64,000 nt of DNA, taken from positions 1 through 64,000 of the forward strand of contig CANFMT010000013.1 in assembly GCA_947448415.1 (NCBI GenBank). The letters run 5' to 3'. Below, piece after piece: positions 1-64,000 of the stretch (its first letter is position 1; the number at the start of each line of letters is the position of its first letter). The notes beneath the pieces were generated by a model, which saw only the letters and a list, made by a program, of their open reading frames with translations, made no database searches and was not told the origin of the DNA. The stretch comes from Burkholderiaceae bacterium. GTDB taxonomy: Bacteria; Pseudomonadota; Gammaproteobacteria; Burkholderiales; Burkholderiaceae. The translations under genes were made by a program, and so were the position numbers.

Positions 1-1368
1 GCTACCTTGATTGAAGATATTTCATCGGTCAAACAACTGCTCAGCGCCGCCGAAGCTAAGAATGAAACTGGCTTATCTGCCAAAGAAGCAGTTATTCAAG
101 AATTGCGTACTGCTTATGAGAATGCCCAAAAGACCAATGAAGAGTTAGAGCGTAGGTTGGTTTTGGAGATTGAAAATAGCTTGCAGCAGAAAGTCACATA
201 CCAATTTCAAGAAGCTCAATTGCAAGAATTACACGCCCTTAAGGAAGAGCTAATGCTCAAGGGTAGAGAGCTTTCATTTGTGATTGATTCGCAAAATACC
301 CTTGAATCTAATGGATTATTAAAAGCCACAGTAAGGGCGTTGGAGGATAAGGAGCGTGTAATAAATGAATTATCCTCTGCACTAAATGCCTATCGTGAAG
401 CATACGAGCGGTTAAGTATCTTTAAAAATAGAATTAATAAGTTAATTCAGTTAGAAAGCGTTAAAAATAGTTTGCGTAATTTTTGTAGGCCAAAAATTGG
501 TAATTTGTATCAACATGAACCAAGGGAAATTAATCTTAGCAGTTCTTATTATAGGAAAAGGAAGTTAACAAGTACCCCAAAATTATCAATTGTCACGCCA
601 TCGTTCAATCAAGGACATTTTATTGGTCGAACCATAGAAAGTATTTTGGATCAAAATTATGAGAATTTGGAATACATTATTCAAGATGGTGGTTCAGGCG
701 ATAGTACCGTTAGTGTTATACAAGGATATGATGATTTGCACGACATCACTTGGGAGTCCGTAAAAGATAATGGCCAGTCACATGCCTTAAATCTCGGATT
801 TAATAAGTGTTCTGGCGATGTTATGGCCTGGGTTAATTCTGATGATGTTCTTTTGCCAGGGGCGATAGAGACTGTAATTTCATACCTCAATAAACACCCA
901 GAAGTAGATGTGGTTTATGGCAATAGATTACTTATTGACGAATCTGATTTGATGATAGGGCGATGGATATTACCCGGTCATGATGATGAAGTATTAAGTT
1001 TTGCAGATTATGTACCTCAAGAAACTATGTTTTTCAGGCGGAGTATATGGGAGGCTAGCGGAGGGAAGATCGATGAGAATTTTAGGTTTGCAATGGACTG
1101 GGATCTAATTTTAAGATTTAGAGAGGCGGGTGCAAAATTTGCCCATATACCTCGATATATTGGAAGTTTTAGAATTCATGAAAGTCAAAAAACATCAGCA
1201 CAAATCAATGAAGTGGGAATGGGGGAGATGAATTTATTAAGAGAGAGGTGTCTTGGGCATGTTCCCGATCACACTGAAATTAACAAAAAAATTACACCAT
1301 TTTTAATTAAACATAAGATTAAGCACGCAAATTTAACATTTAAAGAATTTATAAGGAGAAGGTTGTGA
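1..1368 (+). CDS. Family 2 glycosyltransferase with N-terminal coiled coil (5' partial)
   Basis: The frame is open from base 1, so the gene probably starts upstream; the track's TTG at base 7 is only the first usable codon. About 160 residues at the N-terminus are charged and heptad-like (rich in Glu, Leu and Lys), consistent with a coiled coil. A GT-A domain follows, with the nucleotide-sugar entry motif SIVTPSFNQG near residue 193 of the track ORF, DGGSGDST, and the metal-binding NSDD near residue 278. The family moves a sugar from a nucleotide donor at the cytoplasmic side of envelope glycan assembly. The coiled coil may mediate oligomerisation or docking to other glycosyltransferases (inference). 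The donor and acceptor sugars cannot be read from sequence. The stop overlaps the start of the next gene. Confidence 0.85.
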   Translation, partial: ATLIEDISSVKQLLSAAEAKNETGLSAKEAVIQELRTAYENAQKTNEELERRLVLEIENSLQQKVTYQFQEAQLQELHALKEELMLKGRELSFVIDSQNTLESNGLLKATVRALEDKERVINELSSALNAYREAYERLSIFKNRINKLIQLESVKNSLRNFCRPKIGNLYQHEPREINLSSSYYRKRKLTSTPKLSIVTPSFNQGHFIGRTIESILDQNYENLEYIIQDGGSGDSTVSVIQGYDDLHDITWESVKDNGQSHALNLGFNKCSGDVMAWVNSDDVLLPGAIETVISYLNKHPEVDVVYGNRLLIDESDLMIGRWILPGHDDEVLSFADYVPQETMFFRRSIWEASGGKIDENFRFAMDWDLILRFREAGAKFAHIPRYIGSFRIHESQKTSAQINEVGMGEMNLLRERCLGHVPDHTEINKKITPFLIKHKIKHANLTFKEFIRRRL

Positions 1369-1730
1369 GAAAGATTTTTATAGCATTAATTTTAGGTTCA
1401 TTGCTCTTAGTCGCTGCTTGTGCTCCAAAAGAAGTTGGGAGAAGTTATTATCCAAGCGGAAAATTAAAATCTGAAGCTGTAATAGTCAATGGATTATTGC
1501 AGGGCCCATCAACCATGTTTTATGAGAATGGGAAAAAGATGGGGGAGGCAAATTATGAAGGCGGTGTTCTCAATGGTAAATCCATCTCTTATTATGAAAA
1601 TGGAAAAATGAAGGGGGAGGCTGCATATAAATTTGGTGTATTAGATGGTGAAACAAAAAGCTGGAATGAAAATGGTGAATTAACGGGTACTGCCAAATTT
1701 GAAAATGGTTTAGATATTTCGAATAGGTGA
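1365..1730 (+). CDS. Lipoprotein with MORN/YwqK-like repeats
   Basis: A 121-residue protein starting at a GTG that overlaps the previous stop by 4 bases. The N-terminus is a lipoprotein signal with lipobox LVAAC, so Cys19 should be lipidated. The rest is four copies of a roughly 23-residue unit around YENGK...GEA.Y..GVLNG, the pattern of MORN-like repeats in the YwqK family. In that family the repeats form a beta sheet that may bind lipids or proteins. Its place inside a polysaccharide locus suggests an envelope role, but the function is unknown. The YwqK label of antitoxin is historical and no toxin gene is adjacent. Confidence 0.75.
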   Translation: MRKIFIALILGSLLLVAACAPKEVGRSYYPSGKLKSEAVIVNGLLQGPSTMFYENGKKMGEANYEGGVLNGKSISYYENGKMKGEAAYKFGVLDGETKSWNENGELTGTAKFENGLDISNR

Positions 1731-1734
1731 TTTT

Positions 1735-4461
1735 TTGAATTCTTTATTTTTAATTTTAATAATATATGCGTGTCTGTTTTTAATAGGATTTTCATTTCTA
1801 AAATTAATAAAAAATTCAATATTATCTAAATATGAAATAATTCTGATTTCTCCCGCTTTTGGGCTCTCAATTTCTATTATATTAATTTTTATTTTAAGTA
1901 GACTTGGTCTTTCGGCTCAAAAAATAGCGAATTTTATTAACATTCCATTTCTAATTATGTTAATAATTTTACTATATTTTGAAACTAAGGTAATTATTAA
2001 AAATTATAGAAATATATTTTTATGCATAATTTTTATTTTAAGCATTATATCTTTGTTTGCTTGGCCAATTTATTATTATGATTTAAATTGGCTTAGTTAT
2101 TCAAATGATGATATGGGTAATTATTCATTAGCAGCCCAAAGATTATATGAAAAGGGCTATTACTCTCCAGTAGATATAAATTCCACACTATACGGAAAAT
2201 CTTATTCAGATATTTATTGGTATTTTCACGTATTCACAGGGGTAAGGCCAGGAAGTGACCTCTTTCTAGCGATTATATGGGCGCTAACAGGAATTAATGC
2301 TAATTTAATATTCATGCCAGCAGTTATAGCTTTAAACTTAGTTTTAATATCAGCAATGTCCTCTCTGGTACTAAGTTCAGGAGGCACTAAAAAAGCAGCA
2401 TCAATAGCTATTTTGCTTTTAGCTTTATCGCCTTTGAATACATTTGCAATGTTACAGCAACTCATTGGGCAAATTGGCGGCTTAATATTAATGATTTCTT
2501 CTATATTTTTTTTGAGAAATATAGATGGAAAAATTGAATTTATTCTACGAAATTCGCTCCCTATAGCAATATGCATTACAGCCTTGCTAATTTGGTATCC
2601 GGAGTTAACGCCATTTCTTTTTCTTGGATTTATTATTTATATAGTAGGAAATTACTTAAGTAAGAAAATAATCTGGATACCGTACCTAAAGCTTATTGCT
2701 GTAGCTGTAATATTTACACTAATACTTACTAATACTTATTTTATTGATTTTTTAAATTTTTTATTAATACAATCGAAAACTGGATTTACTAAGGATCTGT
2801 CGAGTTCTGTCAGCTTTCCGTATTTTATGTTACCAAGTGGTATTGCGGCATTTTGGGGGTTTTTATCATTTAGCCCTAATTATTTTGAGCCAATTTTATC
2901 TTTTACAATTTTTCTAGGAATATTTTATACAATATATTTCTTGGCTTTTGTAATTCCAACGCAAATAAAAAAGTTTAATTTTTTATCTTGTATTTTAATT
3001 ACCATGGCTATTATGGCGATATTATTATTTATCGAAAAAAGAGATTTTGCTTTATTTAAAGTTGTAATGTATATGCAGCCATTTTTTATTGGGATATTAG
3101 CAATTCATTGGGGTAAAAAAAATTGTAATAAATTTATATCAATACCATTATTGATTATTTTAATTACTGGAATGTTTATCAATCAACAACATTATATAAA
3201 AAAGAGTGTAAATGATTTTGGAATTGGCGTCCCAATGGGGTATCTATCAAACACTAGATTAGGTTACTATGAAATTTTAAAGCAGATGAGCTCAGCAAAG
3301 GAATACATATTAGACACTACAAATATAGTAAATGCTAAGTATCAGGCGCTAGCGTCCAAAGGAATTAGTATTTATTTTTCTTCAAGGCCAATGTTTTTTA
3401 ATATAAGCCCATCTGTTGATGATATTCAACAATATGATAATGAGCAGATATATAAAAATAAATTTAAAATCTTGAAGAATAAACTTATTTCTAATAAAGA
3501 TTTAAATTACATCACATTTATTAATCCTGCTGATCCATTTAATGCTGACAAACAAAAATTTCCTTTTAAATATGAGATAAACAGCTCAGAAAAAAATATT
3601 CTTTCATTTATACACTCCGATCTAGGAAATCACTACTACCTTGGTGATCCGAGATATATTGCTTATTACCCACCCGAACATGATCCAATGTTCATTGGAA
3701 AAAAATTTAATGCCTTAGGTCGATATATATTGTTCGAGGTAAAAAATAAATCAGAGAAGCCAAGAATTGTTTTTGATATAACCAGTACACTCAATAAGCA
3801 GGACAAAAGTAGCTTACCTAATCCCTTAGTCAATGAAAGTGAAGTTCCAATTATAGGTCGAGGATCCGCAAGAGTTAGTAGTGATAATTTTGAACTAAAA
3901 AAAATCGGTGATAATTATTTTTTAATGGTTGATATGAATAGGGAGCCGAAAAAATTTGCCATTAATAGATCTGGATTAATGAATTTATATAACAAAAATA
4001 TTAGCTTGGACTCAAGAAGGATTACTACTTTTGTAAGAGATATTTCATTGATAACAAAGATGGAATATGAGAAATTTAAAGTTAGAGAAATTAGAACTTT
4101 CCCAAAAGATCTACAAAATAAGTACCTAGAATACTCTGGAATATATGAAGATGGCTGGATCTCAGAAAATTCATTTTTTATTTTAGCCGCAGATAACAAA
4201 AGTGAATCTCTCAAATTATCAGGATTTATTCCGCTAATTAATGATAAAAAATTTAACCTAAATATTGACATAATAATCGATGGGAAGAAAATACATAGTA
4301 GTATTCTGGATATTGGAGAGTTTGATATTAGAATACCGAATATATCAACTGGAAAAAAGCAAAAAATTGTTATTAATTTCAGTAGCTCACAAATCCTTCC
4401 AGGTCTAGATGGAAGAATTATTTCAGCAAAAATTAAACATATAGGCTTTAATAATGATTAA
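1735..4461 (+). CDS. Large GT-C-like polytopic membrane protein
   Basis: A 908-residue protein starting at TTG, chosen because AGGTGA lies just upstream and no in-frame ATG fits. Residues 1 to about 500 are a series of hydrophobic helices, perhaps 12-14. A polar loop near residue 120 contains SNDDMGNY, resembling the acidic motif in the first extracytoplasmic loop of GT-C transferases. Residues 500-908 are soluble with beta-rich character. GT-C enzymes use polyprenyl-phosphate sugars as donors in the periplasm. The next gene encodes a GtrB-like enzyme that could supply such a donor and overlaps this one by 8 bases, so the two probably work together (inference). Base composition is very AT-rich, unlike genes after 6376. 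It could also be a glucan-modifying membrane protein without transferase activity. Confidence 0.6.
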   Translation: MNSLFLILIIYACLFLIGFSFLKLIKNSILSKYEIILISPAFGLSISIILIFILSRLGLSAQKIANFINIPFLIMLIILLYFETKVIIKNYRNIFLCIIFILSIISLFAWPIYYYDLNWLSYSNDDMGNYSLAAQRLYEKGYYSPVDINSTLYGKSYSDIYWYFHVFTGVRPGSDLFLAIIWALTGINANLIFMPAVIALNLVLISAMSSLVLSSGGTKKAASIAILLLALSPLNTFAMLQQLIGQIGGLILMISSIFFLRNIDGKIEFILRNSLPIAICITALLIWYPELTPFLFLGFIIYIVGNYLSKKIIWIPYLKLIAVAVIFTLILTNTYFIDFLNFLLIQSKTGFTKDLSSSVSFPYFMLPSGIAAFWGFLSFSPNYFEPILSFTIFLGIFYTIYFLAFVIPTQIKKFNFLSCILITMAIMAILLFIEKRDFALFKVVMYMQPFFIGILAIHWGKKNCNKFISIPLLIILITGMFINQQHYIKKSVNDFGIGVPMGYLSNTRLGYYEILKQMSSAKEYILDTTNIVNAKYQALASKGISIYFSSRPMFFNISPSVDDIQQYDNEQIYKNKFKILKNKLISNKDLNYITFINPADPFNADKQKFPFKYEINSSEKNILSFIHSDLGNHYYLGDPRYIAYYPPEHDPMFIGKKFNALGRYILFEVKNKSEKPRIVFDITSTLNKQDKSSLPNPLVNESEVPIIGRGSARVSSDNFELKKIGDNYFLMVDMNREPKKFAINRSGLMNLYNKNISLDSRRITTFVRDISLITKMEYEKFKVREIRTFPKDLQNKYLEYSGIYEDGWISENSFFILAADNKSESLKLSGFIPLINDKKFNLNIDIIIDGKKIHSSILDIGEFDIRIPNISTGKKQKIVINFSSSQILPGLDGRIISAKIKHIGFNND

Positions 4462-5407
4462 AAAAACAGATTTGTCAATTATTGTTCCAGTCTATAACGA
4501 AGAGCTTAATATAGGTCCATTTCTCGAGAGGCTTGAATTGGCCCTATCTTCAATAAATGTAAATTATGAAATAATTTTTGCATTGGATCCCTCACGCGAT
4601 AGAAGTGAGGAAATTATTTTGGAAGAAATAAAGCGTAATACTAATATAAGGTTACTCGCGTTTTCGCGAAGGTTTGGCCAGCCTGCTGCTACTATAGCCG
4701 GAATTTTAAACTGCATTGGAGATGCATGCGTAGTTATTGATGTTGACCTCCAAGATCCTCCAGAATTAATCATACCTATGTATGAACTTATGCAAACTGG
4801 ATACGACGTTGTGTATGCTAAGAGAAGAACTCGCAATGGAGAGACATTAATCAAAAAGTTAATTGCCCATGTCGGATATTTTTTAATTAACAAATTCAGT
4901 GATGTAAAAATTCCTCGTAACACTGGAGATTTTAGAATTATGTCTCGTCGTGTTTTGGAGCAACTTCGTGCACTTAACGAGTCTCATGGATTTCTGAGGG
5001 GTTTAGTAGCATATATTGGATTCAAACAAACTTTTATTGAATATGATCGTGACGCAAGATTTTCAGGTAGGGGTAACTATAATCGCTTGGTAGGTTCTTT
5101 GAAAATCGGTCTTAACGGCTTAATTAGTTTTAGTTCAAAACCGCTTTTTGTCATGTCTATTACAGGCTTCCTTCTCGCGGGGGCAAGTTTTCTTCTTGGT
5201 GGGTGGTATTTCCTCCAAAAAATCTTAGGATTTAATCTTACACCTGGGCTCTCGACTACTGTTTTGCTCATCTCTTTTTTCTCTGGAGTTCAGCTTTTAG
5301 GGCTTGGGTTGATAGGTGAATATGTTGGGCGAATTTACGATGAAGTAAAACGCAGGCCTATGTATATTATTGATAAAAAAATTAATTTTAATGATGATTT
5401 TAAGTAA
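4454..5407 (+). CDS. GtrB/ArnC-like polyprenyl-phosphate glycosyltransferase
   Basis: A 317-residue protein with a DPM1-like GT-A domain: SIIVPVYNEELNI near the N-terminus, then DVDLQDPPE as the DxD region near residue 98. Two hydrophobic helices follow (about 232-258 and 268-295), the usual GtrB layout. Family members transfer a sugar from a nucleotide donor to undecaprenyl phosphate at the inner membrane. The start overlaps the GT-C-like gene upstream, which is the natural user of such a lipid-linked sugar. The identity of the sugar is unknown. Confidence 0.8.
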   Translation: MIKKTDLSIIVPVYNEELNIGPFLERLELALSSINVNYEIIFALDPSRDRSEEIILEEIKRNTNIRLLAFSRRFGQPAATIAGILNCIGDACVVIDVDLQDPPELIIPMYELMQTGYDVVYAKRRTRNGETLIKKLIAHVGYFLINKFSDVKIPRNTGDFRIMSRRVLEQLRALNESHGFLRGLVAYIGFKQTFIEYDRDARFSGRGNYNRLVGSLKIGLNGLISFSSKPLFVMSITGFLLAGASFLLGGWYFLQKILGFNLTPGLSTTVLLISFFSGVQLLGLGLIGEYVGRIYDEVKRRPMYIIDKKINFNDDFK

Positions 5408-5431
5408 AAAATCTTTGTATTTAATATTTCA

Positions 5432-5458
5432 CGATTTATGCTATAAAACTATAAATCG
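5432..5458 (+). terminator. AT-rich hairpin, weak terminator candidate
   Basis: An 8-bp inverted repeat, CGATTTAT / ATAAATCG, with an 11-base loop sits in the 77-base gap between the GtrB-like gene and the methyltransferase. It is followed by a T-containing tract rather than a clean T run, so termination would be weak. Confidence 0.3.
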
Positions 5459-5484
5459 CTTTATATTCTGTTATTAAAAATAAA

Positions 5485-6222
5485 ATGAAAAAAAATAAAC
5501 CAAATGAAAGCGGCCAAACAAAAAAATCAGCTGAAAAAAATGCCGATTTTTTTCTTAACAATTATGAAGAATATAGAGATAATGTAAATTCATTAGACTC
5601 CTATGCTGCAATGTCCTTGGCATTAAGTGAAGAGCTGGGTTCGGTGAATTATTTATTGGATATAGGTAATGGGGGTGTATTTGACTACAAAACCTCTTCT
5701 ATTAATAAAATTGTGGGTTTAGATTTATTTTTAGACAAGCTTCCTGGGGGTGCCCAAATTCCTAAAAATGTTGAAATGATTCAAGGAAGTGCTTTGAATA
5801 TTCCTGCTAACCTTAATGGATTTGATACTGTAGTTATGGTGATGTTGATTCATCATTTGGTTGGTACTTCAGTATTTGACTGCATAGAAAATATTAAGAG
5901 AGCGATATCTGAGGCATATAGAGTTTTAAGCCCTGGTGGTAAGCTTGTGATTATGGAGTCGTGTGTTCCAGAATGGTTTTATAAATTTGAAAAGGTTGTA
6001 TATAAGCCCGCATCATTCCTAATAGAAAAATTAATTAATCATCCACCCACCCTTCAGTACCCATCGGCATTTTTAGTAAGCTTGATAGATGAGGCGGGTT
6101 TCGAAAACATTTCCAGTAATAATATTCCGCTTGGTAAATATATTTTGCAATTTGGTATTAAGTGCCCAACTTGGGTTACTCCTGTTCAGCCAGTGTTATT
6201 TTCCGCAATAAAACCTCGATAA
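5485..6222 (+). CDS. Class I SAM-dependent methyltransferase
   Basis: A 245-residue protein with a Rossmann methyltransferase core: the glycine-rich LLDIGNGG near residue 58, the acidic VGLDLF after beta 2, then VVMVMLIHHLVG and the post-core motif VLSPGGKLVIMES. It probably methylates a small molecule or a glycan; the C-terminal third does not identify the substrate. It is the last gene of the AT-rich segment and is separated from the heptose operon by 153 bases that include a promoter. No convincing ribosome binding site is visible ahead of the ATG, as expected in such AT-rich DNA. Ubiquinone-type methyltransferases share this fold, but the surroundings favour glycan decoration (inference). 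Confidence 0.7.
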   Translation: MKKNKPNESGQTKKSAEKNADFFLNNYEEYRDNVNSLDSYAAMSLALSEELGSVNYLLDIGNGGVFDYKTSSINKIVGLDLFLDKLPGGAQIPKNVEMIQGSALNIPANLNGFDTVVMVMLIHHLVGTSVFDCIENIKRAISEAYRVLSPGGKLVIMESCVPEWFYKFEKVVYKPASFLIEKLINHPPTLQYPSAFLVSLIDEAGFENISSNNIPLGKYILQFGIKCPTWVTPVQPVLFSAIKPR

Positions 6223-6295
6223 TTTTCAAGTAATTACAATGTCTTTTATTCAGCATATATTTGACAACATAACAAATTAAATTTTCTATATTTCC

Positions 6296-6323
6296 TTGAC
6301 ATGTTTTTAGGCATTCTTAATAC
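6296..6323 (+). promoter_or_regulatory. Sigma70-type promoter for the heptose operon
   Basis: TTGACA at 6296-6301, a 16-base spacer, and TAATAC at 6318-6323. It is the best promoter match in the 153-base gap and lies about 50 bases ahead of the epimerase ATG at 6376. The genes downstream overlap or abut up to 12740, so this promoter could drive them all. Confidence 0.6.
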
Positions 6324-6375
6324 CATCTTCCACATTAATATTTGTTGATTTTTTATTTTTTTAGGTTTTCAAACC

Positions 6376-7341
6376 ATGAATTCATTTCGAAGTTATTTGG
6401 TTACTGGCTGCGCCGGCTTTATAGGTAGCACTTTAGTGGACCGGCTTTTGTTGGGTGGGCATGAAGTTATCGGCATTGATAATTTTTCAACCGGACAGCG
6501 TCGCTTCTTGGAGTGGGCTCTTAAGAGTCCCAATTTTAAATTAATAGAAACTGATCTTCTAGATCTAGATTCCTTGAAAATGGCTTTTGCTGGTGGAGAG
6601 ATGGTGTTTCATTTGGCTGCTAATGCAGATGTTCGCTTTGGTACGGATCACCCTCGGAGAGATTTAGAGCAAAACACGATTGCAACATATAACGTTCTTG
6701 AGGCAATGCGCGCCAATGGGATCAAAAAGATTGCATTCTCTTCAACGGGCTCTGTGTATGGCGAGGCAGTCGTAATACCAACCCCTGAGGATGGTCCATT
6801 TCCGATTCAAACCTCCCTCTATGGCGCATCTAAAGCTGCTTGTGAGGGCCTCATTTCTGCTTATTGCGAGGGGTTTGGTTTTCAGTCTTGGATTTTCCGT
6901 TTTGTCTCCATTCTTGGCGAGCGTTATACCCATGGGCATATCTTTGATTTTTATCAAAAACTGATGAAAGACCCAACTCAATTAGAGGTATTGGGAAATG
7001 GTAAGCAGCGTAAGTCTTACTTATATGTCCAAGACTGCATTGATGCAATATTGGTAGCGACTCAAAAGGCGCAAGATAAGGTAAATATTTTCAATTTAGG
7101 TGTGGATGGCTATTGTGAAGTGAACAATTCCATTGGGTGGATTTCTAAAGAGCTTGGTGTGGCTCCAGAGCTTAAATATACGGGCGGTGAGCGTGGATGG
7201 ATTGGTGATAACCCTTTTATTTTCTTAGATACGCAAAAAATAAATTCCCTGGGATGGAAGCCAAAGGTTTCTATCGAAGAGGGTGTCATTAAGACAGTGG
7301 AATATTTACGAGCAAATGAATGGGTATTTGAGGCACGCTGA
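6376..7341 (+). CDS. NAD-dependent nucleotide-sugar epimerase/dehydratase
   Basis: An extended short-chain dehydrogenase of 321 residues. The NAD-binding GxxGxxG is at residues 11-17 (GCAGFIG) and the catalytic Tyr149/Lys153 are in YGASK, preceded by the Ser/Thr motif SSTGSVYG. The closest recognisable group is UDP-glucose 4-epimerase-like enzymes, which act on nucleotide sugars through a 4-keto intermediate. It opens the heptose operon and its stop overlaps the next start (TGATG), so it may modify the NDP-heptose made by the downstream genes or make another residue of the same glycan. The exact substrate cannot be assigned. Confidence 0.8.
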   Translation: MNSFRSYLVTGCAGFIGSTLVDRLLLGGHEVIGIDNFSTGQRRFLEWALKSPNFKLIETDLLDLDSLKMAFAGGEMVFHLAANADVRFGTDHPRRDLEQNTIATYNVLEAMRANGIKKIAFSSTGSVYGEAVVIPTPEDGPFPIQTSLYGASKAACEGLISAYCEGFGFQSWIFRFVSILGERYTHGHIFDFYQKLMKDPTQLEVLGNGKQRKSYLYVQDCIDAILVATQKAQDKVNIFNLGVDGYCEVNNSIGWISKELGVAPELKYTGGERGWIGDNPFIFLDTQKINSLGWKPKVSIEEGVIKTVEYLRANEWVFEAR

Positions 7342-8195
7342 TGACTTCACGATTGGGTCTAATCACTGGCGCTTCAAGAGGTCTGGGCGCGCACCTCGCA
7401 AGTAGATTTTGGCACGCTGGGTGGAGTTTGGTGTTGGTGGCACGCGATGAGTGTGCTCTTATTAGTGCTTGTGACGCATTCGAAGATAGACCTTCACAGA
7501 CCCTTGAATTGGTTTCATGTGACCTTGCATCCAACGATCAAATTAAAAAACTGTCAATTTCCCTTAAAGAAAAATATCAGTTCTTAGATCTTCTGATTAA
7601 TAATGCCGCAATTCAGGGTCCGATTGGGCTTCTGGAGAAGAATGATTTTGATGATTGGATTGGGGCCTTACAAATTAATTTATTGGCGCCGATTTTGCTC
7701 TGCAAGGAGCTTATTCCACTGCTAAACCATGGGTCAAATGCATCGATCATTAATCTATCTGGCGGCGGTGCTACTGGGCCTAGGCCAAACTTTAGCTCTT
7801 ACGCATCATCAAAAGCAGCTTTAGTGCGATTTAGCGAGACCCTTGCTGATGAGTTAAAGCCTCAAAATATTAGAGTCAATTGCATAGCTCCGGGGGCTAT
7901 GAAAACCGATATGCTTGAAGAGGTCTTGGTATCTTTTGGGAATGCAGGTGAACGCGAGCTAGAAATAGCAAAAAAAGTATTTTCTGAGGGTGGCGCATCC
8001 ATGGATAGGGTTGCTGATCTTGCCCTCTTTTTATCTGATGGTGCAAGCAAAGGCATTACAGGAAAGTTGATCAGTGCTGTATGGGATAACTGGGAGGAGT
8101 GGCCTAATCATATTGAATCACTGGATAAGAGTGATGCCTATACTTTGAGGCGAATAGTGGGCCGCGACCGTGGTTTTAATTGGGGCGATAAATGA
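7341..8195 (+). CDS. Classical SDR oxidoreductase
   Basis: A 284-residue protein. The cofactor motif GASRGLG is at residues 10-16, followed by NNAA in the mid region and the catalytic Tyr154/Lys158 in YASSK. The unusual feature is a tail of about 40 residues past the core, rich in charged and aromatic residues (WDNWEEWPNH). Start and stop overlap both neighbours, so translation is probably coupled. In a sugar operon such an enzyme may reduce or oxidise a keto-sugar intermediate together with the adjacent epimerase and Gfo/Idh enzyme (inference). Substrate unknown. Confidence 0.75.
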   Translation: MTSRLGLITGASRGLGAHLASRFWHAGWSLVLVARDECALISACDAFEDRPSQTLELVSCDLASNDQIKKLSISLKEKYQFLDLLINNAAIQGPIGLLEKNDFDDWIGALQINLLAPILLCKELIPLLNHGSNASIINLSGGGATGPRPNFSSYASSKAALVRFSETLADELKPQNIRVNCIAPGAMKTDMLEEVLVSFGNAGERELEIAKKVFSEGGASMDRVADLALFLSDGASKGITGKLISAVWDNWEEWPNHIESLDKSDAYTLRRIVGRDRGFNWGDK

Positions 8196-9202
8196 GTGGT
8201 ATTAGGGATATATTTGGCATAGGTATTATTGGCTGCGGATTAATTGGTAAAAAAAGAGCTAGCTCTTTGGGAGCTCAAGGAAAATTGCTTGCCTGCGCTG
8301 ACATTGATTTAAGTAGGGCTCAAAGTTTGGCTTTGCCGCATGATGCTGTCGCCCTTGATAATTGGCGGGATCTATTGATTCGAACCGATATCGATATTGT
8401 TATTGTTTCAACACTACATGATTCTCTTGCCGAAATTACATTGGCCGCCATTAATGCTGGCAAGCATGTTTTGGTAGAAAAGCCTGCTGCAAGATCAGCT
8501 GAAGAATTGGTTCCAGTAATTGCTGCAGCTAAAAAATCCGATATCAAAGTTCATGTGGGATTTAATCACCGCTATCACCGCAGTTTGCAGAAGGCCAAGG
8601 AAATCGTGAGCTCAGGCATATTGGGTGAATTGATGTTTGTTCGCGCTCGTTATGGTCATGGTGCTAGGATTGGTTACGACAAAGAGTGGCGCGCTGATCC
8701 TAAGCTTTCTGGGGGTGGTGAGCTTATAGATCAGGGGCCTCATCTGATTGATCTCTCACGTTGGTTTCTAGGAGACTTTTCTGAGGTGCAAGGGTTTGCC
8801 CATACCTACTATTGGGATATGCCAGTTGATGACAATGGCTTTATGCTGCTAAAAACCCCAAAGAAACAAACGGCATTTTTGCATGCGTCTTGCACGGAAT
8901 GGAAAAATCTCTTTTCTATGGAAATTTATGGCAAAGATGGTAAGTTAGATTTATCTGGGCTAGGCGGTAGCTATGGTTTAGAAAAGTTAACTTATTACAA
9001 GATGCTTCCTCAGATGGGCCCACCAGAAACAACATCCTGGGAGTACCCAATGGCTGATGATTCATGGGCAGTAGAAATGGCAGAGTTCTATCAAGATATT
9101 CTTTTGGATCGCGAGCCAGCTGCAGGTCTCAATGATGCCTATCAAGCATTAAAAATTATTGATCAAATTTATAAGGATTCTGGTTATGATCATTGCGCGT
9201 AG
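8192..9202 (+). CDS. Gfo/Idh/MocA family oxidoreductase
   Basis: A 336-residue protein with an N-terminal Rossmann fold (GIIGCGLIG, residues 11-19), the family hallmark EKP at residues 96-98, and a C-terminal alpha/beta domain starting near residue 125 with GFNHRYH. Members oxidise or reduce sugars, often nucleotide-linked, with NAD(P). The start overlaps the SDR stop by 4 bases. Three consecutive redox enzymes of different families suggest stepwise editing of one sugar, though each could act on separate substrates. Confidence 0.8.
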   Translation: MSGIRDIFGIGIIGCGLIGKKRASSLGAQGKLLACADIDLSRAQSLALPHDAVALDNWRDLLIRTDIDIVIVSTLHDSLAEITLAAINAGKHVLVEKPAARSAEELVPVIAAAKKSDIKVHVGFNHRYHRSLQKAKEIVSSGILGELMFVRARYGHGARIGYDKEWRADPKLSGGGELIDQGPHLIDLSRWFLGDFSEVQGFAHTYYWDMPVDDNGFMLLKTPKKQTAFLHASCTEWKNLFSMEIYGKDGKLDLSGLGGSYGLEKLTYYKMLPQMGPPETTSWEYPMADDSWAVEMAEFYQDILLDREPAAGLNDAYQALKIIDQIYKDSGYDHCA

Positions 9203-10169
9203 CCCACTTCGAATTACTCTTGGTGGCGGTGGAACGGACTTAGCTTCTTACTATGAAGATCATGAAGGCTTTTTAATTGCAGCCGCTATTGATAAGTATG
9301 TGTACGTCACTGTAATGCGTCCTTTTACCGAGGGGATATACCTGAAGTATTCACAACTAGAGCATGTGGATAAGGTTGAGCAAGTACAGCATCCCATTAT
9401 TCGAGAAGCATTAGGGTTGATGGATTTTCGTACCCCTCAAGTTGAGATCACTACTTTAGCTGATATCCCTGCGGGAACAGGTTTGGGGTCTTCAGGAAGC
9501 TTTACTACGGCATTGCTCAAAGCGCTTTACACCCATCGCAAGCGTCATATTCACCAAGAAGAATTGGCTGAGCTAGCTTGTCATATAGAAATAGATCGAT
9601 TGGGTGAGCCAATTGGCAAGCAAGATCAATATATTGCTGCAGTGGGTGGTTTAACCTGCTTTACTTTTCATAAAGATGGAAAAGTAACTGCAGTGCCTTT
9701 AAAGATCAGCATGCAAACTATGTTTGATTTAGAGGATAACTTACTACTCTTTTTTACTGGATTCTCTAGAAGCGCTAGCGGAATTTTGAAAGATCAAAAA
9801 GTAAAGTCGCAGCAAAATGATGCTGACATGATCGCTAATTTGCATTATGTGAAAGATCTTGGGCTTCGCAGTAAGTTAGCACTTGAAGAGGGTAATACAG
9901 CTTTGTTTGGTGAACTCATGCATGAACACTGGGAGCATAAGAAACGTCGTTCTGGTGGGATGAGTAATCCGCAAATTGACGAGTGGTATGAGTTGGCAAT
10001 GAATAATGGCGCCATTGGCGGTAAGTTGGTAGGTGCTGGCGGCGGTGGCTTTTTAATGTTTATGGCAAAAGACCGCAACCAATTACGCAAAGTGATGACT
10101 GGTGCCGGCCTTGAAGAAGTGCGCTTTAAGTTTGATTTTGAGGGCGCTAAAGTAATGATGTCCTCTTAA
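9186..10169 (+). CDS. hddA: D-glycero-D-manno-heptose 7-phosphate kinase (GHMP family)
   Basis: I place the start at the ATG at 9186, not the track's 9159: the family begins right there (IIARSPLRITLGGGGTDL) and AGGA lies at a good distance upstream. This gives 327 residues and a 17-base overlap with the Gfo/Idh gene. GHMP kinase signatures are present: the ATP loop GLGSSGS near residue 97 and the C-terminal GAGGGGF. HddA phosphorylates D-glycero-D-manno-heptose 7-phosphate at C1 with ATP, the second step to GDP-heptose. Assignment is strengthened by the isomerase, phosphatase and nucleotidyltransferase genes that follow. Related GHMP kinases act on fucose. Confidence 0.82.
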   Translation: MIIARSPLRITLGGGGTDLASYYEDHEGFLIAAAIDKYVYVTVMRPFTEGIYLKYSQLEHVDKVEQVQHPIIREALGLMDFRTPQVEITTLADIPAGTGLGSSGSFTTALLKALYTHRKRHIHQEELAELACHIEIDRLGEPIGKQDQYIAAVGGLTCFTFHKDGKVTAVPLKISMQTMFDLEDNLLLFFTGFSRSASGILKDQKVKSQQNDADMIANLHYVKDLGLRSKLALEEGNTALFGELMHEHWEHKKRRSGGMSNPQIDEWYELAMNNGAIGGKLVGAGGGGFLMFMAKDRNQLRKVMTGAGLEEVRFKFDFEGAKVMMSS

Positions 10170-10882
10170 TGCTGCCAGTTGCAATTCTGGCTGGCGGCTT
10201 AGCTACTCGCTTACGGCCTATCACTCAAACAATCCCTAAGACCTTAATTGAGGTAGCGGGTAAGCCTTTTGTTGCGCATCAACTGAAATATCTTCGACAA
10301 CAGGGTGTTACTTCCGTGACTCTTTGCATTGGATACCTGGGTGAGATGATTCAGGAATTTGTGGGCGATGGATCTCATTGGGGTCTCAAAGTGAGTTATT
10401 CCCCGGATGGACCAGTTTTGCTTGGAACTGGAGGGGCGCTAAAGCAGGCTCTCCCCACGCTTGGAGATAGATTCTTTGTTTTGTATGGAGATTCCTATTT
10501 GCCCATAAATTATGCAAATGTTCAAAAGGCCTTTATTGACAGCAATCAATTGGGCCTTATGACAGTATTAAAAAATAAAAATCAGTGGGATCGAAGTAAT
10601 GTCACGTTTGAGCTCGGAAAATTGATTGAATACAACAAAGAAGTCATTAATCCGGGTATGCATTACATAGATTATGGGCTGGGGGCATTGCAGGCAACCG
10701 TCCTAAGCCACTATCCCGAAGGTGAACCCTTTGATCTTTCTAAAGTTTATAATGAGCTTTCTAGGCAGCAGCAGCTTTCTGGGTATGAAGTTTTTGATCG
10801 TTTTTATGAAATTGGCTCTATTCAGGGAATTGCTGATACCCAAACCTATTTATTGCAACAAACAGCTAAGGACAGTTTATGA
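10169..10882 (+). CDS. hddC: Heptose 1-phosphate nucleotidyltransferase
   Basis: A 237-residue sugar nucleotidyltransferase with the signature GGLATRLRP..PK at the N-terminus and YGDS near residue 109, which carries the metal-binding Asp. The family couples a sugar 1-phosphate to a nucleotide; in heptose clusters HddC makes GDP-D-glycero-alpha-D-manno-heptose. The start is a TAATG overlap with hddA. The nucleotide (GDP or other) is inferred from cluster content rather than from a diagnostic residue. Confidence 0.78.
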   Translation: MLPVAILAGGLATRLRPITQTIPKTLIEVAGKPFVAHQLKYLRQQGVTSVTLCIGYLGEMIQEFVGDGSHWGLKVSYSPDGPVLLGTGGALKQALPTLGDRFFVLYGDSYLPINYANVQKAFIDSNQLGLMTVLKNKNQWDRSNVTFELGKLIEYNKEVINPGMHYIDYGLGALQATVLSHYPEGEPFDLSKVYNELSRQQQLSGYEVFDRFYEIGSIQGIADTQTYLLQQTAKDSL

Positions 10883-11478
10883 GTTACGCACAACAACACC
10901 TAAATGAATCAATTGAAATCATCCAAAACATAGATGTTGCTGCAATTGAAAAAATGGCAGATTTACTGTCACAAGTCAAATCTGATGGTGGACGAATTTT
11001 CTTCTTGGGTGTTGGTGGAAGCGCCGGTAATTGCTCCCATGCTGTTAATGATTTTCGTAAAATTGTTGGGATTGAATCTTACGCCCCTACCGATAATGTC
11101 TCAGAGTTAACTGCGCGAACCAATGATGAAGGTTGGGCCTCAATTTTTGTTGAGTGGCTCAAAGTAAGTAAGCTGACAGCAAAAGATATGCTTTTTATCT
11201 TTTCAGTTGGCGGTGGAAATTTAGAAAAAAATATTAGTCCGAACTTAGTTGAGGCTTTAAAGTTTGCAAAAACTATAGGAGCCAAAGTTGTTGGTGTCGT
11301 CGGACGTGACGGCGGCTATACGGCTCAAGTTGCTGATGCCTGCGTCATTGTGCCAACAGTCAATTCAGATAATATTACCCCACACTCTGAGGCTTTCCAG
11401 GGTGTGGTTTGGCATCTTTTAGTTTCGCACCCGAAATTAAAGGCGAACCAAACCAAATGGGAGTCAACCGTTAAGTAG
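10879..11478 (+). CDS. gmhA: SIS-domain phosphoheptose isomerase (GmhA-like)
   Basis: A 199-residue protein, close to the usual GmhA length, with the sugar-phosphate loop GVGGSAGN near residue 42 and a second Ser-rich loop FSVGGGN. GmhA converts sedoheptulose 7-phosphate to D-glycero-D-manno-heptose 7-phosphate, the first step of the pathway. The His after the loop is kept (CSHAVNDF), but the position of the E. coli catalytic Glu appears to hold Asp, and the C-terminal QGVVWHLLVSH spaces its Gln and His residues differently. It is therefore a divergent GmhA branch. Start overlaps hddC (ATGA). Confidence 0.72.
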   Translation: MSYAQQHLNESIEIIQNIDVAAIEKMADLLSQVKSDGGRIFFLGVGGSAGNCSHAVNDFRKIVGIESYAPTDNVSELTARTNDEGWASIFVEWLKVSKLTAKDMLFIFSVGGGNLEKNISPNLVEALKFAKTIGAKVVGVVGRDGGYTAQVADACVIVPTVNSDNITPHSEAFQGVVWHLLVSHPKLKANQTKWESTVK

Positions 11479-12023
11479 TGCGGTTAGATACCTTTATGAG
11501 GCGAGCGGTTTTTTTGGATCGGGATGGCGTTATCAATCGGGCAATTGTCCGTGATGGGATGCCTTTCCCACCTGCCAACCTAGATGAACTAGAGATCTTG
11601 CCGGGAGTGCCTGAAGCCCTTCAAAAACTTCATGATGGCAATTATTTATTGATAGTGGTGACCAATCAGCCTGATGTGGCTCGCGGTACAGCCAAAAAAG
11701 AGCATGTTGAACAAATGAATGCTCATTTGTTCAACATGCTGTCTTTGGATGATATTAAAACTTGTTATCACGATAGTGGAGATGGGTGTCTGTGCCGCAA
11801 GCCTTTACCAGGCGCCTTAATTGAGGCAGCTAAAGAGCATCATATTGATTTGTCGAAGAGTTTTATGGTGGGTGATCGCTGGCGAGACATAGAGGCTGGC
11901 CAAAGTGCGGGTTGTAAGACATTTTTTATTAATTATCGCTATGCCGAGAAGCAGCCCGAGACGCCTGATTTTATTGTCTCATCACTGCTAGAGGCGCAAC
12001 AAATTATTACTGGAGAGTTTTAA
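11478..12023 (+). CDS. gmhB: D-glycero-D-manno-heptose 1,7-bisphosphate 7-phosphatase
   Basis: A 181-residue HAD phosphatase. The nucleophile motif DRDGVINR is near residue 14, the zinc-loop ligands Cys/His/Cys/Cys appear in CYHDSGDGCLC, and GDRWRDIEAG is the late Asp motif. The zinc loop is shorter than I recall for the E. coli enzyme, which may relate to anomer preference (inference). It removes the 7-phosphate, leaving heptose 1-phosphate for HddC. The start is GTG overlapping the gmhA stop (TAGTG); an ATG six codons later is an alternative. The gene contains an 18-bp perfect inverted repeat, listed separately. Confidence 0.82.
   Translation: MRLDTFMRRAVFLDRDGVINRAIVRDGMPFPPANLDELEILPGVPEALQKLHDGNYLLIVVTNQPDVARGTAKKEHVEQMNAHLFNMLSLDDIKTCYHDSGDGCLCRKPLPGALIEAAKEHHIDLSKSFMVGDRWRDIEAGQSAGCKTFFINYRYAEKQPETPDFIVSSLLEAQQIITGEF
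11701..11740 (+). repeat. 18-bp perfect inverted repeat inside gmhB
   Basis: AGCATGTTGAACAAATGA at 11701-11718 and its exact reverse complement at 11723-11740, separated by ATGC. The arms encode about residues 75-88 (HVEQMNAHLFNML) in frame. No T run follows, so it is not a conventional terminator. Confidence 0.9.
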
Positions 12024-12740
12024 ATGAAAAAAGTAGAAGATTTAAAAGTGAAGATTTTTGCCGACGGCGCAGATAAGGATGGCATGTTGGAAATGCATGC
12101 AAAACCTTTCGTAAAGGGCTTGACTACCAATCCAACGCTCATGAAAAAAGCGGGCATTACCGATTACCGTGCTTTTTGTAAAGATATTCTGACATCTATT
12201 AAAGATAAGCCATTGTCCTTTGAAGTTTTCTCTGATGATTTCGCTGAAATGGAACGACAGGCTATGGAGATTGCTAGCTGGGGTGAGAATGTTTATGTCA
12301 AGATTCCCGTCACGAATACCAAACAAGAAACTTGCTATTCCTTGGTTAAAAAATTGGCCGAACAAAAAGTCAAGCTTAATGTGACTGCACTGATGACGCT
12401 TGACCAAGTGCGTGATGTGGTTGCCTCTTTGAATCCCAATATACCTAGCTATGTTTCAGTATTTGCGGGTCGTGTAGCGGATACCGGGGTAGATCCTGTG
12501 CCCGTCATGGCTAAGGCTGTTGAGATGTTGAAAGCAGCCCCTGCAGCAGAGCTAATTTGGGCAAGCCCACGAGAATTACTCAATATTTTCCAGGCTGACG
12601 AAATTGGATGTCAGGTAATTACTGTTACAAACGATATTCTGAAAAAGTTATCTTTGGTGGGTTATGACTTAGATGAGTACTCCCTAGATACGGTGAAGAT
12701 GTTTTATAGGGATGCTGTAGAGGCGGGATTTAAGCTTTAA
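12024..12740 (+). CDS. Transaldolase, short (TalC/FSA-like) type
   Basis: A 238-residue TIM-barrel aldolase. The N-terminal ADGADKDGM and GLTTNPTLM match the transaldolase opening, the Schiff-base lysine is Lys93 in YVKIPVTN, and LNVTALMT and FAGRVADTG are further family motifs. Transaldolase exchanges a dihydroxyacetone unit between fructose 6-phosphate and erythrose 4-phosphate, giving sedoheptulose 7-phosphate. The gene abuts gmhB directly, so it probably feeds the heptose pathway rather than serving only central metabolism (inference). Some short members are fructose-6-phosphate aldolases, and sequence alone does not exclude that. Confidence 0.8.
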   Translation: MKKVEDLKVKIFADGADKDGMLEMHAKPFVKGLTTNPTLMKKAGITDYRAFCKDILTSIKDKPLSFEVFSDDFAEMERQAMEIASWGENVYVKIPVTNTKQETCYSLVKKLAEQKVKLNVTALMTLDQVRDVVASLNPNIPSYVSVFAGRVADTGVDPVPVMAKAVEMLKAAPAAELIWASPRELLNIFQADEIGCQVITVTNDILKKLSLVGYDLDEYSLDTVKMFYRDAVEAGFKL

Positions 12741-12782
12741 TTTTTTGCCGCGGTTATAAGACATAATCTTAAATAAACTTTA

Positions 12783-13541
12783 GTGGCTAATCCTATCATC
12801 ACAGTTGTTGTGCCCTCTTTAAATCAGGGACGCTATCTAAATGAAGCATTGGAGTCTATTTTTCAGCAGGATGTTTCTGCTGAGGTTTTTGTAATGGATG
12901 GCGGCTCAACCGATCAATCACTTGAAGTCATTAAAAAATGGGAATCAAGGTTGGCCGGCTGGAGGAGTTGTAGAGATGCTGGGCAAGCTGCTGCCATTAA
13001 TGAGGGCATAGCTCTTGGGGTTGCGCCATATGTATGCTGGCTAAATAGTGACGATCGTTTTTTGCCTGGTGGATTGCTAAAACTTTACCAAGAGCTTGAA
13101 AGGTTTCCTTTAGCTCCTGCAGCGTACGGTAACGCTTGGAATCAAACTTCGTTTGATTCCAAATTAACCCCGGTCTGGGTTGAATCATTCAGCGTATCAA
13201 AATTGGCAAGACGATGCATTATTTCTCAGCCCGCAACTTTAATGAGAAGGACGGCCTGGAATAAGGTGGGCGGTCTCGATGAGCGGCTTCACATGGCCAT
13301 GGATTACGATTTATGGTGGCGACTTTTTAAAGAGATTGCTCCCTTATCTTTTGTGGATGATTACATCGCCGTTAATATTATTCACTTGGATACAAAGACA
13401 AATATGCATCGTCGCCTCCATTATCAAGAGGCAATGAGTGTTGTTAGGAGGCATTATGGATTTCTTCCGCTAAAGTGGTGGATGTATATGCTTTATTCGG
13501 TATTCTACAAGTCTTTAGTGAATAAATTAAAGCGTTTATAA
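12783..13541 (+). CDS. Family 2 glycosyltransferase
   Basis: A 252-residue GT-A enzyme starting at GTG: ITVVVPSLNQG at the N-terminus, MDGGSTDQS, and NSDD near residue 82 as the metal-binding motif. It resembles the C-terminal domain of the first gene in the window. The C-terminus is basic and aromatic, suggesting membrane association. It lies 42 bases after the transaldolase and just ahead of a GT-B enzyme, so it probably adds a residue, perhaps the heptose, to the growing glycan (inference). A 12-bp perfect inverted repeat lies within the gene. Confidence 0.8.
   Translation: MANPIITVVVPSLNQGRYLNEALESIFQQDVSAEVFVMDGGSTDQSLEVIKKWESRLAGWRSCRDAGQAAAINEGIALGVAPYVCWLNSDDRFLPGGLLKLYQELERFPLAPAAYGNAWNQTSFDSKLTPVWVESFSVSKLARRCIISQPATLMRRTAWNKVGGLDERLHMAMDYDLWWRLFKEIAPLSFVDDYIAVNIIHLDTKTNMHRRLHYQEAMSVVRRHYGFLPLKWWMYMLYSVFYKSLVNKLKRL
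13136..13162 (+). repeat. 12-bp perfect inverted repeat inside a glycosyltransferase gene
   Basis: TTGGAATCAAAC at 13136-13147 and its exact reverse complement at 13151-13162, separated by TTC. It is in frame and encodes part of WNQTSFDSK. There is no following T run. Confidence 0.85.
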
Positions 13542-13543
13542 AA

Positions 13544-14665
13544 ATGAAAGTTCTCCATTTTTATAAAACTTATTACCCCCTCTCATATGGCGGGGTGGAA
13601 CAGGTTATATATCAACTGGCATCCGGTTCAGCTTTATGTGGAGTGGAGCCAACGGTTCTTACACTAAGTCCCCATAAAGTTAGTAGAGTTACACAAGTTA
13701 ATGGCCACAGCGTACATCGGTGCCGTAGTATTTTTCAAATCGCATCTACAGACTTTTCTTTAAGTGCATTTTATCGATTTAATGAGTTGGCTAGAAATGC
13801 AGACATTATTCACTATCATTTCCCGTGGCCTTTCATGGATCTAGTTCATTTAACAGCCAAAGTAAAAAAGCCATCCGTAGTGACATATCACTCGGATATC
13901 GTAAAGCAAAAAAATCTGTTAAAGCTCTATAGACCGATTAAAAATAAGTTCTTGGAAAGTGTCGACGCAATTGTTGCAACCTCGCCTAATTATCGAGTCA
14001 CAAGCGATCTCTTGCAACGCCATCAAAAAAAGGTTGAGGTCATTCCCATCGGGCTCGATAGGGGGCTCTATCCCCCAAAAAATGCTGATAGACGTCAGTA
14101 TTGGGAAAATGTATTAGGTAAAAAATTTTTCTTATTCATGGGTGTTCTTCGCTACTACAAGGGTTTAAATATCTTGTTAGATAGCTTGGCCTTAGGAGAT
14201 TTACCTACAGTCATTATTGGCGCTGGCCCTATCGAATATGAATTAAAGGTTAAGGCCGAATCCCTGGGTTTGAAAAATATCACTTTTTTAGGCCAGGTGT
14301 CTGAAGAAGATAAGGTTGCAATTCTAGACTTATCCTACGCAGTAGTGTTTCCATCTCATTTACGCTCAGAAGCATTTGGAATTTCATTATTGGAGGGCGC
14401 TATGTTTGGAAAGCCTATGATTTCCAGTGAAATTGGGACAGGAACCTCCTTTATTAATAGCGATCAGCAGACTGGCATTGTTGTTCCACCATCATCCCCT
14501 AAAGATTTAAATATAGCGATGACTTATTTGTGGGACAACCCAAAGGTTGCAGCAAGGATGGGGCTTAAAGCGATCGAGCGCTATGAGGCATTATTTACTG
14601 CAGACAAAATGTGTCAAGCTTATGCAGCTCTTTATCAGCGCTTAATAGATGAAAAATCGAAGTAA
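13544..14665 (+). CDS. Family 4 glycosyltransferase (GT-B fold)
   Basis: A 373-residue protein with the N-terminal acceptor-domain motif YGGVEQVIYQLA and the C-terminal donor-domain motifs FMGVLRYYKG (near residue 203) and the E-x7-E in EAFGISLLE (near residue 284). It is a retaining transferase using a nucleotide sugar. It starts 2 bases after the preceding glycosyltransferase stop, so they are co-transcribed. It ends the plus-strand polysaccharide block, facing a minus-strand operon. Confidence 0.85.
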   Translation: MKVLHFYKTYYPLSYGGVEQVIYQLASGSALCGVEPTVLTLSPHKVSRVTQVNGHSVHRCRSIFQIASTDFSLSAFYRFNELARNADIIHYHFPWPFMDLVHLTAKVKKPSVVTYHSDIVKQKNLLKLYRPIKNKFLESVDAIVATSPNYRVTSDLLQRHQKKVEVIPIGLDRGLYPPKNADRRQYWENVLGKKFFLFMGVLRYYKGLNILLDSLALGDLPTVIIGAGPIEYELKVKAESLGLKNITFLGQVSEEDKVAILDLSYAVVFPSHLRSEAFGISLLEGAMFGKPMISSEIGTGTSFINSDQQTGIVVPPSSPKDLNIAMTYLWDNPKVAARMGLKAIERYEALFTADKMCQAYAALYQRLIDEKSK

Positions 14666-14700
14666 TTAATGCATCTTAGCGATTATTGTTTATGAGTCGA

Positions 14701-14739
14701 ATAACCCTTAATCCACTCTAGTGCTGACTTAAGGATTAT
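14701..14739. terminator. Candidate bidirectional terminator between convergent genes
   Basis: ATAACCCTTAA at 14701-14711 pairs with TTAAGGATTAT at 14729-14739 with one mismatch and a 17-base loop, followed by a T-rich tract on the plus strand. It overlaps the stop of the minus-strand SDR gene. The long loop makes this a weak call. Confidence 0.35.
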
Positions 14740-15679
14740 TTCTATTTTTCACAATATCATTTTGTATTGTATTTAAGAGATCTGAAATTCCTTCTATCAA
14801 ATTAGTTCTATTTTGCAGATCAATTTTTTTCCTGAGTGCAGACCTAAATTGAACGGCTCTCTGATATTGAGAGCCCTTAATGTCGGCTTGAGTAACAATT
14901 CTTAAGTTGCGTTTACAGATCCTCTTCAAAATTGCAATGATCTCCGCCACTGATGTTGAAACTCCAGAGGCAATTATTTTAATTGCTATGCCTTGAGTCT
15001 TCTCTGAGTGTTTAGCTGCATCAATCATTTGAATGGCAGCATCTTTAGGGGTAATATAGTCACGCATAGTCTCAAGTGGTACATAAATATGTATTACTTG
15101 ATTTGTTAGAAGATTGCGGATCATCTCTGCTATTAGGCCTTGCTGTTTACCATCCTTGGATTTAAGTCCATAGAGTGTTGTTATCCGACACGTAACTACG
15201 ATTGCGCCCTGACCATTTTGATTTAGCTTGTTTAGTACAGCTTCTTGTAGCAGCTTAGTTTCGCCATAGACGTTTATAGGGGCTGTTTGCATGGATTCTG
15301 TGATTACGCCTTCTTGTATACCGGCATAAATAGCACCCGCTGAGCTTGCAAAAATAAATTTTCCAGCGTGAAGAATAAGTTTATCGTCGTTTAGTAGGCT
15401 TGATATTAAGGTTTCAAGAAGCTCAGTTTCCGCTTTTAAATCTTCCCTGTTGCTATGCATTGTTCCGGTGCCTGCAGCCCAATAGATGATCCACCCATCT
15501 TTTCCCGCCTCTTTTGAGAGCTGACTTACTGCTTGCTTGAGTTGCTCACAAGCCTCACTTGGATTATTCCAATTTAATTTAGCAGGTAGTTCAAATAACT
15601 TATCTTCAGCTTGCTTAAGTTCATTTACTAAGGCTTGACCAAGCATGCCACCGCTACCAATAACCCAGACTAATGACAT
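14729..15679 (-). CDS. Extended SDR, NAD-dependent epimerase/reductase
   Basis: A 316-residue protein with GSGGMLG near the N-terminus for NAD(P) binding and a conserved YGETK with catalytic Tyr and Lys near residues 140-144. It resembles RfbD/WcaG-type sugar reductases. It is the third gene of a minus-strand operon, starting 2 bases after the GtrB-like gene. It probably makes or modifies the sugar that the two upstream proteins transfer (inference). Confidence 0.7.
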   Translation of the reverse strand: MSLVWVIGSGGMLGQALVNELKQAEDKLFELPAKLNWNNPSEACEQLKQAVSQLSKEAGKDGWIIYWAAGTGTMHSNREDLKAETELLETLISSLLNDDKLILHAGKFIFASSAGAIYAGIQEGVITESMQTAPINVYGETKLLQEAVLNKLNQNGQGAIVVTCRITTLYGLKSKDGKQQGLIAEMIRNLLTNQVIHIYVPLETMRDYITPKDAAIQMIDAAKHSEKTQGIAIKIIASGVSTSVAEIIAILKRICKRNLRIVTQADIKGSQYQRAVQFRSALRKKIDLQNRTNLIEGISDLLNTIQNDIVKNRNNP

Positions 15680-15681
15680 TG

Positions 15682-16665
15682 CTATTTGGTTGGCCTAGTT
15701 GGTTTTGATGTCGCTACATATAGCGGTTTGCCCATCACAATGCCGGTAGTTAATGCTAGGTATTCAGCAACAACTCCTAGCGATATCATTATCATTCCCG
15801 AAAAGAAGGTAATGACAATGAGTAGTGAAGTCCAGCCTTGAATAGGAGTTGTCTCAATAAATTTAGAATAAAGTGCATAGCCTAGTAGGAAGAGTGCAAG
15901 TACAAAAGATATACCACCCATAATGGTGATAAGCCTTAGGGGCCTAGTTCCGGAAGTGAGGACCATTCTCCAAAAATGATTTACTAGCATGCTTAATGAG
16001 TAGCTTGATGGTCGCGATTCACCCCTGAGTAAAACGGGCGCATAGCCAATTCGGTTGGCCACCCAAAATAAGGCCACATCAAGATAAACCCCATTGCCAC
16101 AATAGGCAGCAATAATTCTGGCAATTTCACCATCAATTAAACGAAAGCTATTAAATGTCCCGGCCTTGTATTGACCCCCTAAAAATTGGAGTGCGATTCT
16201 TTTCGCTAGCCTGCTGCAAAGGTTTCTAAACGCACCGTGTGGCGGCTGGTTCATCGGTTGGGCATACACAATTCGGTAGTGATTATCTAAGGCAATATCG
16301 AGCATAGATCGGATATCGGCAGGATTTTGTTGCCCATCCTCATCCATAGTGACTACCCAATTACCAGCTGCACTAGCCATTCCCGCTAGCGTTGCAGCAT
16401 GTTGACCATAGTTTCGAGAAAGCCAAATTGGTTTTACGAAAGGATATTGTGCGGCTAACACTTCCAGTATTAAATCAGAGCGATCGGGGCCGCAATCATG
16501 AGCTAGCAGAACCTCTTTAATAGCATATGAAACTCCTTTGGGGGTTACGCAATTATCGGTAAAAGCAGAAATCTCCTGCATTAAGCTTGGTAAGCTCTTC
16601 TCCCCTTTATAGACAGGTATCACGACCGATATTGTGATGGCGGAAGGTTGCTTTAACGAAGTCAT
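15682..16665 (-). CDS. GtrB-like bactoprenol glycosyltransferase
   Basis: A 327-residue enzyme: SVVIPVYKGEKS at the N-terminus, DEDGQQNP as the DxD region near residue 111, and two C-terminal membrane helices (about 235-257 and 270-298). The family loads a sugar on undecaprenyl phosphate. Its start overlaps the stop of the GT-C-like gene by 4 bases. This pair plus the SDR forms a compact O-antigen-decoration module, similar in logic to phage and chromosomal gtr operons, though no GtrA flippase is seen. Confidence 0.8.
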   Translation of the reverse strand: MTSLKQPSAITISVVIPVYKGEKSLPSLMQEISAFTDNCVTPKGVSYAIKEVLLAHDCGPDRSDLILEVLAAQYPFVKPIWLSRNYGQHAATLAGMASAAGNWVVTMDEDGQQNPADIRSMLDIALDNHYRIVYAQPMNQPPHGAFRNLCSRLAKRIALQFLGGQYKAGTFNSFRLIDGEIARIIAAYCGNGVYLDVALFWVANRIGYAPVLLRGESRPSSYSLSMLVNHFWRMVLTSGTRPLRLITIMGGISFVLALFLLGYALYSKFIETTPIQGWTSLLIVITFFSGMIMISLGVVAEYLALTTGIVMGKPLYVATSKPTRPTK

Positions 16666-17930
16666 TCGGTTGCCTTAAGGACGATCGGAGGGCTGGGCAT
16701 TTTCGTAGGGTAGTAGTAACCCAAGTCAATTGCACGTTGAAGTGTGGGAATTGCATATTCTAGGGTGGGGTGCTGCAGGACACCACTCTCTAGATCATCA
16801 TACCTGGCAGCAATATTTTCTTGCCCGTGTGAAAACCAATAAGAAAAAATTACTAGCGATAGAAATAATCCCACTTGCGCAGTGCGCAATCGGATCTTTA
16901 TAGACGAAGCGCTAAATAAGCAAGTCAGATACAGAATTGAAGTAAAGATCACCGAATAAGTGGTATAACGACTACCTTGCCCGGTACGAATGCCAATAGC
17001 GCCCCTAGTAATGGCATTAGTCATGGCGGTAACCAGGAGATATACCGTTAGCCAAAATAAGAAAGGATATTTGACGTATAAAAATTTCCACTTGAAAACA
17101 AGAAAGACTGTAAAAATAATTCCAAGCCCAATAGAGAATTTATAGGTATTACCAATGCTGCCAAGAAAGCCCATAGCGTAGGTTATTAAATATAGCGGGG
17201 CCTTTAAGGCTAACAGTACATTAGGATGTCCTACTGGCTGCACATAGCCTAGAAGTGGAAAGTAAACAACTAAAACTGTACTAACTACAGCGATGCTAAT
17301 GAATAAACTACACCATTCTTTTTTAACAAAGTAGTAGAGAAAAATAACTGGCGCAAGACAGATGCCGCCACCGGCAGAAAAGATAGCGCAGGTGAAAAAT
17401 AGAAGGGCTAGATTTCTATTTCCCGATACCAGGTAGTAAGTTGATAGAATGCAAAAGAATACTTGAAAGTAGTGCTGCACTCCAGCCATCGCCATGGTCA
17501 TAAGTTCATAGTGAGAAAGACACATCATTCCAATGACAAGAGGGGAAAACTCCACAAAACTAATTTGATTGTTTTTGGCGTATTTCCAGAAAAGAATGAC
17601 TATCAAAAACCAACCAATATTACCTATCCAAATCATCCAAACAAAATCAAATTTACCTGTAAGTGAAACCATGGATAAACTAATTAAGTTATCTAAAAAG
17701 ATTCGATGCTCATTGTTTTGGTTAAATAGGTGTAAAAACTTTTGCCAAGTGGTGAGGTCGGGTAATAGATTTAAAAATCCAAAAATGGCATCAAAGTCGT
17801 CTCTGTAAGGCATACCACTTGAATAGCGATGGATGATGTAGAAATGAATAGCCGTGGCCAGGAGGGCGAGACCCGAGGCGCACCAAAAATAAAGGGGGCG
17901 CTGATGACGATCTGTATGGCTAGCATTCAT
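16662..17930 (-). CDS. Polytopic membrane protein, GT-C/GtrII-like
   Basis: A 422-residue protein with about 10-11 predicted helices. Near residue 40, after the first helix, it has YRDDFDAI, an acidic pair placed like the catalytic Asp motif of GT-C transferases. No family name can be given with confidence. It is the first gene of a three-gene operon whose second member supplies lipid-linked sugar, so it is the likely periplasmic transferase (inference). Confidence 0.6.
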   Translation of the reverse strand: MNASHTDRHQRPLYFWCASGLALLATAIHFYIIHRYSSGMPYRDDFDAIFGFLNLLPDLTTWQKFLHLFNQNNEHRIFLDNLISLSMVSLTGKFDFVWMIWIGNIGWFLIVILFWKYAKNNQISFVEFSPLVIGMMCLSHYELMTMAMAGVQHYFQVFFCILSTYYLVSGNRNLALLFFTCAIFSAGGGICLAPVIFLYYFVKKEWCSLFISIAVVSTVLVVYFPLLGYVQPVGHPNVLLALKAPLYLITYAMGFLGSIGNTYKFSIGLGIIFTVFLVFKWKFLYVKYPFLFWLTVYLLVTAMTNAITRGAIGIRTGQGSRYTTYSVIFTSILYLTCLFSASSIKIRLRTAQVGLFLSLVIFSYWFSHGQENIAARYDDLESGVLQHPTLEYAIPTLQRAIDLGYYYPTKMPSPPIVLKATE

Positions 17931-18065
17931 ATATCTATTATATTGTCGCTATCGCTCCCTAAGGAATTCTAAACTGCTTGATTTAGGCCTAATTCACAGC
18001 CCAGCTTGAGCAGTCAAGGTACGATTTAGGTTGTTTTTTATGGGCTAGAAATTTGAATGAATTAG

Positions 18066-18647
18066 TTAAATTCGCTTCAGTATCACCTCGATAGACTCGT
18101 CAATGGAAAGTGTTGAGGTATCAATGATTAGCTCTGGATTAATTGGTGCCTCATATTGACTACCCATGCCTGACAGATTTTTCAGTTGACCCGTATTTGC
18201 CTTTTGATAAAGACCTTTAGTGTCTCTTTCGGCGCAAACCTGCAAAGGGGTGCTGAGATAAATTTCTAGAAAGTGTTTACCACCAAGTTGCCTTGCTAAA
18301 TCACGCTCTTTTTGAAAGGGCGAAATAAAAGCGCAGATGACTATCAGTCCAGCATCCATCATTAATTTTGCCGTATGAGCAATGCGTCGAATATTTTCTG
18401 TGCGGTCTTCATCACTAAAACCTAAGTCAGCATTCAGGCCCTGGCGAACAATATCCCCATCCAGTAAAAAAGTGTGCTTTCCTTGCTTGTGGAGCTCGAT
18501 TTCAAGGGCATTAGCCAATGTAGACTTTCCTGACCCAGATAGACCGGTAAACCAAATGATCTTGCCTATTTGTCCCAGTAGGGTTTCTCGCTCAGATCGG
18601 CCGATGGTTAAGTTGGGGGATACCAGGTGCTTGCTCATACAGCTCAT
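18066..18647 (-). CDS. cysC: Adenylylsulfate kinase
   Basis: A 193-residue kinase with the P-loop GLSGSGKS at residues 35-42, the DGD motif in LLDGDIVRQGL, FISPF and KGLYQKA, all hallmarks of APS kinase. It makes PAPS from adenosine 5'-phosphosulfate and ATP. ATP sulfurylase genes are not in the window, and it stands alone beside the polysaccharide region. It could serve sulfate assimilation or supply PAPS to a sulfotransferase. A second ATG three codons into the frame is an alternative start. Confidence 0.9.
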   Translation of the reverse strand: MSCMSKHLVSPNLTIGRSERETLLGQIGKIIWFTGLSGSGKSTLANALEIELHKQGKHTFLLDGDIVRQGLNADLGFSDEDRTENIRRIAHTAKLMMDAGLIVICAFISPFQKERDLARQLGGKHFLEIYLSTPLQVCAERDTKGLYQKANTGQLKNLSGMGSQYEAPINPELIIDTSTLSIDESIEVILKRI

Positions 18648-18687
18648 TATGAAGGATTTTTAGTGGTATTTCTAATAAAATGAACTC

Positions 18688-19518
18688 ATGAAAATCAATA
18701 TTAAATCCCTAGTCGGTAAGCTACCTCTTAGAGTGCTTTTTGTTTTATCTTTGGTGCCATGTATTGGTCTAACCTCCTTTTCAGCTCATGCTCAGACTAT
18801 CCAGTTTGAGTATGACCTCAAAATCACTGCAGATCCTGTTAAAAGGGCTGACTATCTCAAGCAATCGGGTGAATCACCAAGTCCTTATGAGCAAGTATTT
18901 AATCTAGTTAAGGGCTCCATGTCAGTAGCCACTATTGTTGATAAGGTCGATCTTCGTAAAGATCAGTATCATATTAATTCAACTGGCACCTTAGGTTCAG
19001 TTTTGGCTACTGTGTTAGCCGACCAAAAATTACTGCGTGACTCGGTAGGTGCTGTGACTAAGGATGGAATGCTTACCAATACCTATCAAGAGAAGCGTGG
19101 CAATACTGAGTTATTAATCGCAAAAGTTGAAAAGAGTCTGGTGAACTTTTATAAAGTTTCATCACGATCTCCGCCCACTGGAAACGCCCCATTTACTGGA
19201 CGTTTGTATGACATGCTTACAGTGGGCTATCAGTTCATCGGTCGAGAGTTGCCTACCAAGTCAGTTGCACTTCCTGTAACAGATGGCCGCTCGTTAAAGA
19301 CTTACACCTTGGTGCGGGGAGAGGCATGGGACTTCCCCTTTGATGGCGGTAAAGTGCGTGCAATACGTTATTACAAGACTACCTCCAAGGACGATACCGC
19401 TACCTTTGAGGTCTGGTTCTCAGAAAAAGAGCATATTCCATTGCGCTCAGTGATTGGTTTAAATGCTCAATATGGCGCTACGATACAAGTGGACTTGAGA
19501 AAAATACCAGCTATGTAA
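18688..19518 (+). CDS. Exported DUF3108-type protein
   Basis: A 276-residue protein with a signal peptide ending around SAHAQT (residue 35). The mature part is beta-rich with YDLKITADPV at its start, a central VDLRKDQYHI and a closing FEVWFSEKEHIPLRS, matching DUF3108 proteins by recall. These are periplasmic proteins of unknown function. It sits divergently from cysC, 40 bases apart, so the two may share a control region. Confidence 0.6.
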   Translation: MKINIKSLVGKLPLRVLFVLSLVPCIGLTSFSAHAQTIQFEYDLKITADPVKRADYLKQSGESPSPYEQVFNLVKGSMSVATIVDKVDLRKDQYHINSTGTLGSVLATVLADQKLLRDSVGAVTKDGMLTNTYQEKRGNTELLIAKVEKSLVNFYKVSSRSPPTGNAPFTGRLYDMLTVGYQFIGRELPTKSVALPVTDGRSLKTYTLVRGEAWDFPFDGGKVRAIRYYKTTSKDDTATFEVWFSEKEHIPLRSVIGLNAQYGATIQVDLRKIPAM

Positions 19519-19559
19519 GTGATATCAATCTGTTTAATTTCATAATCAACTAATAGACT

Positions 19560-19799
19560 ATGCGTCGCTCATCCCTCACTGTCGTTATTGCAATAGTTCT
19601 TATTGGATTTGTCTTATTCAAGGGGGCGGCAAGTTTATTGTGTGAGCCCAAGAAGCCAAATTCCGTAGCTAATGTCATCTCTGATGTGGCCTCTAGTTTT
19701 GGTCCTGCGCCTGCGCCAAGTCCTGCCAAGGTTGACCCCTTGTCTTGGGATCTCGTCATTCATCGCATGATGAGCTTTTTTTCTAAAGCGTGTCCTTAG
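19560..19799 (+). CDS. Small membrane-anchored protein
   Basis: A 79-residue ORF with one N-terminal hydrophobic helix (residues 7-27) followed by a proline- and alanine-rich stretch (GPAPAPSPAK) and a short C-terminal amphipathic part. It starts 41 bases after the DUF3108 stop on the same strand. I do not recognise a family. It could be a real small envelope protein or a chance ORF; the signal-anchor pattern and position favour a real gene. Confidence 0.45.
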   Translation: MRRSSLTVVIAIVLIGFVLFKGAASLLCEPKKPNSVANVISDVASSFGPAPAPSPAKVDPLSWDLVIHRMMSFFSKACP

Positions 19800-19806
19800 T
19801 AAGTTT

Positions 19807-20835
19807 TTAGGGCACCAAGCTTAAGAAAAGGTATTCAAAGAAGATCATGAGGTGAACCATACCTTGCAATGAGGTAGCTCTACCAATTACAAGTGTTAGT
19901 GCACCAATAAAGAATGACAGATACATCAACGTCATATTGAGATCGCTAATTCCGAGACTTAAGGGAAGATTAAAAAAGATTGCAATGCCTGCTACAGTCG
20001 GAATAGTTAGGCCAATACTTGCTAAAGCAGATCCCAGTGCTAAGTTCAAACTACTTTGCAGGCGTTTAGCTCTTGCCGCCCTGACAGCGGCAAAGCTTTC
20101 AGGTAAAAGAACTAATAGCGCAATCGCAATACCCACAATCGTTTTAGGTGCGCCAGCGGCTTTAACGCCAGCTTCAATCGCAGGGCTCAAGAGTTCAGCC
20201 AGAGCTACTACAGTGATTAAAGAGAGCGCTAACAGAACAAAGCTCACAGCAGTCTTCAGATTGCTTGGTTTGAGTGCGTGAGTATTAGCATCTATCTTTT
20301 GATCATCTTTTTTGGGTAGATAGTAATCACGATGACTGACTGTTTGAAAGAATAAGAAGGCGGCGTAGAGTGCAAAAGAGGCGATACCAGCAAAAGCCAA
20401 CTGCCCCTTCGTAAAATCAGGACCAGGGCTACTAACAGTGACTATGGGCATTACCAAAATAAAAGTAGCTAAAGCAGTGAGCACTCCAAGAGAGGAAGTG
20501 GCGCCATCATTTCTAAAGCTCATTTCATATTGGTTTAGACCGCCAATAAAGATACACATACCAATGACCCCATTGACCACAATCATGACAGTGGCAAATA
20601 CCGCATCGCGTGCAATAAATTCTGAGCCATCATGACCAGTTAGCATCATCGAAACAATTAATGCCACTTCAATAATGGTGACGCTAATAGATAGCACTAA
20701 AGTGCCATAGGGCTCACCCGTTTTATGGGCGATGACTTCTGCATGATGGACAGCTGATAAAACGCCACCAATTAGGGGGATGCTCATTAAGGCAATAAAC
20801 CAAGTTTGGCTCAGTAGGGCGGAAAAGGTAGTCAT
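19807..20835 (-). CDS. chaA: Ca2+/H+ antiporter, ChaA type
   Basis: A 342-residue membrane protein with about 11 helices. It carries two inverted family motifs: LSISVTIIEVALI near residue 48 and LLVLLPESFAAVRAAR with ALGSALASIGLTIP near residue 250-290, which I recognise from ChaA. The family exports Ca2+, and in E. coli also Na+ or K+, in exchange for protons. It is transcribed toward the small plus-strand ORF and stands alone. Confidence 0.88.
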   Translation of the reverse strand: MTTFSALLSQTWFIALMSIPLIGGVLSAVHHAEVIAHKTGEPYGTLVLSISVTIIEVALIVSMMLTGHDGSEFIARDAVFATVMIVVNGVIGMCIFIGGLNQYEMSFRNDGATSSLGVLTALATFILVMPIVTVSSPGPDFTKGQLAFAGIASFALYAAFLFFQTVSHRDYYLPKKDDQKIDANTHALKPSNLKTAVSFVLLALSLITVVALAELLSPAIEAGVKAAGAPKTIVGIAIALLVLLPESFAAVRAARAKRLQSSLNLALGSALASIGLTIPTVAGIAIFFNLPLSLGISDLNMTLMYLSFFIGALTLVIGRATSLQGMVHLMIFFEYLFLSLVP

Positions 20836-20954
20836 TTAAATAGTTAGTATTAAATAGTCGCTAGCTATGGGGTTTATTGACGGGACACTATCAGCAGGGT
20901 TTTTACACTGTATCTATACTTAGTGTATCCACTTTTAAAGTCAGATTTCCCTAT

Positions 20955-21317
20955 ATGAAAGCAATTATCCTCTTTGGCCATGGCGCTCGTGATGCTAGAT
21001 GGCGTGAACCCTTTGACCGCCTTGCTAGCTTGTGGCGTGAGCAGCATAGCGCGACCCCTGTGGAATTGGCTTTCTTGGAAATGATGCAACCTAGTCTTGA
21101 GGACGCAGTAGCTTCTCTGGTTTCTAAAGGAGCCTCTCAAATTACTATAGTGCCGGTATTTTTTGGCCAGGGTGGCCATTTGCGAAATGACTTTCCAGTA
21201 TTGCTGGCAGATTGCCAGAAAAAGTTCCCGGCCGTTACTTTAAGCGCTACGCTTGCTGTCGGTGAAGACTTGGGGGTCTTGCAAGCTATCGTCGATTTTG
21301 GCGCTCGCGCTCTCTAA
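20955..21317 (+). CDS. cbiX: Short sirohydrochlorin chelatase (CbiX/SirB type)
   Basis: The track's upstream start at 20877 adds 26 residues that do not fit the family. I place the start at the ATG at 20955, giving 120 residues opening with ILFGHGARD. The catalytic His in HGARD and the second His in FFGQGGHLRND match short CbiX proteins, which insert a divalent metal into sirohydrochlorin; iron gives siroheme. Siroheme is the cofactor of the sulfite reductase encoded nearby. The 3' end overlaps the end of cobA on the other strand by 78 bases. Confidence 0.85.
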   Translation: MKAIILFGHGARDARWREPFDRLASLWREQHSATPVELAFLEMMQPSLEDAVASLVSKGASQITIVPVFFGQGGHLRNDFPVLLADCQKKFPAVTLSATLAVGEDLGVLQAIVDFGARAL

Positions 21318-22076
21318 CTCTTTATCTCTTAAAGCTTCGCCAACCATAATTAATGCAGGCGAGCTACTATCAAACCATTGATCTGCATTACCTTGAGCTA
21401 GTTCGCCAAGGGTGCTTGACCATAAACGTTCACGCGCTGTGCTAACTGCTTCCAAAATTTGTACTGGCGTACTGACAGTTTGATTAGGGCTTTGCTCGAT
21501 CAATTGCCGCGCAATTTTGGCGGTATCTTTACGGCCCATGTAATACACCAAAGTATCTGCAGTTGGATTGCAAATAGGCTGAGCCATTTGATTATCGCTA
21601 GCTTGGCTACCTTCAGTAGCTTGTGCCAAGGTGATAAAGGCTACGCTTCTACTGATTCCGCGCAATGTGAGCGATTGTTGCAGGCTTGCTGCTCCAGCAA
21701 GTGCCGCAGTAATGCCTGGTACGACTTCAACTTCTATACCAGCATCTTTCAAAGATTGGATTTCTTCATCGGCTCTGCCAAAGAGCATCGGGTCGCCGCC
21801 CTTTAAACGTACAATTACTTGATACTGTTTGGCAGCATCGACTAAACGCTTGTTAATAAATTGCTGTGCAGAAGAAAGCTTGCCACAACGTTTACCTACA
21901 GCAATCTTAAGGGCTTGCGGGCACAGATTAAGCATCTCGGGTTCTACCAAAGCATCATGAAACACAATGTCTGCTTGCCCCAGTAGTTTGGCACCACGCA
22001 CGGTAATGAGATCGGCAGCGCCAGGGCCGGCGCCTACCAAATACACTTTACCGAGGGTGGAAGATGAGTTAGTCAT
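21240..22076 (-). CDS. cobA: Uroporphyrinogen-III C-methyltransferase
   Basis: A 278-residue SUMT enzyme with the start motif VYLVGAGPGAADLIT, VRLKGGDPMLFGR near residue 85, and YYMGRKD near residue 178. It methylates uroporphyrinogen III twice with SAM to give precorrin-2, the precursor of siroheme. It lacks the CysG-type N-terminal dehydrogenase domain, so the oxidation of precorrin-2 must be done elsewhere. It is the last gene of the cysI block, 47 bases after the DUF934 gene, and its C-terminal 25 codons overlap cbiX antisense. Confidence 0.9.
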   Translation of the reverse strand: MTNSSSTLGKVYLVGAGPGAADLITVRGAKLLGQADIVFHDALVEPEMLNLCPQALKIAVGKRCGKLSSAQQFINKRLVDAAKQYQVIVRLKGGDPMLFGRADEEIQSLKDAGIEVEVVPGITAALAGAASLQQSLTLRGISRSVAFITLAQATEGSQASDNQMAQPICNPTADTLVYYMGRKDTAKIARQLIEQSPNQTVSTPVQILEAVSTARERLWSSTLGELAQGNADQWFDSSSPALIMVGEALRDKELESASAKIDDSLQDPQVFTDSKRSA

Positions 22077-22123
22077 AATTGCTTAATTTATGAAGTTCTG
22101 CTTTTAGCTTTGCTAGCTATTTT

Positions 22124-22744
22124 TTAGCTGTCTTGTAGCAAAGTTCTTTTGCCGCGCCAACTGTTTTGAGTGCTTACTGAGAACAGATCAAACTGCTTAA
22201 GTCCCACATCTACATCTTGATCTTGGCGTAGCGCAAAGCTATCAAAGCCAACACGAGCACCTTGCAATAGTTGATCAATTAATACATCACCAATCATGCG
22301 AATTTCTTTATCCCAGCCCAAGCGATCACGCAGAAGTGCAGCAGTACTAAAGCTTCTGCCATCTCTAAAGAGTGGGAAGTAGGCTGCTACAAGCGGCCAA
22401 TATTGTTTACCAGCTTCAATGAGATCAGCATGCTTCAAAATATCATCATCGGTAGCAAACCAGACGCCGATCTGACCATTTTTGGCTTTAGCAATGACAT
22501 CTGCTTCGTGATGGTGCGAATTTATATTACTGCGCCACCAAGAAAATGGTACCAATATCTTAGTAATTGCTGATGGACCATGTTCTAAATCAGGTAGACC
22601 ACCTTCATCTTCGCTGTTATTTTGATTGCCGCTCCACACTAGCCATTCATTAGGAGCAAGGCTAGGCTTGCCGCCTTTAGGAAAGTGCAGTACTTGGGCA
22701 TGAGCCTTTATAAGACTTGTCTGGTTAGGATGTGTATTGCTCAT
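22124..22744 (-). CDS. DUF934 protein, sulfite reductase partner
   Basis: A 206-residue protein overlapping the stop of cysI by 4 bases. DUF934 proteins commonly follow cysI in Proteobacteria; I recognise it from the order and from VAYFPLFRDGRSFSTAALLRDR. A role in electron supply to CysI has been proposed because such genomes often lack the flavoprotein subunit CysJ, and no CysJ is seen here. No signal peptide or membrane helix, so it is cytoplasmic. Confidence 0.8.
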   Translation of the reverse strand: MSNTHPNQTSLIKAHAQVLHFPKGGKPSLAPNEWLVWSGNQNNSEDEGGLPDLEHGPSAITKILVPFSWWRSNINSHHHEADVIAKAKNGQIGVWFATDDDILKHADLIEAGKQYWPLVAAYFPLFRDGRSFSTAALLRDRLGWDKEIRMIGDVLIDQLLQGARVGFDSFALRQDQDVDVGLKQFDLFSVSTQNSWRGKRTLLQDS

Positions 22745-24474
22745 AGTGCACCCTCGCCAGCAGTCTTTCCATGTGATTCTGTATTTTTTGCTTTTTCTTT
22801 TTTATCTTTATAGGCAGCCTCTTTAAAAGGCGCAACTCCAAGGCGGCGATAAGCCTGAATAAACGATTCATCTTCGCTACGGTGTTCTACGTAGGTATTG
22901 ATGACATTGGTAATGACATCAGGGATTTCATCTGCGTAGAAGGAAGGTCCAATTACTTTGCCAATAGCAGCATCATTGCCTTGCTCACCGCCTAAAGTAA
23001 TTTGATACCACTCTTCACCGTCTTTATCTACACCAAGCACACCAATGTTGCCAACGTGATGATGGCCGCAAGAGTTAATACAACCAGAAATATTCAAACT
23101 GATATCACCTAGATCAAACAAGTAATCCAAGTCATCAAAGCGCTCTTGAATCGCTTTAGCGATCGGCAATGATTTTGCATTGGCCAATGAGCAGAAGTCG
23201 CCACCTGGGCAAGCAATGATATCGGTAAGTAAGCCCACGTTTGGCAGGGCCACTTTTTGTTTTTTAGCTTCTTGCCAGAGTTCATAAAGCTTAGCTTGCT
23301 CAACATCAGCTAATACCAAGTTTTGTTCGTGAGTAGCGCGTAGCTCACCAAAACTATATTGATCAGAAAGATCGGCAATCGCGTTCATCTGAGCGGTAGT
23401 CGCATCACCAGGGGCAACTGAGCCATGTGGCTTTAAAGAGAGAATTACACTGGCATAACCAGGGACTTGATGAGGTTTTATATTGCGCTCTAACCAACGA
23501 GCGAAAGATGCTTTTTCTGCTTCACTGGCACCGGTAATCAATTGCTCAGTAGTCAGTGACGGTAAGTTTTTGTATGCAGGCTTAGTAAAGTGTTTGGCAA
23601 CGCGTTCCCATTCTGCTTTAGTGAAATTGTCATCACCATTCTGAATGTGCAGCCATTCACCTTCAACTTGGCGAGCAAATTCTTCTGGACCTAAAGCTTT
23701 CACCAAAATCTTGATACGTGCCTTGTAGAGATTGTCTCTTCTGCCAAAGCGGTTATAAACTCTTAAGAGTGCGGTCAGATAGCTCGGTAATAGCTGCCAC
23801 GGCAAGCCTTGCTTAATGAGTGAGCCTAAGATTGGGGTGCGACCCATACCGCCACCAGCATAGATATCGGCAGTCAATTCACCATTGTTGATATTAGGAT
23901 TTTTCCTGAGTTCAATACCAACGTCATGGCAGAGCAATACCGTGCGATCTTCTTTGGCGCCATTGACTGCAAACTTAAACTTACGGGGTAAGTGCGCAAA
24001 CTCTGGATGAAGCGTTGACCATTGGCGGAGTAATTCACAGATGGGGCGAGTATCAACATACTCGTCACCAGCAACACCAGCAAAAGCATCACTCGTGATG
24101 TTGCGAATGCAGTTGCCTGAAGTCTGAATAGCATGCATTTCTACTTTGGCTAAGTCAGCCAAAATGTCTGGAGTGTCTTCTAGGGTGACCCAGTTGAACT
24201 GAATGTTTTGACGTGTTGTGAAATGCCCATAACCACGATCATATTTTTCAGAAATGTGAGCAAGCATTCTGAGTTGCTTGGAATTAAACAAGCCATACGG
24301 AATCGCAATGCGTAGCATGTAAGCATGGCGTTGGTGATACAAACCATTTTGCAAGCGCAAGGGGCGAAATTCTTCTTCAGCCAGAGTGCCATTAAGACGC
24401 CTAGCTACTTGATCGCGAAATTGGGCAACCCGTTGATCTACAAGGGTTTGGTCAATGTGGTCATATTTATACAT
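22741..24474 (-). CDS. cysI: Sulfite reductase hemoprotein (nitrite/sulfite reductase family)
   Basis: A 577-residue enzyme of the siroheme/[4Fe-4S] family. The cluster-binding cysteines appear as C-x5-C in CPGGDFC near residue 420 and C-x3-C in SGCINSCGHH near residue 463. TSGNCIRNITSD near residue 120 is the siroheme-side motif. It reduces sulfite to sulfide with six electrons for cysteine synthesis; a ferredoxin or DUF934-linked donor is likely. Related nitrite reductases share these motifs, but the DUF934 neighbour favours sulfite. cysH, cysD and cysN are not in the block, unlike many relatives. Confidence 0.9.
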   Translation of the reverse strand: MYKYDHIDQTLVDQRVAQFRDQVARRLNGTLAEEEFRPLRLQNGLYHQRHAYMLRIAIPYGLFNSKQLRMLAHISEKYDRGYGHFTTRQNIQFNWVTLEDTPDILADLAKVEMHAIQTSGNCIRNITSDAFAGVAGDEYVDTRPICELLRQWSTLHPEFAHLPRKFKFAVNGAKEDRTVLLCHDVGIELRKNPNINNGELTADIYAGGGMGRTPILGSLIKQGLPWQLLPSYLTALLRVYNRFGRRDNLYKARIKILVKALGPEEFARQVEGEWLHIQNGDDNFTKAEWERVAKHFTKPAYKNLPSLTTEQLITGASEAEKASFARWLERNIKPHQVPGYASVILSLKPHGSVAPGDATTAQMNAIADLSDQYSFGELRATHEQNLVLADVEQAKLYELWQEAKKQKVALPNVGLLTDIIACPGGDFCSLANAKSLPIAKAIQERFDDLDYLFDLGDISLNISGCINSCGHHHVGNIGVLGVDKDGEEWYQITLGGEQGNDAAIGKVIGPSFYADEIPDVITNVINTYVEHRSEDESFIQAYRRLGVAPFKEAAYKDKKEKAKNTESHGKTAGEGAL

Positions 24475-24659
24475 AGCCCATGATTGTCTTAGATTTTCAA
24501 TATTCCTTCAAATACTCAAAAATCGCTTCTATATATCTAAATTGATATAAAGAACCCAGAAAACCCACTATTTCTGAAAAGTCTGCTTCAATAGACCACG
24601 AAAGGGCGGCTGATTTACTAAATTTAATAAAGCCCTATTTATTACAAAGTGGAGACATT

Positions 24660-25943
24660 ATGAAAAAACTACAGACTACAGGGCTGCTCGTTGGGCTTTT
24701 GGGCCTTTTGTTCAGTACAGCCCTTTTTGCTGCTGACAGTGCAAAAACATCGCCATTGCCAGTAAGCAATGGCCAAGGCTTTTCTCAAGAAGGCCTAAAA
24801 AGAATCGATGCCTTCTTTGCAAGCGAAATTGCCAACAATAGAATGCCTGGTGCAGTCTTAGCAGTTGCCAAAAATGGCAAGCTCAGCATCTATAAGCCAT
24901 ATGGATATTTAGATAAGGCTACTAATAAGCCCATGACGACTGATGCCATTTTTAATCTGGCCTCGATGACCAAAGTCATGGCTTCAGTAGGCGCCTTAAC
25001 TTTTTACGAAGAAGGCAAACTGCCACTCAATGCACCCATCTCTAATTGGCTGCCCGAATTTAAGAATATGAAAGTAGGGCAGGTAGATGCAGATGGTAAG
25101 TTGACTACTGTACCTGCTAAAAATCCAATTACTGTCCAAGATCTCTTGCGTCATACCAGCGGCTTAACTTATGGTGCTCGCGGAAATACGCCAATACATA
25201 AGCTTTACCCAGCAGGCTCAGCACCAGCAGCATTGCAATATAACTCTCAAGAATTTGTTGAAAAATTAGCCAGCACTCCATTGCTCTATGAGCCAGGCAC
25301 GGTGTGGGATTATGGTTTTGGCATTGATGTCGCCGGCATCATTCAAGAAAAGATTGCAGGTAAACCGCTCGGTAGCATCTTGCAAGAAAGAGTATGGAGT
25401 AAGTCAGGCATGCCTAATACTAGTTTTGATGTGGCAGAAAAAGATCGTGCACGTTTAGCGCAACCATTGCCAGTCGATCCAATCAGTGGCAAACCACAAT
25501 CTATTTCTATACTCGATAAAAAAGTGAAATTTGATTGCGGAGGCTCTTGCGCATTTTCTACAGCAGGAGACTATGTTCGTTTTGGTCAGATGTTGCTTAA
25601 TGGCGGAAGTATTGATGGCAAGCGTGTATTAGGCCCACAAACCGTGGCATTTATGGCTTCAAATCATCTGAATAAAGATATTAAAAATAATGTTGGTCTA
25701 ACGGAGCCAGGTCGTGTTGGTTATGGCTTTGGTCTAGGGGTAGCCGTTCGCATGGAGCGCGGATTATCAGCGATCAATGGCAACGTTGGCGACTACACCT
25801 GGAATGGCGCAAACGGTACCATCTTCTGGGTTGATCCTAAAGAGCAAATGGTTGTTGTGATGATGGGTGTTGCACCAGGAGATATCCGCAAGATTCATCG
25901 TGAACAATTGAATTCTGTAATTTATGGCGCCTTAGAGAAATGA
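24660..25943 (+). CDS. Exported serine hydrolase of the beta-lactamase/EstB family
   Basis: A 427-residue protein with a signal peptide (cleavage near LFAAD, residue 25). The nucleophile motif SMTK is at residues 102-105, as in class C beta-lactamases and family VIII esterases. The second motif is WDYGFGID with Tyr, like the YxL/F of esterases rather than the YxN of beta-lactamases. The C-terminal part has a glycine-rich VGYGFGLG and WNGANGT. It is likely a periplasmic esterase or D-alanyl peptidase-like hydrolase. A terminator follows directly. Confidence 0.85.
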   Translation: MKKLQTTGLLVGLLGLLFSTALFAADSAKTSPLPVSNGQGFSQEGLKRIDAFFASEIANNRMPGAVLAVAKNGKLSIYKPYGYLDKATNKPMTTDAIFNLASMTKVMASVGALTFYEEGKLPLNAPISNWLPEFKNMKVGQVDADGKLTTVPAKNPITVQDLLRHTSGLTYGARGNTPIHKLYPAGSAPAALQYNSQEFVEKLASTPLLYEPGTVWDYGFGIDVAGIIQEKIAGKPLGSILQERVWSKSGMPNTSFDVAEKDRARLAQPLPVDPISGKPQSISILDKKVKFDCGGSCAFSTAGDYVRFGQMLLNGGSIDGKRVLGPQTVAFMASNHLNKDIKNNVGLTEPGRVGYGFGLGVAVRMERGLSAINGNVGDYTWNGANGTIFWVDPKEQMVVVMMGVAPGDIRKIHREQLNSVIYGALEK

Positions 25944-25966
25944 GCTAACGTGTCTTTATAGTGCTG

Positions 25967-25993
25967 AAAGCCCCGATTAATCGGGACTTTTTT
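25967..25993 (+). terminator. Intrinsic terminator after the serine hydrolase
   Basis: A GC-rich core palindrome CCCGATTAATCGGG, extended by AAAG/CTTT with one mismatch on each side, followed by TTTTTT. It lies 24 bases after the hydrolase stop. Confidence 0.8.
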
Positions 25994-26039
25994 ATTTTGT
26001 CGAGTGGTTGCTGCCCAGGAAAAGTGATAAAAGTTCTAT

Positions 26040-26068
26040 TTGACAGAATCTGTTACACGGAATATTAT
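26040..26068 (+). promoter_or_regulatory. Strong promoter abutting higB
   Basis: TTGACA at 26040-26045, a 17-base spacer, TATTAT at 26063-26068. The expected start of transcription is about 26075, at the higB ATG itself (26074), so the message would be leaderless. Confidence 0.65.
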
Positions 26069-26073
26069 GTCGC

Positions 26074-26352
26074 ATGATTCGATCATTTCATTGCAGGCAA
26101 ACCGAAGATTTATTTCATAGCAAGCCTTCGAGAGTATTCCGAAGTATCGAAAGGGTGGCCAGGCGTAAGTTATTGCAATTACATGCAGTAGTTAGTTTGA
26201 GTGATCTAAAGATTCCTCCTGGCAATATGTTGGAGCTATTAAAAGGCGATCGAAAAGGGCAGCATAGTATTCGCATAAATGGCCAATGGCGTATTTGTTT
26301 TCTTTGGAAAGAGGATGGAGCTTACAACGTAGAAATTGTGGATTACCACTGA
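26074..26352 (+). CDS. higB: HigB-type toxin (RelE/ParE superfamily)
   Basis: A 92-residue protein starting MIRSF and ending NVEIVDYH, which match HigB ends closely, with the central LLKGDRKGQHSIRINGQWRICF. HigB toxins cleave mRNA on the ribosome. The toxin gene comes first, the reversed order typical of higBA. The ATG is confirmed by family alignment from memory, yet it lies only 5 bases after a strong -10 box. The antitoxin start overlaps or follows the toxin stop within a few bases. Confidence 0.9.
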   Translation: MIRSFHCRQTEDLFHSKPSRVFRSIERVARRKLLQLHAVVSLSDLKIPPGNMLELLKGDRKGQHSIRINGQWRICFLWKEDGAYNVEIVDYH

Positions 26353-26359
26353 GGATATG

Positions 26360-26665
26360 ATGAGAACAAAATTACTTGATGAGATACATCCAGGTGAAAT
26401 ACTGCTTGAAGACTTTATGAAGCCGATGGGAATCACTGCTCGTAAACTTGCTGCTGATATTGATGTATCGCCAAGTCGGATTAGCGAAATCGTTCATGGA
26501 GCTCGCCCCATTACGGCAGATACCGCCTTGCGTTTAGGATTATTCTTTGCAATGGAGCCACTATTTTGGCTAAATTTACAGTCTGAATTCGACATGCGAA
26601 TTGCTAAGCGAAAACTTCAGAAAGAAATTGAGCCTAGAATACGCGTCTTTCAGATGGCCGCTTAA
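26360..26665 (+). CDS. higA: HigA-type antitoxin (XRE family)
   Basis: The track starts at 26336, but GAGG at 26351-26354 sits best ahead of the ATG at 26360 (MRTKLLDEIHPGEI), giving 101 residues; 26357 is nearly as good. The helix-turn-helix is ARKLAADIDVSPSRISEIVHG, followed by ITADTALRLGLFF and PLFWLNLQ, diagnostic for HigA/VapI proteins. It binds and neutralises HigB and represses the operon. The start comes 7 bases after the higB stop. Confidence 0.92.
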   Translation: MRTKLLDEIHPGEILLEDFMKPMGITARKLAADIDVSPSRISEIVHGARPITADTALRLGLFFAMEPLFWLNLQSEFDMRIAKRKLQKEIEPRIRVFQMAA

Positions 26666-26683
26666 TAGATTCATTGTTGAAAT

Positions 26684-26712
26684 AAAAAGCCCTGACTAAT
26701 CAGGGCTTTTTA
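26684..26712. terminator. Bidirectional terminator after higA
   Basis: AAAAGCCCTGA, loop CTAA, TCAGGGCTTTT, a perfect 11-bp stem with A run before and T run after. It serves higA on plus and the small membrane-protein gene on minus. Confidence 0.85.
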
Positions 26713-26731
26713 GTATCTACGTTCTCTTGCC

Positions 26732-27103
26732 TTACAGCCTAAAGGATTGATAGTGCCTATATAGATTGGCGATTGATGCGAATCCAAGAATGACAATGAG
26801 CACTGCAAATAGGTAATCGGTTGTCAGGTAGGTGAAGACGCCATATTGCAGAAGTATTACTGCGGCAATAAAAGCACCAATCGATCCAAATGCGACCAGT
26901 TTGAAATTGGGAATAAAAGCACCCAAGGTGATTGCTATAAAAACAATGTAGAGATCTGAGACAAGTTGATCGGCAGTTACAAAAACGGTCTTGGTAAATT
27001 CTGTGTTGATAAACTTTCCGAGCGTCGCAATGACCAATATGCCAGCCAAGATAGCAAAATTCAGCTTTGCATTAATCAGAATAGTTTTAAGTTGATCGTT
27101 CAT
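26732..27103 (-). CDS. Small four-helix membrane protein
   Basis: A 123-residue protein with four hydrophobic segments (about 14-32, 44-62, 66-88, 93-113). No family is recognised. It follows another small membrane-protein gene by 8 bases on the same strand, so they are probably one transcript ending at the terminator by higA. The function is unknown; the size resembles small holin- or stress-type membrane proteins, but nothing specific supports that. Confidence 0.6.
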   Translation of the reverse strand: MNDQLKTILINAKLNFAILAGILVIATLGKFINTEFTKTVFVTADQLVSDLYIVFIAITLGAFIPNFKLVAFGSIGAFIAAVILLQYGVFTYLTTDYLFAVLIVILGFASIANLYRHYQSFRL

Positions 27104-27111
27104 ATTAAAAT

Positions 27112-27348
27112 TTAGGTCAACGGGGCGCCGTTACCGTTAAAGACCAAGCTCATCCCCAGCCACAAGAGCACAAAGGCAACGAGTACAGTAAAGCCAATTT
27201 TCTTGAGGAAGTATTCAAGGCTATCCATATAGGCTTCGTCATTGCGACCAAACCATTGGTCAAAGCGTTTCCAGACCAAGCGTCCGACTACCAATGGCAA
27301 AAGCATGGCAACGATGCCCAAAATGACTGTGAGAGTGGTATCCATCAA
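27112..27348 (-). CDS. Small two-helix membrane protein
   Basis: A 78-residue protein with two hydrophobic helices (residues 4-23 and 52-70) separated by a polar loop with charged and aromatic residues (WKRFDQWFGRNDEAY). No family recognised. First gene of a two-gene minus-strand unit with the 123-residue membrane protein. Confidence 0.6.
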   Translation of the reverse strand: MMDTTLTVILGIVAMLLPLVVGRLVWKRFDQWFGRNDEAYMDSLEYFLKKIGFTVLVAFVLLWLGMSLVFNGNGAPLT

Positions 27349-27528
27349 GGATGCCTTTCTGCGTAAGGGTGTTTTAAAGGCTAAAGAATACCCGTTTTCT
27401 GTTTACGCACAGATTGATCGTCATTGACTACCTGTACTGACCTGTATTTAGGGAATATCAGAGTTTATTGATACAGTAGAGACCTTAATCAGTATTTTTA
27501 GCGATTACCACTTCGAAAGTAGAAAAAC

Positions 27529-28113
27529 ATGGCCGAATTAAATGCAGCGCAATTAACCGAAATCCGCAGCAAAGTATTGGGCGCGGCAGGCAAGGTTCCT
27601 GGAGCACTCATCGGACTTGGTGTCTTGTTTATTGTTTTAGGAATGATTGGTGTAGCTGGTCAAGTACTGTTCTCATTTATCTCCGTAAACATTTTAGGTA
27701 TTTTTCTGTTTGCCGGTGGTTTGCTCCAAGGCGTGCATGCTTTTAAATCGACCGGTTGGAAAAGTGTTAGCGTGCAATTGATCTTCGCAGTTCTGTATAT
27801 TGCCGCCGCTATCTATGTTTGGGCATTCCCAATTCCAGCACTTGAGGCTATTACTCTCTGGCTTGCTGTAATTTTCTTTATTACCGGTTTCTTGCGTTTG
27901 GTTTCTGCATTTCAGCATCGCCAATTTGCTGAATGGTTTTGGCTTGCCTTGTCTGCAGCGATCTCCATCTTGATGGGTGTACTCATCATGAATAACTTCC
28001 CAGCTTCTAGCTTATGGTTGCCTGGCTTGTTGATTGCAATCGAATTGCTCTTGCAAGGCTGGTCTTTATTGTTCTTGGGCTTTGCAGCGCGCTCATTAAC
28101 TAAAGCTAAGTAA
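27529..28113 (+). CDS. HdeD-like DUF308 membrane protein
   Basis: A 194-residue protein with six hydrophobic helices in the repeated three-helix pattern typical of HdeD/DUF308, including FLRLVSAFQHRQ between helices 4 and 5. HdeD is linked to acid resistance in E. coli; elsewhere the role is unknown. It stands before a small lysine-rich ORF, 66 bases downstream. Confidence 0.75.
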   Translation: MAELNAAQLTEIRSKVLGAAGKVPGALIGLGVLFIVLGMIGVAGQVLFSFISVNILGIFLFAGGLLQGVHAFKSTGWKSVSVQLIFAVLYIAAAIYVWAFPIPALEAITLWLAVIFFITGFLRLVSAFQHRQFAEWFWLALSAAISILMGVLIMNNFPASSLWLPGLLIAIELLLQGWSLLFLGFAARSLTKAK

Positions 28114-28179
28114 TAGCTTCGTAATATCTAAGCAATAACAGTCACTGAACACAAAGAGCACATATAAAGAGTAGCAGCC

Positions 28180-28359
28180 ATGGCAATGAAGAAAACAGAC
28201 CTGTATAAGAATCTTGCCCTGACTACTGCTCAGCGTATGAAGAATGCAGCTAAGTCTCCCAAGCCTGGAGCTGCCGAAGCAGTAGCAAAGTCTAAAAAAG
28301 AACTAGCAAAGTCAAATCCCTTGCTAGCTTCTTTGATGGGTAAAGATAAGTCTAAGTGA
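28180..28359 (+). CDS. Small basic protein missing from the ORF track
   Basis: ATG at 28180, TGA at 28357-28359, 59 residues: begins MAMKKTDLYKNLA and ends MGKDKSK. It is rich in Lys, Ala and Ser with no hydrophobic segment, and low in Asp and Glu, so strongly basic. It fills the gap between the HdeD-like and acyltransferase genes, and its codon choice resembles its neighbours. It could be a nucleic-acid-associated or stress protein; I do not recognise a family. Confidence 0.55.
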   Translation: MAMKKTDLYKNLALTTAQRMKNAAKSPKPGAAEAVAKSKKELAKSNPLLASLMGKDKSK

Positions 28360-28381
28360 TCAGCGCGCAATTTACGTAATT

Positions 28382-29446
28382 GTGTTGAAACAAGCATCCT
28401 CCCTGTTGCTGATTGATTTTCTGAAGGTCTTTGCCGCTCTTCTGATCATTCTTCACCACCTCTCCAGTTATGGGCAGATTGCCGAGGATGCGTATTTAGT
28501 TTTGCCGCAGATCATGACCTGGCTATTTGAATATGGCCGTTATGCGGTCCAGATCTTTTTGGTAATGGCAGGTTATTTGGCGGCTCAGTCCTTAAGTCGT
28601 TACGCCGATAAAAAATTTAGCGCGAATGCTTTGCTCAAAATCATTTTGAATCGCTATCTACGGCTCTTTGCTCCTTACGCTGCCGCTTTAATCTTTACGA
28701 TTGTCTGCGCGTACATCGCACGATTTTGGGTGAATGATGAATTCGTCGGTGAATCTGAGACGCTATCTCAGTTTTTAGCGCACCTCTTTTTTATTCAGGG
28801 CATCCTTGGCCTAGATTCGATTTCTGCAGGCGCTTGGTATATCGCCATTGATTGGCAACTGTATGCCGTACTAGCGATTTTGTTGATTAGCTTCTCTAGT
28901 TATCAGGCGGTGATTTGGTTCATTAGCATCGTTGCAGTTGCTTCTTTATTGTTCTTTAATCGCTCTGGAGAATACGAGGCTTACTTTATTTACTTTATTG
29001 GTGCTTATGGCTTGGGTGTTTTAGCCTATTTATCTAAGAGTTTCCAAAGTCAGGGCGTTAATCGCTTTGCAAAGATTAGTCTTGTACTGATTGGTCTGGT
29101 GATTGTTATTTCCTCTTTCCAGCAAATTTGGCTGCGCAACTACTTAGCTTGGTGTGTAGCCATCATCTTAGTGTTCTGGGGTAATGCTCCATATCCAGCA
29201 GGCACTCAAGACAATCCATTGTTTAAGGCAATCTCTTGGGGTAGCAAGCGATCATATTGCGCTTTCCTCATTCACTTTGCATTTATCTTATTAGCCAATA
29301 CGCTCTATATCGCGCTCAGCCTGAATGAGTATGAGAGTGGGCTCTTAGCAATGACATTTATGCTGGGTGTACTTGTGTGTAGCGTATCTGCTGCAAATTA
29401 TCTCTATCGATGGATAGAAGTGCCGTCGGTGAAACTCAAAATCTAG
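28382..29446 (+). CDS. Family 3 membrane O-acyltransferase
   Basis: A 354-residue protein with about ten helices, starting at GTG (a TTG follows at once). The N-terminal LLIDFLKVFAALLIILHHLSS carries the conserved Arg/His-type start of acyltransferase 3 (OafA/YrhL-like) proteins, with His in ILHHL. These transfer acyl groups, usually acetyl, to surface glycans or other exported molecules. It is not next to the polysaccharide region, so the target is unknown. Confidence 0.8.
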   Translation: MLKQASSLLLIDFLKVFAALLIILHHLSSYGQIAEDAYLVLPQIMTWLFEYGRYAVQIFLVMAGYLAAQSLSRYADKKFSANALLKIILNRYLRLFAPYAAALIFTIVCAYIARFWVNDEFVGESETLSQFLAHLFFIQGILGLDSISAGAWYIAIDWQLYAVLAILLISFSSYQAVIWFISIVAVASLLFFNRSGEYEAYFIYFIGAYGLGVLAYLSKSFQSQGVNRFAKISLVLIGLVIVISSFQQIWLRNYLAWCVAIILVFWGNAPYPAGTQDNPLFKAISWGSKRSYCAFLIHFAFILLANTLYIALSLNEYESGLLAMTFMLGVLVCSVSAANYLYRWIEVPSVKLKI

Positions 29447-29452
29447 AAAAGA

Positions 29453-29980
29453 CTAGAGTCCCATATCTTTTAAAACGCGGAAGATTTCTCGAAAAGCCTT
29501 AGGCGGCTTGTTTTGTTCCTTTTCTTTGCGCGCATTTCGAATCAAGGTGCGCATGTTCTGAATGTCCATATCAGGATATTGCTCAATCATTTTGGTAAAG
29601 GTCTCATCATTGGCAATGAGGCGATCGCGGTAGCTTTCTAAAAAATGTAGCTTTGCAGTCTCCGCCTTGCTCACACCTTGTATGGCATCCAAACGTTTCT
29701 GAATAGCATCGAGCTCTTCTTCGTCTAAAAAGCGCATCAACTTGCCAAGGTATTGCTTATGACGACGAATTGCTTCAAAACTCTTAATCTTGTTAGTTTC
29801 TGCAATAGCCGCTTTGATAGCTTCATCCAAAGGGATGGTTTTGAGAGCATCGCCACTTAGAGCGGCCAGGACTTCCGCCAATTTCTGGCGCTCCGTCATT
29901 TGGCGCTTTAACTCTGATTTGCTCGGACCTTCATCGGCTTCAACCAATTTAGGCGTGCGATTTTTCTCATTAATATGCAT
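29453..29980 (-). CDS. darP: Ribosome-associated protein DarP (YjgA)
   Basis: A 175-residue, highly charged helical protein. PSKSELKRQMTERQKL at residue 19 and the closing KAFREIFRVLKDMGL are characteristic of YjgA/DarP, which associates with late 50S ribosomal precursors. Length fits the family. It converges with the acyltransferase gene, 6 bases apart. Confidence 0.92.
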   Translation of the reverse strand: MHINEKNRTPKLVEADEGPSKSELKRQMTERQKLAEVLAALSGDALKTIPLDEAIKAAIAETNKIKSFEAIRRHKQYLGKLMRFLDEEELDAIQKRLDAIQGVSKAETAKLHFLESYRDRLIANDETFTKMIEQYPDMDIQNMRTLIRNARKEKEQNKPPKAFREIFRVLKDMGL

Positions 29981-30106
29981 GTTGCTATTTTAGACGGGTA
30001 TTTGTCCCTACCTAGATAGATGCTCAATTTTGTGGTTTGGTAAATAATAGAGTGGTGAATCGGCGTAAATGCCAAAGCAAAAGCAGCTCAATTTGATATT
30101 TAGACC

Positions 30107-31732
30107 ATGACTCAAGCAAATACCTACGACTACATCATTATTGGGGCAGGCAGCGCTGGCTGTATGTTGGCTAAGCGCTTGACTGAGAATCCCGCTAAGA
30201 AAGTCTTGTTGATTGAGGCTGGCAAAAACGATAACTATATTTGGATTCATATTCCGGTCGGCTATCTTTACTGTATTGATAACCCAAGAGCAGATTGGCG
30301 ATTTAAGACTGTTGCTGAAAAAGGTCTTAACGGTCGTTCATTGCTCTATCCCCGTGGCCGTGTGCTTGGTGGTTGCTCATCGATTAATGGCATGATTTAC
30401 ATGCGCGGTCAGAGTATCGACTATGACTCATGGGTCCAAGCAACAGGGGACGATTCTTGGTCTTGGCAAAATGCTTTGCGCCGTTATAAATCTTTTGAGG
30501 ATTACCACAGTGATGCTAATGAGTGGCATAGCACAGGCGGAGAGTGGACGGTATCCAAACAGCGCCTGCGTTGGCCGATCATGGATAAGTTCAAAGAGGC
30601 TGCAGTGCAAGCGGGAGTTCCGGCATCGGATGACTTTAATCGCGGCGATAACTTTGGAGTGGGTTACTTTGATGTGAGCCAGCGCGCAGGTTGGCGTTTA
30701 AATACTTCCAAGGCATTTTTAAAGGATGCTACTAAGCGGAGTAATTTAACTGTACTCACTGAAGCAGTAGTTCGCAAACTCAAAATTGATCCTATCACTA
30801 AAAATTGTTACGGGGTTGAATATTTAAAAGACGGTATTGCATATGATGCTTTGTGTGATATTGAGTGTGATGGTGAAGTATTGTTATGTGCTGGCGCCAT
30901 TGGTAGTGTCCAAATTTTAGAGCGTTCAGGCATCGGTGCAGCAGCACATTTAAATGCGCTTGGTATCCCAGTGATTGCTGATTTACCTGGCGTTGGAGAA
31001 AACTTACAAGACCATCTACAACTACGCATGGTCTATAAGGTAAGCGGTATTAAGACCTTGAACACTAAAGCTAACTCTTGGTTTGGCAAGATGATGATTG
31101 TTTTGGAGTACATCTTGAAGCGTTCAGGCCCTATGTCGATGGCGCCTTCTCAGTTAGGTGCTTTTGCTTATAGCTCGCCTGAACAAAAGAGTGCGAACGT
31201 GGAGTATCACGTGCAACCTTTATCGCTAGAAAAGTTTGGCGAAGATTTACATTCTTTTAATGCATTCACGGCAAGTGTTTGTAATTTGCGACCTACTTCG
31301 CGCGGTAGTGTGCACATTACTTCAACCGATCCCGAAGCGCCGCCAGCAATACATCCCAATTACTTATCAACTGATGAGGATCGTAAGGTGGCTGCAGAGT
31401 CATTGCGAGTAACACGCAAAATTGTTGGGCAATCAGCACTTGCGCCATATGCGCCAGAAGAATACAAGCCTGGTGCGCAGTATCAATCTGATGAAGAGTT
31501 AATCAAGGCGGCAGGCGATATCGGCACAACCATTTTTCATCCGGTCGGCACATGTAAGATGGGGCGCGCAGACGACCCAATGGCAGTCTTAGATTCTCAA
31601 TTACGTGTGAGAGGCATTCATCATCTGCGAGTAGTGGATGCATCGGCAATGCCCACAATTACTTCTGGCAACACGGCAGCACCAACCATGATGATTGCTC
31701 AGCGCGCTGCAGAGTTGCTTACTAGTGAGTAA
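30107..31732 (+). CDS. GMC-family FAD oxidoreductase (choline dehydrogenase-like)
   Basis: A 541-residue flavoenzyme. FAD-binding GAGSAG at residues 13-18, the GMC signature GRVLGGCSSINGMIYMRG near residue 83, catalytic His in FHPVGTCKMG near residue 477, and SGNTAAPTMMIAQRAA near the C-terminus with Asn as the second active-site residue. The family oxidises alcohols. It resembles BetA, but many paralogs act on other alcohols and no betaine genes are nearby. Confidence 0.88.
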   Translation: MTQANTYDYIIIGAGSAGCMLAKRLTENPAKKVLLIEAGKNDNYIWIHIPVGYLYCIDNPRADWRFKTVAEKGLNGRSLLYPRGRVLGGCSSINGMIYMRGQSIDYDSWVQATGDDSWSWQNALRRYKSFEDYHSDANEWHSTGGEWTVSKQRLRWPIMDKFKEAAVQAGVPASDDFNRGDNFGVGYFDVSQRAGWRLNTSKAFLKDATKRSNLTVLTEAVVRKLKIDPITKNCYGVEYLKDGIAYDALCDIECDGEVLLCAGAIGSVQILERSGIGAAAHLNALGIPVIADLPGVGENLQDHLQLRMVYKVSGIKTLNTKANSWFGKMMIVLEYILKRSGPMSMAPSQLGAFAYSSPEQKSANVEYHVQPLSLEKFGEDLHSFNAFTASVCNLRPTSRGSVHITSTDPEAPPAIHPNYLSTDEDRKVAAESLRVTRKIVGQSALAPYAPEEYKPGAQYQSDEELIKAAGDIGTTIFHPVGTCKMGRADDPMAVLDSQLRVRGIHHLRVVDASAMPTITSGNTAAPTMMIAQRAAELLTSE

Positions 31733-31751
31733 GGTTTCTCGACAGCAGCAA

Positions 31752-32639
31752 ATGCCGGTCAGTCATTTATTGCTGGCCTTGGCGATTGTGGCTGTGTGGG
31801 GCACTAACTTTGTCGTCATTAAGATTTCCTTAGAGGCTTTTCCGCCATTTGTATTTGCTGCCTTACGGTATATCTTTGCTTTGTTACCGGTAGTATTTTT
31901 TCTACCAAGACCAAAAGTGCCTTGGAGCAATCTGTGCATTTATGGTTTAGCAACGGGGGTGGGGCAGTTTGGGGTGATGTATTACGCCATTGACGGCCAA
32001 ATCTCTCCTGGCTTAGCTTCACTAGTTGTCCAGACACAGGTATTTTTTACCATTGGCTTTGCCATGCTCTTCGCTCGCGAAAGTCTGCGCTTATATCAAG
32101 CGGTTGCCGTGGGTATAGCAATGATCGGCTTGGTAATTATTGCGCTGCACACTGATGCCTCCACAACTTTCTTGGGCTTAGCATTGGTAGTTTTTTCTGG
32201 TTTCTCATGGGGTATTGCTAATACGGTAAGCCGTAGGGCCGGCAGCATTAATATGCTGGCTTACGTAGTATGGGCGAGCGCCTTTTCTATTCCGCCACTG
32301 TTGCTAATGGCGCTCATATTTGAAGGTGGCTGGTCGCAAATCAGCGCATCTATGATTTCAGCTTCTGCTGGGGCCTGGGCAGGGGTACTTTGGCAGTCTT
32401 GGGCAAATACGCTTTTTGGCTATGCAGCCTGGGGTTGGCTACTCTCAAAGCATCCTGCTGCAGTAGTAGCCCCAGCCCCGCTCTTGGTACCCATTTTTGG
32501 TATGGGGGCATCAGCATATTTCTTAAGCGAGCCACTGCCCCTATGGAAGATTATGGCTGCGGGGTTAGTAATTACTGGCTTGATGGTGAATTTATTTTGG
32601 CCAAGCATCGCTTATAAGCTTAAACAGCGTTTTTCATAA
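31752..32639 (+). CDS. EamA/DMT-family transporter
   Basis: Ten hydrophobic helices arranged as two EamA repeats, with AIVAVWGTNFVVIKISL in the first helix and AWGWLLSKHPAAVVAPAPLLVP in the second repeat, close to YdeD-type exporters. The track's start at 31695 overlaps the GMC gene by 38 bases; I prefer ATG at 31752 because the first helix begins there. GTG at 31725 is an alternative. Substrate unknown; relatives export amino-acid metabolites. Confidence 0.8.
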   Translation: MPVSHLLLALAIVAVWGTNFVVIKISLEAFPPFVFAALRYIFALLPVVFFLPRPKVPWSNLCIYGLATGVGQFGVMYYAIDGQISPGLASLVVQTQVFFTIGFAMLFARESLRLYQAVAVGIAMIGLVIIALHTDASTTFLGLALVVFSGFSWGIANTVSRRAGSINMLAYVVWASAFSIPPLLLMALIFEGGWSQISASMISASAGAWAGVLWQSWANTLFGYAAWGWLLSKHPAAVVAPAPLLVPIFGMGASAYFLSEPLPLWKIMAAGLVITGLMVNLFWPSIAYKLKQRFS

Positions 32640-32784
32640 GAAATTGCGTCCCGGCGAGGCTAATGTAAAACCCTAATAGAACGTCCTTTTTTTGCTCTTG
32701 CAATGACTGTAAGATAGACGTTCGTTATCTGTTGTACTTATAAAAAGTATTTATTAATTAGCATTTTTTAGTCATGGAGACTTT

Positions 32785-33969
32785 ATGAACATTCGTCGTC
32801 ACATTTTTGCGGTAGCTGCTACTGCAATGCTCGCAACTGGCGCTTACGCTGCTGATATCAAACTTGGTGTTTCTGGTCCATTTACTGGTGGTTCATCTTC
32901 AATGGGCGTGAGTATGCGTGATGGCGTACGTCTTGCTACTAAAGAAATTAATGCTGCTGGCGGCATCAATGGCAACAAGATTGTTTTGGTTGAGCGCGAT
33001 GATGAAGCGAAAAACGAACGTGGCGTACAAATTGCGCAAGAGTTGATCAATAACGAAAAAGTAGTTGCTACTTTGGGTTATATCAACACTGGCGTAGCAC
33101 TGGCATCCCAACGCTTCTACCAAGATGCAAAGATCCCGGTAATGAACAACGTTGCTACTGGTTCTGTATTGACTAAGCAATTCCCTAATGCACCAGAAAA
33201 CTATGTTTTCCGTAATGCTGCAGCTGACAATATTCAAGCACCAATGATCGCTAAAGAAGCGGTTGAAAAGCGTGGCTTGAAAAAGGTAGCGATTCTTGCT
33301 GACTCTACTAACTATGGTCAATTAGGCCGTGAAGACTTGGAAGCAGCCCTGAAGAAATATGGCGTAACTCCTGTTGCTGTTGAGAAATTCAATATCGGCG
33401 ACGTTGATATGACTTCACAATTGCTCAAAGCAAAAAATGCTGGTGCTGATGTGATTTTGACTTATGCAATTGGACCTGAGTTGGCACAAATTGCTAACGG
33501 TATGGCGAAGTTGGGTTGGAAAAAGCCAATGATTGGTTCTTGGACATTGTCTATGGCTAGCTTTATTGATACTGCTGGTAAGAATGGTAACGGCGCAACA
33601 ATGCCACAGACTTACATTCAGTCACCATCTACAACAGCTAAGCGTAAGTCTTTCCAAGAGGCTTACTTAAAAGAGTTCAAGCCTAAGAACAACAACATTG
33701 CGTCTCCAGTTTCTGCTGCTCAAGGTTACGACTCTGTTTACCTCTTGGCTGCGGCGATCAAGCAAGCTAACAGTACAGAAGGACCAAAGATTGTTGCAGC
33801 ATTGCAAGATCTGAAGGCTCCAGTTGATGGTGTTGTAATGACTTACAACAAGCCATTTACTGCCTCCGATCATGAGGCTATCAAAGCTAAAGACGTTGTT
33901 ATGGGCGTGGTTGAGAACGGCCGTGTTGAATTCTTGAATGCTGAGGACGCAACTACTAAGAAGAAGTAA
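32785..33969 (+). CDS. livK: Branched-chain amino-acid-type ABC substrate-binding protein
   Basis: A 394-residue protein with a Sec signal (cleavage near GAYAAD, residue 22) and a type I periplasmic binding fold: IKLGVSGPFTGGSSSMG, EINAAGGINGNKI, and the late AAQGYDSVYLLAAAI. GGAG sits 6 bases ahead of the ATG. It captures a branched-chain amino acid or similar ligand. A terminator-like hairpin separates it from the permease genes, which would keep the binding protein in excess. Confidence 0.88.
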   Translation: MNIRRHIFAVAATAMLATGAYAADIKLGVSGPFTGGSSSMGVSMRDGVRLATKEINAAGGINGNKIVLVERDDEAKNERGVQIAQELINNEKVVATLGYINTGVALASQRFYQDAKIPVMNNVATGSVLTKQFPNAPENYVFRNAAADNIQAPMIAKEAVEKRGLKKVAILADSTNYGQLGREDLEAALKKYGVTPVAVEKFNIGDVDMTSQLLKAKNAGADVILTYAIGPELAQIANGMAKLGWKKPMIGSWTLSMASFIDTAGKNGNGATMPQTYIQSPSTTAKRKSFQEAYLKEFKPKNNNIASPVSAAQGYDSVYLLAAAIKQANSTEGPKIVAALQDLKAPVDGVVMTYNKPFTASDHEAIKAKDVVMGVVENGRVEFLNAEDATTKKK

Positions 33970-34013
33970 TCTAAGTTCATAGCAGGCAATTTATTTTGCG
34001 CTGCAACATAGAT

Positions 34014-34048
34014 AAGCAAAGCGCCGCCCGAAAAGCGGCGTTTTGCTT
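34014..34048 (+). terminator. Intra-operon terminator after the binding-protein gene
   Basis: The GC-rich core CGCCGC / GCGGCG (34022-34027 and 34035-34040) is extended by AAGCAAA / TTTGCTT, with a G-T wobble, into a stem of about 14-15 bp with a 7-base loop. The T tract lies in the 3' arm. It lies between livK and livH. Confidence 0.75.
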
Positions 34049-34101
34049 ACAATGTCGGATTCGTCAATAAAACAGTTTTAAGTATCTTTTAGGCCAACAA
34101 A

Positions 34102-34980
34102 ATGGACATGCTTGCACAAATCCTCTCGAGCGGTATCGCGGTGGGGATGATCTATGCGGTAATCGCTTTCGGTTTCCAGCTCACTTTTGCCACATCAGGC
34201 ACTTTGAACTTCGGTCAAGGTGAAGCACTGATGTTGGGCGCCTTGGTCGGTCTCACTTGTGTGGACACCTTTGGTATGAACTATTGGGCGATGATTCCAA
34301 TTGTCTGTATTTTTGGAATGATTCAAGGTAGCTTTGTCGAGCTGATTGGCGTGCGTCCTGCAATCAAAATCAAGTCTGAGTTTGGTTGGATCATGTCCAC
34401 CATTGCGCTTGGCATTATTTTCAAGAATGTTGCAGAAAATATCTGGGGTCGTGATGCTCTTCCTTTCCCATCACCATTACCAATGGAGCCAATGAGTTTT
34501 TTGGGTGCGAATATTTTGCCAATGGAAATCTTGGTGGTAGTTGGTGCGCTGGTCATGATGTTGTTGGTGGAATTTTTCAACCGTAAAACAATCTACGGTA
34601 AGGCAGTGGTTGCAACAGCAAACGATCGTGATGCGGCTGGCCTCATGGGCATTAATACCAGCATGGTGATTACATTCTCTTATGCTTTGTCTTCCTTAAC
34701 TGCAGCATTTGCTGGAGTGTTAATTGCACCACTGACGCTGACAGGCGCAACCATGGGTGGCGCATTAGGTTTAAAGGCATTCGCTGTAGCGATTATTGGC
34801 GGCTTGTCTAGCGGCATGGGAATTATTGTGGGCGGCTTAATTTTGGGAATTGTTGAAACGGCAACTGGTTTCTATTTCTCAACTGGCTATAAAGATGTTC
34901 CAGGTTTGATCTTGCTTTTGCTCGTGCTTGCATACAAGCCATCTGGGCTCTTTGGTAAATCTGCAATTAAGAAAGTTTAA
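34102..34980 (+). CDS. livH: Branched-chain amino-acid ABC permease LivH
   Basis: A 292-residue inner-membrane permease with about eight helices. SGIAVGMIYAVIAFGFQLTFATSG and LNFGQGEALMLGA match the LivH opening, and GVLIAPLTLTGATMGG near the middle is also family-typical. Stop and next start overlap by 1 base. It forms the channel with the LivM part of the next protein. Confidence 0.9.
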   Translation: MDMLAQILSSGIAVGMIYAVIAFGFQLTFATSGTLNFGQGEALMLGALVGLTCVDTFGMNYWAMIPIVCIFGMIQGSFVELIGVRPAIKIKSEFGWIMSTIALGIIFKNVAENIWGRDALPFPSPLPMEPMSFLGANILPMEILVVVGALVMMLLVEFFNRKTIYGKAVVATANDRDAAGLMGINTSMVITFSYALSSLTAAFAGVLIAPLTLTGATMGGALGLKAFAVAIIGGLSSGMGIIVGGLILGIVETATGFYFSTGYKDVPGLILLLLVLAYKPSGLFGKSAIKKV

Positions 34981-36908
34981 TGATGAAGAAGTCTCTACTA
35001 CCTCTATTAATTGCAATTGCGGCACTTTTTGCATTGCCGTTGTTTGTTCATAATCCTTATTACATTCACTTAGTCGAAACCATTCTGATCTACACCATTT
35101 TGTTATTTGGTTTGGATATCGTGGTGGGTTATGTTGGTCAGGTGTCTTTGGGTCATGCTGCACTCTTTGGTATTGGCTCTTACACTGCTGGTGTCTTGTA
35201 CTTCCACCTTGGTTGGACTATCTGGGGAACCCTCCCAGCATCCATCGTAGTAACTGCGATCTTCGGCGGTATCTTGGCTCTGCCAGCATTGAAGGTAATC
35301 GGACCTTATTTGGCGATGGTGACCTTGGCTTTCGGAACCATTGCACAGATTCTGATTAACGAGATGACTTGGTTGACTGAGGGCCCACTCGGTATCAAGA
35401 TTCCGAAGCCTGAATTGATGGGTGTGCCCATGACTAAGGCTGAGTACTTCTGGATGGTTGGCATCATTTTGATCCTCTCCATGATCGTAGTAGATCGCTT
35501 TGTTAAATCACAAATTGGCCGTGCATTTGAGGCGTTACGTGATAGTCCGATTGCCTGTGACTGTATGGGTGTCTCCGTTTATCGCTTTAAAGTGATTGCG
35601 TTTGTGATCAGTGCTGGTTTTGCTGGTTTGGCTGGTTGCTTGTACGCATACTCTGAGCAATACATCTCACCAAATACCTACAACAATGAACTCGCTGTGT
35701 TGTTCTTGTTAGGCATCATCATGGGTGGACGTAAGTCACGCCTTGGTGCGGTTATTGGTGCAGCGATCATCGTATTGTTACCAAAACTCTTAGATGACAT
35801 CAACTTGTTCCGCATTGTTGCTTCAATTATTGCGATTGTTGTAGTAATCGGTGCGGCAATGGCTTTGTCTAAGAAAGTTACTACTGTCCGTCGCGTAGCA
35901 GTACCGATCGCCGGCGTAGTTGGCTTGGCAGCATTCTCATTTTGGCTCAACACAATCTCTGACTGGCGCTTGAGTATTTTTGGTTTCATGATTTTGTTGG
36001 TGGTGTACTACTTGCAGAACGGTATTGTTGGTTTTGCAAAGAGCTTTTACCAATCTATTGCTGGCAAAGCTAAAACAACTCGTGGTGGTGATGCTGAAGT
36101 GGTGGATGACTCAGTTAGCTTTATTAGTACCGTTTCCAACACCAATACTGGCGCTGAACTCTTGAAGGTTGACTCTGTATTGATGCAGTTCGGTGGCTTG
36201 AAGGCGCTGAACAATGTAGATCTGAGCATCAAGCGCGGCACGATTCATGGTTTGATCGGGCCAAATGGTTCTGGTAAGAGCACCATGATGAACGTGTTGA
36301 CTGGTATTTATGTACCTACCGCTGGTAACGTTTTATATGCTGGTGAAAGCGTAGTTGGTAAGACTTCATCCGATATCGCTTTGTCAGGTATTGCGCGTAC
36401 TTTCCAAAACGTTCAGCTCTTCGGTGAAATGACGGCAATCCAAAATATTTTGGTTGGCTTGCATCACACCTTCAAGTCGAACATGGCGGAGATTGCATTA
36501 AATCTACCACGTTACAAGAAAGAAGAAGCCGAAGCCCATGCTCGGGCAATGGCTCTCTTAAAGTTTGTTGGCTTGGATGATTTGGCTAATGAAGAAGCAC
36601 GCAATTTGCCATACGGTAAGCAACGTTTGCTCGAGATTGCTCGTGCATTAGCTTTGGACCCAGAGTTGCTCTTATTAGATGAGCCGGCTGCAGGTTTAAC
36701 GGCTCCAGATATCAAAGAACTCTTGCGCATTATTCGTAAGATTCGCGATAGCGGTATTACCTTCATCCTGATTGAGCATCACATGGATGTGGTTATGTCA
36801 GTTTGCGATACCGTTTCTGTATTGGACTTCGGTCAAAAGATTGCAGAAGGTAAACCAGCTGAAGTTCAGGCAGACGAGAAGGTGATTCATGCCTACTTGG
36901 GTACTTAA
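34980..36908 (+). CDS. LivM permease fused to LivG ATPase
   Basis: A 642-residue fusion. Residues 1-360 are a LivM permease with about ten helices (GYVGQVSLGHAALFGIGSY near residue 52). A linker of about 40 polar residues leads to an ABC ATPase from about 390: Walker A GPNGSGKS at 427, signature region NLPYGKQRLLEIARAL, Walker B LLLLDEPAAG near 563, and H-loop IEHHMD. Such fusions are known in Burkholderiales. The fusion fixes the stoichiometry of permease and ATPase. Confidence 0.92.
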   Translation: MMKKSLLPLLIAIAALFALPLFVHNPYYIHLVETILIYTILLFGLDIVVGYVGQVSLGHAALFGIGSYTAGVLYFHLGWTIWGTLPASIVVTAIFGGILALPALKVIGPYLAMVTLAFGTIAQILINEMTWLTEGPLGIKIPKPELMGVPMTKAEYFWMVGIILILSMIVVDRFVKSQIGRAFEALRDSPIACDCMGVSVYRFKVIAFVISAGFAGLAGCLYAYSEQYISPNTYNNELAVLFLLGIIMGGRKSRLGAVIGAAIIVLLPKLLDDINLFRIVASIIAIVVVIGAAMALSKKVTTVRRVAVPIAGVVGLAAFSFWLNTISDWRLSIFGFMILLVVYYLQNGIVGFAKSFYQSIAGKAKTTRGGDAEVVDDSVSFISTVSNTNTGAELLKVDSVLMQFGGLKALNNVDLSIKRGTIHGLIGPNGSGKSTMMNVLTGIYVPTAGNVLYAGESVVGKTSSDIALSGIARTFQNVQLFGEMTAIQNILVGLHHTFKSNMAEIALNLPRYKKEEAEAHARAMALLKFVGLDDLANEEARNLPYGKQRLLEIARALALDPELLLLDEPAAGLTAPDIKELLRIIRKIRDSGITFILIEHHMDVVMSVCDTVSVLDFGQKIAEGKPAEVQADEKVIHAYLGT

Positions 36909-36939
36909 TCACTAGAACTAAATTGAATCGGTAAATACC

Positions 36940-37668
36940 ATGTTATCTATTAAGAATCTTGAAGCAGGCTACGGCAAAGTCAAAGTCCTCCACGGCATCA
37001 ATATTGATGTTCCTAAAGGTCAAGTAATCACTTTGATTGGCTCTAACGGCGCCGGCAAAACAACGACCATGCGTGCTATCACTGGCATGATCAAACCAAC
37101 GGCTGGCGAAGTGACTTTGGGCGGCGAAAAAATTGATGGTTATGACTCTCATAAAATCGCTCGCTTGGGTTTGGCTCACAGTCCTGAAGGCCGTCGCGTA
37201 TTTACGACCATGTCAGTGACTGATAATTTATTGTTAGGTGCTTTTCCACGCTTTACTGGTAGCCGTCCTAAAGGCGATATTAAGAGCGATCTCGAGAAGT
37301 CTTTAGAAATGTTCCCGCGTCTTAAAGAGCGTCGCAATCAGTTGGCAGGTACTTTATCTGGTGGTGAGCAGCAAATGTTGGCAATGGCTCGCGCTGTAAT
37401 GTTAAACCCAGAGATCATTCTCTTGGATGAGCCATCTATGGGTCTTGCGCCAATTTTGGTTGAGGAAGTATTTAAGATCATCTCCAACCTTAAGTCACAA
37501 GGCGTGACCATGTTGTTAGTTGAGCAATTCGCTGCTGCAGCGTTAAACGTAGCTGACTACGGTTATGTACTGGAGAACGGCAAGATTGCAACTCATGGTC
37601 CAGCAAGCAAACTCAAGGATGATCCGGCTGTGAAAGCAGCGTACTTGGGTGGAGCAGGTGGCCACTAA
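36940..37668 (+). CDS. livF: Branched-chain amino-acid ABC ATPase LivF
   Basis: A 242-residue ABC ATPase: Walker A GSNGAGKT at residues 34-41, signature LSGGEQQMLAMARA, Walker B IILLDEPSMGLAP and the H-loop LLVEQFA. SPEGRRVFTTMSVTDNL is typical of LivF. It pairs with the LivG half of the preceding fusion. Last gene of the operon; a clean terminator follows. Confidence 0.93.
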   Translation: MLSIKNLEAGYGKVKVLHGINIDVPKGQVITLIGSNGAGKTTTMRAITGMIKPTAGEVTLGGEKIDGYDSHKIARLGLAHSPEGRRVFTTMSVTDNLLLGAFPRFTGSRPKGDIKSDLEKSLEMFPRLKERRNQLAGTLSGGEQQMLAMARAVMLNPEIILLDEPSMGLAPILVEEVFKIISNLKSQGVTMLLVEQFAAAALNVADYGYVLENGKIATHGPASKLKDDPAVKAAYLGGAGGH

Positions 37669-37693
37669 GCAGCATACTAGTTGTAAGCATGAA

Positions 37694-37720
37694 AAAAGCC
37701 CTTAGCAATAAGGGCTTTTC
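37694..37720 (+). terminator. Terminator at the end of the liv operon
   Basis: AAAAGCCCTTA, loop GCAA, TAAGGGCTTTT: a perfect 11-bp stem with flanking A and T runs, 26 bases after livF. It can also stop minus-strand transcription from the downstream operon. Confidence 0.88.
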
Positions 37721-37741
37721 TTATTAGTGGGCACAGATAAT

Positions 37742-38305
37742 TTAGCTAGACACAAGTTTGATTGCCTCGCGTATCAGCAGTGCGCGATATCCCATATAGA
37801 TTGCGACTAGGGTAAATCCAAATAAGAAGAGTTTTGGTATTAATGCGCCCTCTAACACCAGTTGGCTATTGAGTAGGCCTACGGCAACCGCCAAAAAGAA
37901 TATAGCCCCTATGACAGATACAAGCCAATTTTCATGACCGCTCATTTCTTGGGTTCGGTTTTTATAGGCTAGCACGTGAAAAGTATCGCCCTTGGCGTAG
38001 CCAGATACAGCCAGATGATCCCCATCAGCAATTTTCATAGGCGATGAAAATTTTGCCTCTATGCTTTGGTTTCCTAAATTAAATTTAGAAACAAAAAAAC
38101 GCTGATAGTACTGGGAGGAGTGGTCATGAGTTGGCTTTTCTGGATTGACGTATTCTAGTAATTCATGATTGAGGTTGCTGACCGTTCCAGAAATTGCACT
38201 AATAGAACTAGATAAGAAAGAGCCAGGCTTGTTTGCTGACATTAAAAGAGCTCCTAATAATACGAAGAAAAATAGATAGATGATCGAGGTAACTGGTCTT
38301 TTCAT
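37742..38305 (-). CDS. Membrane protein with central soluble domain, unknown
   Basis: A 187-residue protein: one N-terminal helix (residues 7-24), a polar extracytoplasmic region of about 100 residues with beta character (KIADGDHLAVSGYAKGDTFHVLAYKN), and two C-terminal helices (about 129-148 and 155-175). The middle part reads like a small OB-type beta barrel, as in NfeD-related proteins, but this is only resemblance. It overlaps the TSUP transporter stop by 4 bases, so they are co-translated. Confidence 0.6.
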   Translation of the reverse strand: MKRPVTSIIYLFFFVLLGALLMSANKPGSFLSSSISAISGTVSNLNHELLEYVNPEKPTHDHSSQYYQRFFVSKFNLGNQSIEAKFSSPMKIADGDHLAVSGYAKGDTFHVLAYKNRTQEMSGHENWLVSVIGAIFFLAVAVGLLNSQLVLEGALIPKLFLFGFTLVAIYMGYRALLIREAIKLVSS

Positions 38306-39126
38306 AGGCTATTGATGCCTTTGATAATTAAGCTGATAGCAACACCAAATGCCAAGATAGAGAAAACTTTCTGCAATCTTGGGCCGCTTAATTTTTTACC
38401 AAATGATCTTCCCACTAGCAGGCCAAGTAATGCGCCAAGTGCAAAAGGGGCGGCAATCGCCAAATTAAAATCGCCAGATAGCGCTGCAAAGAAAGTGCCC
38501 CCTCCTGCAATAATGGCCAAGACTCCTAAAGAGGTGGCTACGATAGAGTGAACCGGTAAGTCTGTATAACGCTTCAATGCAGGAACGATGATAAATCCTC
38601 CGCCAACACCCAAAAGTCCAGAGAGAAAGCCAGCCAAGCCTCCAGTAAACATTAGAGCTTTAGCGCAGGGGACATTCCAGGCAAGCTTGCCTACAGATTT
38701 ATCTAGCAAGCATGGTGGGGGAGTTTTATTCTCAAAATCCGATATTCCATGAATTTCTTTATGCGCCTGTCTATATAGCCGAATCGACACATAAAAGAGG
38801 GTGATACTAAAGAGTATTAATAATGGTGCATTAGGAATGCGCTGGGATATCCAGATACCGATGGGAGATAGTATTAACCCAAAGATAGCCATAAACATGG
38901 CAGCCTTGTAACGAAGGATCTGATTTTTTAGTCCTAACAAGGCACCAGCGCCTGCCGAAAGAGCAATTGCTGAGAGAGAAATGGGCGCCGCCTGGGCAAT
39001 ATTGAGATGTAGAACAAAAACCAATAGTGGGACGGAAAGAATCCCGCCTCCTGCACCAGTTAGGCCCATCAGTATCCCTACCAAAATACCTAAGGAGGGA
39101 CTGATCAATATTGAGTAATCCATCAA
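38302..39126 (-). CDS. TSUP (TauE/SafE) family transporter
   Basis: A 274-residue protein with about eight helices and the family duplications GLTGAGGGILSVPLLV near residue 22 and GLLGVGGGFIIVPAL near residue 169. TSUP proteins move sulfite, sulfoacetate or other small organic anions across the inner membrane. The gene pairs with the unknown membrane protein downstream. It lies near, but divergent from, a plus-strand membrane-protein gene and is not contiguous with the Fur-box operon. Confidence 0.88.
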   Translation of the reverse strand: MMDYSILISPSLGILVGILMGLTGAGGGILSVPLLVFVLHLNIAQAAPISLSAIALSAGAGALLGLKNQILRYKAAMFMAIFGLILSPIGIWISQRIPNAPLLILFSITLFYVSIRLYRQAHKEIHGISDFENKTPPPCLLDKSVGKLAWNVPCAKALMFTGGLAGFLSGLLGVGGGFIIVPALKRYTDLPVHSIVATSLGVLAIIAGGGTFFAALSGDFNLAIAAPFALGALLGLLVGRSFGKKLSGPRLQKVFSILAFGVAISLIIKGINSL

Positions 39127-39205
39127 TTTATTTTATATGAAGAATAGCTTATCTAGAGCTTTGGCGTATGCTTAACTTATATATTGCGCAATCGAAAGCC
39201 CTCAA

Positions 39206-39724
39206 ATGAATATGACCCACTATATGCAGTTGCTAGCTGATAATCAGCCTTGGAATCTGCTGATCTTTATGGCTATACCGGTGGTCTTGGCTGAGACCTT
39301 GGCAATTACTGAGCTCTATATTTTGTTTACTAGAAGGTTTCATGGGTTCATGTGGGGGCTCAATCGCTTTGCAGGTACTGCTGTTGGTGTGTATTTCATT
39401 GGCATTATTGCCTATCTCATGACTAGCGCAGTGATTCCGATTACTAAAGCCGGTGAATGGCGAACTGTTATTGATATAGTCGCGGTTGGCTCTTACTTGA
39501 TTGGTGGCTTACCTCTTATTTGGATAGCTTTACAAGAGTTTGGCTTAGTGAATAAAAATTTAAACCAAGAAAATAAACTCAAGATCCATGCAATTTGCGT
39601 TGCGCTCTTTTTAGTCATTGGGCATATTGCTATGATTAGCGGCATGCTTGATCCAGGCTTACTTGGATACCAAGGGGCTGCGCACTCCATGGAAACGCCT
39701 ATACCTACTTCACATGCACATTAA
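39206..39724 (+). CDS. Conserved five-helix membrane protein
   Basis: A 172-residue protein with hydrophobic segments near 20-38, 50-70, 88-108 and 128-147 and a His-rich tail (TSHAH). Residues AVPVVLAETLAITELYILF and LNRFAGTAVGVYF are distinctive; I recall similar proteins annotated as uncharacterised permeases (DUF6803) without certainty. Two start codons are close, at 39206 and 39212. It converges with the flavin operon's last gene, 27 bases apart. The His tail and location suggest a metal-related role (inference). Confidence 0.55.
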   Translation: MNMTHYMQLLADNQPWNLLIFMAIPVVLAETLAITELYILFTRRFHGFMWGLNRFAGTAVGVYFIGIIAYLMTSAVIPITKAGEWRTVIDIVAVGSYLIGGLPLIWIALQEFGLVNKNLNQENKLKIHAICVALFLVIGHIAMISGMLDPGLLGYQGAAHSMETPIPTSHAH

Positions 39725-39751
39725 CAATAGTGAGAGTGCAAAGTTCTATTT

Positions 39752-40186
39752 TTACTTATAGCATTTAGCTACAGCTGGCGTCTTTAACTTTGCAAAGGCA
39801 TGTATTAAAAAAATACTAAAAAATAGTAGGCCCACTATCCAGTGAACAGTGATGACATCCTCCCGAATTTGCTCAGGCCCGTAATATAGTAAGGCGCCAG
39901 ATATAAGAAGTACAGACATGAAGGTGAGTTGAGTAAAGCCGCTGATCCATTTGCGCGCAGATTTGTAACCCGCCTTGATATGAAAGGGTAAAACCGAACC
40001 TAGCGCCAACGTGGCAAGCATTGCTGCTACGCCATGAGCAACCAAAATATTGTGCGTACCAAGGATCAATCGTTGGATGTGAAACTCATGTCCAAGTAGG
40101 TAAGCAAAGCCAGTGAGAGAGCACGTAAGCATCCCCCAAATAACAAACGACTTTTGCCACCCAGGCATCTTTCCTAATCGTCTCAT
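39752..40186 (-). CDS. Four-helix histidine-rich membrane protein (b-type cytochrome candidate)
   Basis: A 144-residue protein with four helices and several histidines in or near them: GHEFH at residue 28, THNILVAHG at 44-50, LPFHIKAGY near 68, TVHWIVGLLF near 115 and LIHAF near 124. The spacing resembles heme-binding four-helix proteins such as DUF4405/cytochrome b561 types. It overlaps apbE by 4 bases and closes the operon, so it is the natural membrane electron donor to the exported flavoprotein (inference). Confidence 0.55.
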   Translation of the reverse strand: MRRLGKMPGWQKSFVIWGMLTCSLTGFAYLLGHEFHIQRLILGTHNILVAHGVAAMLATLALGSVLPFHIKAGYKSARKWISGFTQLTFMSVLLISGALLYYGPEQIREDVITVHWIVGLLFFSIFLIHAFAKLKTPAVAKCYK

Positions 40187-41001
40187 GCTGCAATCCTGAT
40201 TGCTTTAGCGCCAAATCGCTTAAAGCAAGGATGATGGTCGTTGTTGCTCAAGGCTAGCACTTTCGTGAGCGCATCTGCATAAACGCATTCCTTGGCTAGG
40301 ATTGAATAAGAGCCATTAACTTCTGAGTGCACTTCGGACTCCTTATTCGCCAAAGGATTAATGAGGTAACTAGATTGTTTATCGCGCTTGGCAAAGTAAA
40401 GACTGCTGGTTGCAATCGCACCATTTTGCAAAGATCCAATTTCAAGAATTTGCTCTGGAGATTCAGGATTGCGAATTTGAATCGGTCTAGAGGTATTTCC
40501 AAAAACCCTTAAATCTCCGCCAGCGTTTACTACTCCTGAGTTAATCCCTTCAGATATTAAAATTTTTACCGCCATATCTACTGCAAAGCCCTTGGCGATA
40601 CCACCAAGGTCTAAACATACTGGGCGAGATGACTTGACCAGATCAGGTGCCAAGAATTGAATATCTTCAATGCCCCCTAGGTCATGATTAGAAAAATTGA
40701 TATGTCGCGGTAATAAACCTGCTGCGACTAAGCGGTGACCAATGCCGCAATTAAATAGACCGTCTGACTCACTATGAATTTCTTTGGCAACCTTGATCAC
40801 TTGCGCAGTCCATGCATGAATTTTAACAGCCTGTTTATGGGCGTATTGATTAATTTGACTAAGTTCACTTTTACAGTCATGAAAGCCCATTAAGTCATGA
40901 ACTTCCTGAATGGCTGAAAATGCACTTTCTATCGCCGCTTGCTTATCCTCATCGATGGCAATTTCAACGAAAGTTCCAAGGATTGGTTTGCAACGAATCA
41001 T
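40183..41001 (-). CDS. apbE: FAD:protein FMN transferase ApbE
   Basis: A 272-residue protein. LGTFVEIAI at the start, the FAD/Mg-binding DLGGIAKGFAVD near residue 139, VNAGGDLRVFG near residue 162 and the closing DALTKVLAL near residue 247 are ApbE hallmarks. ApbE attaches FMN to Thr/Ser of target proteins outside the cytoplasm. The only visible target is the FMN-binding protein encoded 2 bases upstream. No clear signal peptide is seen at the track start, which may reflect a start further upstream or cytoplasmic action. Confidence 0.9.
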   Translation of the reverse strand: MIRCKPILGTFVEIAIDEDKQAAIESAFSAIQEVHDLMGFHDCKSELSQINQYAHKQAVKIHAWTAQVIKVAKEIHSESDGLFNCGIGHRLVAAGLLPRHINFSNHDLGGIEDIQFLAPDLVKSSRPVCLDLGGIAKGFAVDMAVKILISEGINSGVVNAGGDLRVFGNTSRPIQIRNPESPEQILEIGSLQNGAIATSSLYFAKRDKQSSYLINPLANKESEVHSEVNGSYSILAKECVYADALTKVLALSNNDHHPCFKRFGAKAIRIAA

Positions 41002-41003
41002 GC

Positions 41004-41561
41004 TTATTTGCTAACCATAGGTTTGGGGCTCGAATTCTTAAGTGCTAAGTCATAAAGAGCGGTAACTCGTTTCACCCCATCCGTTATATGTTTACAAGAG
41101 AGGGTAGCCCCTCCAATATTTTGGATATCTTGATTTAATTTAATGGGGTCGTTAACGTTTTTACTCACAAATTGTTTGCGCCACTGGGGTTCCGCAACCT
41201 CATAGCCATAAGATTCAACATACTCTAGGATTTCAATACCCAAAATGCTGCCACTTGGGCTAAGAGCTACAGCATAGGTAATCATTTCATGCTTGCCAAC
41301 GACTTCATCGACAACTAACCAGCTTCCATCGGCAGACTTCCAAATGCGTTCACCTTGAAAGGGGTGTCGAATACTTGAAGCTATTCGCAATCTATCTTGT
41401 AAGTCTTCCGTAATGATGATGGGATTCTTGACAAGGACCTTATTGGGCAAGAGAATTTTCTGTGCTTGTTCTATTGATACATAAATCTTTGCTTGAGCAA
41501 TGATTGGAGCTCCGATCATTGCTATACCAAGTATTAAGTAGGGATTAGGTTTCCAGTTCAT
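41004..41561 (-). CDS. Exported FMN-binding (flavinylated) protein
   Basis: A 185-residue protein with an N-terminal signal sequence or anchor (LILGIAMIGAPIIAQA) and a C-terminal FMN-bind domain like that of RnfG/NqrC. The ApbE target site reads IGGATLSC near residue 152: the usual SGAT with Ser replaced by Gly, keeping the acceptor Thr. ESYGYEVAEPQWRKQF is family-typical. It probably carries electrons in the periplasm. The next gene, 2 bases away, is apbE. Confidence 0.8.
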   Translation of the reverse strand: MNWKPNPYLILGIAMIGAPIIAQAKIYVSIEQAQKILLPNKVLVKNPIIITEDLQDRLRIASSIRHPFQGERIWKSADGSWLVVDEVVGKHEMITYAVALSPSGSILGIEILEYVESYGYEVAEPQWRKQFVSKNVNDPIKLNQDIQNIGGATLSCKHITDGVKRVTALYDLALKNSSPKPMVSK

Positions 41562-41573
41562 ATCTGCTCTAGA

Positions 41574-42488
41574 TCAATTCAATGCAAAACCAACTTTGAC
41601 AATAAATTCATTTACTGAGTGGCTATCCCACACACGGGCATTCGAGCATTCTGCTTCGCCTCCACCCATGCAAGTGCCACCAGCAAGTTGATAACGCCAT
41701 GCTCCGGTGACCCACCAGTCTTTGGCGGCATAGTGGAGATTAGGGCCTACAAAAGTAGCGCGTTGTACTTGGTTTCTGAGATTAAGTTCTGAGTAATCGT
41801 TATGAAACCGAGCCTCTACACCAGCAGACCATTTAGGAGCAAAGCGATAGCTGGCGCCAACCAAGAAGTCGAGCATTGATTCTGGAACATTGCCATTTTC
41901 AATAAATTTCAGTCGCTCATTTGCTACTACTACGTTGCCTGCCAACACCAAACGATCATCAATGAAGTTTGATTGAAGCAGTAATCTTGCTTCAATCTCA
42001 TCTTTATTACGGCCCCAGGTAGGCTCTAAATAAAGTCCTATGCCAACAGGAGAGGTAACGGGATTCGTTACCCGATAGATCGCCTCAAGAGAGCCTCCCT
42101 CGATGCCACTTTTTCTATACGGAGTGGATGGGTCATGTGAAGACGGGACACCATATCCGCCTGTACATGTGGGTGAATCACCACATGCTTCTGGGTTGGT
42201 GTAGTTTTGATCGGCATTGGTGTAGTAAGAGTTGATATAGCCAGCTACTTGTAAATCATTGGTCAGGCCATATTCAAGCTCTGTTCTGGCTGTCCATGCG
42301 TCGTAAGTTCCAGCAGCTTGTTGTTTATTCAGTTGTAAACGCTGCTCAAACTCTAGTTTTCCTTTGGGCTGTAAATCTAAGGTGTAAATCCAACCAAAGA
42401 CACCTTCGCCAGCAAATGAAAATGAGCAATGGATAGCAGATGCAATGAAAAGGCTAAAAGCAATAAGTCTTTTTATGGAGAGTTTCAT
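41574..42488 (-). CDS. Outer-membrane beta-barrel protein, first gene of the Fur-box operon
   Basis: A 304-residue protein with a signal peptide (cleavage near SFAGEG, residue 27) and alternating hydrophobic-polar strands ending in a C-terminal VKVGFALN, typical of outer-membrane barrels. Families annotated DUF6662 look similar by recall. Two Fur-box palindromes lie 30-80 bases upstream. There is no TonB plug domain, so it is not a classical siderophore receptor. It may be a porin for a reduced metal or a scaffold for envelope electron transfer (inference). Confidence 0.65.
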   Translation of the reverse strand: MKLSIKRLIAFSLFIASAIHCSFSFAGEGVFGWIYTLDLQPKGKLEFEQRLQLNKQQAAGTYDAWTARTELEYGLTNDLQVAGYINSYYTNADQNYTNPEACGDSPTCTGGYGVPSSHDPSTPYRKSGIEGGSLEAIYRVTNPVTSPVGIGLYLEPTWGRNKDEIEARLLLQSNFIDDRLVLAGNVVVANERLKFIENGNVPESMLDFLVGASYRFAPKWSAGVEARFHNDYSELNLRNQVQRATFVGPNLHYAAKDWWVTGAWRYQLAGGTCMGGGEAECSNARVWDSHSVNEFIVKVGFALN

Positions 42489-42519
42489 ATTTTTAAGGGG
42501 GTGGTTAGTAATGTTTGTA

Positions 42520-42538
42520 AATGAGAATGGTTCTCAAT
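42520..42538. promoter_or_regulatory. Fur-box-like palindrome 1
   Basis: AATGAGAATGGTTCTCAAT, with arms TGAGAA/TTCTCA around TGG. It matches the AATGAGAATNATTCTCATT form of Fur sites. It lies 32 bases upstream of the outer-membrane protein start on the minus strand, over the expected promoter. Confidence 0.7.
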
Positions 42539-42549
42539 ATAGCATATCA

Positions 42550-42568
42550 AATAAGAATGATTCTCATT
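42550..42568. promoter_or_regulatory. Fur-box-like palindrome 2
   Basis: AATAAGAATGATTCTCATT, one base off a perfect palindrome. Its centre is 30 bases (about three helical turns) from box 1, so two Fur dimers would bind the same DNA face. Confidence 0.75.
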
Positions 42569-42643
42569 TGATGAAATTACCATTGCCGTGTAAATGGCAA
42601 ATTTCGTAGGGGCAATAAGCTTTGCTTGTAAGATTTCCCCACA

Positions 42644-42886
42644 ATGAATGCAGAAGCGCTTGAGAAACTCGTTTTGATGAAGATGCCCTTTGGGAAATAC
42701 GCAGGACGTGCGCTTGCAGACTTGCCAGGAAATTATTTGGCGTGGTTTGCTAGAGAGGGATTTCCTAAAAGCGAATTGGGTCAGCTACTGGAGTTGATGC
42801 ACACGCTTGACCATAATGGATTGCGTGGACTATTAGCACCTATACAAAGGGCGCATGGCTTGCAAGCTAAGTCAAAATTACTTTGA
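42644..42886 (+). CDS. DUF3820 protein
   Basis: An 80-residue protein. MKMPFGKYAGRALADLPGNYLAWFA is the DUF3820 signature; the region resembles a nucleic-acid or exonuclease-associated fold, sometimes annotated as a quorum-regulated virulence factor. No membrane helix. Function unknown. It is divergent from the Fur-box operon and its end overlaps the nuclease gene by 9 bases. Confidence 0.8.
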   Translation: MNAEALEKLVLMKMPFGKYAGRALADLPGNYLAWFAREGFPKSELGQLLELMHTLDHNGLRGLLAPIQRAHGLQAKSKLL

Positions 42887-43903
42887 GTGCACTATAGCGG
42901 TAACTCGGTTTCGTTCGTAGCTTACATTTGTAGAGTCAGGTGGGCTGCTTTGTATTAGGTTTGCTGCTATGCCACCTTGCATTTCTATTTGACTGGCTAC
43001 TTTTTTGGCTAAATCGGAATTGCGATCATATTGAATCTGAATGCTCGCAATCCTTCCTGCTTTGGCTTGAGTAATAAGTCCATTCACTTTATTGGTTTCG
43101 TAATCGTCAAAAAATACGGGATACCATCCGCCTAGGAGCTTCTTAGGAGCCTTTACCGGTAAAGGTTCCGTGTTTTTTAGGCTAGCGTCATCGGCTTTGC
43201 CATTAATTGGCAAATGAAAATCGATCCCTGTTCTTTGGACTAGCTCTTGGTAGCTAATCGGTGGAGACATATTGGCTTCATTAGTATTTTCAACCCAATA
43301 AGCCCAGGCAGTTTTTCTATTGGGGTCATAAACCAATTTATATAAGTGGCTTGGCACGGTAACGTGGCCTTTTCCAATGCTGCCGCTATTTCCAGTTGAG
43401 CCAGTAAATACATAGATGTCGCCTAACACTCTTTTTATATAGGCCCTAGTTGGTTCCTCAACGTTTTTGGCCCAGATTCCCTGATTGTTTTGTCTGGCTT
43501 GGGGCATCATGTTGGCCAATGAAAATGATTGGGCCATTGACCTCTCATCACTCATATCTCCCGCTGGGGCGTTGTGCCCTCGGTCAAAGCCACTGCCACG
43601 ATAGTCAGAAAGGAGGGCTCTTTCTGAAAAAGGCAACCTGGCCTCTTCATAGAACTGGTTGCTCCTGCGGGGGTGGGCAGCGGACAGCTGCTCTTTGTTT
43701 AACTTCTCAACCGTGAAGATGGGTTTTTTATCCAGCGGACTGTAATAGATGGCAAAGCTATCAAAGCAAAGATCGCGACCAACTTGGTGTGTTGTCGGAA
43801 TTTTTTGATCCGGAAACAAATCCCTGCACTCATCGAACGCTGCAAGAGCGCTCAGGGAGTTCAAAAGGCATGCCAGGGCAAAAAGATTGCGAATGAATTT
43901 CAT
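42878..43903 (-). CDS. Secreted DNA/RNA non-specific endonuclease with C-terminal extension
   Basis: A 341-residue protein. A signal peptide ends near ALAAFDE (residue 22). The NUC1 domain carries DRGHNAPAGDM, with catalytic His110, and the metal-binding Asn in NMMPQARQNNQGIW near residue 138. The family degrades DNA and RNA using Mg2+. Residues past about 255 form an extra region (SIQIQYDRNSDLAKKVASQI...SYERNRVTAIV) not part of the nuclease fold, which may bind a partner or the envelope. Stands alone. Confidence 0.85.
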   Translation of the reverse strand: MKFIRNLFALACLLNSLSALAAFDECRDLFPDQKIPTTHQVGRDLCFDSFAIYYSPLDKKPIFTVEKLNKEQLSAAHPRRSNQFYEEARLPFSERALLSDYRGSGFDRGHNAPAGDMSDERSMAQSFSLANMMPQARQNNQGIWAKNVEEPTRAYIKRVLGDIYVFTGSTGNSGSIGKGHVTVPSHLYKLVYDPNRKTAWAYWVENTNEANMSPPISYQELVQRTGIDFHLPINGKADDASLKNTEPLPVKAPKKLLGGWYPVFFDDYETNKVNGLITQAKAGRIASIQIQYDRNSDLAKKVASQIEMQGGIAANLIQSSPPDSTNVSYERNRVTAIVHSK

Positions 43904-44417
43904 GGGTTCTTAGTGTAGGGCTTGCCTGTTGTGTCGATCCATTTTTTGTTTCAGTTTGCTTCTCAGTTAGCCTTAGGGCAAGTAAGAATCAAGCTTCACA
44001 AAAATTCTTTTAGGCTTAAAAGCGCATTTATTTTGTAAAAATTCCCTCTGAATAACACTGAGTAGATGCAACTTCACATTACTACCGGTAGAAAACTGGA
44101 GGAATAAAAGCACTAGATATATGGTTTTTGGGTGCCTAATTTTGTTGCAAATCGTAAAAAAGTCTGATTTCAGGTAATTTTTTACAGTATGAAATTAGCG
44201 CTCCCTAACATTTGTAAGTCATTGATTAAATGAGGATAAATAGATTATCTGGGTGTCATATTCGGGATCTCCCGTATTTCTAGATCAAGAAGTTATTGAA
44301 ATGACTTTCTTTATTCTTGACTTGATATAAGAACCTTTTTAGGATGACCCATGTTTTTTAGATATTGCGGTGCAGCATAAATCTGAGTTTCGATTTTTGG
44401 GGTCTCGCAAAAAATGA
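43904..44417 (+). other. 514-base gap without a supported gene
   Basis: No ORF longer than about 20 codons with a ribosome binding site. The sequence is AT-rich and holds a promoter candidate near 44317 and a short palindrome CGGGATCTCCCG near 44263. It may include the control region of the lytic transglycosylase gene or a small RNA; I see no terminator that would support the latter. Confidence 0.5.
44317..44345 (+). promoter_or_regulatory. Promoter candidate for the lytic transglycosylase
   Basis: TTGACT at 44317-44322, a 17-base spacer and TAGGAT at 44340-44345, about 70 bases ahead of the start at 44418. The -35 is good and the -10 moderate. Confidence 0.45.
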
Positions 44418-45410
44418 ATGAGTAAATGTTTATCTAACAATTTAAGCGACATGCAGAATGCGCAGCCTAAGTTACTGGCTGCTAAAGAGCTGCTGGCGCA
44501 CGCCATGGCTCCTGTCTACCGAGTCATTAATGGCTTACTCGTTGTTACTGTATTTATGGTTGTGGGACTCTGGCTTTCAGGTAACGGTACAAATGCCGGT
44601 GCATTTGATTTAGCGCGCATCCTGGTTCCGGACGAGGCTCGTCATGTGGTCTGGAGTAATGGCTTTGAGACGCTCAATCAATATAAAGATGCAGCAGATG
44701 TTTCTGCTGCCCACGTAGCTGACACAGAAATTGCTGCTGTGATTTATAGCAAGGGTAAGAGCACTGGGCACACTGGATTAGTGAGTGCAAAGCAACAAAC
44801 AGTGGCTTTGTTGATGCCTTCTGTAGCGCAGCTTCAGGTCAAGTCTATTTCTCATTTGTCAGATCGCATTCCTTCATCGAAGCTTGATCCCCAAGCTTTG
44901 GATAGCAATTTGATGGGTTCTATTCAGAACCAACGTGCCGTGGCTGACTTTTTTGAGAAGAAATACAGCCTAGATCGCGCGAAGATTGAAGAATATGTTT
45001 CAAACACCATTTTGATTGCTAAAGAGGTCAATATTGACCCAGTACTTTTATTGGCAGTAATTTCAGTGGAGTCTAACTTTAATCCCAACACTAAGAGCCA
45101 TGCTGGAGCTGAGGGTCTCATGCAGGTGATGACCTCAGTTCATAAGGATAAGTATGCACTTTTTGGTGGCACATCTGAAGCAGCTAAGCCTGAAGTGAAT
45201 ATTCGTGTTGGTGCCTACATTCTGAAATACCTCATTGCTACCGCAGGATCACTGCGTAACGGCCTGAAATATTACGTTGGCGCAGCAAATGCTGATGATG
45301 ATGGCGGTTATGTTGAGAAGGTCATGGCTGAAAGAAATCGCTTGATAGGCTTATGCCAGAACCGCTCGTCCAACCGTTTGACATTAAACGGTAAAGATTT
45401 GCGTTCTTAA
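44418..45410 (+). CDS. Membrane-anchored lytic transglycosylase (SLT domain)
   Basis: A 330-residue protein with one membrane helix near residues 37-54 and a long linker. The SLT domain spans about 190-310, with catalytic Glu218 in ISVESNFNP, then SHAGAEGLMQVM and VRVGAYILKYLI, as in family 1 (Slt/MltC-like) enzymes. It cleaves peptidoglycan glycan strands, giving 1,6-anhydro ends. The start is uncertain; ATG at 44451 is an alternative. A strong terminator follows. Confidence 0.85.
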   Translation: MSKCLSNNLSDMQNAQPKLLAAKELLAHAMAPVYRVINGLLVVTVFMVVGLWLSGNGTNAGAFDLARILVPDEARHVVWSNGFETLNQYKDAADVSAAHVADTEIAAVIYSKGKSTGHTGLVSAKQQTVALLMPSVAQLQVKSISHLSDRIPSSKLDPQALDSNLMGSIQNQRAVADFFEKKYSLDRAKIEEYVSNTILIAKEVNIDPVLLLAVISVESNFNPNTKSHAGAEGLMQVMTSVHKDKYALFGGTSEAAKPEVNIRVGAYILKYLIATAGSLRNGLKYYVGAANADDDGGYVEKVMAERNRLIGLCQNRSSNRLTLNGKDLRS

Positions 45411-45435
45411 TTTGCTCAATCATTGCTAGATACAC

Positions 45436-45462
45436 AAAGGCCACCCTAGGGTGGCCTTTTTA
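45436..45462. terminator. Bidirectional terminator between LT and FKBP genes
   Basis: AAAGGCCACC, loop CTAG, GGTGGCCTTT followed by TT: a perfect palindrome, 25 bases after the LT stop and 24 bases from the FKBP stop on the opposite strand. Confidence 0.9.
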
Positions 45463-45485
45463 TTTAAGCGAAGTACAAGTGAGTT

Positions 45486-45833
45486 TTAGTTCACGCCGTG
45501 CAATTCCACATCAAATACGAGAGTTGCATTTGGTGGGATCACGCCGCCAGCACCACGAGCGCCATAACCCATTTCAGAAGGAATGATCAGTGTGCGTTTA
45601 CCGCCAATTTTCATCCCAGCCACGCCTTCATCCCAGCCTTTGATGACATGCCCAGCGCCCAGTGGGAAGCTAAATAATTGGCCGCGGTCTAATGAGCTAT
45701 CAAATTTCTGCCCTTTATGGTCGGCGGCCTTCTCATCGAAGAGCCAGCCTGTGTAGTGCACGTCAACATGATTGCCGGCAGTTGCTTCTTTGCCGTCACC
45801 AACAACGGTATCGATTTTTTTGAGTTCACTCAT
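45486..45833 (-). CDS. FKBP-type peptidyl-prolyl isomerase
   Basis: A 115-residue single-domain [16 protein letters not shown] near residue 24, [27 protein letters not shown], and [27 protein letters not shown] at the end, the canonical drug-binding pocket. No signal peptide, so cytoplasmic. It accelerates proline isomerisation during folding. Confidence 0.95.
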
Positions 45834-45920
45834 GATGGTTTCCTATTTCACGCAAATTGACTGGCTAGTATATTCTGAGCTCTATTAATCCACAGGGTGA
45901 GCTTCTTTTTCCGAGCAAGT

Positions 45921-46937
45921 ATGACAAATTATTGGCCGAACTGCGCATATAAAACCTTAGAAATCAGTCCTGACCACCAGTTGTTGGTCACCGATGACTT
46001 TTTGCGTACCTACTTGCAAAGGCCGGAACTCAAATTGGTTGCTGAATCCTGCGCGAATGAGCGCTCCTTGCACCAGCGCCTGACTGAGAGTCCCCGTGCA
46101 GAAATCGCTGATAGTGAAATCGCGGCCATGGTAGACCAGGATATTCAGGAAAATTATCGTATTTGGCTGCGCTTTAGGGCGCGTATGCTTTCTGCAAGCT
46201 CCTTAGAGAGTTTTTATATGAGCCTATTTAAGGGTGCTGGCGTAGATGTGCCGCCACTCTTTGTTGCGCATCTTGCTCAGATCTTTGTTAGACATATTCT
46301 TGGTGATGAGCCTCATCCAATGGAGGTTCGTATGAGCGAACTCTTTTTCCGCCCTCAGATTATTAGCGTTATCGAAGATGGCATTGTGATGGGCGCAGAT
46401 AATGAGGTGGTGGCGCGAAATGGAGAGGCTGGTGAAACGGGCAATATTATGGATTTGCTTAAAGGGAAGTCAATGGCAATGCGCTCGGCAGACCTAGACG
46501 TCCTTTATGAAGAAAATGCTGCTGAATACTGGCCTCGTAATGAAGGGTTTGATTTTGCAGTACAGCTCAATTTTGGGCATGAACCCATTAATCACTTTTG
46601 CCGTGTATTGGAGAAGTGGGTAAAGCATTTTCTGGGAGTTCAGGTGCGCCTCACTCCTATGCAGCAAATTGCTGATCCTAAGTGGTCATGGCACGTTGGT
46701 TTAGACGCCGCGGCAACCGAGGTTCTTAATAAGCTTTACAACAAAGATCCGCTTGATGCTGAGGAGTTGGCAAGAATTATTTGCCTCTTTCGCTTAGATT
46801 TTCTAGATCAGGCTGCGGTAGCTAGAGCCCAAGAGGGTAAGCCAGTTTATATGGCGATCGCTATGAATGATCAGAAGCTCTTGAAGTTGAAACCACAAAA
46901 CGTCTTATTTAATTTGCCGCTCGCAAAAGTTTCTTAA
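45921..46937 (+). CDS. DUF6352-like protein
   Basis: The track begins at a GTG (45897) that lacks a spaced ribosome binding site; ATG at 45921 (MTNYWPNCAY) fits better and gives 338 residues. The protein is soluble with no motif I can tie to an enzyme; I recall the family as DUF6352 in Burkholderiales, without certainty. Segments such as NYRIWLRFRARML and FFRPQIISVIEDGIVMGADNEV are distinctive. Function unknown; no operon partner. Confidence 0.6.
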   Translation: MTNYWPNCAYKTLEISPDHQLLVTDDFLRTYLQRPELKLVAESCANERSLHQRLTESPRAEIADSEIAAMVDQDIQENYRIWLRFRARMLSASSLESFYMSLFKGAGVDVPPLFVAHLAQIFVRHILGDEPHPMEVRMSELFFRPQIISVIEDGIVMGADNEVVARNGEAGETGNIMDLLKGKSMAMRSADLDVLYEENAAEYWPRNEGFDFAVQLNFGHEPINHFCRVLEKWVKHFLGVQVRLTPMQQIADPKWSWHVGLDAAATEVLNKLYNKDPLDAEELARIICLFRLDFLDQAAVARAQEGKPVYMAIAMNDQKLLKLKPQNVLFNLPLAKVS

Positions 46938-46955
46938 GCATTTCCTAAACTACTG

Positions 46956-48149
46956 TTATTGGAAGCGCTGCTTTCTATTTTTGCTAGCAAGCCAAACTAA
47001 GGCTATGGCAGTCACTATCACTGGGGTCAATGACCCAAAATTCAGGATAGTCCATCCTTGAGAAGTGACCAGCGCGCCAGAGCCAAACGAAGTGAAGGCC
47101 ATGGTGCCAAAGACAAAAAAGTTAATAGCTGCTTGCGCTTTATCACGCTCATTGGGTTTGTAAGCAGTCATTGCTAAGGAGGTGGCGCCAGTAAATAAAA
47201 AATTCCAACCAACGCCAAGCAAAAAGAGTGCGATAAAGAATTGATGGAGGTCAGTTCCCGATAGGGCAATGGCGATACAAATAAAGTTCAGAATCACTCC
47301 GGTCCCCATTACCCTTAAGGTGCCAAAGCGCTGAATCAATGAGCCCGTAAAAAATCCAGGCGCAAACATGCCAATCACATGCCATTCGAGGACTAGTGCC
47401 GTATCTGAAAATGGCAGGCCGCAGATTTGCATGGCTAAAGGGGTTGCCGCCATCAGAAGGTTCATTACTCCGTATCCCAATGCTGCCCCAATGATGGCCA
47501 CCATAAATACAGGCTGACGCAGGATGACGCTTAAGGGGCGCCCATCGGAGAGTAAGTGTGGGGTTTTGAATTCTTCGGGGAAGTGGATGCATTGCATTAC
47601 CAAAATCCCAATACAGCCCGCAATAGAGAGGGTGATGTAAGCCCCCAGAAATGCAGTATCAAATAAATCTCGAGTCCAAGAGGCTAAGTTAGGCCCAATC
47701 ACTGCCCCCAGAATGCCGCCAGCCAATACCCATGAGACCGCTTTATCTCTCTGACTTTGTACTGTGAGCTCTGCTGCTGCAAAGCGATATAACTGACCAT
47801 TGGCGCTGTAGTAACCAGCAATAAAGGTGCCGATTACTAACAGCCAGAAGTTTTTGCTAAACGCTGCATAGGCGCAGAGAAGGGCTGAGAGTATCGCCAC
47901 CAATAATCCTAATTGGAAGGATATCTTTCGCCCAAAGTGGTTTTGGGACTTAGCAACAATAGAGGTTGAAAAAGCGCCCCCAACAACATAGCCCATTACG
48001 GGAAGGGTGGCCATCCAGCTATGAGGCGCCAGACTAAGCCCCACCAAACCATTGATTGCAATGAAGGTGACGTTATTCGTCAGGAATAGGCCTTGGCAAA
48101 CGATCAGTAACACCAGGTTTTTATTGAGTAGGGGGTGTCTGCTGGTCAT
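46956..48149 (-). CDS. Major facilitator superfamily transporter
   Basis: A 397-residue protein with 12 hydrophobic helices and the loop-2/3 signature in KSQNHFGRKISFQLG. No ligand motif allows substrate assignment; the overall character is that of YfcJ/YebQ-like multidrug or sugar exporters. It converges with the DUF6352-like gene, 18 bases apart, and diverges from icd, sharing a 237-base intergenic region. Confidence 0.85.
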   Translation of the reverse strand: MTSRHPLLNKNLVLLIVCQGLFLTNNVTFIAINGLVGLSLAPHSWMATLPVMGYVVGGAFSTSIVAKSQNHFGRKISFQLGLLVAILSALLCAYAAFSKNFWLLVIGTFIAGYYSANGQLYRFAAAELTVQSQRDKAVSWVLAGGILGAVIGPNLASWTRDLFDTAFLGAYITLSIAGCIGILVMQCIHFPEEFKTPHLLSDGRPLSVILRQPVFMVAIIGAALGYGVMNLLMAATPLAMQICGLPFSDTALVLEWHVIGMFAPGFFTGSLIQRFGTLRVMGTGVILNFICIAIALSGTDLHQFFIALFLLGVGWNFLFTGATSLAMTAYKPNERDKAQAAINFFVFGTMAFTSFGSGALVTSQGWTILNFGSLTPVIVTAIALVWLASKNRKQRFQ

Positions 48150-48276
48150 GGTTTGCAGTTTACGGTGAATTTACTGTTTCGGGTGTCTTGGTGGAATCCC
48201 TTAAATTGCGAGTTTATATGCCATTTTGAGGTGCAAAGCGGCATTTTTACCAGGCCCGATGATTTAAAATAGAGGA

Positions 48277-48386
48277 CTCGCCTCATAGACAAAGTACCCG
48301 CTAAAAGCGGCTGACTAAATGAGGAGCATGAGAGTGGCAGGGTAATAACCTGACTCTATAAACTTATCAATATTGAGGAAACGTTA
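48277..48386 (+). promoter_or_regulatory. Structured 5' leader of icd
   Basis: Three pairings are visible: CCTCAT 48281-48286 with ATGAGG 48319-48324 enclosing CCGCT-AAA-AGCGG (48298-48310), then AGAGT..CAGG / CCTG-ACTCT (48331-48357). A TAAAAT -10 candidate at 48265-48270 gives a leader of about 110 bases. I recall a published candidate cis-regulatory RNA, icd-II, upstream of such genes, but cannot confirm the match. Confidence 0.55.
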
Positions 48387-50621
48387 ATGGCTTCAGAGAA
48401 ATCAAAGATTATCTACACGCTGACAGATGAAGCGCCGCTTTTGGCGACTTGTGCATTTCTGCCGATTATTCGTACTTTTACTGCACCTGCTGGCGTAGAG
48501 ATTGTGACGAGCGACATTTCTGTTGCTGCTCGTATCTTGGCTGAGTTTTCTGATTGTCTGACTCCTGAGCAACAAGTTCCAGATAATTTGGGCGCTCTCG
48601 GTAAGATGACTTTATTGCCTGATACCAACATTATTAAGTTGCCAAACATTAGTGCGTCTGTTCCCCAATTATTGGCAGCCATCAAAGAATTGCAATTAAA
48701 GGGTTATAAGATCCCTAATTTCCCGGATGACCCAAAGACTGACGAAGAGAAGGCAATTCGTACTCGTTACTCCAAGTGCTTGGGTAGCTCAGTAAATCCA
48801 GTATTGCGTGAAGGTAACTCTGACCGTCGCGCTCCTCCTGCAGTAAAACGCTATGCTCGTAAAAATCCACACTCCATGGGTGAGTGGAGCCAAGCTTCCC
48901 GTACCCACGTATCCCATATGCATGGTGGTGACTTCTACTCTAGCGAGAAGTCAATGACGATGACTAAGGCGTGTGATGTCAAGATGGACCTAGTAACGAA
49001 GAGCGGCAAGACCATTGTCCTCAAACCAAAAGTCTCTTTACTGGCTGGCGAAATTATCGACAGCATGAACATGAGCAAAAAAGCACTTTGCGAGTTCTAT
49101 GAAAAAGAAATCGAAGATGCTTACAAGACAGGCATGATGTTGTCCTTGCACGTAAAGGCAACCATGATGAAGGTTTCTCACCCAATCGTGTTTGGTCACG
49201 CAGTGAAGATCTTCTACAAAGACGCTTTTGAAAAGCATGCCAAGTTATTTGAAGAATTGGGTGTAAATGCCAACAACGGTATGAGCAGCCTCTATGACAA
49301 GATCAAAACTTTGCCAGAATCTAAGCGCGAAGAAATCATTCAAGATTTACATGCTTGTCACGAGCATCGCCCAGCTTTGGCGATGGTTGACTCTGCCAAA
49401 GGCATTACCAACTTGCACTCTCCAAGTGATGTGATTGTGGATGCTTCTATGCCTGCCATGATTCGTGTTGGCGGCAAGATGTGGGGCGCGGATGGTCGTT
49501 TACACGACACCAAAGCCGTTATCCCAGAAAGTACATTTGCCCGCATCTATCAAGAAATGATCAATTTCTGTAAGACACATGGTAACTTTGATCCAACAAC
49601 GATGGGTACCGTACCTAACGTTGGTTTGATGGCTCAACAAGCTGAAGAGTACGGCTCACACGACAAGACTTTTGAAATCCCTGAGGCTGGTGTAGCGCGC
49701 GTTGTTGCAGATGACGGCACAGTGTTGCTTGAGCAAAATGTGGAAGAGGGCGATATCTGGCGTATGTGCCAAGTTAAAGATGCGCCGATTCGCGACTGGG
49801 TCAAGTTGGCTGTAAATCGTGCTCGTCTTTCCAATACTCCAGCAGTATTCTGGCTTGATGAATATCGCCCACATGAAGCTGAGTTGATCAAGAAGGTAAA
49901 AACCTATTTGAAAGATTACGATCTCGAAGGTGTGGATGTCCAAATCATGTCTCAGACACGTGCAATGCGTTACACGCTTGAGCGCGTTATTCGCGGTAAA
50001 GACACTATCTCTGTAACCGGCAACATCTTACGTGATTACCTCACTGACTTGTTCCCAATTATGGAATTAGGTACCAGCGCCAAGATGTTGTCTATTGTGC
50101 CTTTGATGGCTGGCGGCGGCCTCTTTGAAACTGGTGCTGGTGGTTCAGCTCCTAAGCATGTTCAACAGTTAGTTGAAGAAAACCATTTGCGCTGGGATTC
50201 ATTAGGTGAGTTCTTGGCTTTAGCAGTATCTCTAGAGGATATTGGTGATAAGACTGGTAATCCTAAAGTGAAGATCCTGGCTCGCACATTGGATGAGGCT
50301 ACTGGAAAGTTGCTGGATAACAATAAGTCACCTTCTCCACGCACTGGTGAGCTTGATAACCGCGGAAGTCAGTTCTACTTGGCCATGTATTGGGCTGAGG
50401 CATTAGCTGCCCAGACCGAAGACAAAGAGTTGCAAGCTTACTTTGCACCTTTGGCTAAATCTTTGCTGGAAAATGAAGTCAAGATTGCTGACGAATTAAA
50501 AGCGGTTCAAGGTAAACCTGCAGATATCGGCGGTTACTACGTTGCTGATCCAGAAAAGTGCAAAGCAGTAATGCGTCCAAGCACAACTTTCAACGCAGCT
50601 TTGAAAGCTGCAAGAGCTTAA
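48387..50621 (+). CDS. icd: Monomeric NADP-dependent isocitrate dehydrogenase
   Basis: A 744-residue enzyme, the usual monomeric IDH length, beginning [52 protein letters not shown] and [27 protein letters not shown] are diagnostic. It oxidises isocitrate to 2-oxoglutarate with NADP+ in the TCA cycle and is an important NADPH source. The leader upstream suggests mRNA-level control. GAGGAAACGTTA ahead of the ATG gives a good ribosome binding site. A strong terminator follows. Confidence 0.97.
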
Positions 50622-50667
50622 TAGGTAGAAGTGATAAGTTCAAATCTTCTAGATTAGGCTTAAGATT

Positions 50668-50697
50668 AAAAGGCAAACCTTCGGGTTTGCCTTTTAA
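50668..50697 (+). terminator. Terminator after icd
   Basis: AAAAGGCAAACC, loop TTCG, GGTTTGCCTTTT: a 12-bp stem with the stable UUCG tetraloop and T tract, ending 10 bases before the BLUF gene's start codon. Confidence 0.92.
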
Positions 50698-50706
50698 TTT
50701 CTAAAG

Positions 50707-51126
50707 TTGTTTTCGATCATACCAAAACCTAAAGATCTTGTTGAATTGAGTTATCTGAGCGAAGCTGTCTCAGAGATGTCTTTTTTAGGTTTAATGCGGC
50801 TATTAGAGTCAGCTCGTGCTTTTAATCAAAAGAATGGCATTACTGGCATCCTCCTATATGACAACCAACAGTTTGGCCAAATTATTGAGGGTGAGCGTGC
50901 CAGCATTATGAAGGTCTGGAAACGAATTCAGGAAGACAAACGTCATCATCGTATTGAGTTGCTAGAAATTCGTGAGATTACAGAGCGTGCATTTCCGGAC
51001 TGGCTATTGCGTTTTTATGGTGGGGAGACGTTAACCAAAGAGTATCCAGCTTTAGCCGAAATGGTTGGGGGAATGGATAAGCATAGTCATGCACTGATGA
51101 ATAAAATGCGTGAGACCGAAAGATAA
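50707..51126 (+). CDS. BLUF-domain blue-light photoreceptor
   Basis: A 139-residue single-domain BLUF protein. Tyr16, Asn40, Gln58 and Trp99 keep exactly the spacing of AppA Tyr21, Asn45, Gln63 and Trp104, the flavin-binding photocycle residues; LVELSYLS and GITGILLYDNQQFGQIIEGE confirm it. BLUF proteins bind FAD and shift their hydrogen bonds on blue light, signalling to partners. There is no output domain. The start must be TTG at 50707 since a stop lies at 50695 and the first ATG would delete strand beta 1. It stands 10 bases after the icd terminator. Confidence 0.9.
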   Translation: MFSIIPKPKDLVELSYLSEAVSEMSFLGLMRLLESARAFNQKNGITGILLYDNQQFGQIIEGERASIMKVWKRIQEDKRHHRIELLEIREITERAFPDWLLRFYGGETLTKEYPALAEMVGGMDKHSHALMNKMRETER

Positions 51127-51190
51127 TCATTTTCAGCAATAAAAAGCGAACGGTAGCAAAATAGCCTCATAAGATTAAGTGAGGTGAGAT

Positions 51191-52153
51191 ATGAGCTTTA
51201 TTGATAAGACTATTCTTCCGGGCGATATTACGCCCCGTTCTATTTTTGAAAATCGCCGTTCTTTAATCAGGGCTGCCGCTGCCGGTAGCTTTGGGGCGGC
51301 ACTAGCTCCATGGTTTTCAAGAGAGGCGCTGGCAGCTGATCCTGAAAAACTAAGTGCTACCCTGAATACGACTTACTCAAGTAAGGACGAGTTAACTCCC
51401 TATAAGCTTGCTACGACTTACAACAACTTCTATGAGTTTGGAACCGATAAAGCCGACCCTGCAGAAAAGGCTCACACTTTACAAACACGGCCATGGACTA
51501 TTTCTATTGAGGGCTTGGTAAAAAAACCAGTCACGTTAGATATTGATGCATTGCTAAAGTTGGCTCCTATTGAAGAGCGTATCTATCGGATGCGTTGTGT
51601 TGAGGGCTGGTCGATGGTTATTCCATGGGATGGTTACTCGCTATCAAAGCTAATTAATAAAGTCGAGCCTCTAGGTTCTGCAAAGTATGTAGAATTTATT
51701 TCCTTGGCAGATCGCAAGCAAATGCCAGGAGTTAAGAGCAATATTATTGATTGGCCATACAAAGAGGGTTTACGTATGGATGAGGCAATGAACCCTTTAA
51801 CCTTATTAACTCTTGGCATGTATGGCGAAGTGTTACCAAAACAAAATGGGGCTCCAGTTCGCATTGTGGTGCCCTGGAAGTATGGTTTTAAGAGCGCCAA
51901 ATCAATTGTCAAAATTCGGTTTACAGAAGAAATGCCTAAGACTAGTTGGAATCAATTTGATGCACGTGAGTATGGTTTTTACTCTAATGTAAATCCTCAG
52001 GTCGATCATCCGCGCTGGAGTCAGGCATCCGAACGTCGCATTGGAGATGGAAGAGGGGCATTTGCACCGAAGATAAAAACCCAGATGTTTAATGGATACG
52101 CTGATCAAGTGGCTAGCTTGTATGCTGGTATGGACCTCAAAAAATACTATTAA
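51191..52153 (+). CDS. msrP: Periplasmic methionine-sulfoxide reductase catalytic subunit
   Basis: A 320-residue molybdoenzyme (YedY type). Tat signal with [17 protein letters not shown] near residue 19. The Mo-coordinating cysteine is Cys136 in [11 protein letters not shown], and [19 protein letters not shown] is another hallmark. It reduces oxidised methionine in periplasmic proteins using electrons from MsrQ, whose gene lies about 9 kb downstream instead of adjacent. AGGTGAGAT ahead of ATG is a good ribosome binding site. Confidence 0.92.
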
Positions 52154-52166
52154 GTATGATTGAGCA

Positions 52167-52730
52167 ATGACAAAAATATATTCCACCTGTTTTGCAGGGC
52201 TACTTTGTTTATTCTCTTTAGCTGCTTTTGGGCAATCTGATGATCAGGTTAAAACGATTCCATCCTTGGATGTGCCTCGTTACCTAGGAACTTGGTATGA
52301 GATTGCCAAATTTCCGAATTGGTTTCAGAAAAAGTGTGTGAGTAATACAAAGGCCGTGTATTCAGTCAGACCTGACGGTAATTTAAAGGTCCTCAATAGT
52401 TGCAAAACTGCAGAAGGGACTTTATCTGAGGCAGAAGGTACTGCGCGTCAGATTGGACCTAAAGACTCCCCTAAGTTAGAGGTACGTTTTGCACCGGCCT
52501 GGCTATCTTTTCTACCGATGGTCTGGGGTGATTACTGGGTGATAGATTTGGATCCTCAATATCAGGTAGCGGCTGTAAGTGATCCAAGGCGCGAGTATCT
52601 GTGGATCTTGTCTAGAACCCCGCAGCTAGATAAAAAGGTATATGACGAATTGCTGCAGCGTTTGCAGGCGCAGCAGTTTGATGTGCGTAAATTAGAAGCT
52701 ACTACGCAAGTCAGTACACAAAAGAATTAA
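52167..52730 (+). CDS. Bacterial lipocalin (Blc-like)
   Basis: A 187-residue exported lipocalin. The signal peptide ends around AAFGQS (residue 23), with no lipobox Cys at the cleavage site, so it is probably soluble or retained by other means. The fold hallmarks are RYLGTWYEIAKFPNWFQKKC near residue 40, and WGDYWVIDLDPQYQVAAVSDPRREYLWILSR further on. Lipocalins bind hydrophobic ligands. It follows msrP by 13 bases and may be cotranscribed. Confidence 0.88.
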   Translation: MTKIYSTCFAGLLCLFSLAAFGQSDDQVKTIPSLDVPRYLGTWYEIAKFPNWFQKKCVSNTKAVYSVRPDGNLKVLNSCKTAEGTLSEAEGTARQIGPKDSPKLEVRFAPAWLSFLPMVWGDYWVIDLDPQYQVAAVSDPRREYLWILSRTPQLDKKVYDELLQRLQAQQFDVRKLEATTQVSTQKN

Positions 52731-52735
52731 AAATC

Positions 52736-53659
52736 GTGACGACTGATTTATTGCCGCCAGGGATTGAAGTCTTCGAAAGAGGTTGGCTTTCAGCAAACAA
52801 TATCTTGCACTTTGGAGATAGAGATGTCTCTTTGGTGGACAGTGGATTTCATGTCCATCAAAATCTCACCTTATCTTTAGTCAAGCATGCCTTAGAAAAA
52901 CATCGACTGCCTCCTTTGAATAAGATTGTTAACACCCATCTTCATTCAGATCATTGTGGTGGTAATGCGGCTTTAGCAAAGGAATTTGATTGCGAGATTT
53001 ACATCCCTGCAGCAGAAGAGTTAGCAGTCAAAAATTGGGATATGAATTTATTGAGCTTTGAAAATCTTGGGCAAGAGTGCCCACGATTTACACATGATTA
53101 CCTATTAATACCAGGTGAGGAAATATTACTGGGTAGGTATACCTGGCAAATAATGGCTGCCCCTGGTCATGACCCGCATTCGGTGATGCTCTATCAAGCA
53201 GAGTACCGCATTTTGATTTCAGCAGATGCCTTATGGGAACAAGGTTTTGGGGTGATATTCCCAGAGCTTTGGGGTGAGCCTGGCTTTGAAGAGGTGGCGC
53301 AAACTTTGGATTTGATTGAAGCACTACCTATCAATCTCGTTATTCCAGGCCATGGCAAACCTTTTGCTGATATCCATAAATCACTGGCAACTGCGCGCTC
53401 ACGCCTGGATTATCTGGCCTCAGATCTTGATCGAAACACTCGCCACGGCGCAAAAGTTTTATTGAAGTATCGACTTTTAGAATGGCGCAAGCAAGATATT
53501 CAATTAGTTAACGAGTGGATTGCTAAAACTCCTGCCCTTATTAGTGCTGCCAATATTTTGAATATAAGCATTGATGATCTTATTGAGTGGCTGCCAAAAT
53601 CGCTTGCTAAGTCTGGGGCTGCAAGAATTGATGGTGAATACTTAGTGGACGTAGCTTGA
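52736..53659 (+). CDS. Metallo-beta-lactamase-fold hydrolase
   Basis: A 307-residue enzyme starting at GTG, 5 bases after the lipocalin stop. The metal-binding HLHSDH is at residues 68-73, followed by AAPGHDPHSVML with a second His near residue 141 and VIPGHGKPF near residue 202. This is the two-metal MBL active site. The C-terminal 80 residues are helical. It may hydrolyse a thioester or lactone; no diagnostic substrate motif. Confidence 0.85.
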   Translation: MTTDLLPPGIEVFERGWLSANNILHFGDRDVSLVDSGFHVHQNLTLSLVKHALEKHRLPPLNKIVNTHLHSDHCGGNAALAKEFDCEIYIPAAEELAVKNWDMNLLSFENLGQECPRFTHDYLLIPGEEILLGRYTWQIMAAPGHDPHSVMLYQAEYRILISADALWEQGFGVIFPELWGEPGFEEVAQTLDLIEALPINLVIPGHGKPFADIHKSLATARSRLDYLASDLDRNTRHGAKVLLKYRLLEWRKQDIQLVNEWIAKTPALISAANILNISIDDLIEWLPKSLAKSGAARIDGEYLVDVA

Positions 53660-53756
53660 TAAATAAGTAATTGAGCGCAGATCCCGTATAGGCTTTAATA
53701 TTAAAAATTCAGTACACATCACCAATCACTATTCATACAAGATTTAACGAGGATAT

Positions 53757-54527
53757 ATGGAACATACTGTTTTAGTTACTGGAGCTACCGCTGGATTTGG
53801 CGAGGCTACCGCTCGACGTTTCTTGGCTCATGGCCACAAAGTTATAGCGGTTGGCAGAAGGGCTGAACGCTTGGAGGCCTTAAAAAACTCTTTGCCGGCT
53901 GAGCAACAGAAAAAACTGCTGACGATGGTGGTAGATGTTTGCGATAGCGCTAAGGTCGATGTTCTGGCTGCCACTCTACCGGCAGATTTTTCTAGTGTGA
54001 CTATTCTTGTCAATAATGCAGGCCTTGCACTCGGTTTAGAACCTGCACACCAAGCGGTCTTGAGTGATTGGGATCGCATGATTGATACCAATATCAAAGG
54101 CTTGGTACACATGAGTCGTGCATTTCTTCCGGGGATGGTTGAGCGAAAATGTGGTCATATCATCAGCCTTGGTTCAGTAGCGGCAAATTATCCTTACCCT
54201 GGCGGTAATGTGTATGGCGGAACAAAGGCATTTGTAAAGCAATTTAGTTTAAATTTACGTGCAGATCTCATCGGAACACCTGTGCGCGTAACTTGTATTG
54301 AGCCTGGCATGTGTGCAGGTACAGAGTTCTCGAATGTGCGTTTTAAGGGCGATGATGACAAGGCAGAAAAGGTCTATACCGGCGTTAAGGCACTGAGCGC
54401 TGATGATGTAGCTGAGACCATTTATTGGTCGGCAACTTTACCTAGCCACATGAATATCAACGTGCTTGAGGTAATGCCGGTTCAGCAAGCCTCCAATGCC
54501 TTTAACGTCCATCGTGGCGAGTTCTAA
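53757..54527 (+). CDS. Classical SDR, YdfG-like
   Basis: A 256-residue dehydrogenase: GATAGFG at residues 9-15, NNAGLALG near residue 86, and Tyr153/Lys157 in VYGGTK. ALGSVAANYPYPGGNVYG and the closing VMPVQQASN are characteristic of YdfG, the NADP-dependent 3-hydroxy acid (L-allo-threonine) dehydrogenase. GAGG is 7 bases before the ATG. The gene is 97 bases after the MBL gene. Confidence 0.85.
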   Translation: MEHTVLVTGATAGFGEATARRFLAHGHKVIAVGRRAERLEALKNSLPAEQQKKLLTMVVDVCDSAKVDVLAATLPADFSSVTILVNNAGLALGLEPAHQAVLSDWDRMIDTNIKGLVHMSRAFLPGMVERKCGHIISLGSVAANYPYPGGNVYGGTKAFVKQFSLNLRADLIGTPVRVTCIEPGMCAGTEFSNVRFKGDDDKAEKVYTGVKALSADDVAETIYWSATLPSHMNINVLEVMPVQQASNAFNVHRGEF

Positions 54528-54584
54528 GTAGGATTGCGGTAAAGTAATGCTTGGAAGCATATAAAAACTAGTAAAGGAGACGAT

Positions 54585-55388
54585 ATGTCAGATCAAAATA
54601 ATCCATCTAGCAGACGCAATGCCATGAAAATGGGTGTCGGGCTAGCAACGCTTGCGACAGCTGGTGTTTCAGGGCAATCACAAGCGGCTGAAATTAAAAC
54701 ACCTTTTACTGTTAATAATGTTTATATCCCTATCGCGGGTAGCGCCCAAGAATTTCCGGTGCGCAGGATTTACTGCATTGGTAGAAACTATGCTGCGCAT
54801 GCAAGAGAGATGGGATCGGACCCAACTCGTGAGCCACCATTCTTTTTTCAAAAACCTACTGATGCTATTCAGTTTGTTGCCCCCAATAAAATAGTTGATC
54901 ATCCTTACCCCACTCTAACTAAAAACTATCACTATGAAGTAGAGTTGGTGGCAGCTCTTAACAAAGGTGGGAAAAATATTCCGGTTGAGAAAGCCTTGGA
55001 GCACGTGTTTGGTTATGCTTTAGGTCTTGATATGACACGTAGAGATTTACAGCGCTTCATGGGTGATCAAAAGAAACCATGGGAAATTGGTAAGTCGTTT
55101 GACTACTCAGCACCTATAGGCCCTATCTATACAGTAGACAAAGTAGGGCACTTTAAAAATGGCGCCATTGCACTTTCTGTAAATGGCGTTACTAAGCAGA
55201 GTGCTGATCTTAGTATGATGATTTGGTCAGTAGCAGAGCAAATTGCGAAGCTTTCTGAGGCTAATGAACTCTTTCCTGGCGATATTATTTATTCTGGTAC
55301 GCCTGAGAATGTTGGACCAGTAGTGAAGGGTGATATTGTTCGCTGCACAATTGCCGGCTTACCTGATTTGGTAGTGAAAATCGTCTAA
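54585..55388 (+). CDS. Tat-exported FAH-family hydrolase
   Basis: A 267-residue protein whose first 37 residues contain a Tat-like signal (SRRNAMKMGVGLATLATAGVS) that FAH enzymes lack. The catalytic domain has RIYCIGRNYAAHA, EPPFFFQKPTDAI and YHYEVELVAAL for metal binding, and PGDIIYSGTPENVGPV at the end. Cytoplasmic relatives cleave acylpyruvates or related C-C bonds. Export is unusual. AAAGGAGACGAT is a good ribosome binding site. The next gene starts immediately after the stop. Confidence 0.8.
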   Translation: MSDQNNPSSRRNAMKMGVGLATLATAGVSGQSQAAEIKTPFTVNNVYIPIAGSAQEFPVRRIYCIGRNYAAHAREMGSDPTREPPFFFQKPTDAIQFVAPNKIVDHPYPTLTKNYHYEVELVAALNKGGKNIPVEKALEHVFGYALGLDMTRRDLQRFMGDQKKPWEIGKSFDYSAPIGPIYTVDKVGHFKNGAIALSVNGVTKQSADLSMMIWSVAEQIAKLSEANELFPGDIIYSGTPENVGPVVKGDIVRCTIAGLPDLVVKIV

Positions 55389-56150
55389 ATGGCTGTAAGA
55401 AATTTAGTAAGACTATTTTATATAGCGGTTCTAAGTTGTTCTTTTGGCGTAAGGGCCGCTGAATATCGTTTTTATTCAGCGGCTGGTGCCAAAGTTCCCC
55501 TGATTGAGTTATCTCAGATCTTCAATCAAAGCCTACCTGATAGCAAAATTGTTAATAATTTTGATACAGCTGGCGCTGCTGAACAAAAATTCTTGGCAGA
55601 TCCACAGAGTACTTGCTTGGTAACAACTCAAGTCAGAATTAATAGTGCCATTAAGTCTGGGGCTCTGAAAGGACAGCAACAAATTCCGCTAGCAGATACT
55701 CTGGCGGGCCTTGCTTCCTCGGTTTCTCCAAAACCTTTAATTGGAAATTCTCAGGAGCTACGCGCTACTTTATTGAATGCAAAATCTATTGCATTTTCAG
55801 ACCCCGCAAGAGGGGCTACCGTAGGCAAACATTTTGAAGAGATGATTAAGAAATTAGGCATTGAACAAGAAATCATGTCTAAGGCGACTCTTGCCAGTGA
55901 TGGCGTAGAAACTATGAAGCTGGTTCTTGCTAAAAAAGTCGAGTTAGGTGTGACGCAGATGAGCGAGGTAGTTCAGGCAGATCGCAGTGCGCTGGTTGGC
56001 CCATTTCCCTCAGAGTTTGAGTTGGCTACACGATATTCTTTATGGTGCAAGGATCCCTCTTCTTCAGAAATATCCTCCTATATCGCTTTGCTGAAATCCC
56101 GATTCGGATCCCAGGTATTTACTTACAACGGATTGCGTCCAGTTCAGTAA
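55389..56150 (+). CDS. Periplasmic ModA-like binding protein
   Basis: A 253-residue exported protein; signal ends near GVRAAEY (residue 24). The fold is a type II binding protein: FYSAAGAKVPLIELSQIFNQ resembles ModA (molybdate-binding) openings, with AFSDPARGATVGKHFEEMI in the middle. Typical ModA anion contacts are not certain. It starts directly after the FAH-family gene and may bind its substrate or product, or molybdate/tungstate (inference). Confidence 0.65.
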   Translation: MAVRNLVRLFYIAVLSCSFGVRAAEYRFYSAAGAKVPLIELSQIFNQSLPDSKIVNNFDTAGAAEQKFLADPQSTCLVTTQVRINSAIKSGALKGQQQIPLADTLAGLASSVSPKPLIGNSQELRATLLNAKSIAFSDPARGATVGKHFEEMIKKLGIEQEIMSKATLASDGVETMKLVLAKKVELGVTQMSEVVQADRSALVGPFPSEFELATRYSLWCKDPSSSEISSYIALLKSRFGSQVFTYNGLRPVQ

Positions 56151-56182
56151 ATCGCATTGATCTCAATGCAGATGAGCCTGCC

Positions 56183-56725
56183 TTAGGATTGTCCCGGCTT
56201 CCACTTATAAAATTTTGGAAATACGCGCATGACAACGGGACCATCAAAATCCCAGGCTTTGCAGGTACCCAAAAAGACTGGGGGCTTTTCTCCACTCGGA
56301 TCAAAGAAAGATCCGGGTACAGATTGAAAAGCTGCAGTTGCCAAACTATTGAGAAGCTCACGTAAGTGAGTGCAGCCCTTGATGCCCCCCAGATGGGTGT
56401 CAATGGTTTTACGCCACCCCTTTCCGAGTCTAGCGCCAATAAGGCCTTTGATGGGGGGTACTGCGGTAGGGCATTCTGGATGGGGATGTCCATTCATCGC
56501 AGTCTCGATATTTTGAACAACGAGCTCTGCATCAATCGTGACTCGAACCCACATATCATGAAATGCCTCGCCTGGCTGCCAGGTTTTTGCGCTCGTTGTA
56601 AAAGGATTGGCTTTGAAATCTTTAAGATGTCCTTCGATGTCCCATAAGCCGTCCTCACGCGCGTAGCCTTGAAAGGTAATTTCGCGAGTATGAAGTAGGG
56701 AGCGTGGTTGCGGGGCTGAAAGCAT
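56183..56725 (-). CDS. DUF2889 protein
   Basis: A 180-residue protein with REITFQGYAREDGLWDIEGHLKD at the start, HDMWVRVTIDAELVV and GCTHLRELLNSLATAAFQS, the core of DUF2889 proteins found in Betaproteobacteria. No signal or helix. The fold suggests a beta-rich dimer of unknown role. It converges with the binding-protein gene. Confidence 0.8.
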   Translation of the reverse strand: MLSAPQPRSLLHTREITFQGYAREDGLWDIEGHLKDFKANPFTTSAKTWQPGEAFHDMWVRVTIDAELVVQNIETAMNGHPHPECPTAVPPIKGLIGARLGKGWRKTIDTHLGGIKGCTHLRELLNSLATAAFQSVPGSFFDPSGEKPPVFLGTCKAWDFDGPVVMRVFPKFYKWKPGQS

Positions 56726-56826
56726 GTTGAGTTATTAAAGTTAGTGCGGTCCCCAATGATAATCAATTGGCGCTAGCTGGATCGCTCATCCCTCTTTTAG
56801 GTGTCGTGTAGTATGCTTTGCAACAT

Positions 56827-57552
56827 ATGGCAAAACCAATTTCTTTAGAAAAAATTCTCTTTAGCCAAGGCTTTGGTACTCGTCGCTATTGCAGTGATTT
56901 GGTCTATGCAGAGTTGGTCAAAGTGAATGGCGTATTGGCAGAAGATCCTGAGGAGCGCATTCCTACCGAAGGGCTTGTGTTGAATGTCGAGGGTCAAGAT
57001 TGGGAGCATCACGAAAAGGCTTATATTGCTTTTAATAAGCCCCCCAACTATGAGTGCTCCCATAAGACAACACATCATCCCAGCGTTTATAGTTTGTTGC
57101 CTACTCCGTTTGTAGAAAGAGGCTTGCAATGTGTAGGGCGTCTGGACTATGACACTACCGGTTTATTGCTCATTTCTGATGATGGCCAGTTCATTCATAA
57201 GATGACTACGCCCAAGAAAAACATTGGCAAGGTTTATGAAATCACCACACCAGATCCCATTACTCAAAGTCAAATAGATCATCTGCTAAATGGTGTGGTG
57301 TTAGATGATGATCCTAAGCCATGCTTTGCTACTGCTTGTAGGCAGATTTCGGAAAATGTGCTGGCGATGACTATAGTTGAAGGGCGTTATCATCAGGTAA
57401 AACGCATGATGACTGCGGTTGGCAATCATGTTGCAAAGCTTCATCGTACAGAAATTGGGTCCTATCTCATGCCAGGAGATTTAGTTGAAGGAAAATGGCG
57501 CTGGTTGTATCCAGAGGAATTAAAACTACTATCACAAAGTATATCTACTTAA
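56827..57552 (+). CDS. rsuA: 16S rRNA pseudouridine synthase RsuA
   Basis: A 241-residue enzyme; ATG at 56827 is preferred to the TTG three codons earlier. An S4 RNA-binding domain (residues 5-60) is followed by the catalytic core with the Asp in GRLDYDTTGLLL and GRYHQVKRMM. RsuA makes pseudouridine 516 in 16S rRNA. It overlaps nothing and precedes the pterin dehydratase gene by 0 bases. Confidence 0.85.
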   Translation: MAKPISLEKILFSQGFGTRRYCSDLVYAELVKVNGVLAEDPEERIPTEGLVLNVEGQDWEHHEKAYIAFNKPPNYECSHKTTHHPSVYSLLPTPFVERGLQCVGRLDYDTTGLLLISDDGQFIHKMTTPKKNIGKVYEITTPDPITQSQIDHLLNGVVLDDDPKPCFATACRQISENVLAMTIVEGRYHQVKRMMTAVGNHVAKLHRTEIGSYLMPGDLVEGKWRWLYPEELKLLSQSIST

Positions 57553-57846
57553 ATGAGCCCAGATTTATTGCCTGACAATTTTGACTTTCAGAACATTACA
57601 CCCTTATGGATTGTTCATTCTGATAGAAAGTCCATTGAACGCACATTTACATTCCAAGACTTTCAGCAAGCTTTTGAATTCATGACCCTTGTTGCGCAGT
57701 ATGCGCAAGAGATAGATCACCATCCTGATTGGTCTAATACGTGGAATAAGGTGGTAGTGAAACTCTCAACCCATTCAAGTGATGGGCTTACCGAGTTGGA
57801 TGTATTGATGGCCCAGAAAATGAATGAGTTAGTGCAAAGAGTTTAG
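57553..57846 (+). CDS. Pterin-4a-carbinolamine dehydratase
   Basis: A 97-residue protein with the dehydratase motif DHHPDW near residue 55 and KLSTHSSDGLTELDV near residue 70. The family dehydrates 4a-hydroxytetrahydropterin, recycling the cofactor of aromatic amino-acid hydroxylases or supporting molybdopterin chemistry. It starts right after the rsuA stop, so the two are cotranscribed. Confidence 0.9.
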   Translation: MSPDLLPDNFDFQNITPLWIVHSDRKSIERTFTFQDFQQAFEFMTLVAQYAQEIDHHPDWSNTWNKVVVKLSTHSSDGLTELDVLMAQKMNELVQRV

Positions 57847-57854
57847 ACCGCTCC

Positions 57855-58070
57855 TTAGTGATCTTCACCCTCATGGTCTTCTTCATTCATACTCATTAAG
57901 ATCGTTGCCAAGAGTCCGTAAACCACCTCTGTAGAAATCATCCCGTCTTCATCTAAGTCGTCAATTAAGTCATTCAGGCGATCTTCTGTTGGCTCGTTGA
58001 GCAAGCTCATCGCACATTCGCACCCATAGTCAAAATCTTCATCGTTTTGGGGTTGATTTTCTTCAGTCAT
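57855..58070 (-). CDS. Small acidic protein with EF-hand-like segment
   Basis: A 71-residue protein, very rich in Asp and Glu, with two cysteines in GCECAM. DLDEDGMISTEV at residues 39-50 resembles an EF-hand loop (D-x-D-x-D-G-x-I), but the final Glu is one position early. It could be a Ca2+-binding protein or a chance resemblance. It is convergent with the dehydratase gene. Confidence 0.5.
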   Translation of the reverse strand: MTEENQPQNDEDFDYGCECAMSLLNEPTEDRLNDLIDDLDEDGMISTEVVYGLLATILMSMNEEDHEGEDH

Positions 58071-58208
58071 ATTTATCCTTAATTGAGCTCTCAGAATAGC
58101 AAAATACGCTCAAATTCGATAGGAATAAATGATGCTCCCCTCTCTGGAGGCCTCAAAAAAGGGTTTATCTATAGCTGATCCGTACAGGTTGGCTAAATTA
58201 ATGTGCAA

Positions 58209-58236
58209 TTGCAAAAAATCAATAATGATTTATAGT
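58209..58236 (+). promoter_or_regulatory. Promoter candidate for iorAB
   Basis: TTGCAA at 58209-58214, a 16-base spacer, TATAGT at 58231-58236, 30 bases before the iorA start. Confidence 0.4.
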
Positions 58237-58265
58237 GATTTACAAATAAAACCATAGGAGACAGT

Positions 58266-58763
58266 ATGCAACTCAATGTGAATGGTCAAATCCGCAATAT
58301 TGATGTGGAGCCAGATATGCCTTTGTTATGGGCAATTCGCGAGGTGGTTGGACTCACGGGTACTAAGTATGGATGTGGCGTTGCTCAATGCGGTGCCTGT
58401 ACTGTGTATCTCAATGGTGAGCCAGTGCGATCCTGCTCGTTGCCAGTATCTGCGGTAGGCTCTGCCAAGATCACTACTATTGAAGCACTTTCAAAGAATA
58501 ATTCCCATCCTGTTCAACAGGCTTGGATTGCACTTGATGTACCCCAGTGTGGATATTGCCAGTCCGGTCAAGTAATGGCTGCTGCAGCGTTGTTAAAGAA
58601 AAACCCAAAACCAACAGACGCAGATATTGATATTGCAATGGCCAATGTATGTCGTTGTGGAACTTATCAGAAGATTCGTGATGGAATTCATGTGGCTTCT
58701 GGTCAAAAGAAATTAGCAGATGTTTTGGCGATGTACGACGCTACTCCTGCGACTCGCGGTTAA
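58266..58763 (+). CDS. iorA: [2Fe-2S] subunit of an isoquinoline 1-oxidoreductase-type enzyme
   Basis: A 165-residue protein with two [2Fe-2S] sites: C37/C42/C45/C57 in the ferredoxin-like domain and C95/C98/C129/C131 in the helical domain. It is the small subunit of a xanthine-oxidase-family molybdoenzyme, passing electrons from the Mo centre. It has no signal peptide; export would need the partner's Tat signal. GGAG lies 8 bases ahead of the ATG. Confidence 0.85.
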
Positions 58764-58773
58764 GGAGAAAAAC

Positions 58774-61002
58774 ATGACATTAAAAAATCAAAATCATTCC
58801 TTGGAAAATAATTCTCGTCGCGAATTCATTATTAAAGGCACGATGCTCGGCGGAGGCTTGGTATTGGGCATTGGCGCAATCCCTGACGCACTTGCGCAAG
58901 CTGGCGCCTACTATGATCCCAATACGCCAACTAAATATGGCGAGGCTGAAGTTAACGCCTGGGTGAGCATTAAGCCAGATGACACTGTATTGATACGTAT
59001 TGCTCGTTCAGAGATGGGGCAAGGTACTCGAACCGGTTTAGCTCAGTTAGTGACTGAAGAGCTAGAGTGCAATTGGAAGAAAGTAAAAACCCAATCTGCT
59101 ACCCCTGGTCAGAGTTTAGCGCGTAAGCGGGTATGGGGTGAGCACGGTACAGGTGGTAGTCGTGGTATTCGTACTTCTGAGGACTATGTCCGTCGTGGCG
59201 CAGCTGCTGCTCGCATCATGTTATTGCAGGCTGCTGCAGATCAATGGAAAGTGCCCGTTAGCGAGTTAACAGTTGATAAGGGTGTGATTACCCATGTGCC
59301 AACAGGACGTAAAACTACTTATGGAAAAGTTGCTGAGCTAGCATCTACGCTAAATCCGCCTGATCCTAAGTCAATCACTTTACGCAACCCAAGAGAGTGG
59401 AAAGTCGCAGGTCAACCTTATGCACGCTTAGATACTGCGAACAAGGTGAATGGCTCTAAAGTTTACGGAGTTGATTTGCAGTTTCCTGGCATGCTTTGCG
59501 CCTCAGTAAAGTCATGTCCAGTATTTGGGGGTAAGTTAGCAAGTTATGACGAAGCCAAGATCCAAAATATGCGCGGTGTTAAGGGGGTTGTTAAAGTAAA
59601 CGATAGCACTTTAGCTGTTGTAGCTGATACCTGGTGGCATGCTAATGCAGCGCTGAAGGCTTTACCAATTGCCTGGGATGAGGGTAAAGGCGCCGCTACC
59701 TCGCAAGCCGATATCAATAAGATGCTTAGAGATGGCCTTGATGAGCAAGGTGATTTTTGGCAACGTAAAGTGGGTGATGCGCCTCAGGTAATTAACACTT
59801 CTGCCAAAAAAGTAGAAGCGATTTATTTCACGCCTTTCAGAGCCCACGTCACAATGGAGCCTATGAACGCTACGGTAAAAATTACCGGTAATCGTGCAGA
59901 GGCTTGGGTGCCAACACAAAATGGCGAGGGATCACACGCTGCCTTATCAGAAGCTACTGGCATCCCATTAGAAAATTGTGAAGTTTATAAATTAGATTCT
60001 GGTTGTGGTTTAGGTCGTCGTGGCTCCACTCAGGACTTTGTGACTTATGCCGCAAAGGTTGCTCAGAAATATCCTGGTGTTCCGGTTAAAGTAATTTGGA
60101 GTCGTGAAGAAGATATGACTCACGATTACTACCACCCGATTGCGATGGCAAAAATGACAGCGGGCTTAGATACGGCTGGCAATGTGACTGGCATGCATAT
60201 TAAAGTTGCGGGCCAATCTATAAATGCCACGCTTGCGCCATCGGCTATTAAGGATGGCAAGGATGAACGTCAGCTTCAAGGCTTCTATGAGAAAGGGCCT
60301 GATGCTCAGTTAGGCTATACCTTCCCAACCTTACTCACTGAATATGTCATGAAAAATACTCTTGTCCCGGTAGGTCCATGGCGAGGTGTAAATACCAATC
60401 AGAATGGTATTTTCATGGAATGCTTTATGGATGAGTGTGCCAAAGCAGCAGGGCAAGATCCTGTTAAGTTTAGGCGCGCGGTAATGCAAAGTCATCCAAA
60501 GCATTTGGGTGTATTGGATGCTGTTGCGAAAAAGGCAGAATGGGATAAGCCGCTACCAGCAGGAACCTTTAGAGGTGTAGCCCAGTTTATGGGTTATGCC
60601 AGCTATTCCGCTTGTGTTGCTGAGGTCACGGTCCAAAATAATGTGGTCAAGGTAAATCGCTTGGTATTTGCTCTTAACTCAGGCCATGTTGTAAATCCAT
60701 ATTTGACTCGGGAGCAAATCGAGGGTTCAGTTGCGATGGCATTGGGCGCAATATTCTTGCCAGAAATCAGCGTAGAGAAGGGCCGTATCAAGGAGCAAAA
60801 CTTGGACACTTATCCACTCCTTAAGCTGGCTTCTACACCTCGAATTGAGACTGTGCTTGTGCCAACTTATGATTTCTGGGGCGGTGTTGGTGAGCCTACT
60901 ATTTGCGTTGTGGGGCCAGCGGTTGCTAATGCTGTATCTGCTGCAATCGGTAGACCTGTTCGCAACTTCCCATTGAGCAAAGAAGGCCTCAGTTTGGCTT
61001 AA
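58774..61002 (+). CDS. iorB: Molybdopterin subunit of an isoquinoline 1-oxidoreductase-type enzyme
   Basis: I place the start at ATG 58774 (GGAGAAAAAC upstream); the track's 58720 adds a run from the other frame. 742 residues. A Tat signal (SRREFIIKGTMLGGG near residue 15) leads to the large subunit, with GQGTRTGLAQLVTEEL, GCGLGRRGSTQDF and the closing GVGEPTICVVGPAVANAV with the catalytic Glu. The family hydroxylates N-heterocycles or aldehydes with water as the oxygen source. The electron acceptor subunit is not nearby; a cytochrome could take electrons. Confidence 0.88.
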   Translation: MTLKNQNHSLENNSRREFIIKGTMLGGGLVLGIGAIPDALAQAGAYYDPNTPTKYGEAEVNAWVSIKPDDTVLIRIARSEMGQGTRTGLAQLVTEELECNWKKVKTQSATPGQSLARKRVWGEHGTGGSRGIRTSEDYVRRGAAAARIMLLQAAADQWKVPVSELTVDKGVITHVPTGRKTTYGKVAELASTLNPPDPKSITLRNPREWKVAGQPYARLDTANKVNGSKVYGVDLQFPGMLCASVKSCPVFGGKLASYDEAKIQNMRGVKGVVKVNDSTLAVVADTWWHANAALKALPIAWDEGKGAATSQADINKMLRDGLDEQGDFWQRKVGDAPQVINTSAKKVEAIYFTPFRAHVTMEPMNATVKITGNRAEAWVPTQNGEGSHAALSEATGIPLENCEVYKLDSGCGLGRRGSTQDFVTYAAKVAQKYPGVPVKVIWSREEDMTHDYYHPIAMAKMTAGLDTAGNVTGMHIKVAGQSINATLAPSAIKDGKDERQLQGFYEKGPDAQLGYTFPTLLTEYVMKNTLVPVGPWRGVNTNQNGIFMECFMDECAKAAGQDPVKFRRAVMQSHPKHLGVLDAVAKKAEWDKPLPAGTFRGVAQFMGYASYSACVAEVTVQNNVVKVNRLVFALNSGHVVNPYLTREQIEGSVAMALGAIFLPEISVEKGRIKEQNLDTYPLLKLASTPRIETVLVPTYDFWGGVGEPTICVVGPAVANAVSAAIGRPVRNFPLSKEGLSLA

Positions 61003-61021
61003 TATTTAAACTAGAGTAAAT

Positions 61022-61048
61022 AAAAAGGCCGCTAATGCGGCTTTTTTA
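61022..61048 (+). terminator. Terminator after iorB
   Basis: AAAAAGGCCGC, loop TAAT, GCGGCTTTTTT with one bulged G. 20 bases after iorB. Confidence 0.8.
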
Positions 61049-61084
61049 TTGCTTTGAAATTGTTTTAATCATCTAATATGTTCT

Positions 61085-61687
61085 ATGAATTTCTTTAAGT
61101 GCGCCATTTTTATTTCTGCCTTGCTGCCATTGGCTCGTTTATTTTGGCTCGGTATGAATGATGGTCTCGGCGCTAACCCGATTGAGTTCATTACTCGCTC
61201 GACCGGAACATGGGCGCTGGTATTTTTATGTATTACCTTAGCCATGACACCACTGCGATTGCTTACTGGTACGCCCGCCTGGATTAAATTTCGTCGTATG
61301 CTGGGTTTATTTTGTTTCTTTTACGCGAGTATCCATTTTTCTATTTGGTTTTGGCTTGATCAGGGTTTAGATATTCAAGCGATGTGGGCAGATGTTGTGA
61401 AACGTCCATTTATCACCATGGGATTTTTATCGCTCCTCATGCTGACCCCCTTGGCAATCACATCCAATCAATGGGCCATAAGACAATTAGGGCGGCGCTG
61501 GACCATGCTGCACAAGCTCGTTTACCTAATATCGTTTACCGTGATAGTTCACTATTGGTGGCACAAAGCTGGTAAGAATGATGTATCTACTGTGATGGTA
61601 TATGGCGCCATTATTCTGGCGCTACTTCTTTCTCGTTTGCCAGTGATGAAGGCGGCACTACAAAAAACGCTTCATCTAAAGAATTAA
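61085..61687 (+). CDS. msrQ: Heme-binding membrane subunit MsrQ (YedZ)
   Basis: A 200-residue protein with six helices. NPIEFITRSTGTWALVFL near residue 31, RRMLGLFCFFYASIHFSIWFW, and WTMLHKLVYLISFTVIVHYWWH with heme-ligand histidines are the MsrQ pattern. It passes electrons from the quinone pool or a flavoprotein to MsrP. It is separated from msrP by about 9 kb. Its stop overlaps the next minus-strand gene by 4 bases. Confidence 0.92.
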   Translation: MNFFKCAIFISALLPLARLFWLGMNDGLGANPIEFITRSTGTWALVFLCITLAMTPLRLLTGTPAWIKFRRMLGLFCFFYASIHFSIWFWLDQGLDIQAMWADVVKRPFITMGFLSLLMLTPLAITSNQWAIRQLGRRWTMLHKLVYLISFTVIVHYWWHKAGKNDVSTVMVYGAIILALLLSRLPVMKAALQKTLHLKN

Positions 61688-62586
61688 AACTCAGTGGTAT
61701 ATCGCACTATGAAGCGGCGATCTTCAATAAAGCCATTCTTAATTTCCATATCGCGACCATATTGCAAGCTGATTCTGCCAAAAGGGTAATAAGCTAAAGC
61801 GCTTAATAAGTATCTCTGTGTGTTCACCACGTTATTTTGGTAATTGTTTCCAATGGTTGTAGCGCCACCAGCTACGTAAAAATAGGATGCCCCAATGGTA
61901 TAGGTCTGATTGATTTTGTAGATGGGACCAAGTTGAGTCGTAGTCAATGGTTTTTGCGTAAGTGATGTATTGGTTGCAGATAAGCAGGCTGCTGCGCACT
62001 GGCTATTCCCACCAAACCACATGGTGTCAACTGCGATCATGCCGTCTAGGTCGCCAATGATAGGCTGTTGGTAACCCATTTGAATATCTGATTTATAGCG
62101 GTTCTCACCCACATTGAAAGGCTGTTGACTCTTATAGCTTCCAGTCGGTGCTGTTAGATAGCCGGCAATACCTAAATAGCGACGATTCTCGCGATCGTGA
62201 TAGGGCCAAATAGCTGTTGCAACAGTGAGATCGCCGATCCCTGTATCTGTCGGATACATTGCAAGTGAGCCTGCGGGTTTGATGCTGCCATAAGGAAGTT
62301 GCAAATAAGATACCGCTGGTAAATCCTGAATAGCATAAGAAGTTATCAAACGCAGAATGGCGCTTTGGGTACCTATATCTGGGTTTGCGTATTGCCTTGT
62401 TGATCTAGTTGAGCCCAACGCCGAACCATTTTTGTAGAAAGTGCTGTTATCAGTATTGACGTAGCTCACCATCACGTGATTTTTCCCTGGTAATGGCGCA
62501 ACGATATCATTGGGTTGCAAATCAATCGCCAATGCGGTTAATGGCAGTGATAGTAATGTATAGGCAAGTAATCTTAAAAACGTCAT
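61684..62586 (-). CDS. Outer-membrane protein of the phenol-degradation MetA family
   Basis: The track's start at 62790 adds 68 unsupported residues; ATG at 62586 (MTFLRLLAYTLLSLPLTALA) begins a clear signal peptide, giving 300 residues. The rest shows barrel-type strands with GDLTVATAIWPYH and YLGIAGYLTAPTGSYKSQ, matching the PF13557 (Phenol_MetA_deg) family by recall. Such proteins are thought to admit hydrophobic substrates. It is convergent with msrQ. Confidence 0.75.
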   Translation of the reverse strand: MTFLRLLAYTLLSLPLTALAIDLQPNDIVAPLPGKNHVMVSYVNTDNSTFYKNGSALGSTRSTRQYANPDIGTQSAILRLITSYAIQDLPAVSYLQLPYGSIKPAGSLAMYPTDTGIGDLTVATAIWPYHDRENRRYLGIAGYLTAPTGSYKSQQPFNVGENRYKSDIQMGYQQPIIGDLDGMIAVDTMWFGGNSQCAAACLSATNTSLTQKPLTTTQLGPIYKINQTYTIGASYFYVAGGATTIGNNYQNNVVNTQRYLLSALAYYPFGRISLQYGRDMEIKNGFIEDRRFIVRYTTEF

Positions 62587-62673
62587 GTGAATATTGTAAT
62601 TAATTGAAGCGCAAAAGGTAAATTTGCTCGTAGTTGTCATCATATGGGATCTGCACTCGCCTACAATAGGCAG

Positions 62674-62997
62674 ATGAGATCCACCTATTTGAGGCTTAGC
62701 TGTTTTTTGCTCCTGATTGGGGCTTACACACATGTGTGCGCCCAAGCGAGTCAAAGCATGCAGACTTACTCCCCCTATACGCCCGAGCAATTGCGAGAAC
62801 TAAATAGTCAGCCTATTTTCCCTGTAGAGGGGCCAATGGGGCCAGTCGGCCCAGGTGCTCAAGTGCTGAGTCCAAAGAATAAGTCCTCTATTGACTCTAA
62901 GTTTTTCCAGCAACCCGAAGGTGAGGAAGAGGCAGAATCTCTTGAAACAGAATCCGCTGAGCCTTATCAGCCAATGAGCCCAGTATTTACTTTCTAA
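62674..62997 (+). CDS. Small exported proline- and glutamate-rich protein
   Basis: The track starts at 62644, but ATG at 62674 (MRSTYLRLSCFLLLIGAYTHVCAQ) begins a signal peptide, giving 107 residues. The mature part is disordered, with a short Gly-Pro-x stretch (EGPMGPVGPG) and an acidic segment (EGEEEAESLETE). No family recognised. Convergent with the SRAP gene. Confidence 0.6.
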   Translation: MRSTYLRLSCFLLLIGAYTHVCAQASQSMQTYSPYTPEQLRELNSQPIFPVEGPMGPVGPGAQVLSPKNKSSIDSKFFQQPEGEEEAESLETESAEPYQPMSPVFTF

Positions 62998-63020
62998 TTT
63001 GTCTGGCGCGACAAATTGGC

Positions 63021-63641
63021 TTAAGCAAAACTCAGCTCAGGCATTGAATCTATTTGCAAGAGAGATCTAGCGGTATCGGGAGTTGCATTTAGCCATTGGT
63101 CAAATAGCTCAGGGCGAAGTGGTACTACGGTACGTTTTTCATCATCTGGTTTATGAAGTCGTCTCATGATCGAATGATCGCTTGCATCAATGGTTAACAT
63201 TGAAAATGACACAATCAGCTCACCAGTTTCTGGTTCTGTCCAAGTATCCCAGATAGAGGCAATCGCCATGGGCTCACCATTTGTTTGCTGAATGCCTGTC
63301 CGTACTGCTTTACCGGATTCATAAGAAGGTTCATAAAACATTTCGGCAAGGGTAAGTGCATAGTGACGTTTTGACCAAGCATGTTTATAAGAAGGTTTTT
63401 CGCCGACGGTTTCAGTTCTGGCGTTATACGTTTTTCTTCCGAAATCTTCATCTTTTGCCCACGATGGAATAAGTCCAAAACGAGCTAATCCGATAGCGGT
63501 ACGTCCGGTATTGTGGCTTTTGAGCACTATTGGTCCGGGGTAGGTGGGAAATACATCATGACTCGCAGACATCGGAAGATCAAGGTCAAAATGGCTTTTG
63601 ACCCAATCTATATTGGGTGTGGTGAGGTATTGAACACACAT
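63021..63641 (-). CDS. SRAP/HMCES-type protein (YedK-like)
   Basis: A 206-residue protein. The N-terminal Met-Cys2 would expose Cys2 after Met removal, the active residue that crosslinks abasic DNA in HMCES. TYNARTETVGEKPSY and the closing RRLHKPDDEKRTVVPL match the family Asn and His positions; the usual FYEW is FYEP here. It protects single-stranded abasic sites during replication stress. Confidence 0.85.
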   Translation of the reverse strand: MCVQYLTTPNIDWVKSHFDLDLPMSASHDVFPTYPGPIVLKSHNTGRTAIGLARFGLIPSWAKDEDFGRKTYNARTETVGEKPSYKHAWSKRHYALTLAEMFYEPSYESGKAVRTGIQQTNGEPMAIASIWDTWTEPETGELIVSFSMLTIDASDHSIMRRLHKPDDEKRTVVPLRPELFDQWLNATPDTARSLLQIDSMPELSFA

Positions 63642-63722
63642 GCTTTTATTCTACTGCGGCTATCAGGATTACTGCACTCTGCTCCTGTTAATATTAGGCC
63701 TATCTTTTAGAGAGCCCCGTAC

Positions 63723-64000
63723 ATGAAACTATTTATTTCCCGACTCCAGTTCACAATGATCAGCATTTTTGCTGGCGCTGTTTTGACTGGAACATTGATA
63801 TCTCCGCTCCATGCTCAGCAAAGTGGTTTACCAATAAATGCAGCTGCATCGGTTAACGGCACCATCATTACTAATGATATGGTTGAGCAGGGCATTAAGA
63901 TGGCTCTTTCCCAAGGGCAAAAAGATTCTCCTGAATTACGCAAAGCAGTTATTCAAAAATTTATTGAAGTATTACTGCTCTCTCAACAAGCCGAAAAAGA
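63723..64000 (+). CDS. SurA-like peptidyl-prolyl isomerase/chaperone (3' partial)
   Basis: ATG at 63723, open to the window end (93 codons), absent from the ORF track because no stop is reached. A signal peptide ends near LHAQQS (residue 32). VNGTIITNDMVEQGIKM and LRKAVIQKFIEVLLLSQQA match the N-terminal SurA domain, which chaperones outer-membrane proteins. Full-length SurA is longer; downstream PPIase domains are not in the window. Confidence 0.75.
   Translation, partial: MKLFISRLQFTMISIFAGAVLTGTLISPLHAQQSGLPINAAASVNGTIITNDMVEQGIKMALSQGQKDSPELRKAVIQKFIEVLLLSQQAEK

What the first reader, a model, noticed from the sequence alone, without database searches (positions are those of the whole stretch)
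48265..48386. Structured leader of icd, possibly the icd-II RNA
Two nested helices and a third stem are readable directly. A candidate cis-regulatory RNA for icd genes has been described under the name icd-II as I recall; whether this matches needs a covariance search. If real, control of NADPH-producing IDH by RNA would be of interest.
Basis: partly seen in the sequence, partly recalled or inferred. Interest (0 to 1): 0.6.

Follow-up and report, generated by a model that had tools for sequence, protein, structure and literature searches.

The report
Known icd-II leader RNA of icd
The stretch in front of this freshwater bacterium's isocitrate dehydrogenase gene is a copy of an already described leader RNA of unknown trigger (icd-II), and comparison of about 120 relatives suggests that one of its three published stems is really the gene's promoter and not part of the RNA.

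Summary
Window 48256-48378 matches Rfam RF04189 (icd-II) over the full model, E = 8.9e-18; the score of 92.3 bits is just under the curated cut-off of 99. It lies 8 nt before the start codon of a monomeric NADP isocitrate dehydrogenase. A covariance model built only from relatives' RNA cores, without the window and without promoter or Shine-Dalgarno sequence, finds 48276-48362 (82.8 bits, E = 3.6e-19). 121 of 186 genomes of the genus (Polynucleobacter) have it, none of 24 other sampled genera. The family was published in 2021 as a riboswitch candidate without ligand, so it is not new. What I add concerns that paper's open point. The left shoulder of stem P1 does not covary with the right. It sits in a block, ATGATTTAAAAT, nearly invariant in 120 leaders and persisting in relatives whose leader is different or very short. 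I therefore read it as the -10 promoter element: transcription starts about 48275-48277, at the foot of P2, and the RNA is P2 with its inner hairpin plus P3. Trigger and output are untested.

The parts
48187..48208 (+). Conserved upstream DNA block CTTGGTGGAATCCCTTAAATTG (consensus CTTGGTGGATTCCCTTAAATTG), possible activator site of icd
   Evidence: Column identity 0.72 against 0.36-0.40 for flanks and 0.52 for fourfold sites; kept in relatives without the MFS neighbour. Function inferred.
48224..48249 (+). Phased T3 / A3 / T-rich tracts about 10 bp apart upstream of the -10
   Evidence: T3 and A3 near-invariant in 120 leaders. UP-element-like role inferred.
48256..48268 (+). Left shoulder of Rfam/Brewer stem P1 (48256-48261 and 48265-48268); probably promoter DNA, not RNA
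   Evidence: RF04189 alignment; no covariation with the right shoulder.
48265..48270 (+). Probable -10 hexamer TAAAAT inside the block ATGATTTAAAAT (48259-48270)
   Evidence: Block 117-120 of 120 identical per column; TTAAAAT-like block persists in relatives with other leaders. TSS about 48275-48277 inferred from spacing.
48276..48362 (+). icd-II RNA core (P2, inner hairpin, P3)
   Evidence: Core-only covariance model R1, window not in training: 82.8 bits, E 3.6e-19.
48277..48332 (+). P2: CUCG/UGAG outside, CCUCAU/AUGAGG inside, GGA-containing internal loop on the 3' side
   Evidence: Pair counts.
48298..48310 (+). Inner hairpin CCGC-UAAAA-GCGG; GCYAAAAGCG is the most conserved RNA segment across both leader classes
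   Evidence: Alignments; G-C to A-U changes in the stem.
48333..48355 (+). P3 hairpin AGU-GG-CAGG / CCUG-ACU
   Evidence: Pair counts; kept through a register change in other leader classes.
48363..48376 (+). A/U-rich linker and right shoulder of the proposed P1, running into the Shine-Dalgarno sequence
   Evidence: RF04189 alignment; pairing with the left shoulder not supported.
48375..48379 (+). Shine-Dalgarno sequence GAGGA
   Evidence: Sequence; ATG 8 nt after the model end in nearly all relatives.
48387..50621 (+). icd, monomeric NADP-dependent isocitrate dehydrogenase
   Evidence: TIGR00178, 1348 bits against a cut-off of 950.

Best explanation
It is an orthologue of the icd-II leader RNA (shown by sequence and position). 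A conserved promoter with -10 TAAAAT at 48265-48270 starts transcription at about 48275-48277, right at the foot of P2 (inferred). The nascent 5' UTR folds into two adjoining hairpin domains, P2 with an inner UAAAA-loop hairpin, and P3 (supported by covariation), followed by an A/U-rich linker and a Shine-Dalgarno sequence (GAGGA) that no conserved helix covers. No intrinsic terminator follows, so if it controls icd it most likely does so after transcription: the 5' end is locked in a helix, which should slow 5'-end-dependent mRNA decay, and the folded domain can set access to the ribosome site. A metabolite or protein that changes the P2/P3 fold is possible but unproven. The published P1 stem that would mask the ribosome site is probably not part of the RNA.
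For: Identity: RF04189 full length, E 8.9e-18; core-only model E 3.6e-19; 87% identity to an above-cut-off member; same gene and spacing in nearly every relative. Core structure: 0 of 500 shuffles reach the observed percent paired, two-sided cells or covariation score. Promoter reading: ATGATTTAAAAT identical in 117-120 of 120 per column, against 0.52 identity at fourfold sites of icd; P1 pairs no better than shuffles (212 of 500 reach the number of two-sided pairs), 18 G-A, 43 T-T and 72 C-A or G-A mismatches not compensated; computed P1 pair probability 0.03; block kept in relatives whose leader is short or of unrelated sequence; no RNA-like covariation further upstream. No terminator on the + strand.
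Against: No transcription start is mapped. One relative (G032) lacks the 6 nt between TAAAAT and CUCG, which would put the start inside P2. There is no recognisable -35. The right shoulder UAUYGA is itself well conserved, which P1 would explain. Two of 120 leaders show a two-sided change at pair 2-130. Stabilisation of the mRNA is inference only; in the computed folds the Shine-Dalgarno bases are unpaired only 30% of the time on average, by varying partners. The core's conserved loop (GCYAAAAGCG) hints at a specific binder rather than a mere clamp.
Confidence: 0.6

Rival explanations
1. Translational riboswitch as drawn by Brewer et al. 2021: a three-stem junction whose P1 includes the ribosome-binding site; a ligand such as citrate, 2-oxoglutarate or a relative closes or opens P1 and so turns icd translation off or on.
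For: Published model. Both shoulders are conserved and 86.6% of P1 cells form standard pairs.
Against: P1 changes are not compensated, the left shoulder persists where the RNA is gone, computed P1 probability 0.03. The core differs so much between sister groups that a model of one class scores the other at only 13.7-13.9 bits, unusual for an aptamer.
Confidence: 0.2
2. Pure 5' clamp: the hairpins only protect or pace the mRNA and sense nothing; the rapid turnover of leader sequence between relatives reflects this loose constraint.
For: Relatives have different leaders behind the same promoter, several with a 5'-proximal hairpin (G153, G068, G039, G131).
Against: Within icd-II, GCYAAAAGCG and GGA are nearly invariant, more than a clamp needs; several relatives (G023, G122) have no 5' hairpin.
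Confidence: 0.25
3. Protein-responsive leader (CsrA-type, since GGA recurs in the P2 loop and the Shine-Dalgarno sequence).
For: GGA in an internal loop and in the SD.
Against: No CsrA match in this genome (85% complete), while the control search finds it in E. coli, B. subtilis and T. maritima.
Confidence: 0.08
4. Leader-peptide (uORF) attenuation: an 8-codon ORF AUG AGG AGC AUG AGA GUG GCA GGG UAA lies in the window copy (48319-48345).
For: Present in the window sequence.
Against: Length and presence vary widely (0 to 25 codons; 30 of 120 have none) and a 1-nt indel shifts the frame in many relatives.
Confidence: 0.02

Closest known systems
icd-II ncRNA motif, RF04189 (Brewer et al. 2021, PMC8632094)
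   Same: Orthologous position before monomeric icd in Polynucleobacter, full-length model match, same P2/P3 core.
   Different: Score 7 bits under the gathering cut-off; a shorter, slightly different P2 loop; my reading takes P1 out of the RNA.
icd motif (earlier candidate, other proteobacterial classes; described in PMC8632094)
   Same: Also before icd genes and a candidate without ligand.
   Different: Different conserved sequence and stems according to the paper; not matched here (one search lists only icd-II as significant).
5'-terminal mRNA-stabilising hairpins such as that of E. coli ompA (own knowledge)
   Same: Helix at the very 5' end (if the inferred start is right).
   Different: icd-II has conserved loops and a second domain; no stability data.

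Membership tests
icd-II (RF04189) | Significant covariance-model match over the whole model | tested here: met
   Positions 1-133, 92.3 bits, E 8.9e-18.
icd-II (RF04189) | Rfam gathering score of 99 bits (curators' annotation cut-off, not a biological feature) | tested here: not met
   92.3 bits. Homology rests instead on synteny, 87% identity to a 121.5-bit member and an independent core model.
icd-II (RF04189) | Located directly before an NADP-dependent icd gene, mostly in Polynucleobacter | tested here: met
   TIGR00178 gene 8 nt downstream; nearest named IDH 97% identical, P. yangtzensis.
icd-II (RF04189) | Helices P2 and P3 with covariation | tested here: met
icd-II (RF04189) | P1 closing a three-stem junction and including the RBS | tested here: inconclusive
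   Complementarity present, covariation absent, left shoulder looks like a -10 element.
Riboswitch (any class) | Specific ligand binding that changes expression | not testable with these tools
   No ligand known in the paper found.
icd motif (first kind) | Match to its covariance model | tested here: inconclusive
   No such match at E up to 10, but I did not check that this motif has a model in Rfam 15.

The most novel reading that the evidence does not exclude
icd-II is not a three-stem-junction riboswitch: its P1 left shoulder is the icd promoter, the transcript begins at the foot of P2, and different 5'-UTR modules have been swapped in behind one conserved promoter during the evolution of the genus, so ligand searches and constructs built on P1 should be redesigned.
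Probability: 0.6. Interest if true: 0.4.

Novelty: new member of a known kind. Interest (0 to 1): 0.3.

Why it matters
icd-II is an unsolved riboswitch candidate at a key branch of carbon and NADPH metabolism in common freshwater bacteria. The published report left open where the RNA begins. About 120 orthologues now argue that the RNA starts at P2, which changes which construct to test with ligands and removes the proposed way of masking the ribosome site. A default Rfam scan misses this copy and 43 other matching genomes of the genus.

Tried and rejected
Rfam at gathering threshold: no hit, resolved by an E-value search. Promoter/terminator scan: no sigma-70 pair, one terminator-like site on the minus strand only. 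RNAalifold on the mixed alignment gives only 8 pairs because two leader classes align badly in the loops; replaced by named-structure and class-specific counts. Raw mutual information per class was dominated by shared ancestry and was not used. Anti-Shine-Dalgarno pairing of the P2 5' strand with GAGG: mean probability 0.03 across relatives, so not a conserved switch, although 0.23 in the window copy. A hairpin upstream of the -10 (CCCC...GGGG in one class): no more paired than shuffles. uORF: not conserved. CsrA: not found. Genome-wide search for the -10 context or the upstream block: no clear regulon.

Full report
What is there. The window holds, on the + strand, a 744-codon ORF at 48387-50621 that is monomeric NADP-dependent isocitrate dehydrogenase (TIGR00178, 1348 bits), preceded by a 237-nt gap to a divergent MFS gene (46956-48149). 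Its closest named relative is Polynucleobacter yangtzensis (97% protein identity). Energy of the quoted 122 nt alone is not convincing (z -1.22), and that of the larger region not at all (z 0.46), so comparative evidence was sought.

Rfam. At gathering thresholds the window has no match. With an E-value threshold on 401 bases, RF04189 icd-II matches 48256-48378 end to end with 92.3 bits, E 8.9e-18, gathering score 99. The family was described by Brewer et al. 2021 (PMC8632094): 25 examples, mostly Polynucleobacter, a proposed three-stem junction with the ribosome-binding site in P1, ligand unknown. The authors note that the left shoulder of P1 resembles a -10 promoter region and that the limits of the motif are therefore uncertain. 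No later experimental work was found in the library.

Relatives. In 186 genomes of the genus, 121 have a match at E up to 1, 77 above the cut-off. Apart from a few weak or truncated ones, all lie 8 nt (model end to ATG) before the same gene. 159 of the 186 have the monomeric enzyme. In 399 genomes of the family, matches occur only in this genus, 1 of 25 genera. The window leader is 87% identical to that of G115, which scores 121.5 bits. A covariance model of the RNA core alone, trained on 38 relatives without the window, with neither the putative promoter nor the Shine-Dalgarno region, hits the window once, 48276-48362, 82.8 bits, E 3.6e-19. The match is thus not carried by promoter or ribosome-site conservation.

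Structure. On 100 leaders, P2a, the inner hairpin and P3 together have more standard pairs, more two-sided cells and a higher covariation score than all 500 column shuffles. Within one class, two-sided changes occur in 7 of 24 pairs (7 of 500 shuffles reach this). Shuffles ignore relatedness, so these are supportive, not formal, values. P3 is kept through a change of register: CAGG/CCUG in one group, GGCUGGG/CCUAGCC or GGUUCGGU/ACCGAGCC in others (read from the alignment). The best conserved parts of the RNA are GCYAAAAGCG and GGA.

P1. The ten P1 pairs show 86.6% standard pairs against 86.2% in shuffles, and the number of pairs with a two-sided change is reached by 212 of 500 shuffles. Changes go uncompensated: G-A at 6-126 in 18 leaders, T-T at 10-121 in 43, C-A or G-A at 1-131 in 72. 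At the two variable inner pairs the association is not significant (p 0.16 and 0.23). The computed P1 probability is 0.03 on average.

Promoter reading. ATGATTTAAAAT (48259-48270) is identical in 117-120 of 120 leaders at every column, while fourfold sites of icd have a mean identity of 0.52. T3 and A3 tracts and a block CTTGGTGGATTCCCTTAAATTG lie upstream at fixed distance; the block survives where the MFS neighbour is not found next door. In relatives without a detectable icd-II RNA (G153, G040, G068, G039, G022, G131, G130, G013, G107, G112 and others) a TTAAAAT-like block persists some 34-115 nt before the start codon, with unrelated or very short leaders. The region upstream of the block shows no RNA-like covariation. 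TAAAAT matches five of six bases of the -10 consensus (sequence), and a start 5-7 nt after it falls at 48275-48277, the foot of P2. I infer that P1's left shoulder is promoter DNA. Against this: no mapped start, no visible -35, one relative (G032) lacking the spacer, and conservation of the right shoulder.

Mechanism. Shown: a conserved two-domain RNA fold before icd. Inferred: start at P2, 5' end in a helix, no conserved helix over the Shine-Dalgarno sequence, no terminator on the + strand, so action after transcription, on stability or translation. Not shown: any trigger. CsrA was not found in this assembly (85% complete) and a leader peptide is not conserved. The pronounced divergence between leader classes (a model of one scores the other at 13.7-13.9 bits) and the replacement of the whole leader in sister species argue for caution before calling it a metabolite aptamer.

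Verdict. A correct identification of a known, unsolved candidate; the new content is a better-supported boundary for the RNA.

Noticed in passing
window 48187-48208: CTTGGTGGAATCCCTTAAATTG, a strongly conserved DNA block upstream of icd, kept when the neighbouring MFS gene is not there; no other exact copy in the genome. Possible site of an unknown regulator of icd.
   Followed up: partly
L221, L224-L227, L228-L230 (relatives G066, G120, G012, G107, G112, G023, G069, G122): More distant members of the genus carry another block, AATAGGTAAGGATARTCAAAG, a fixed distance before TTAAAAT, instead of the window's upstream elements: the icd promoter seems to have been rewired.
   Followed up: no
genus-wide: 27 of 186 genomes have no monomeric isocitrate dehydrogenase match; whether they use the dimeric enzyme was not checked.
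   Followed up: no
window 50707-51126: A BLUF blue-light sensor domain protein (PF04940, E 3.8e-27) lies directly downstream of icd, followed by a molybdopterin oxidoreductase and a lipocalin.
   Followed up: no
L168 (G032) 501-644: The 6 nt between TTTAAAAT and CUCG are missing, the one leader that fits the promoter reading badly.
   Followed up: no
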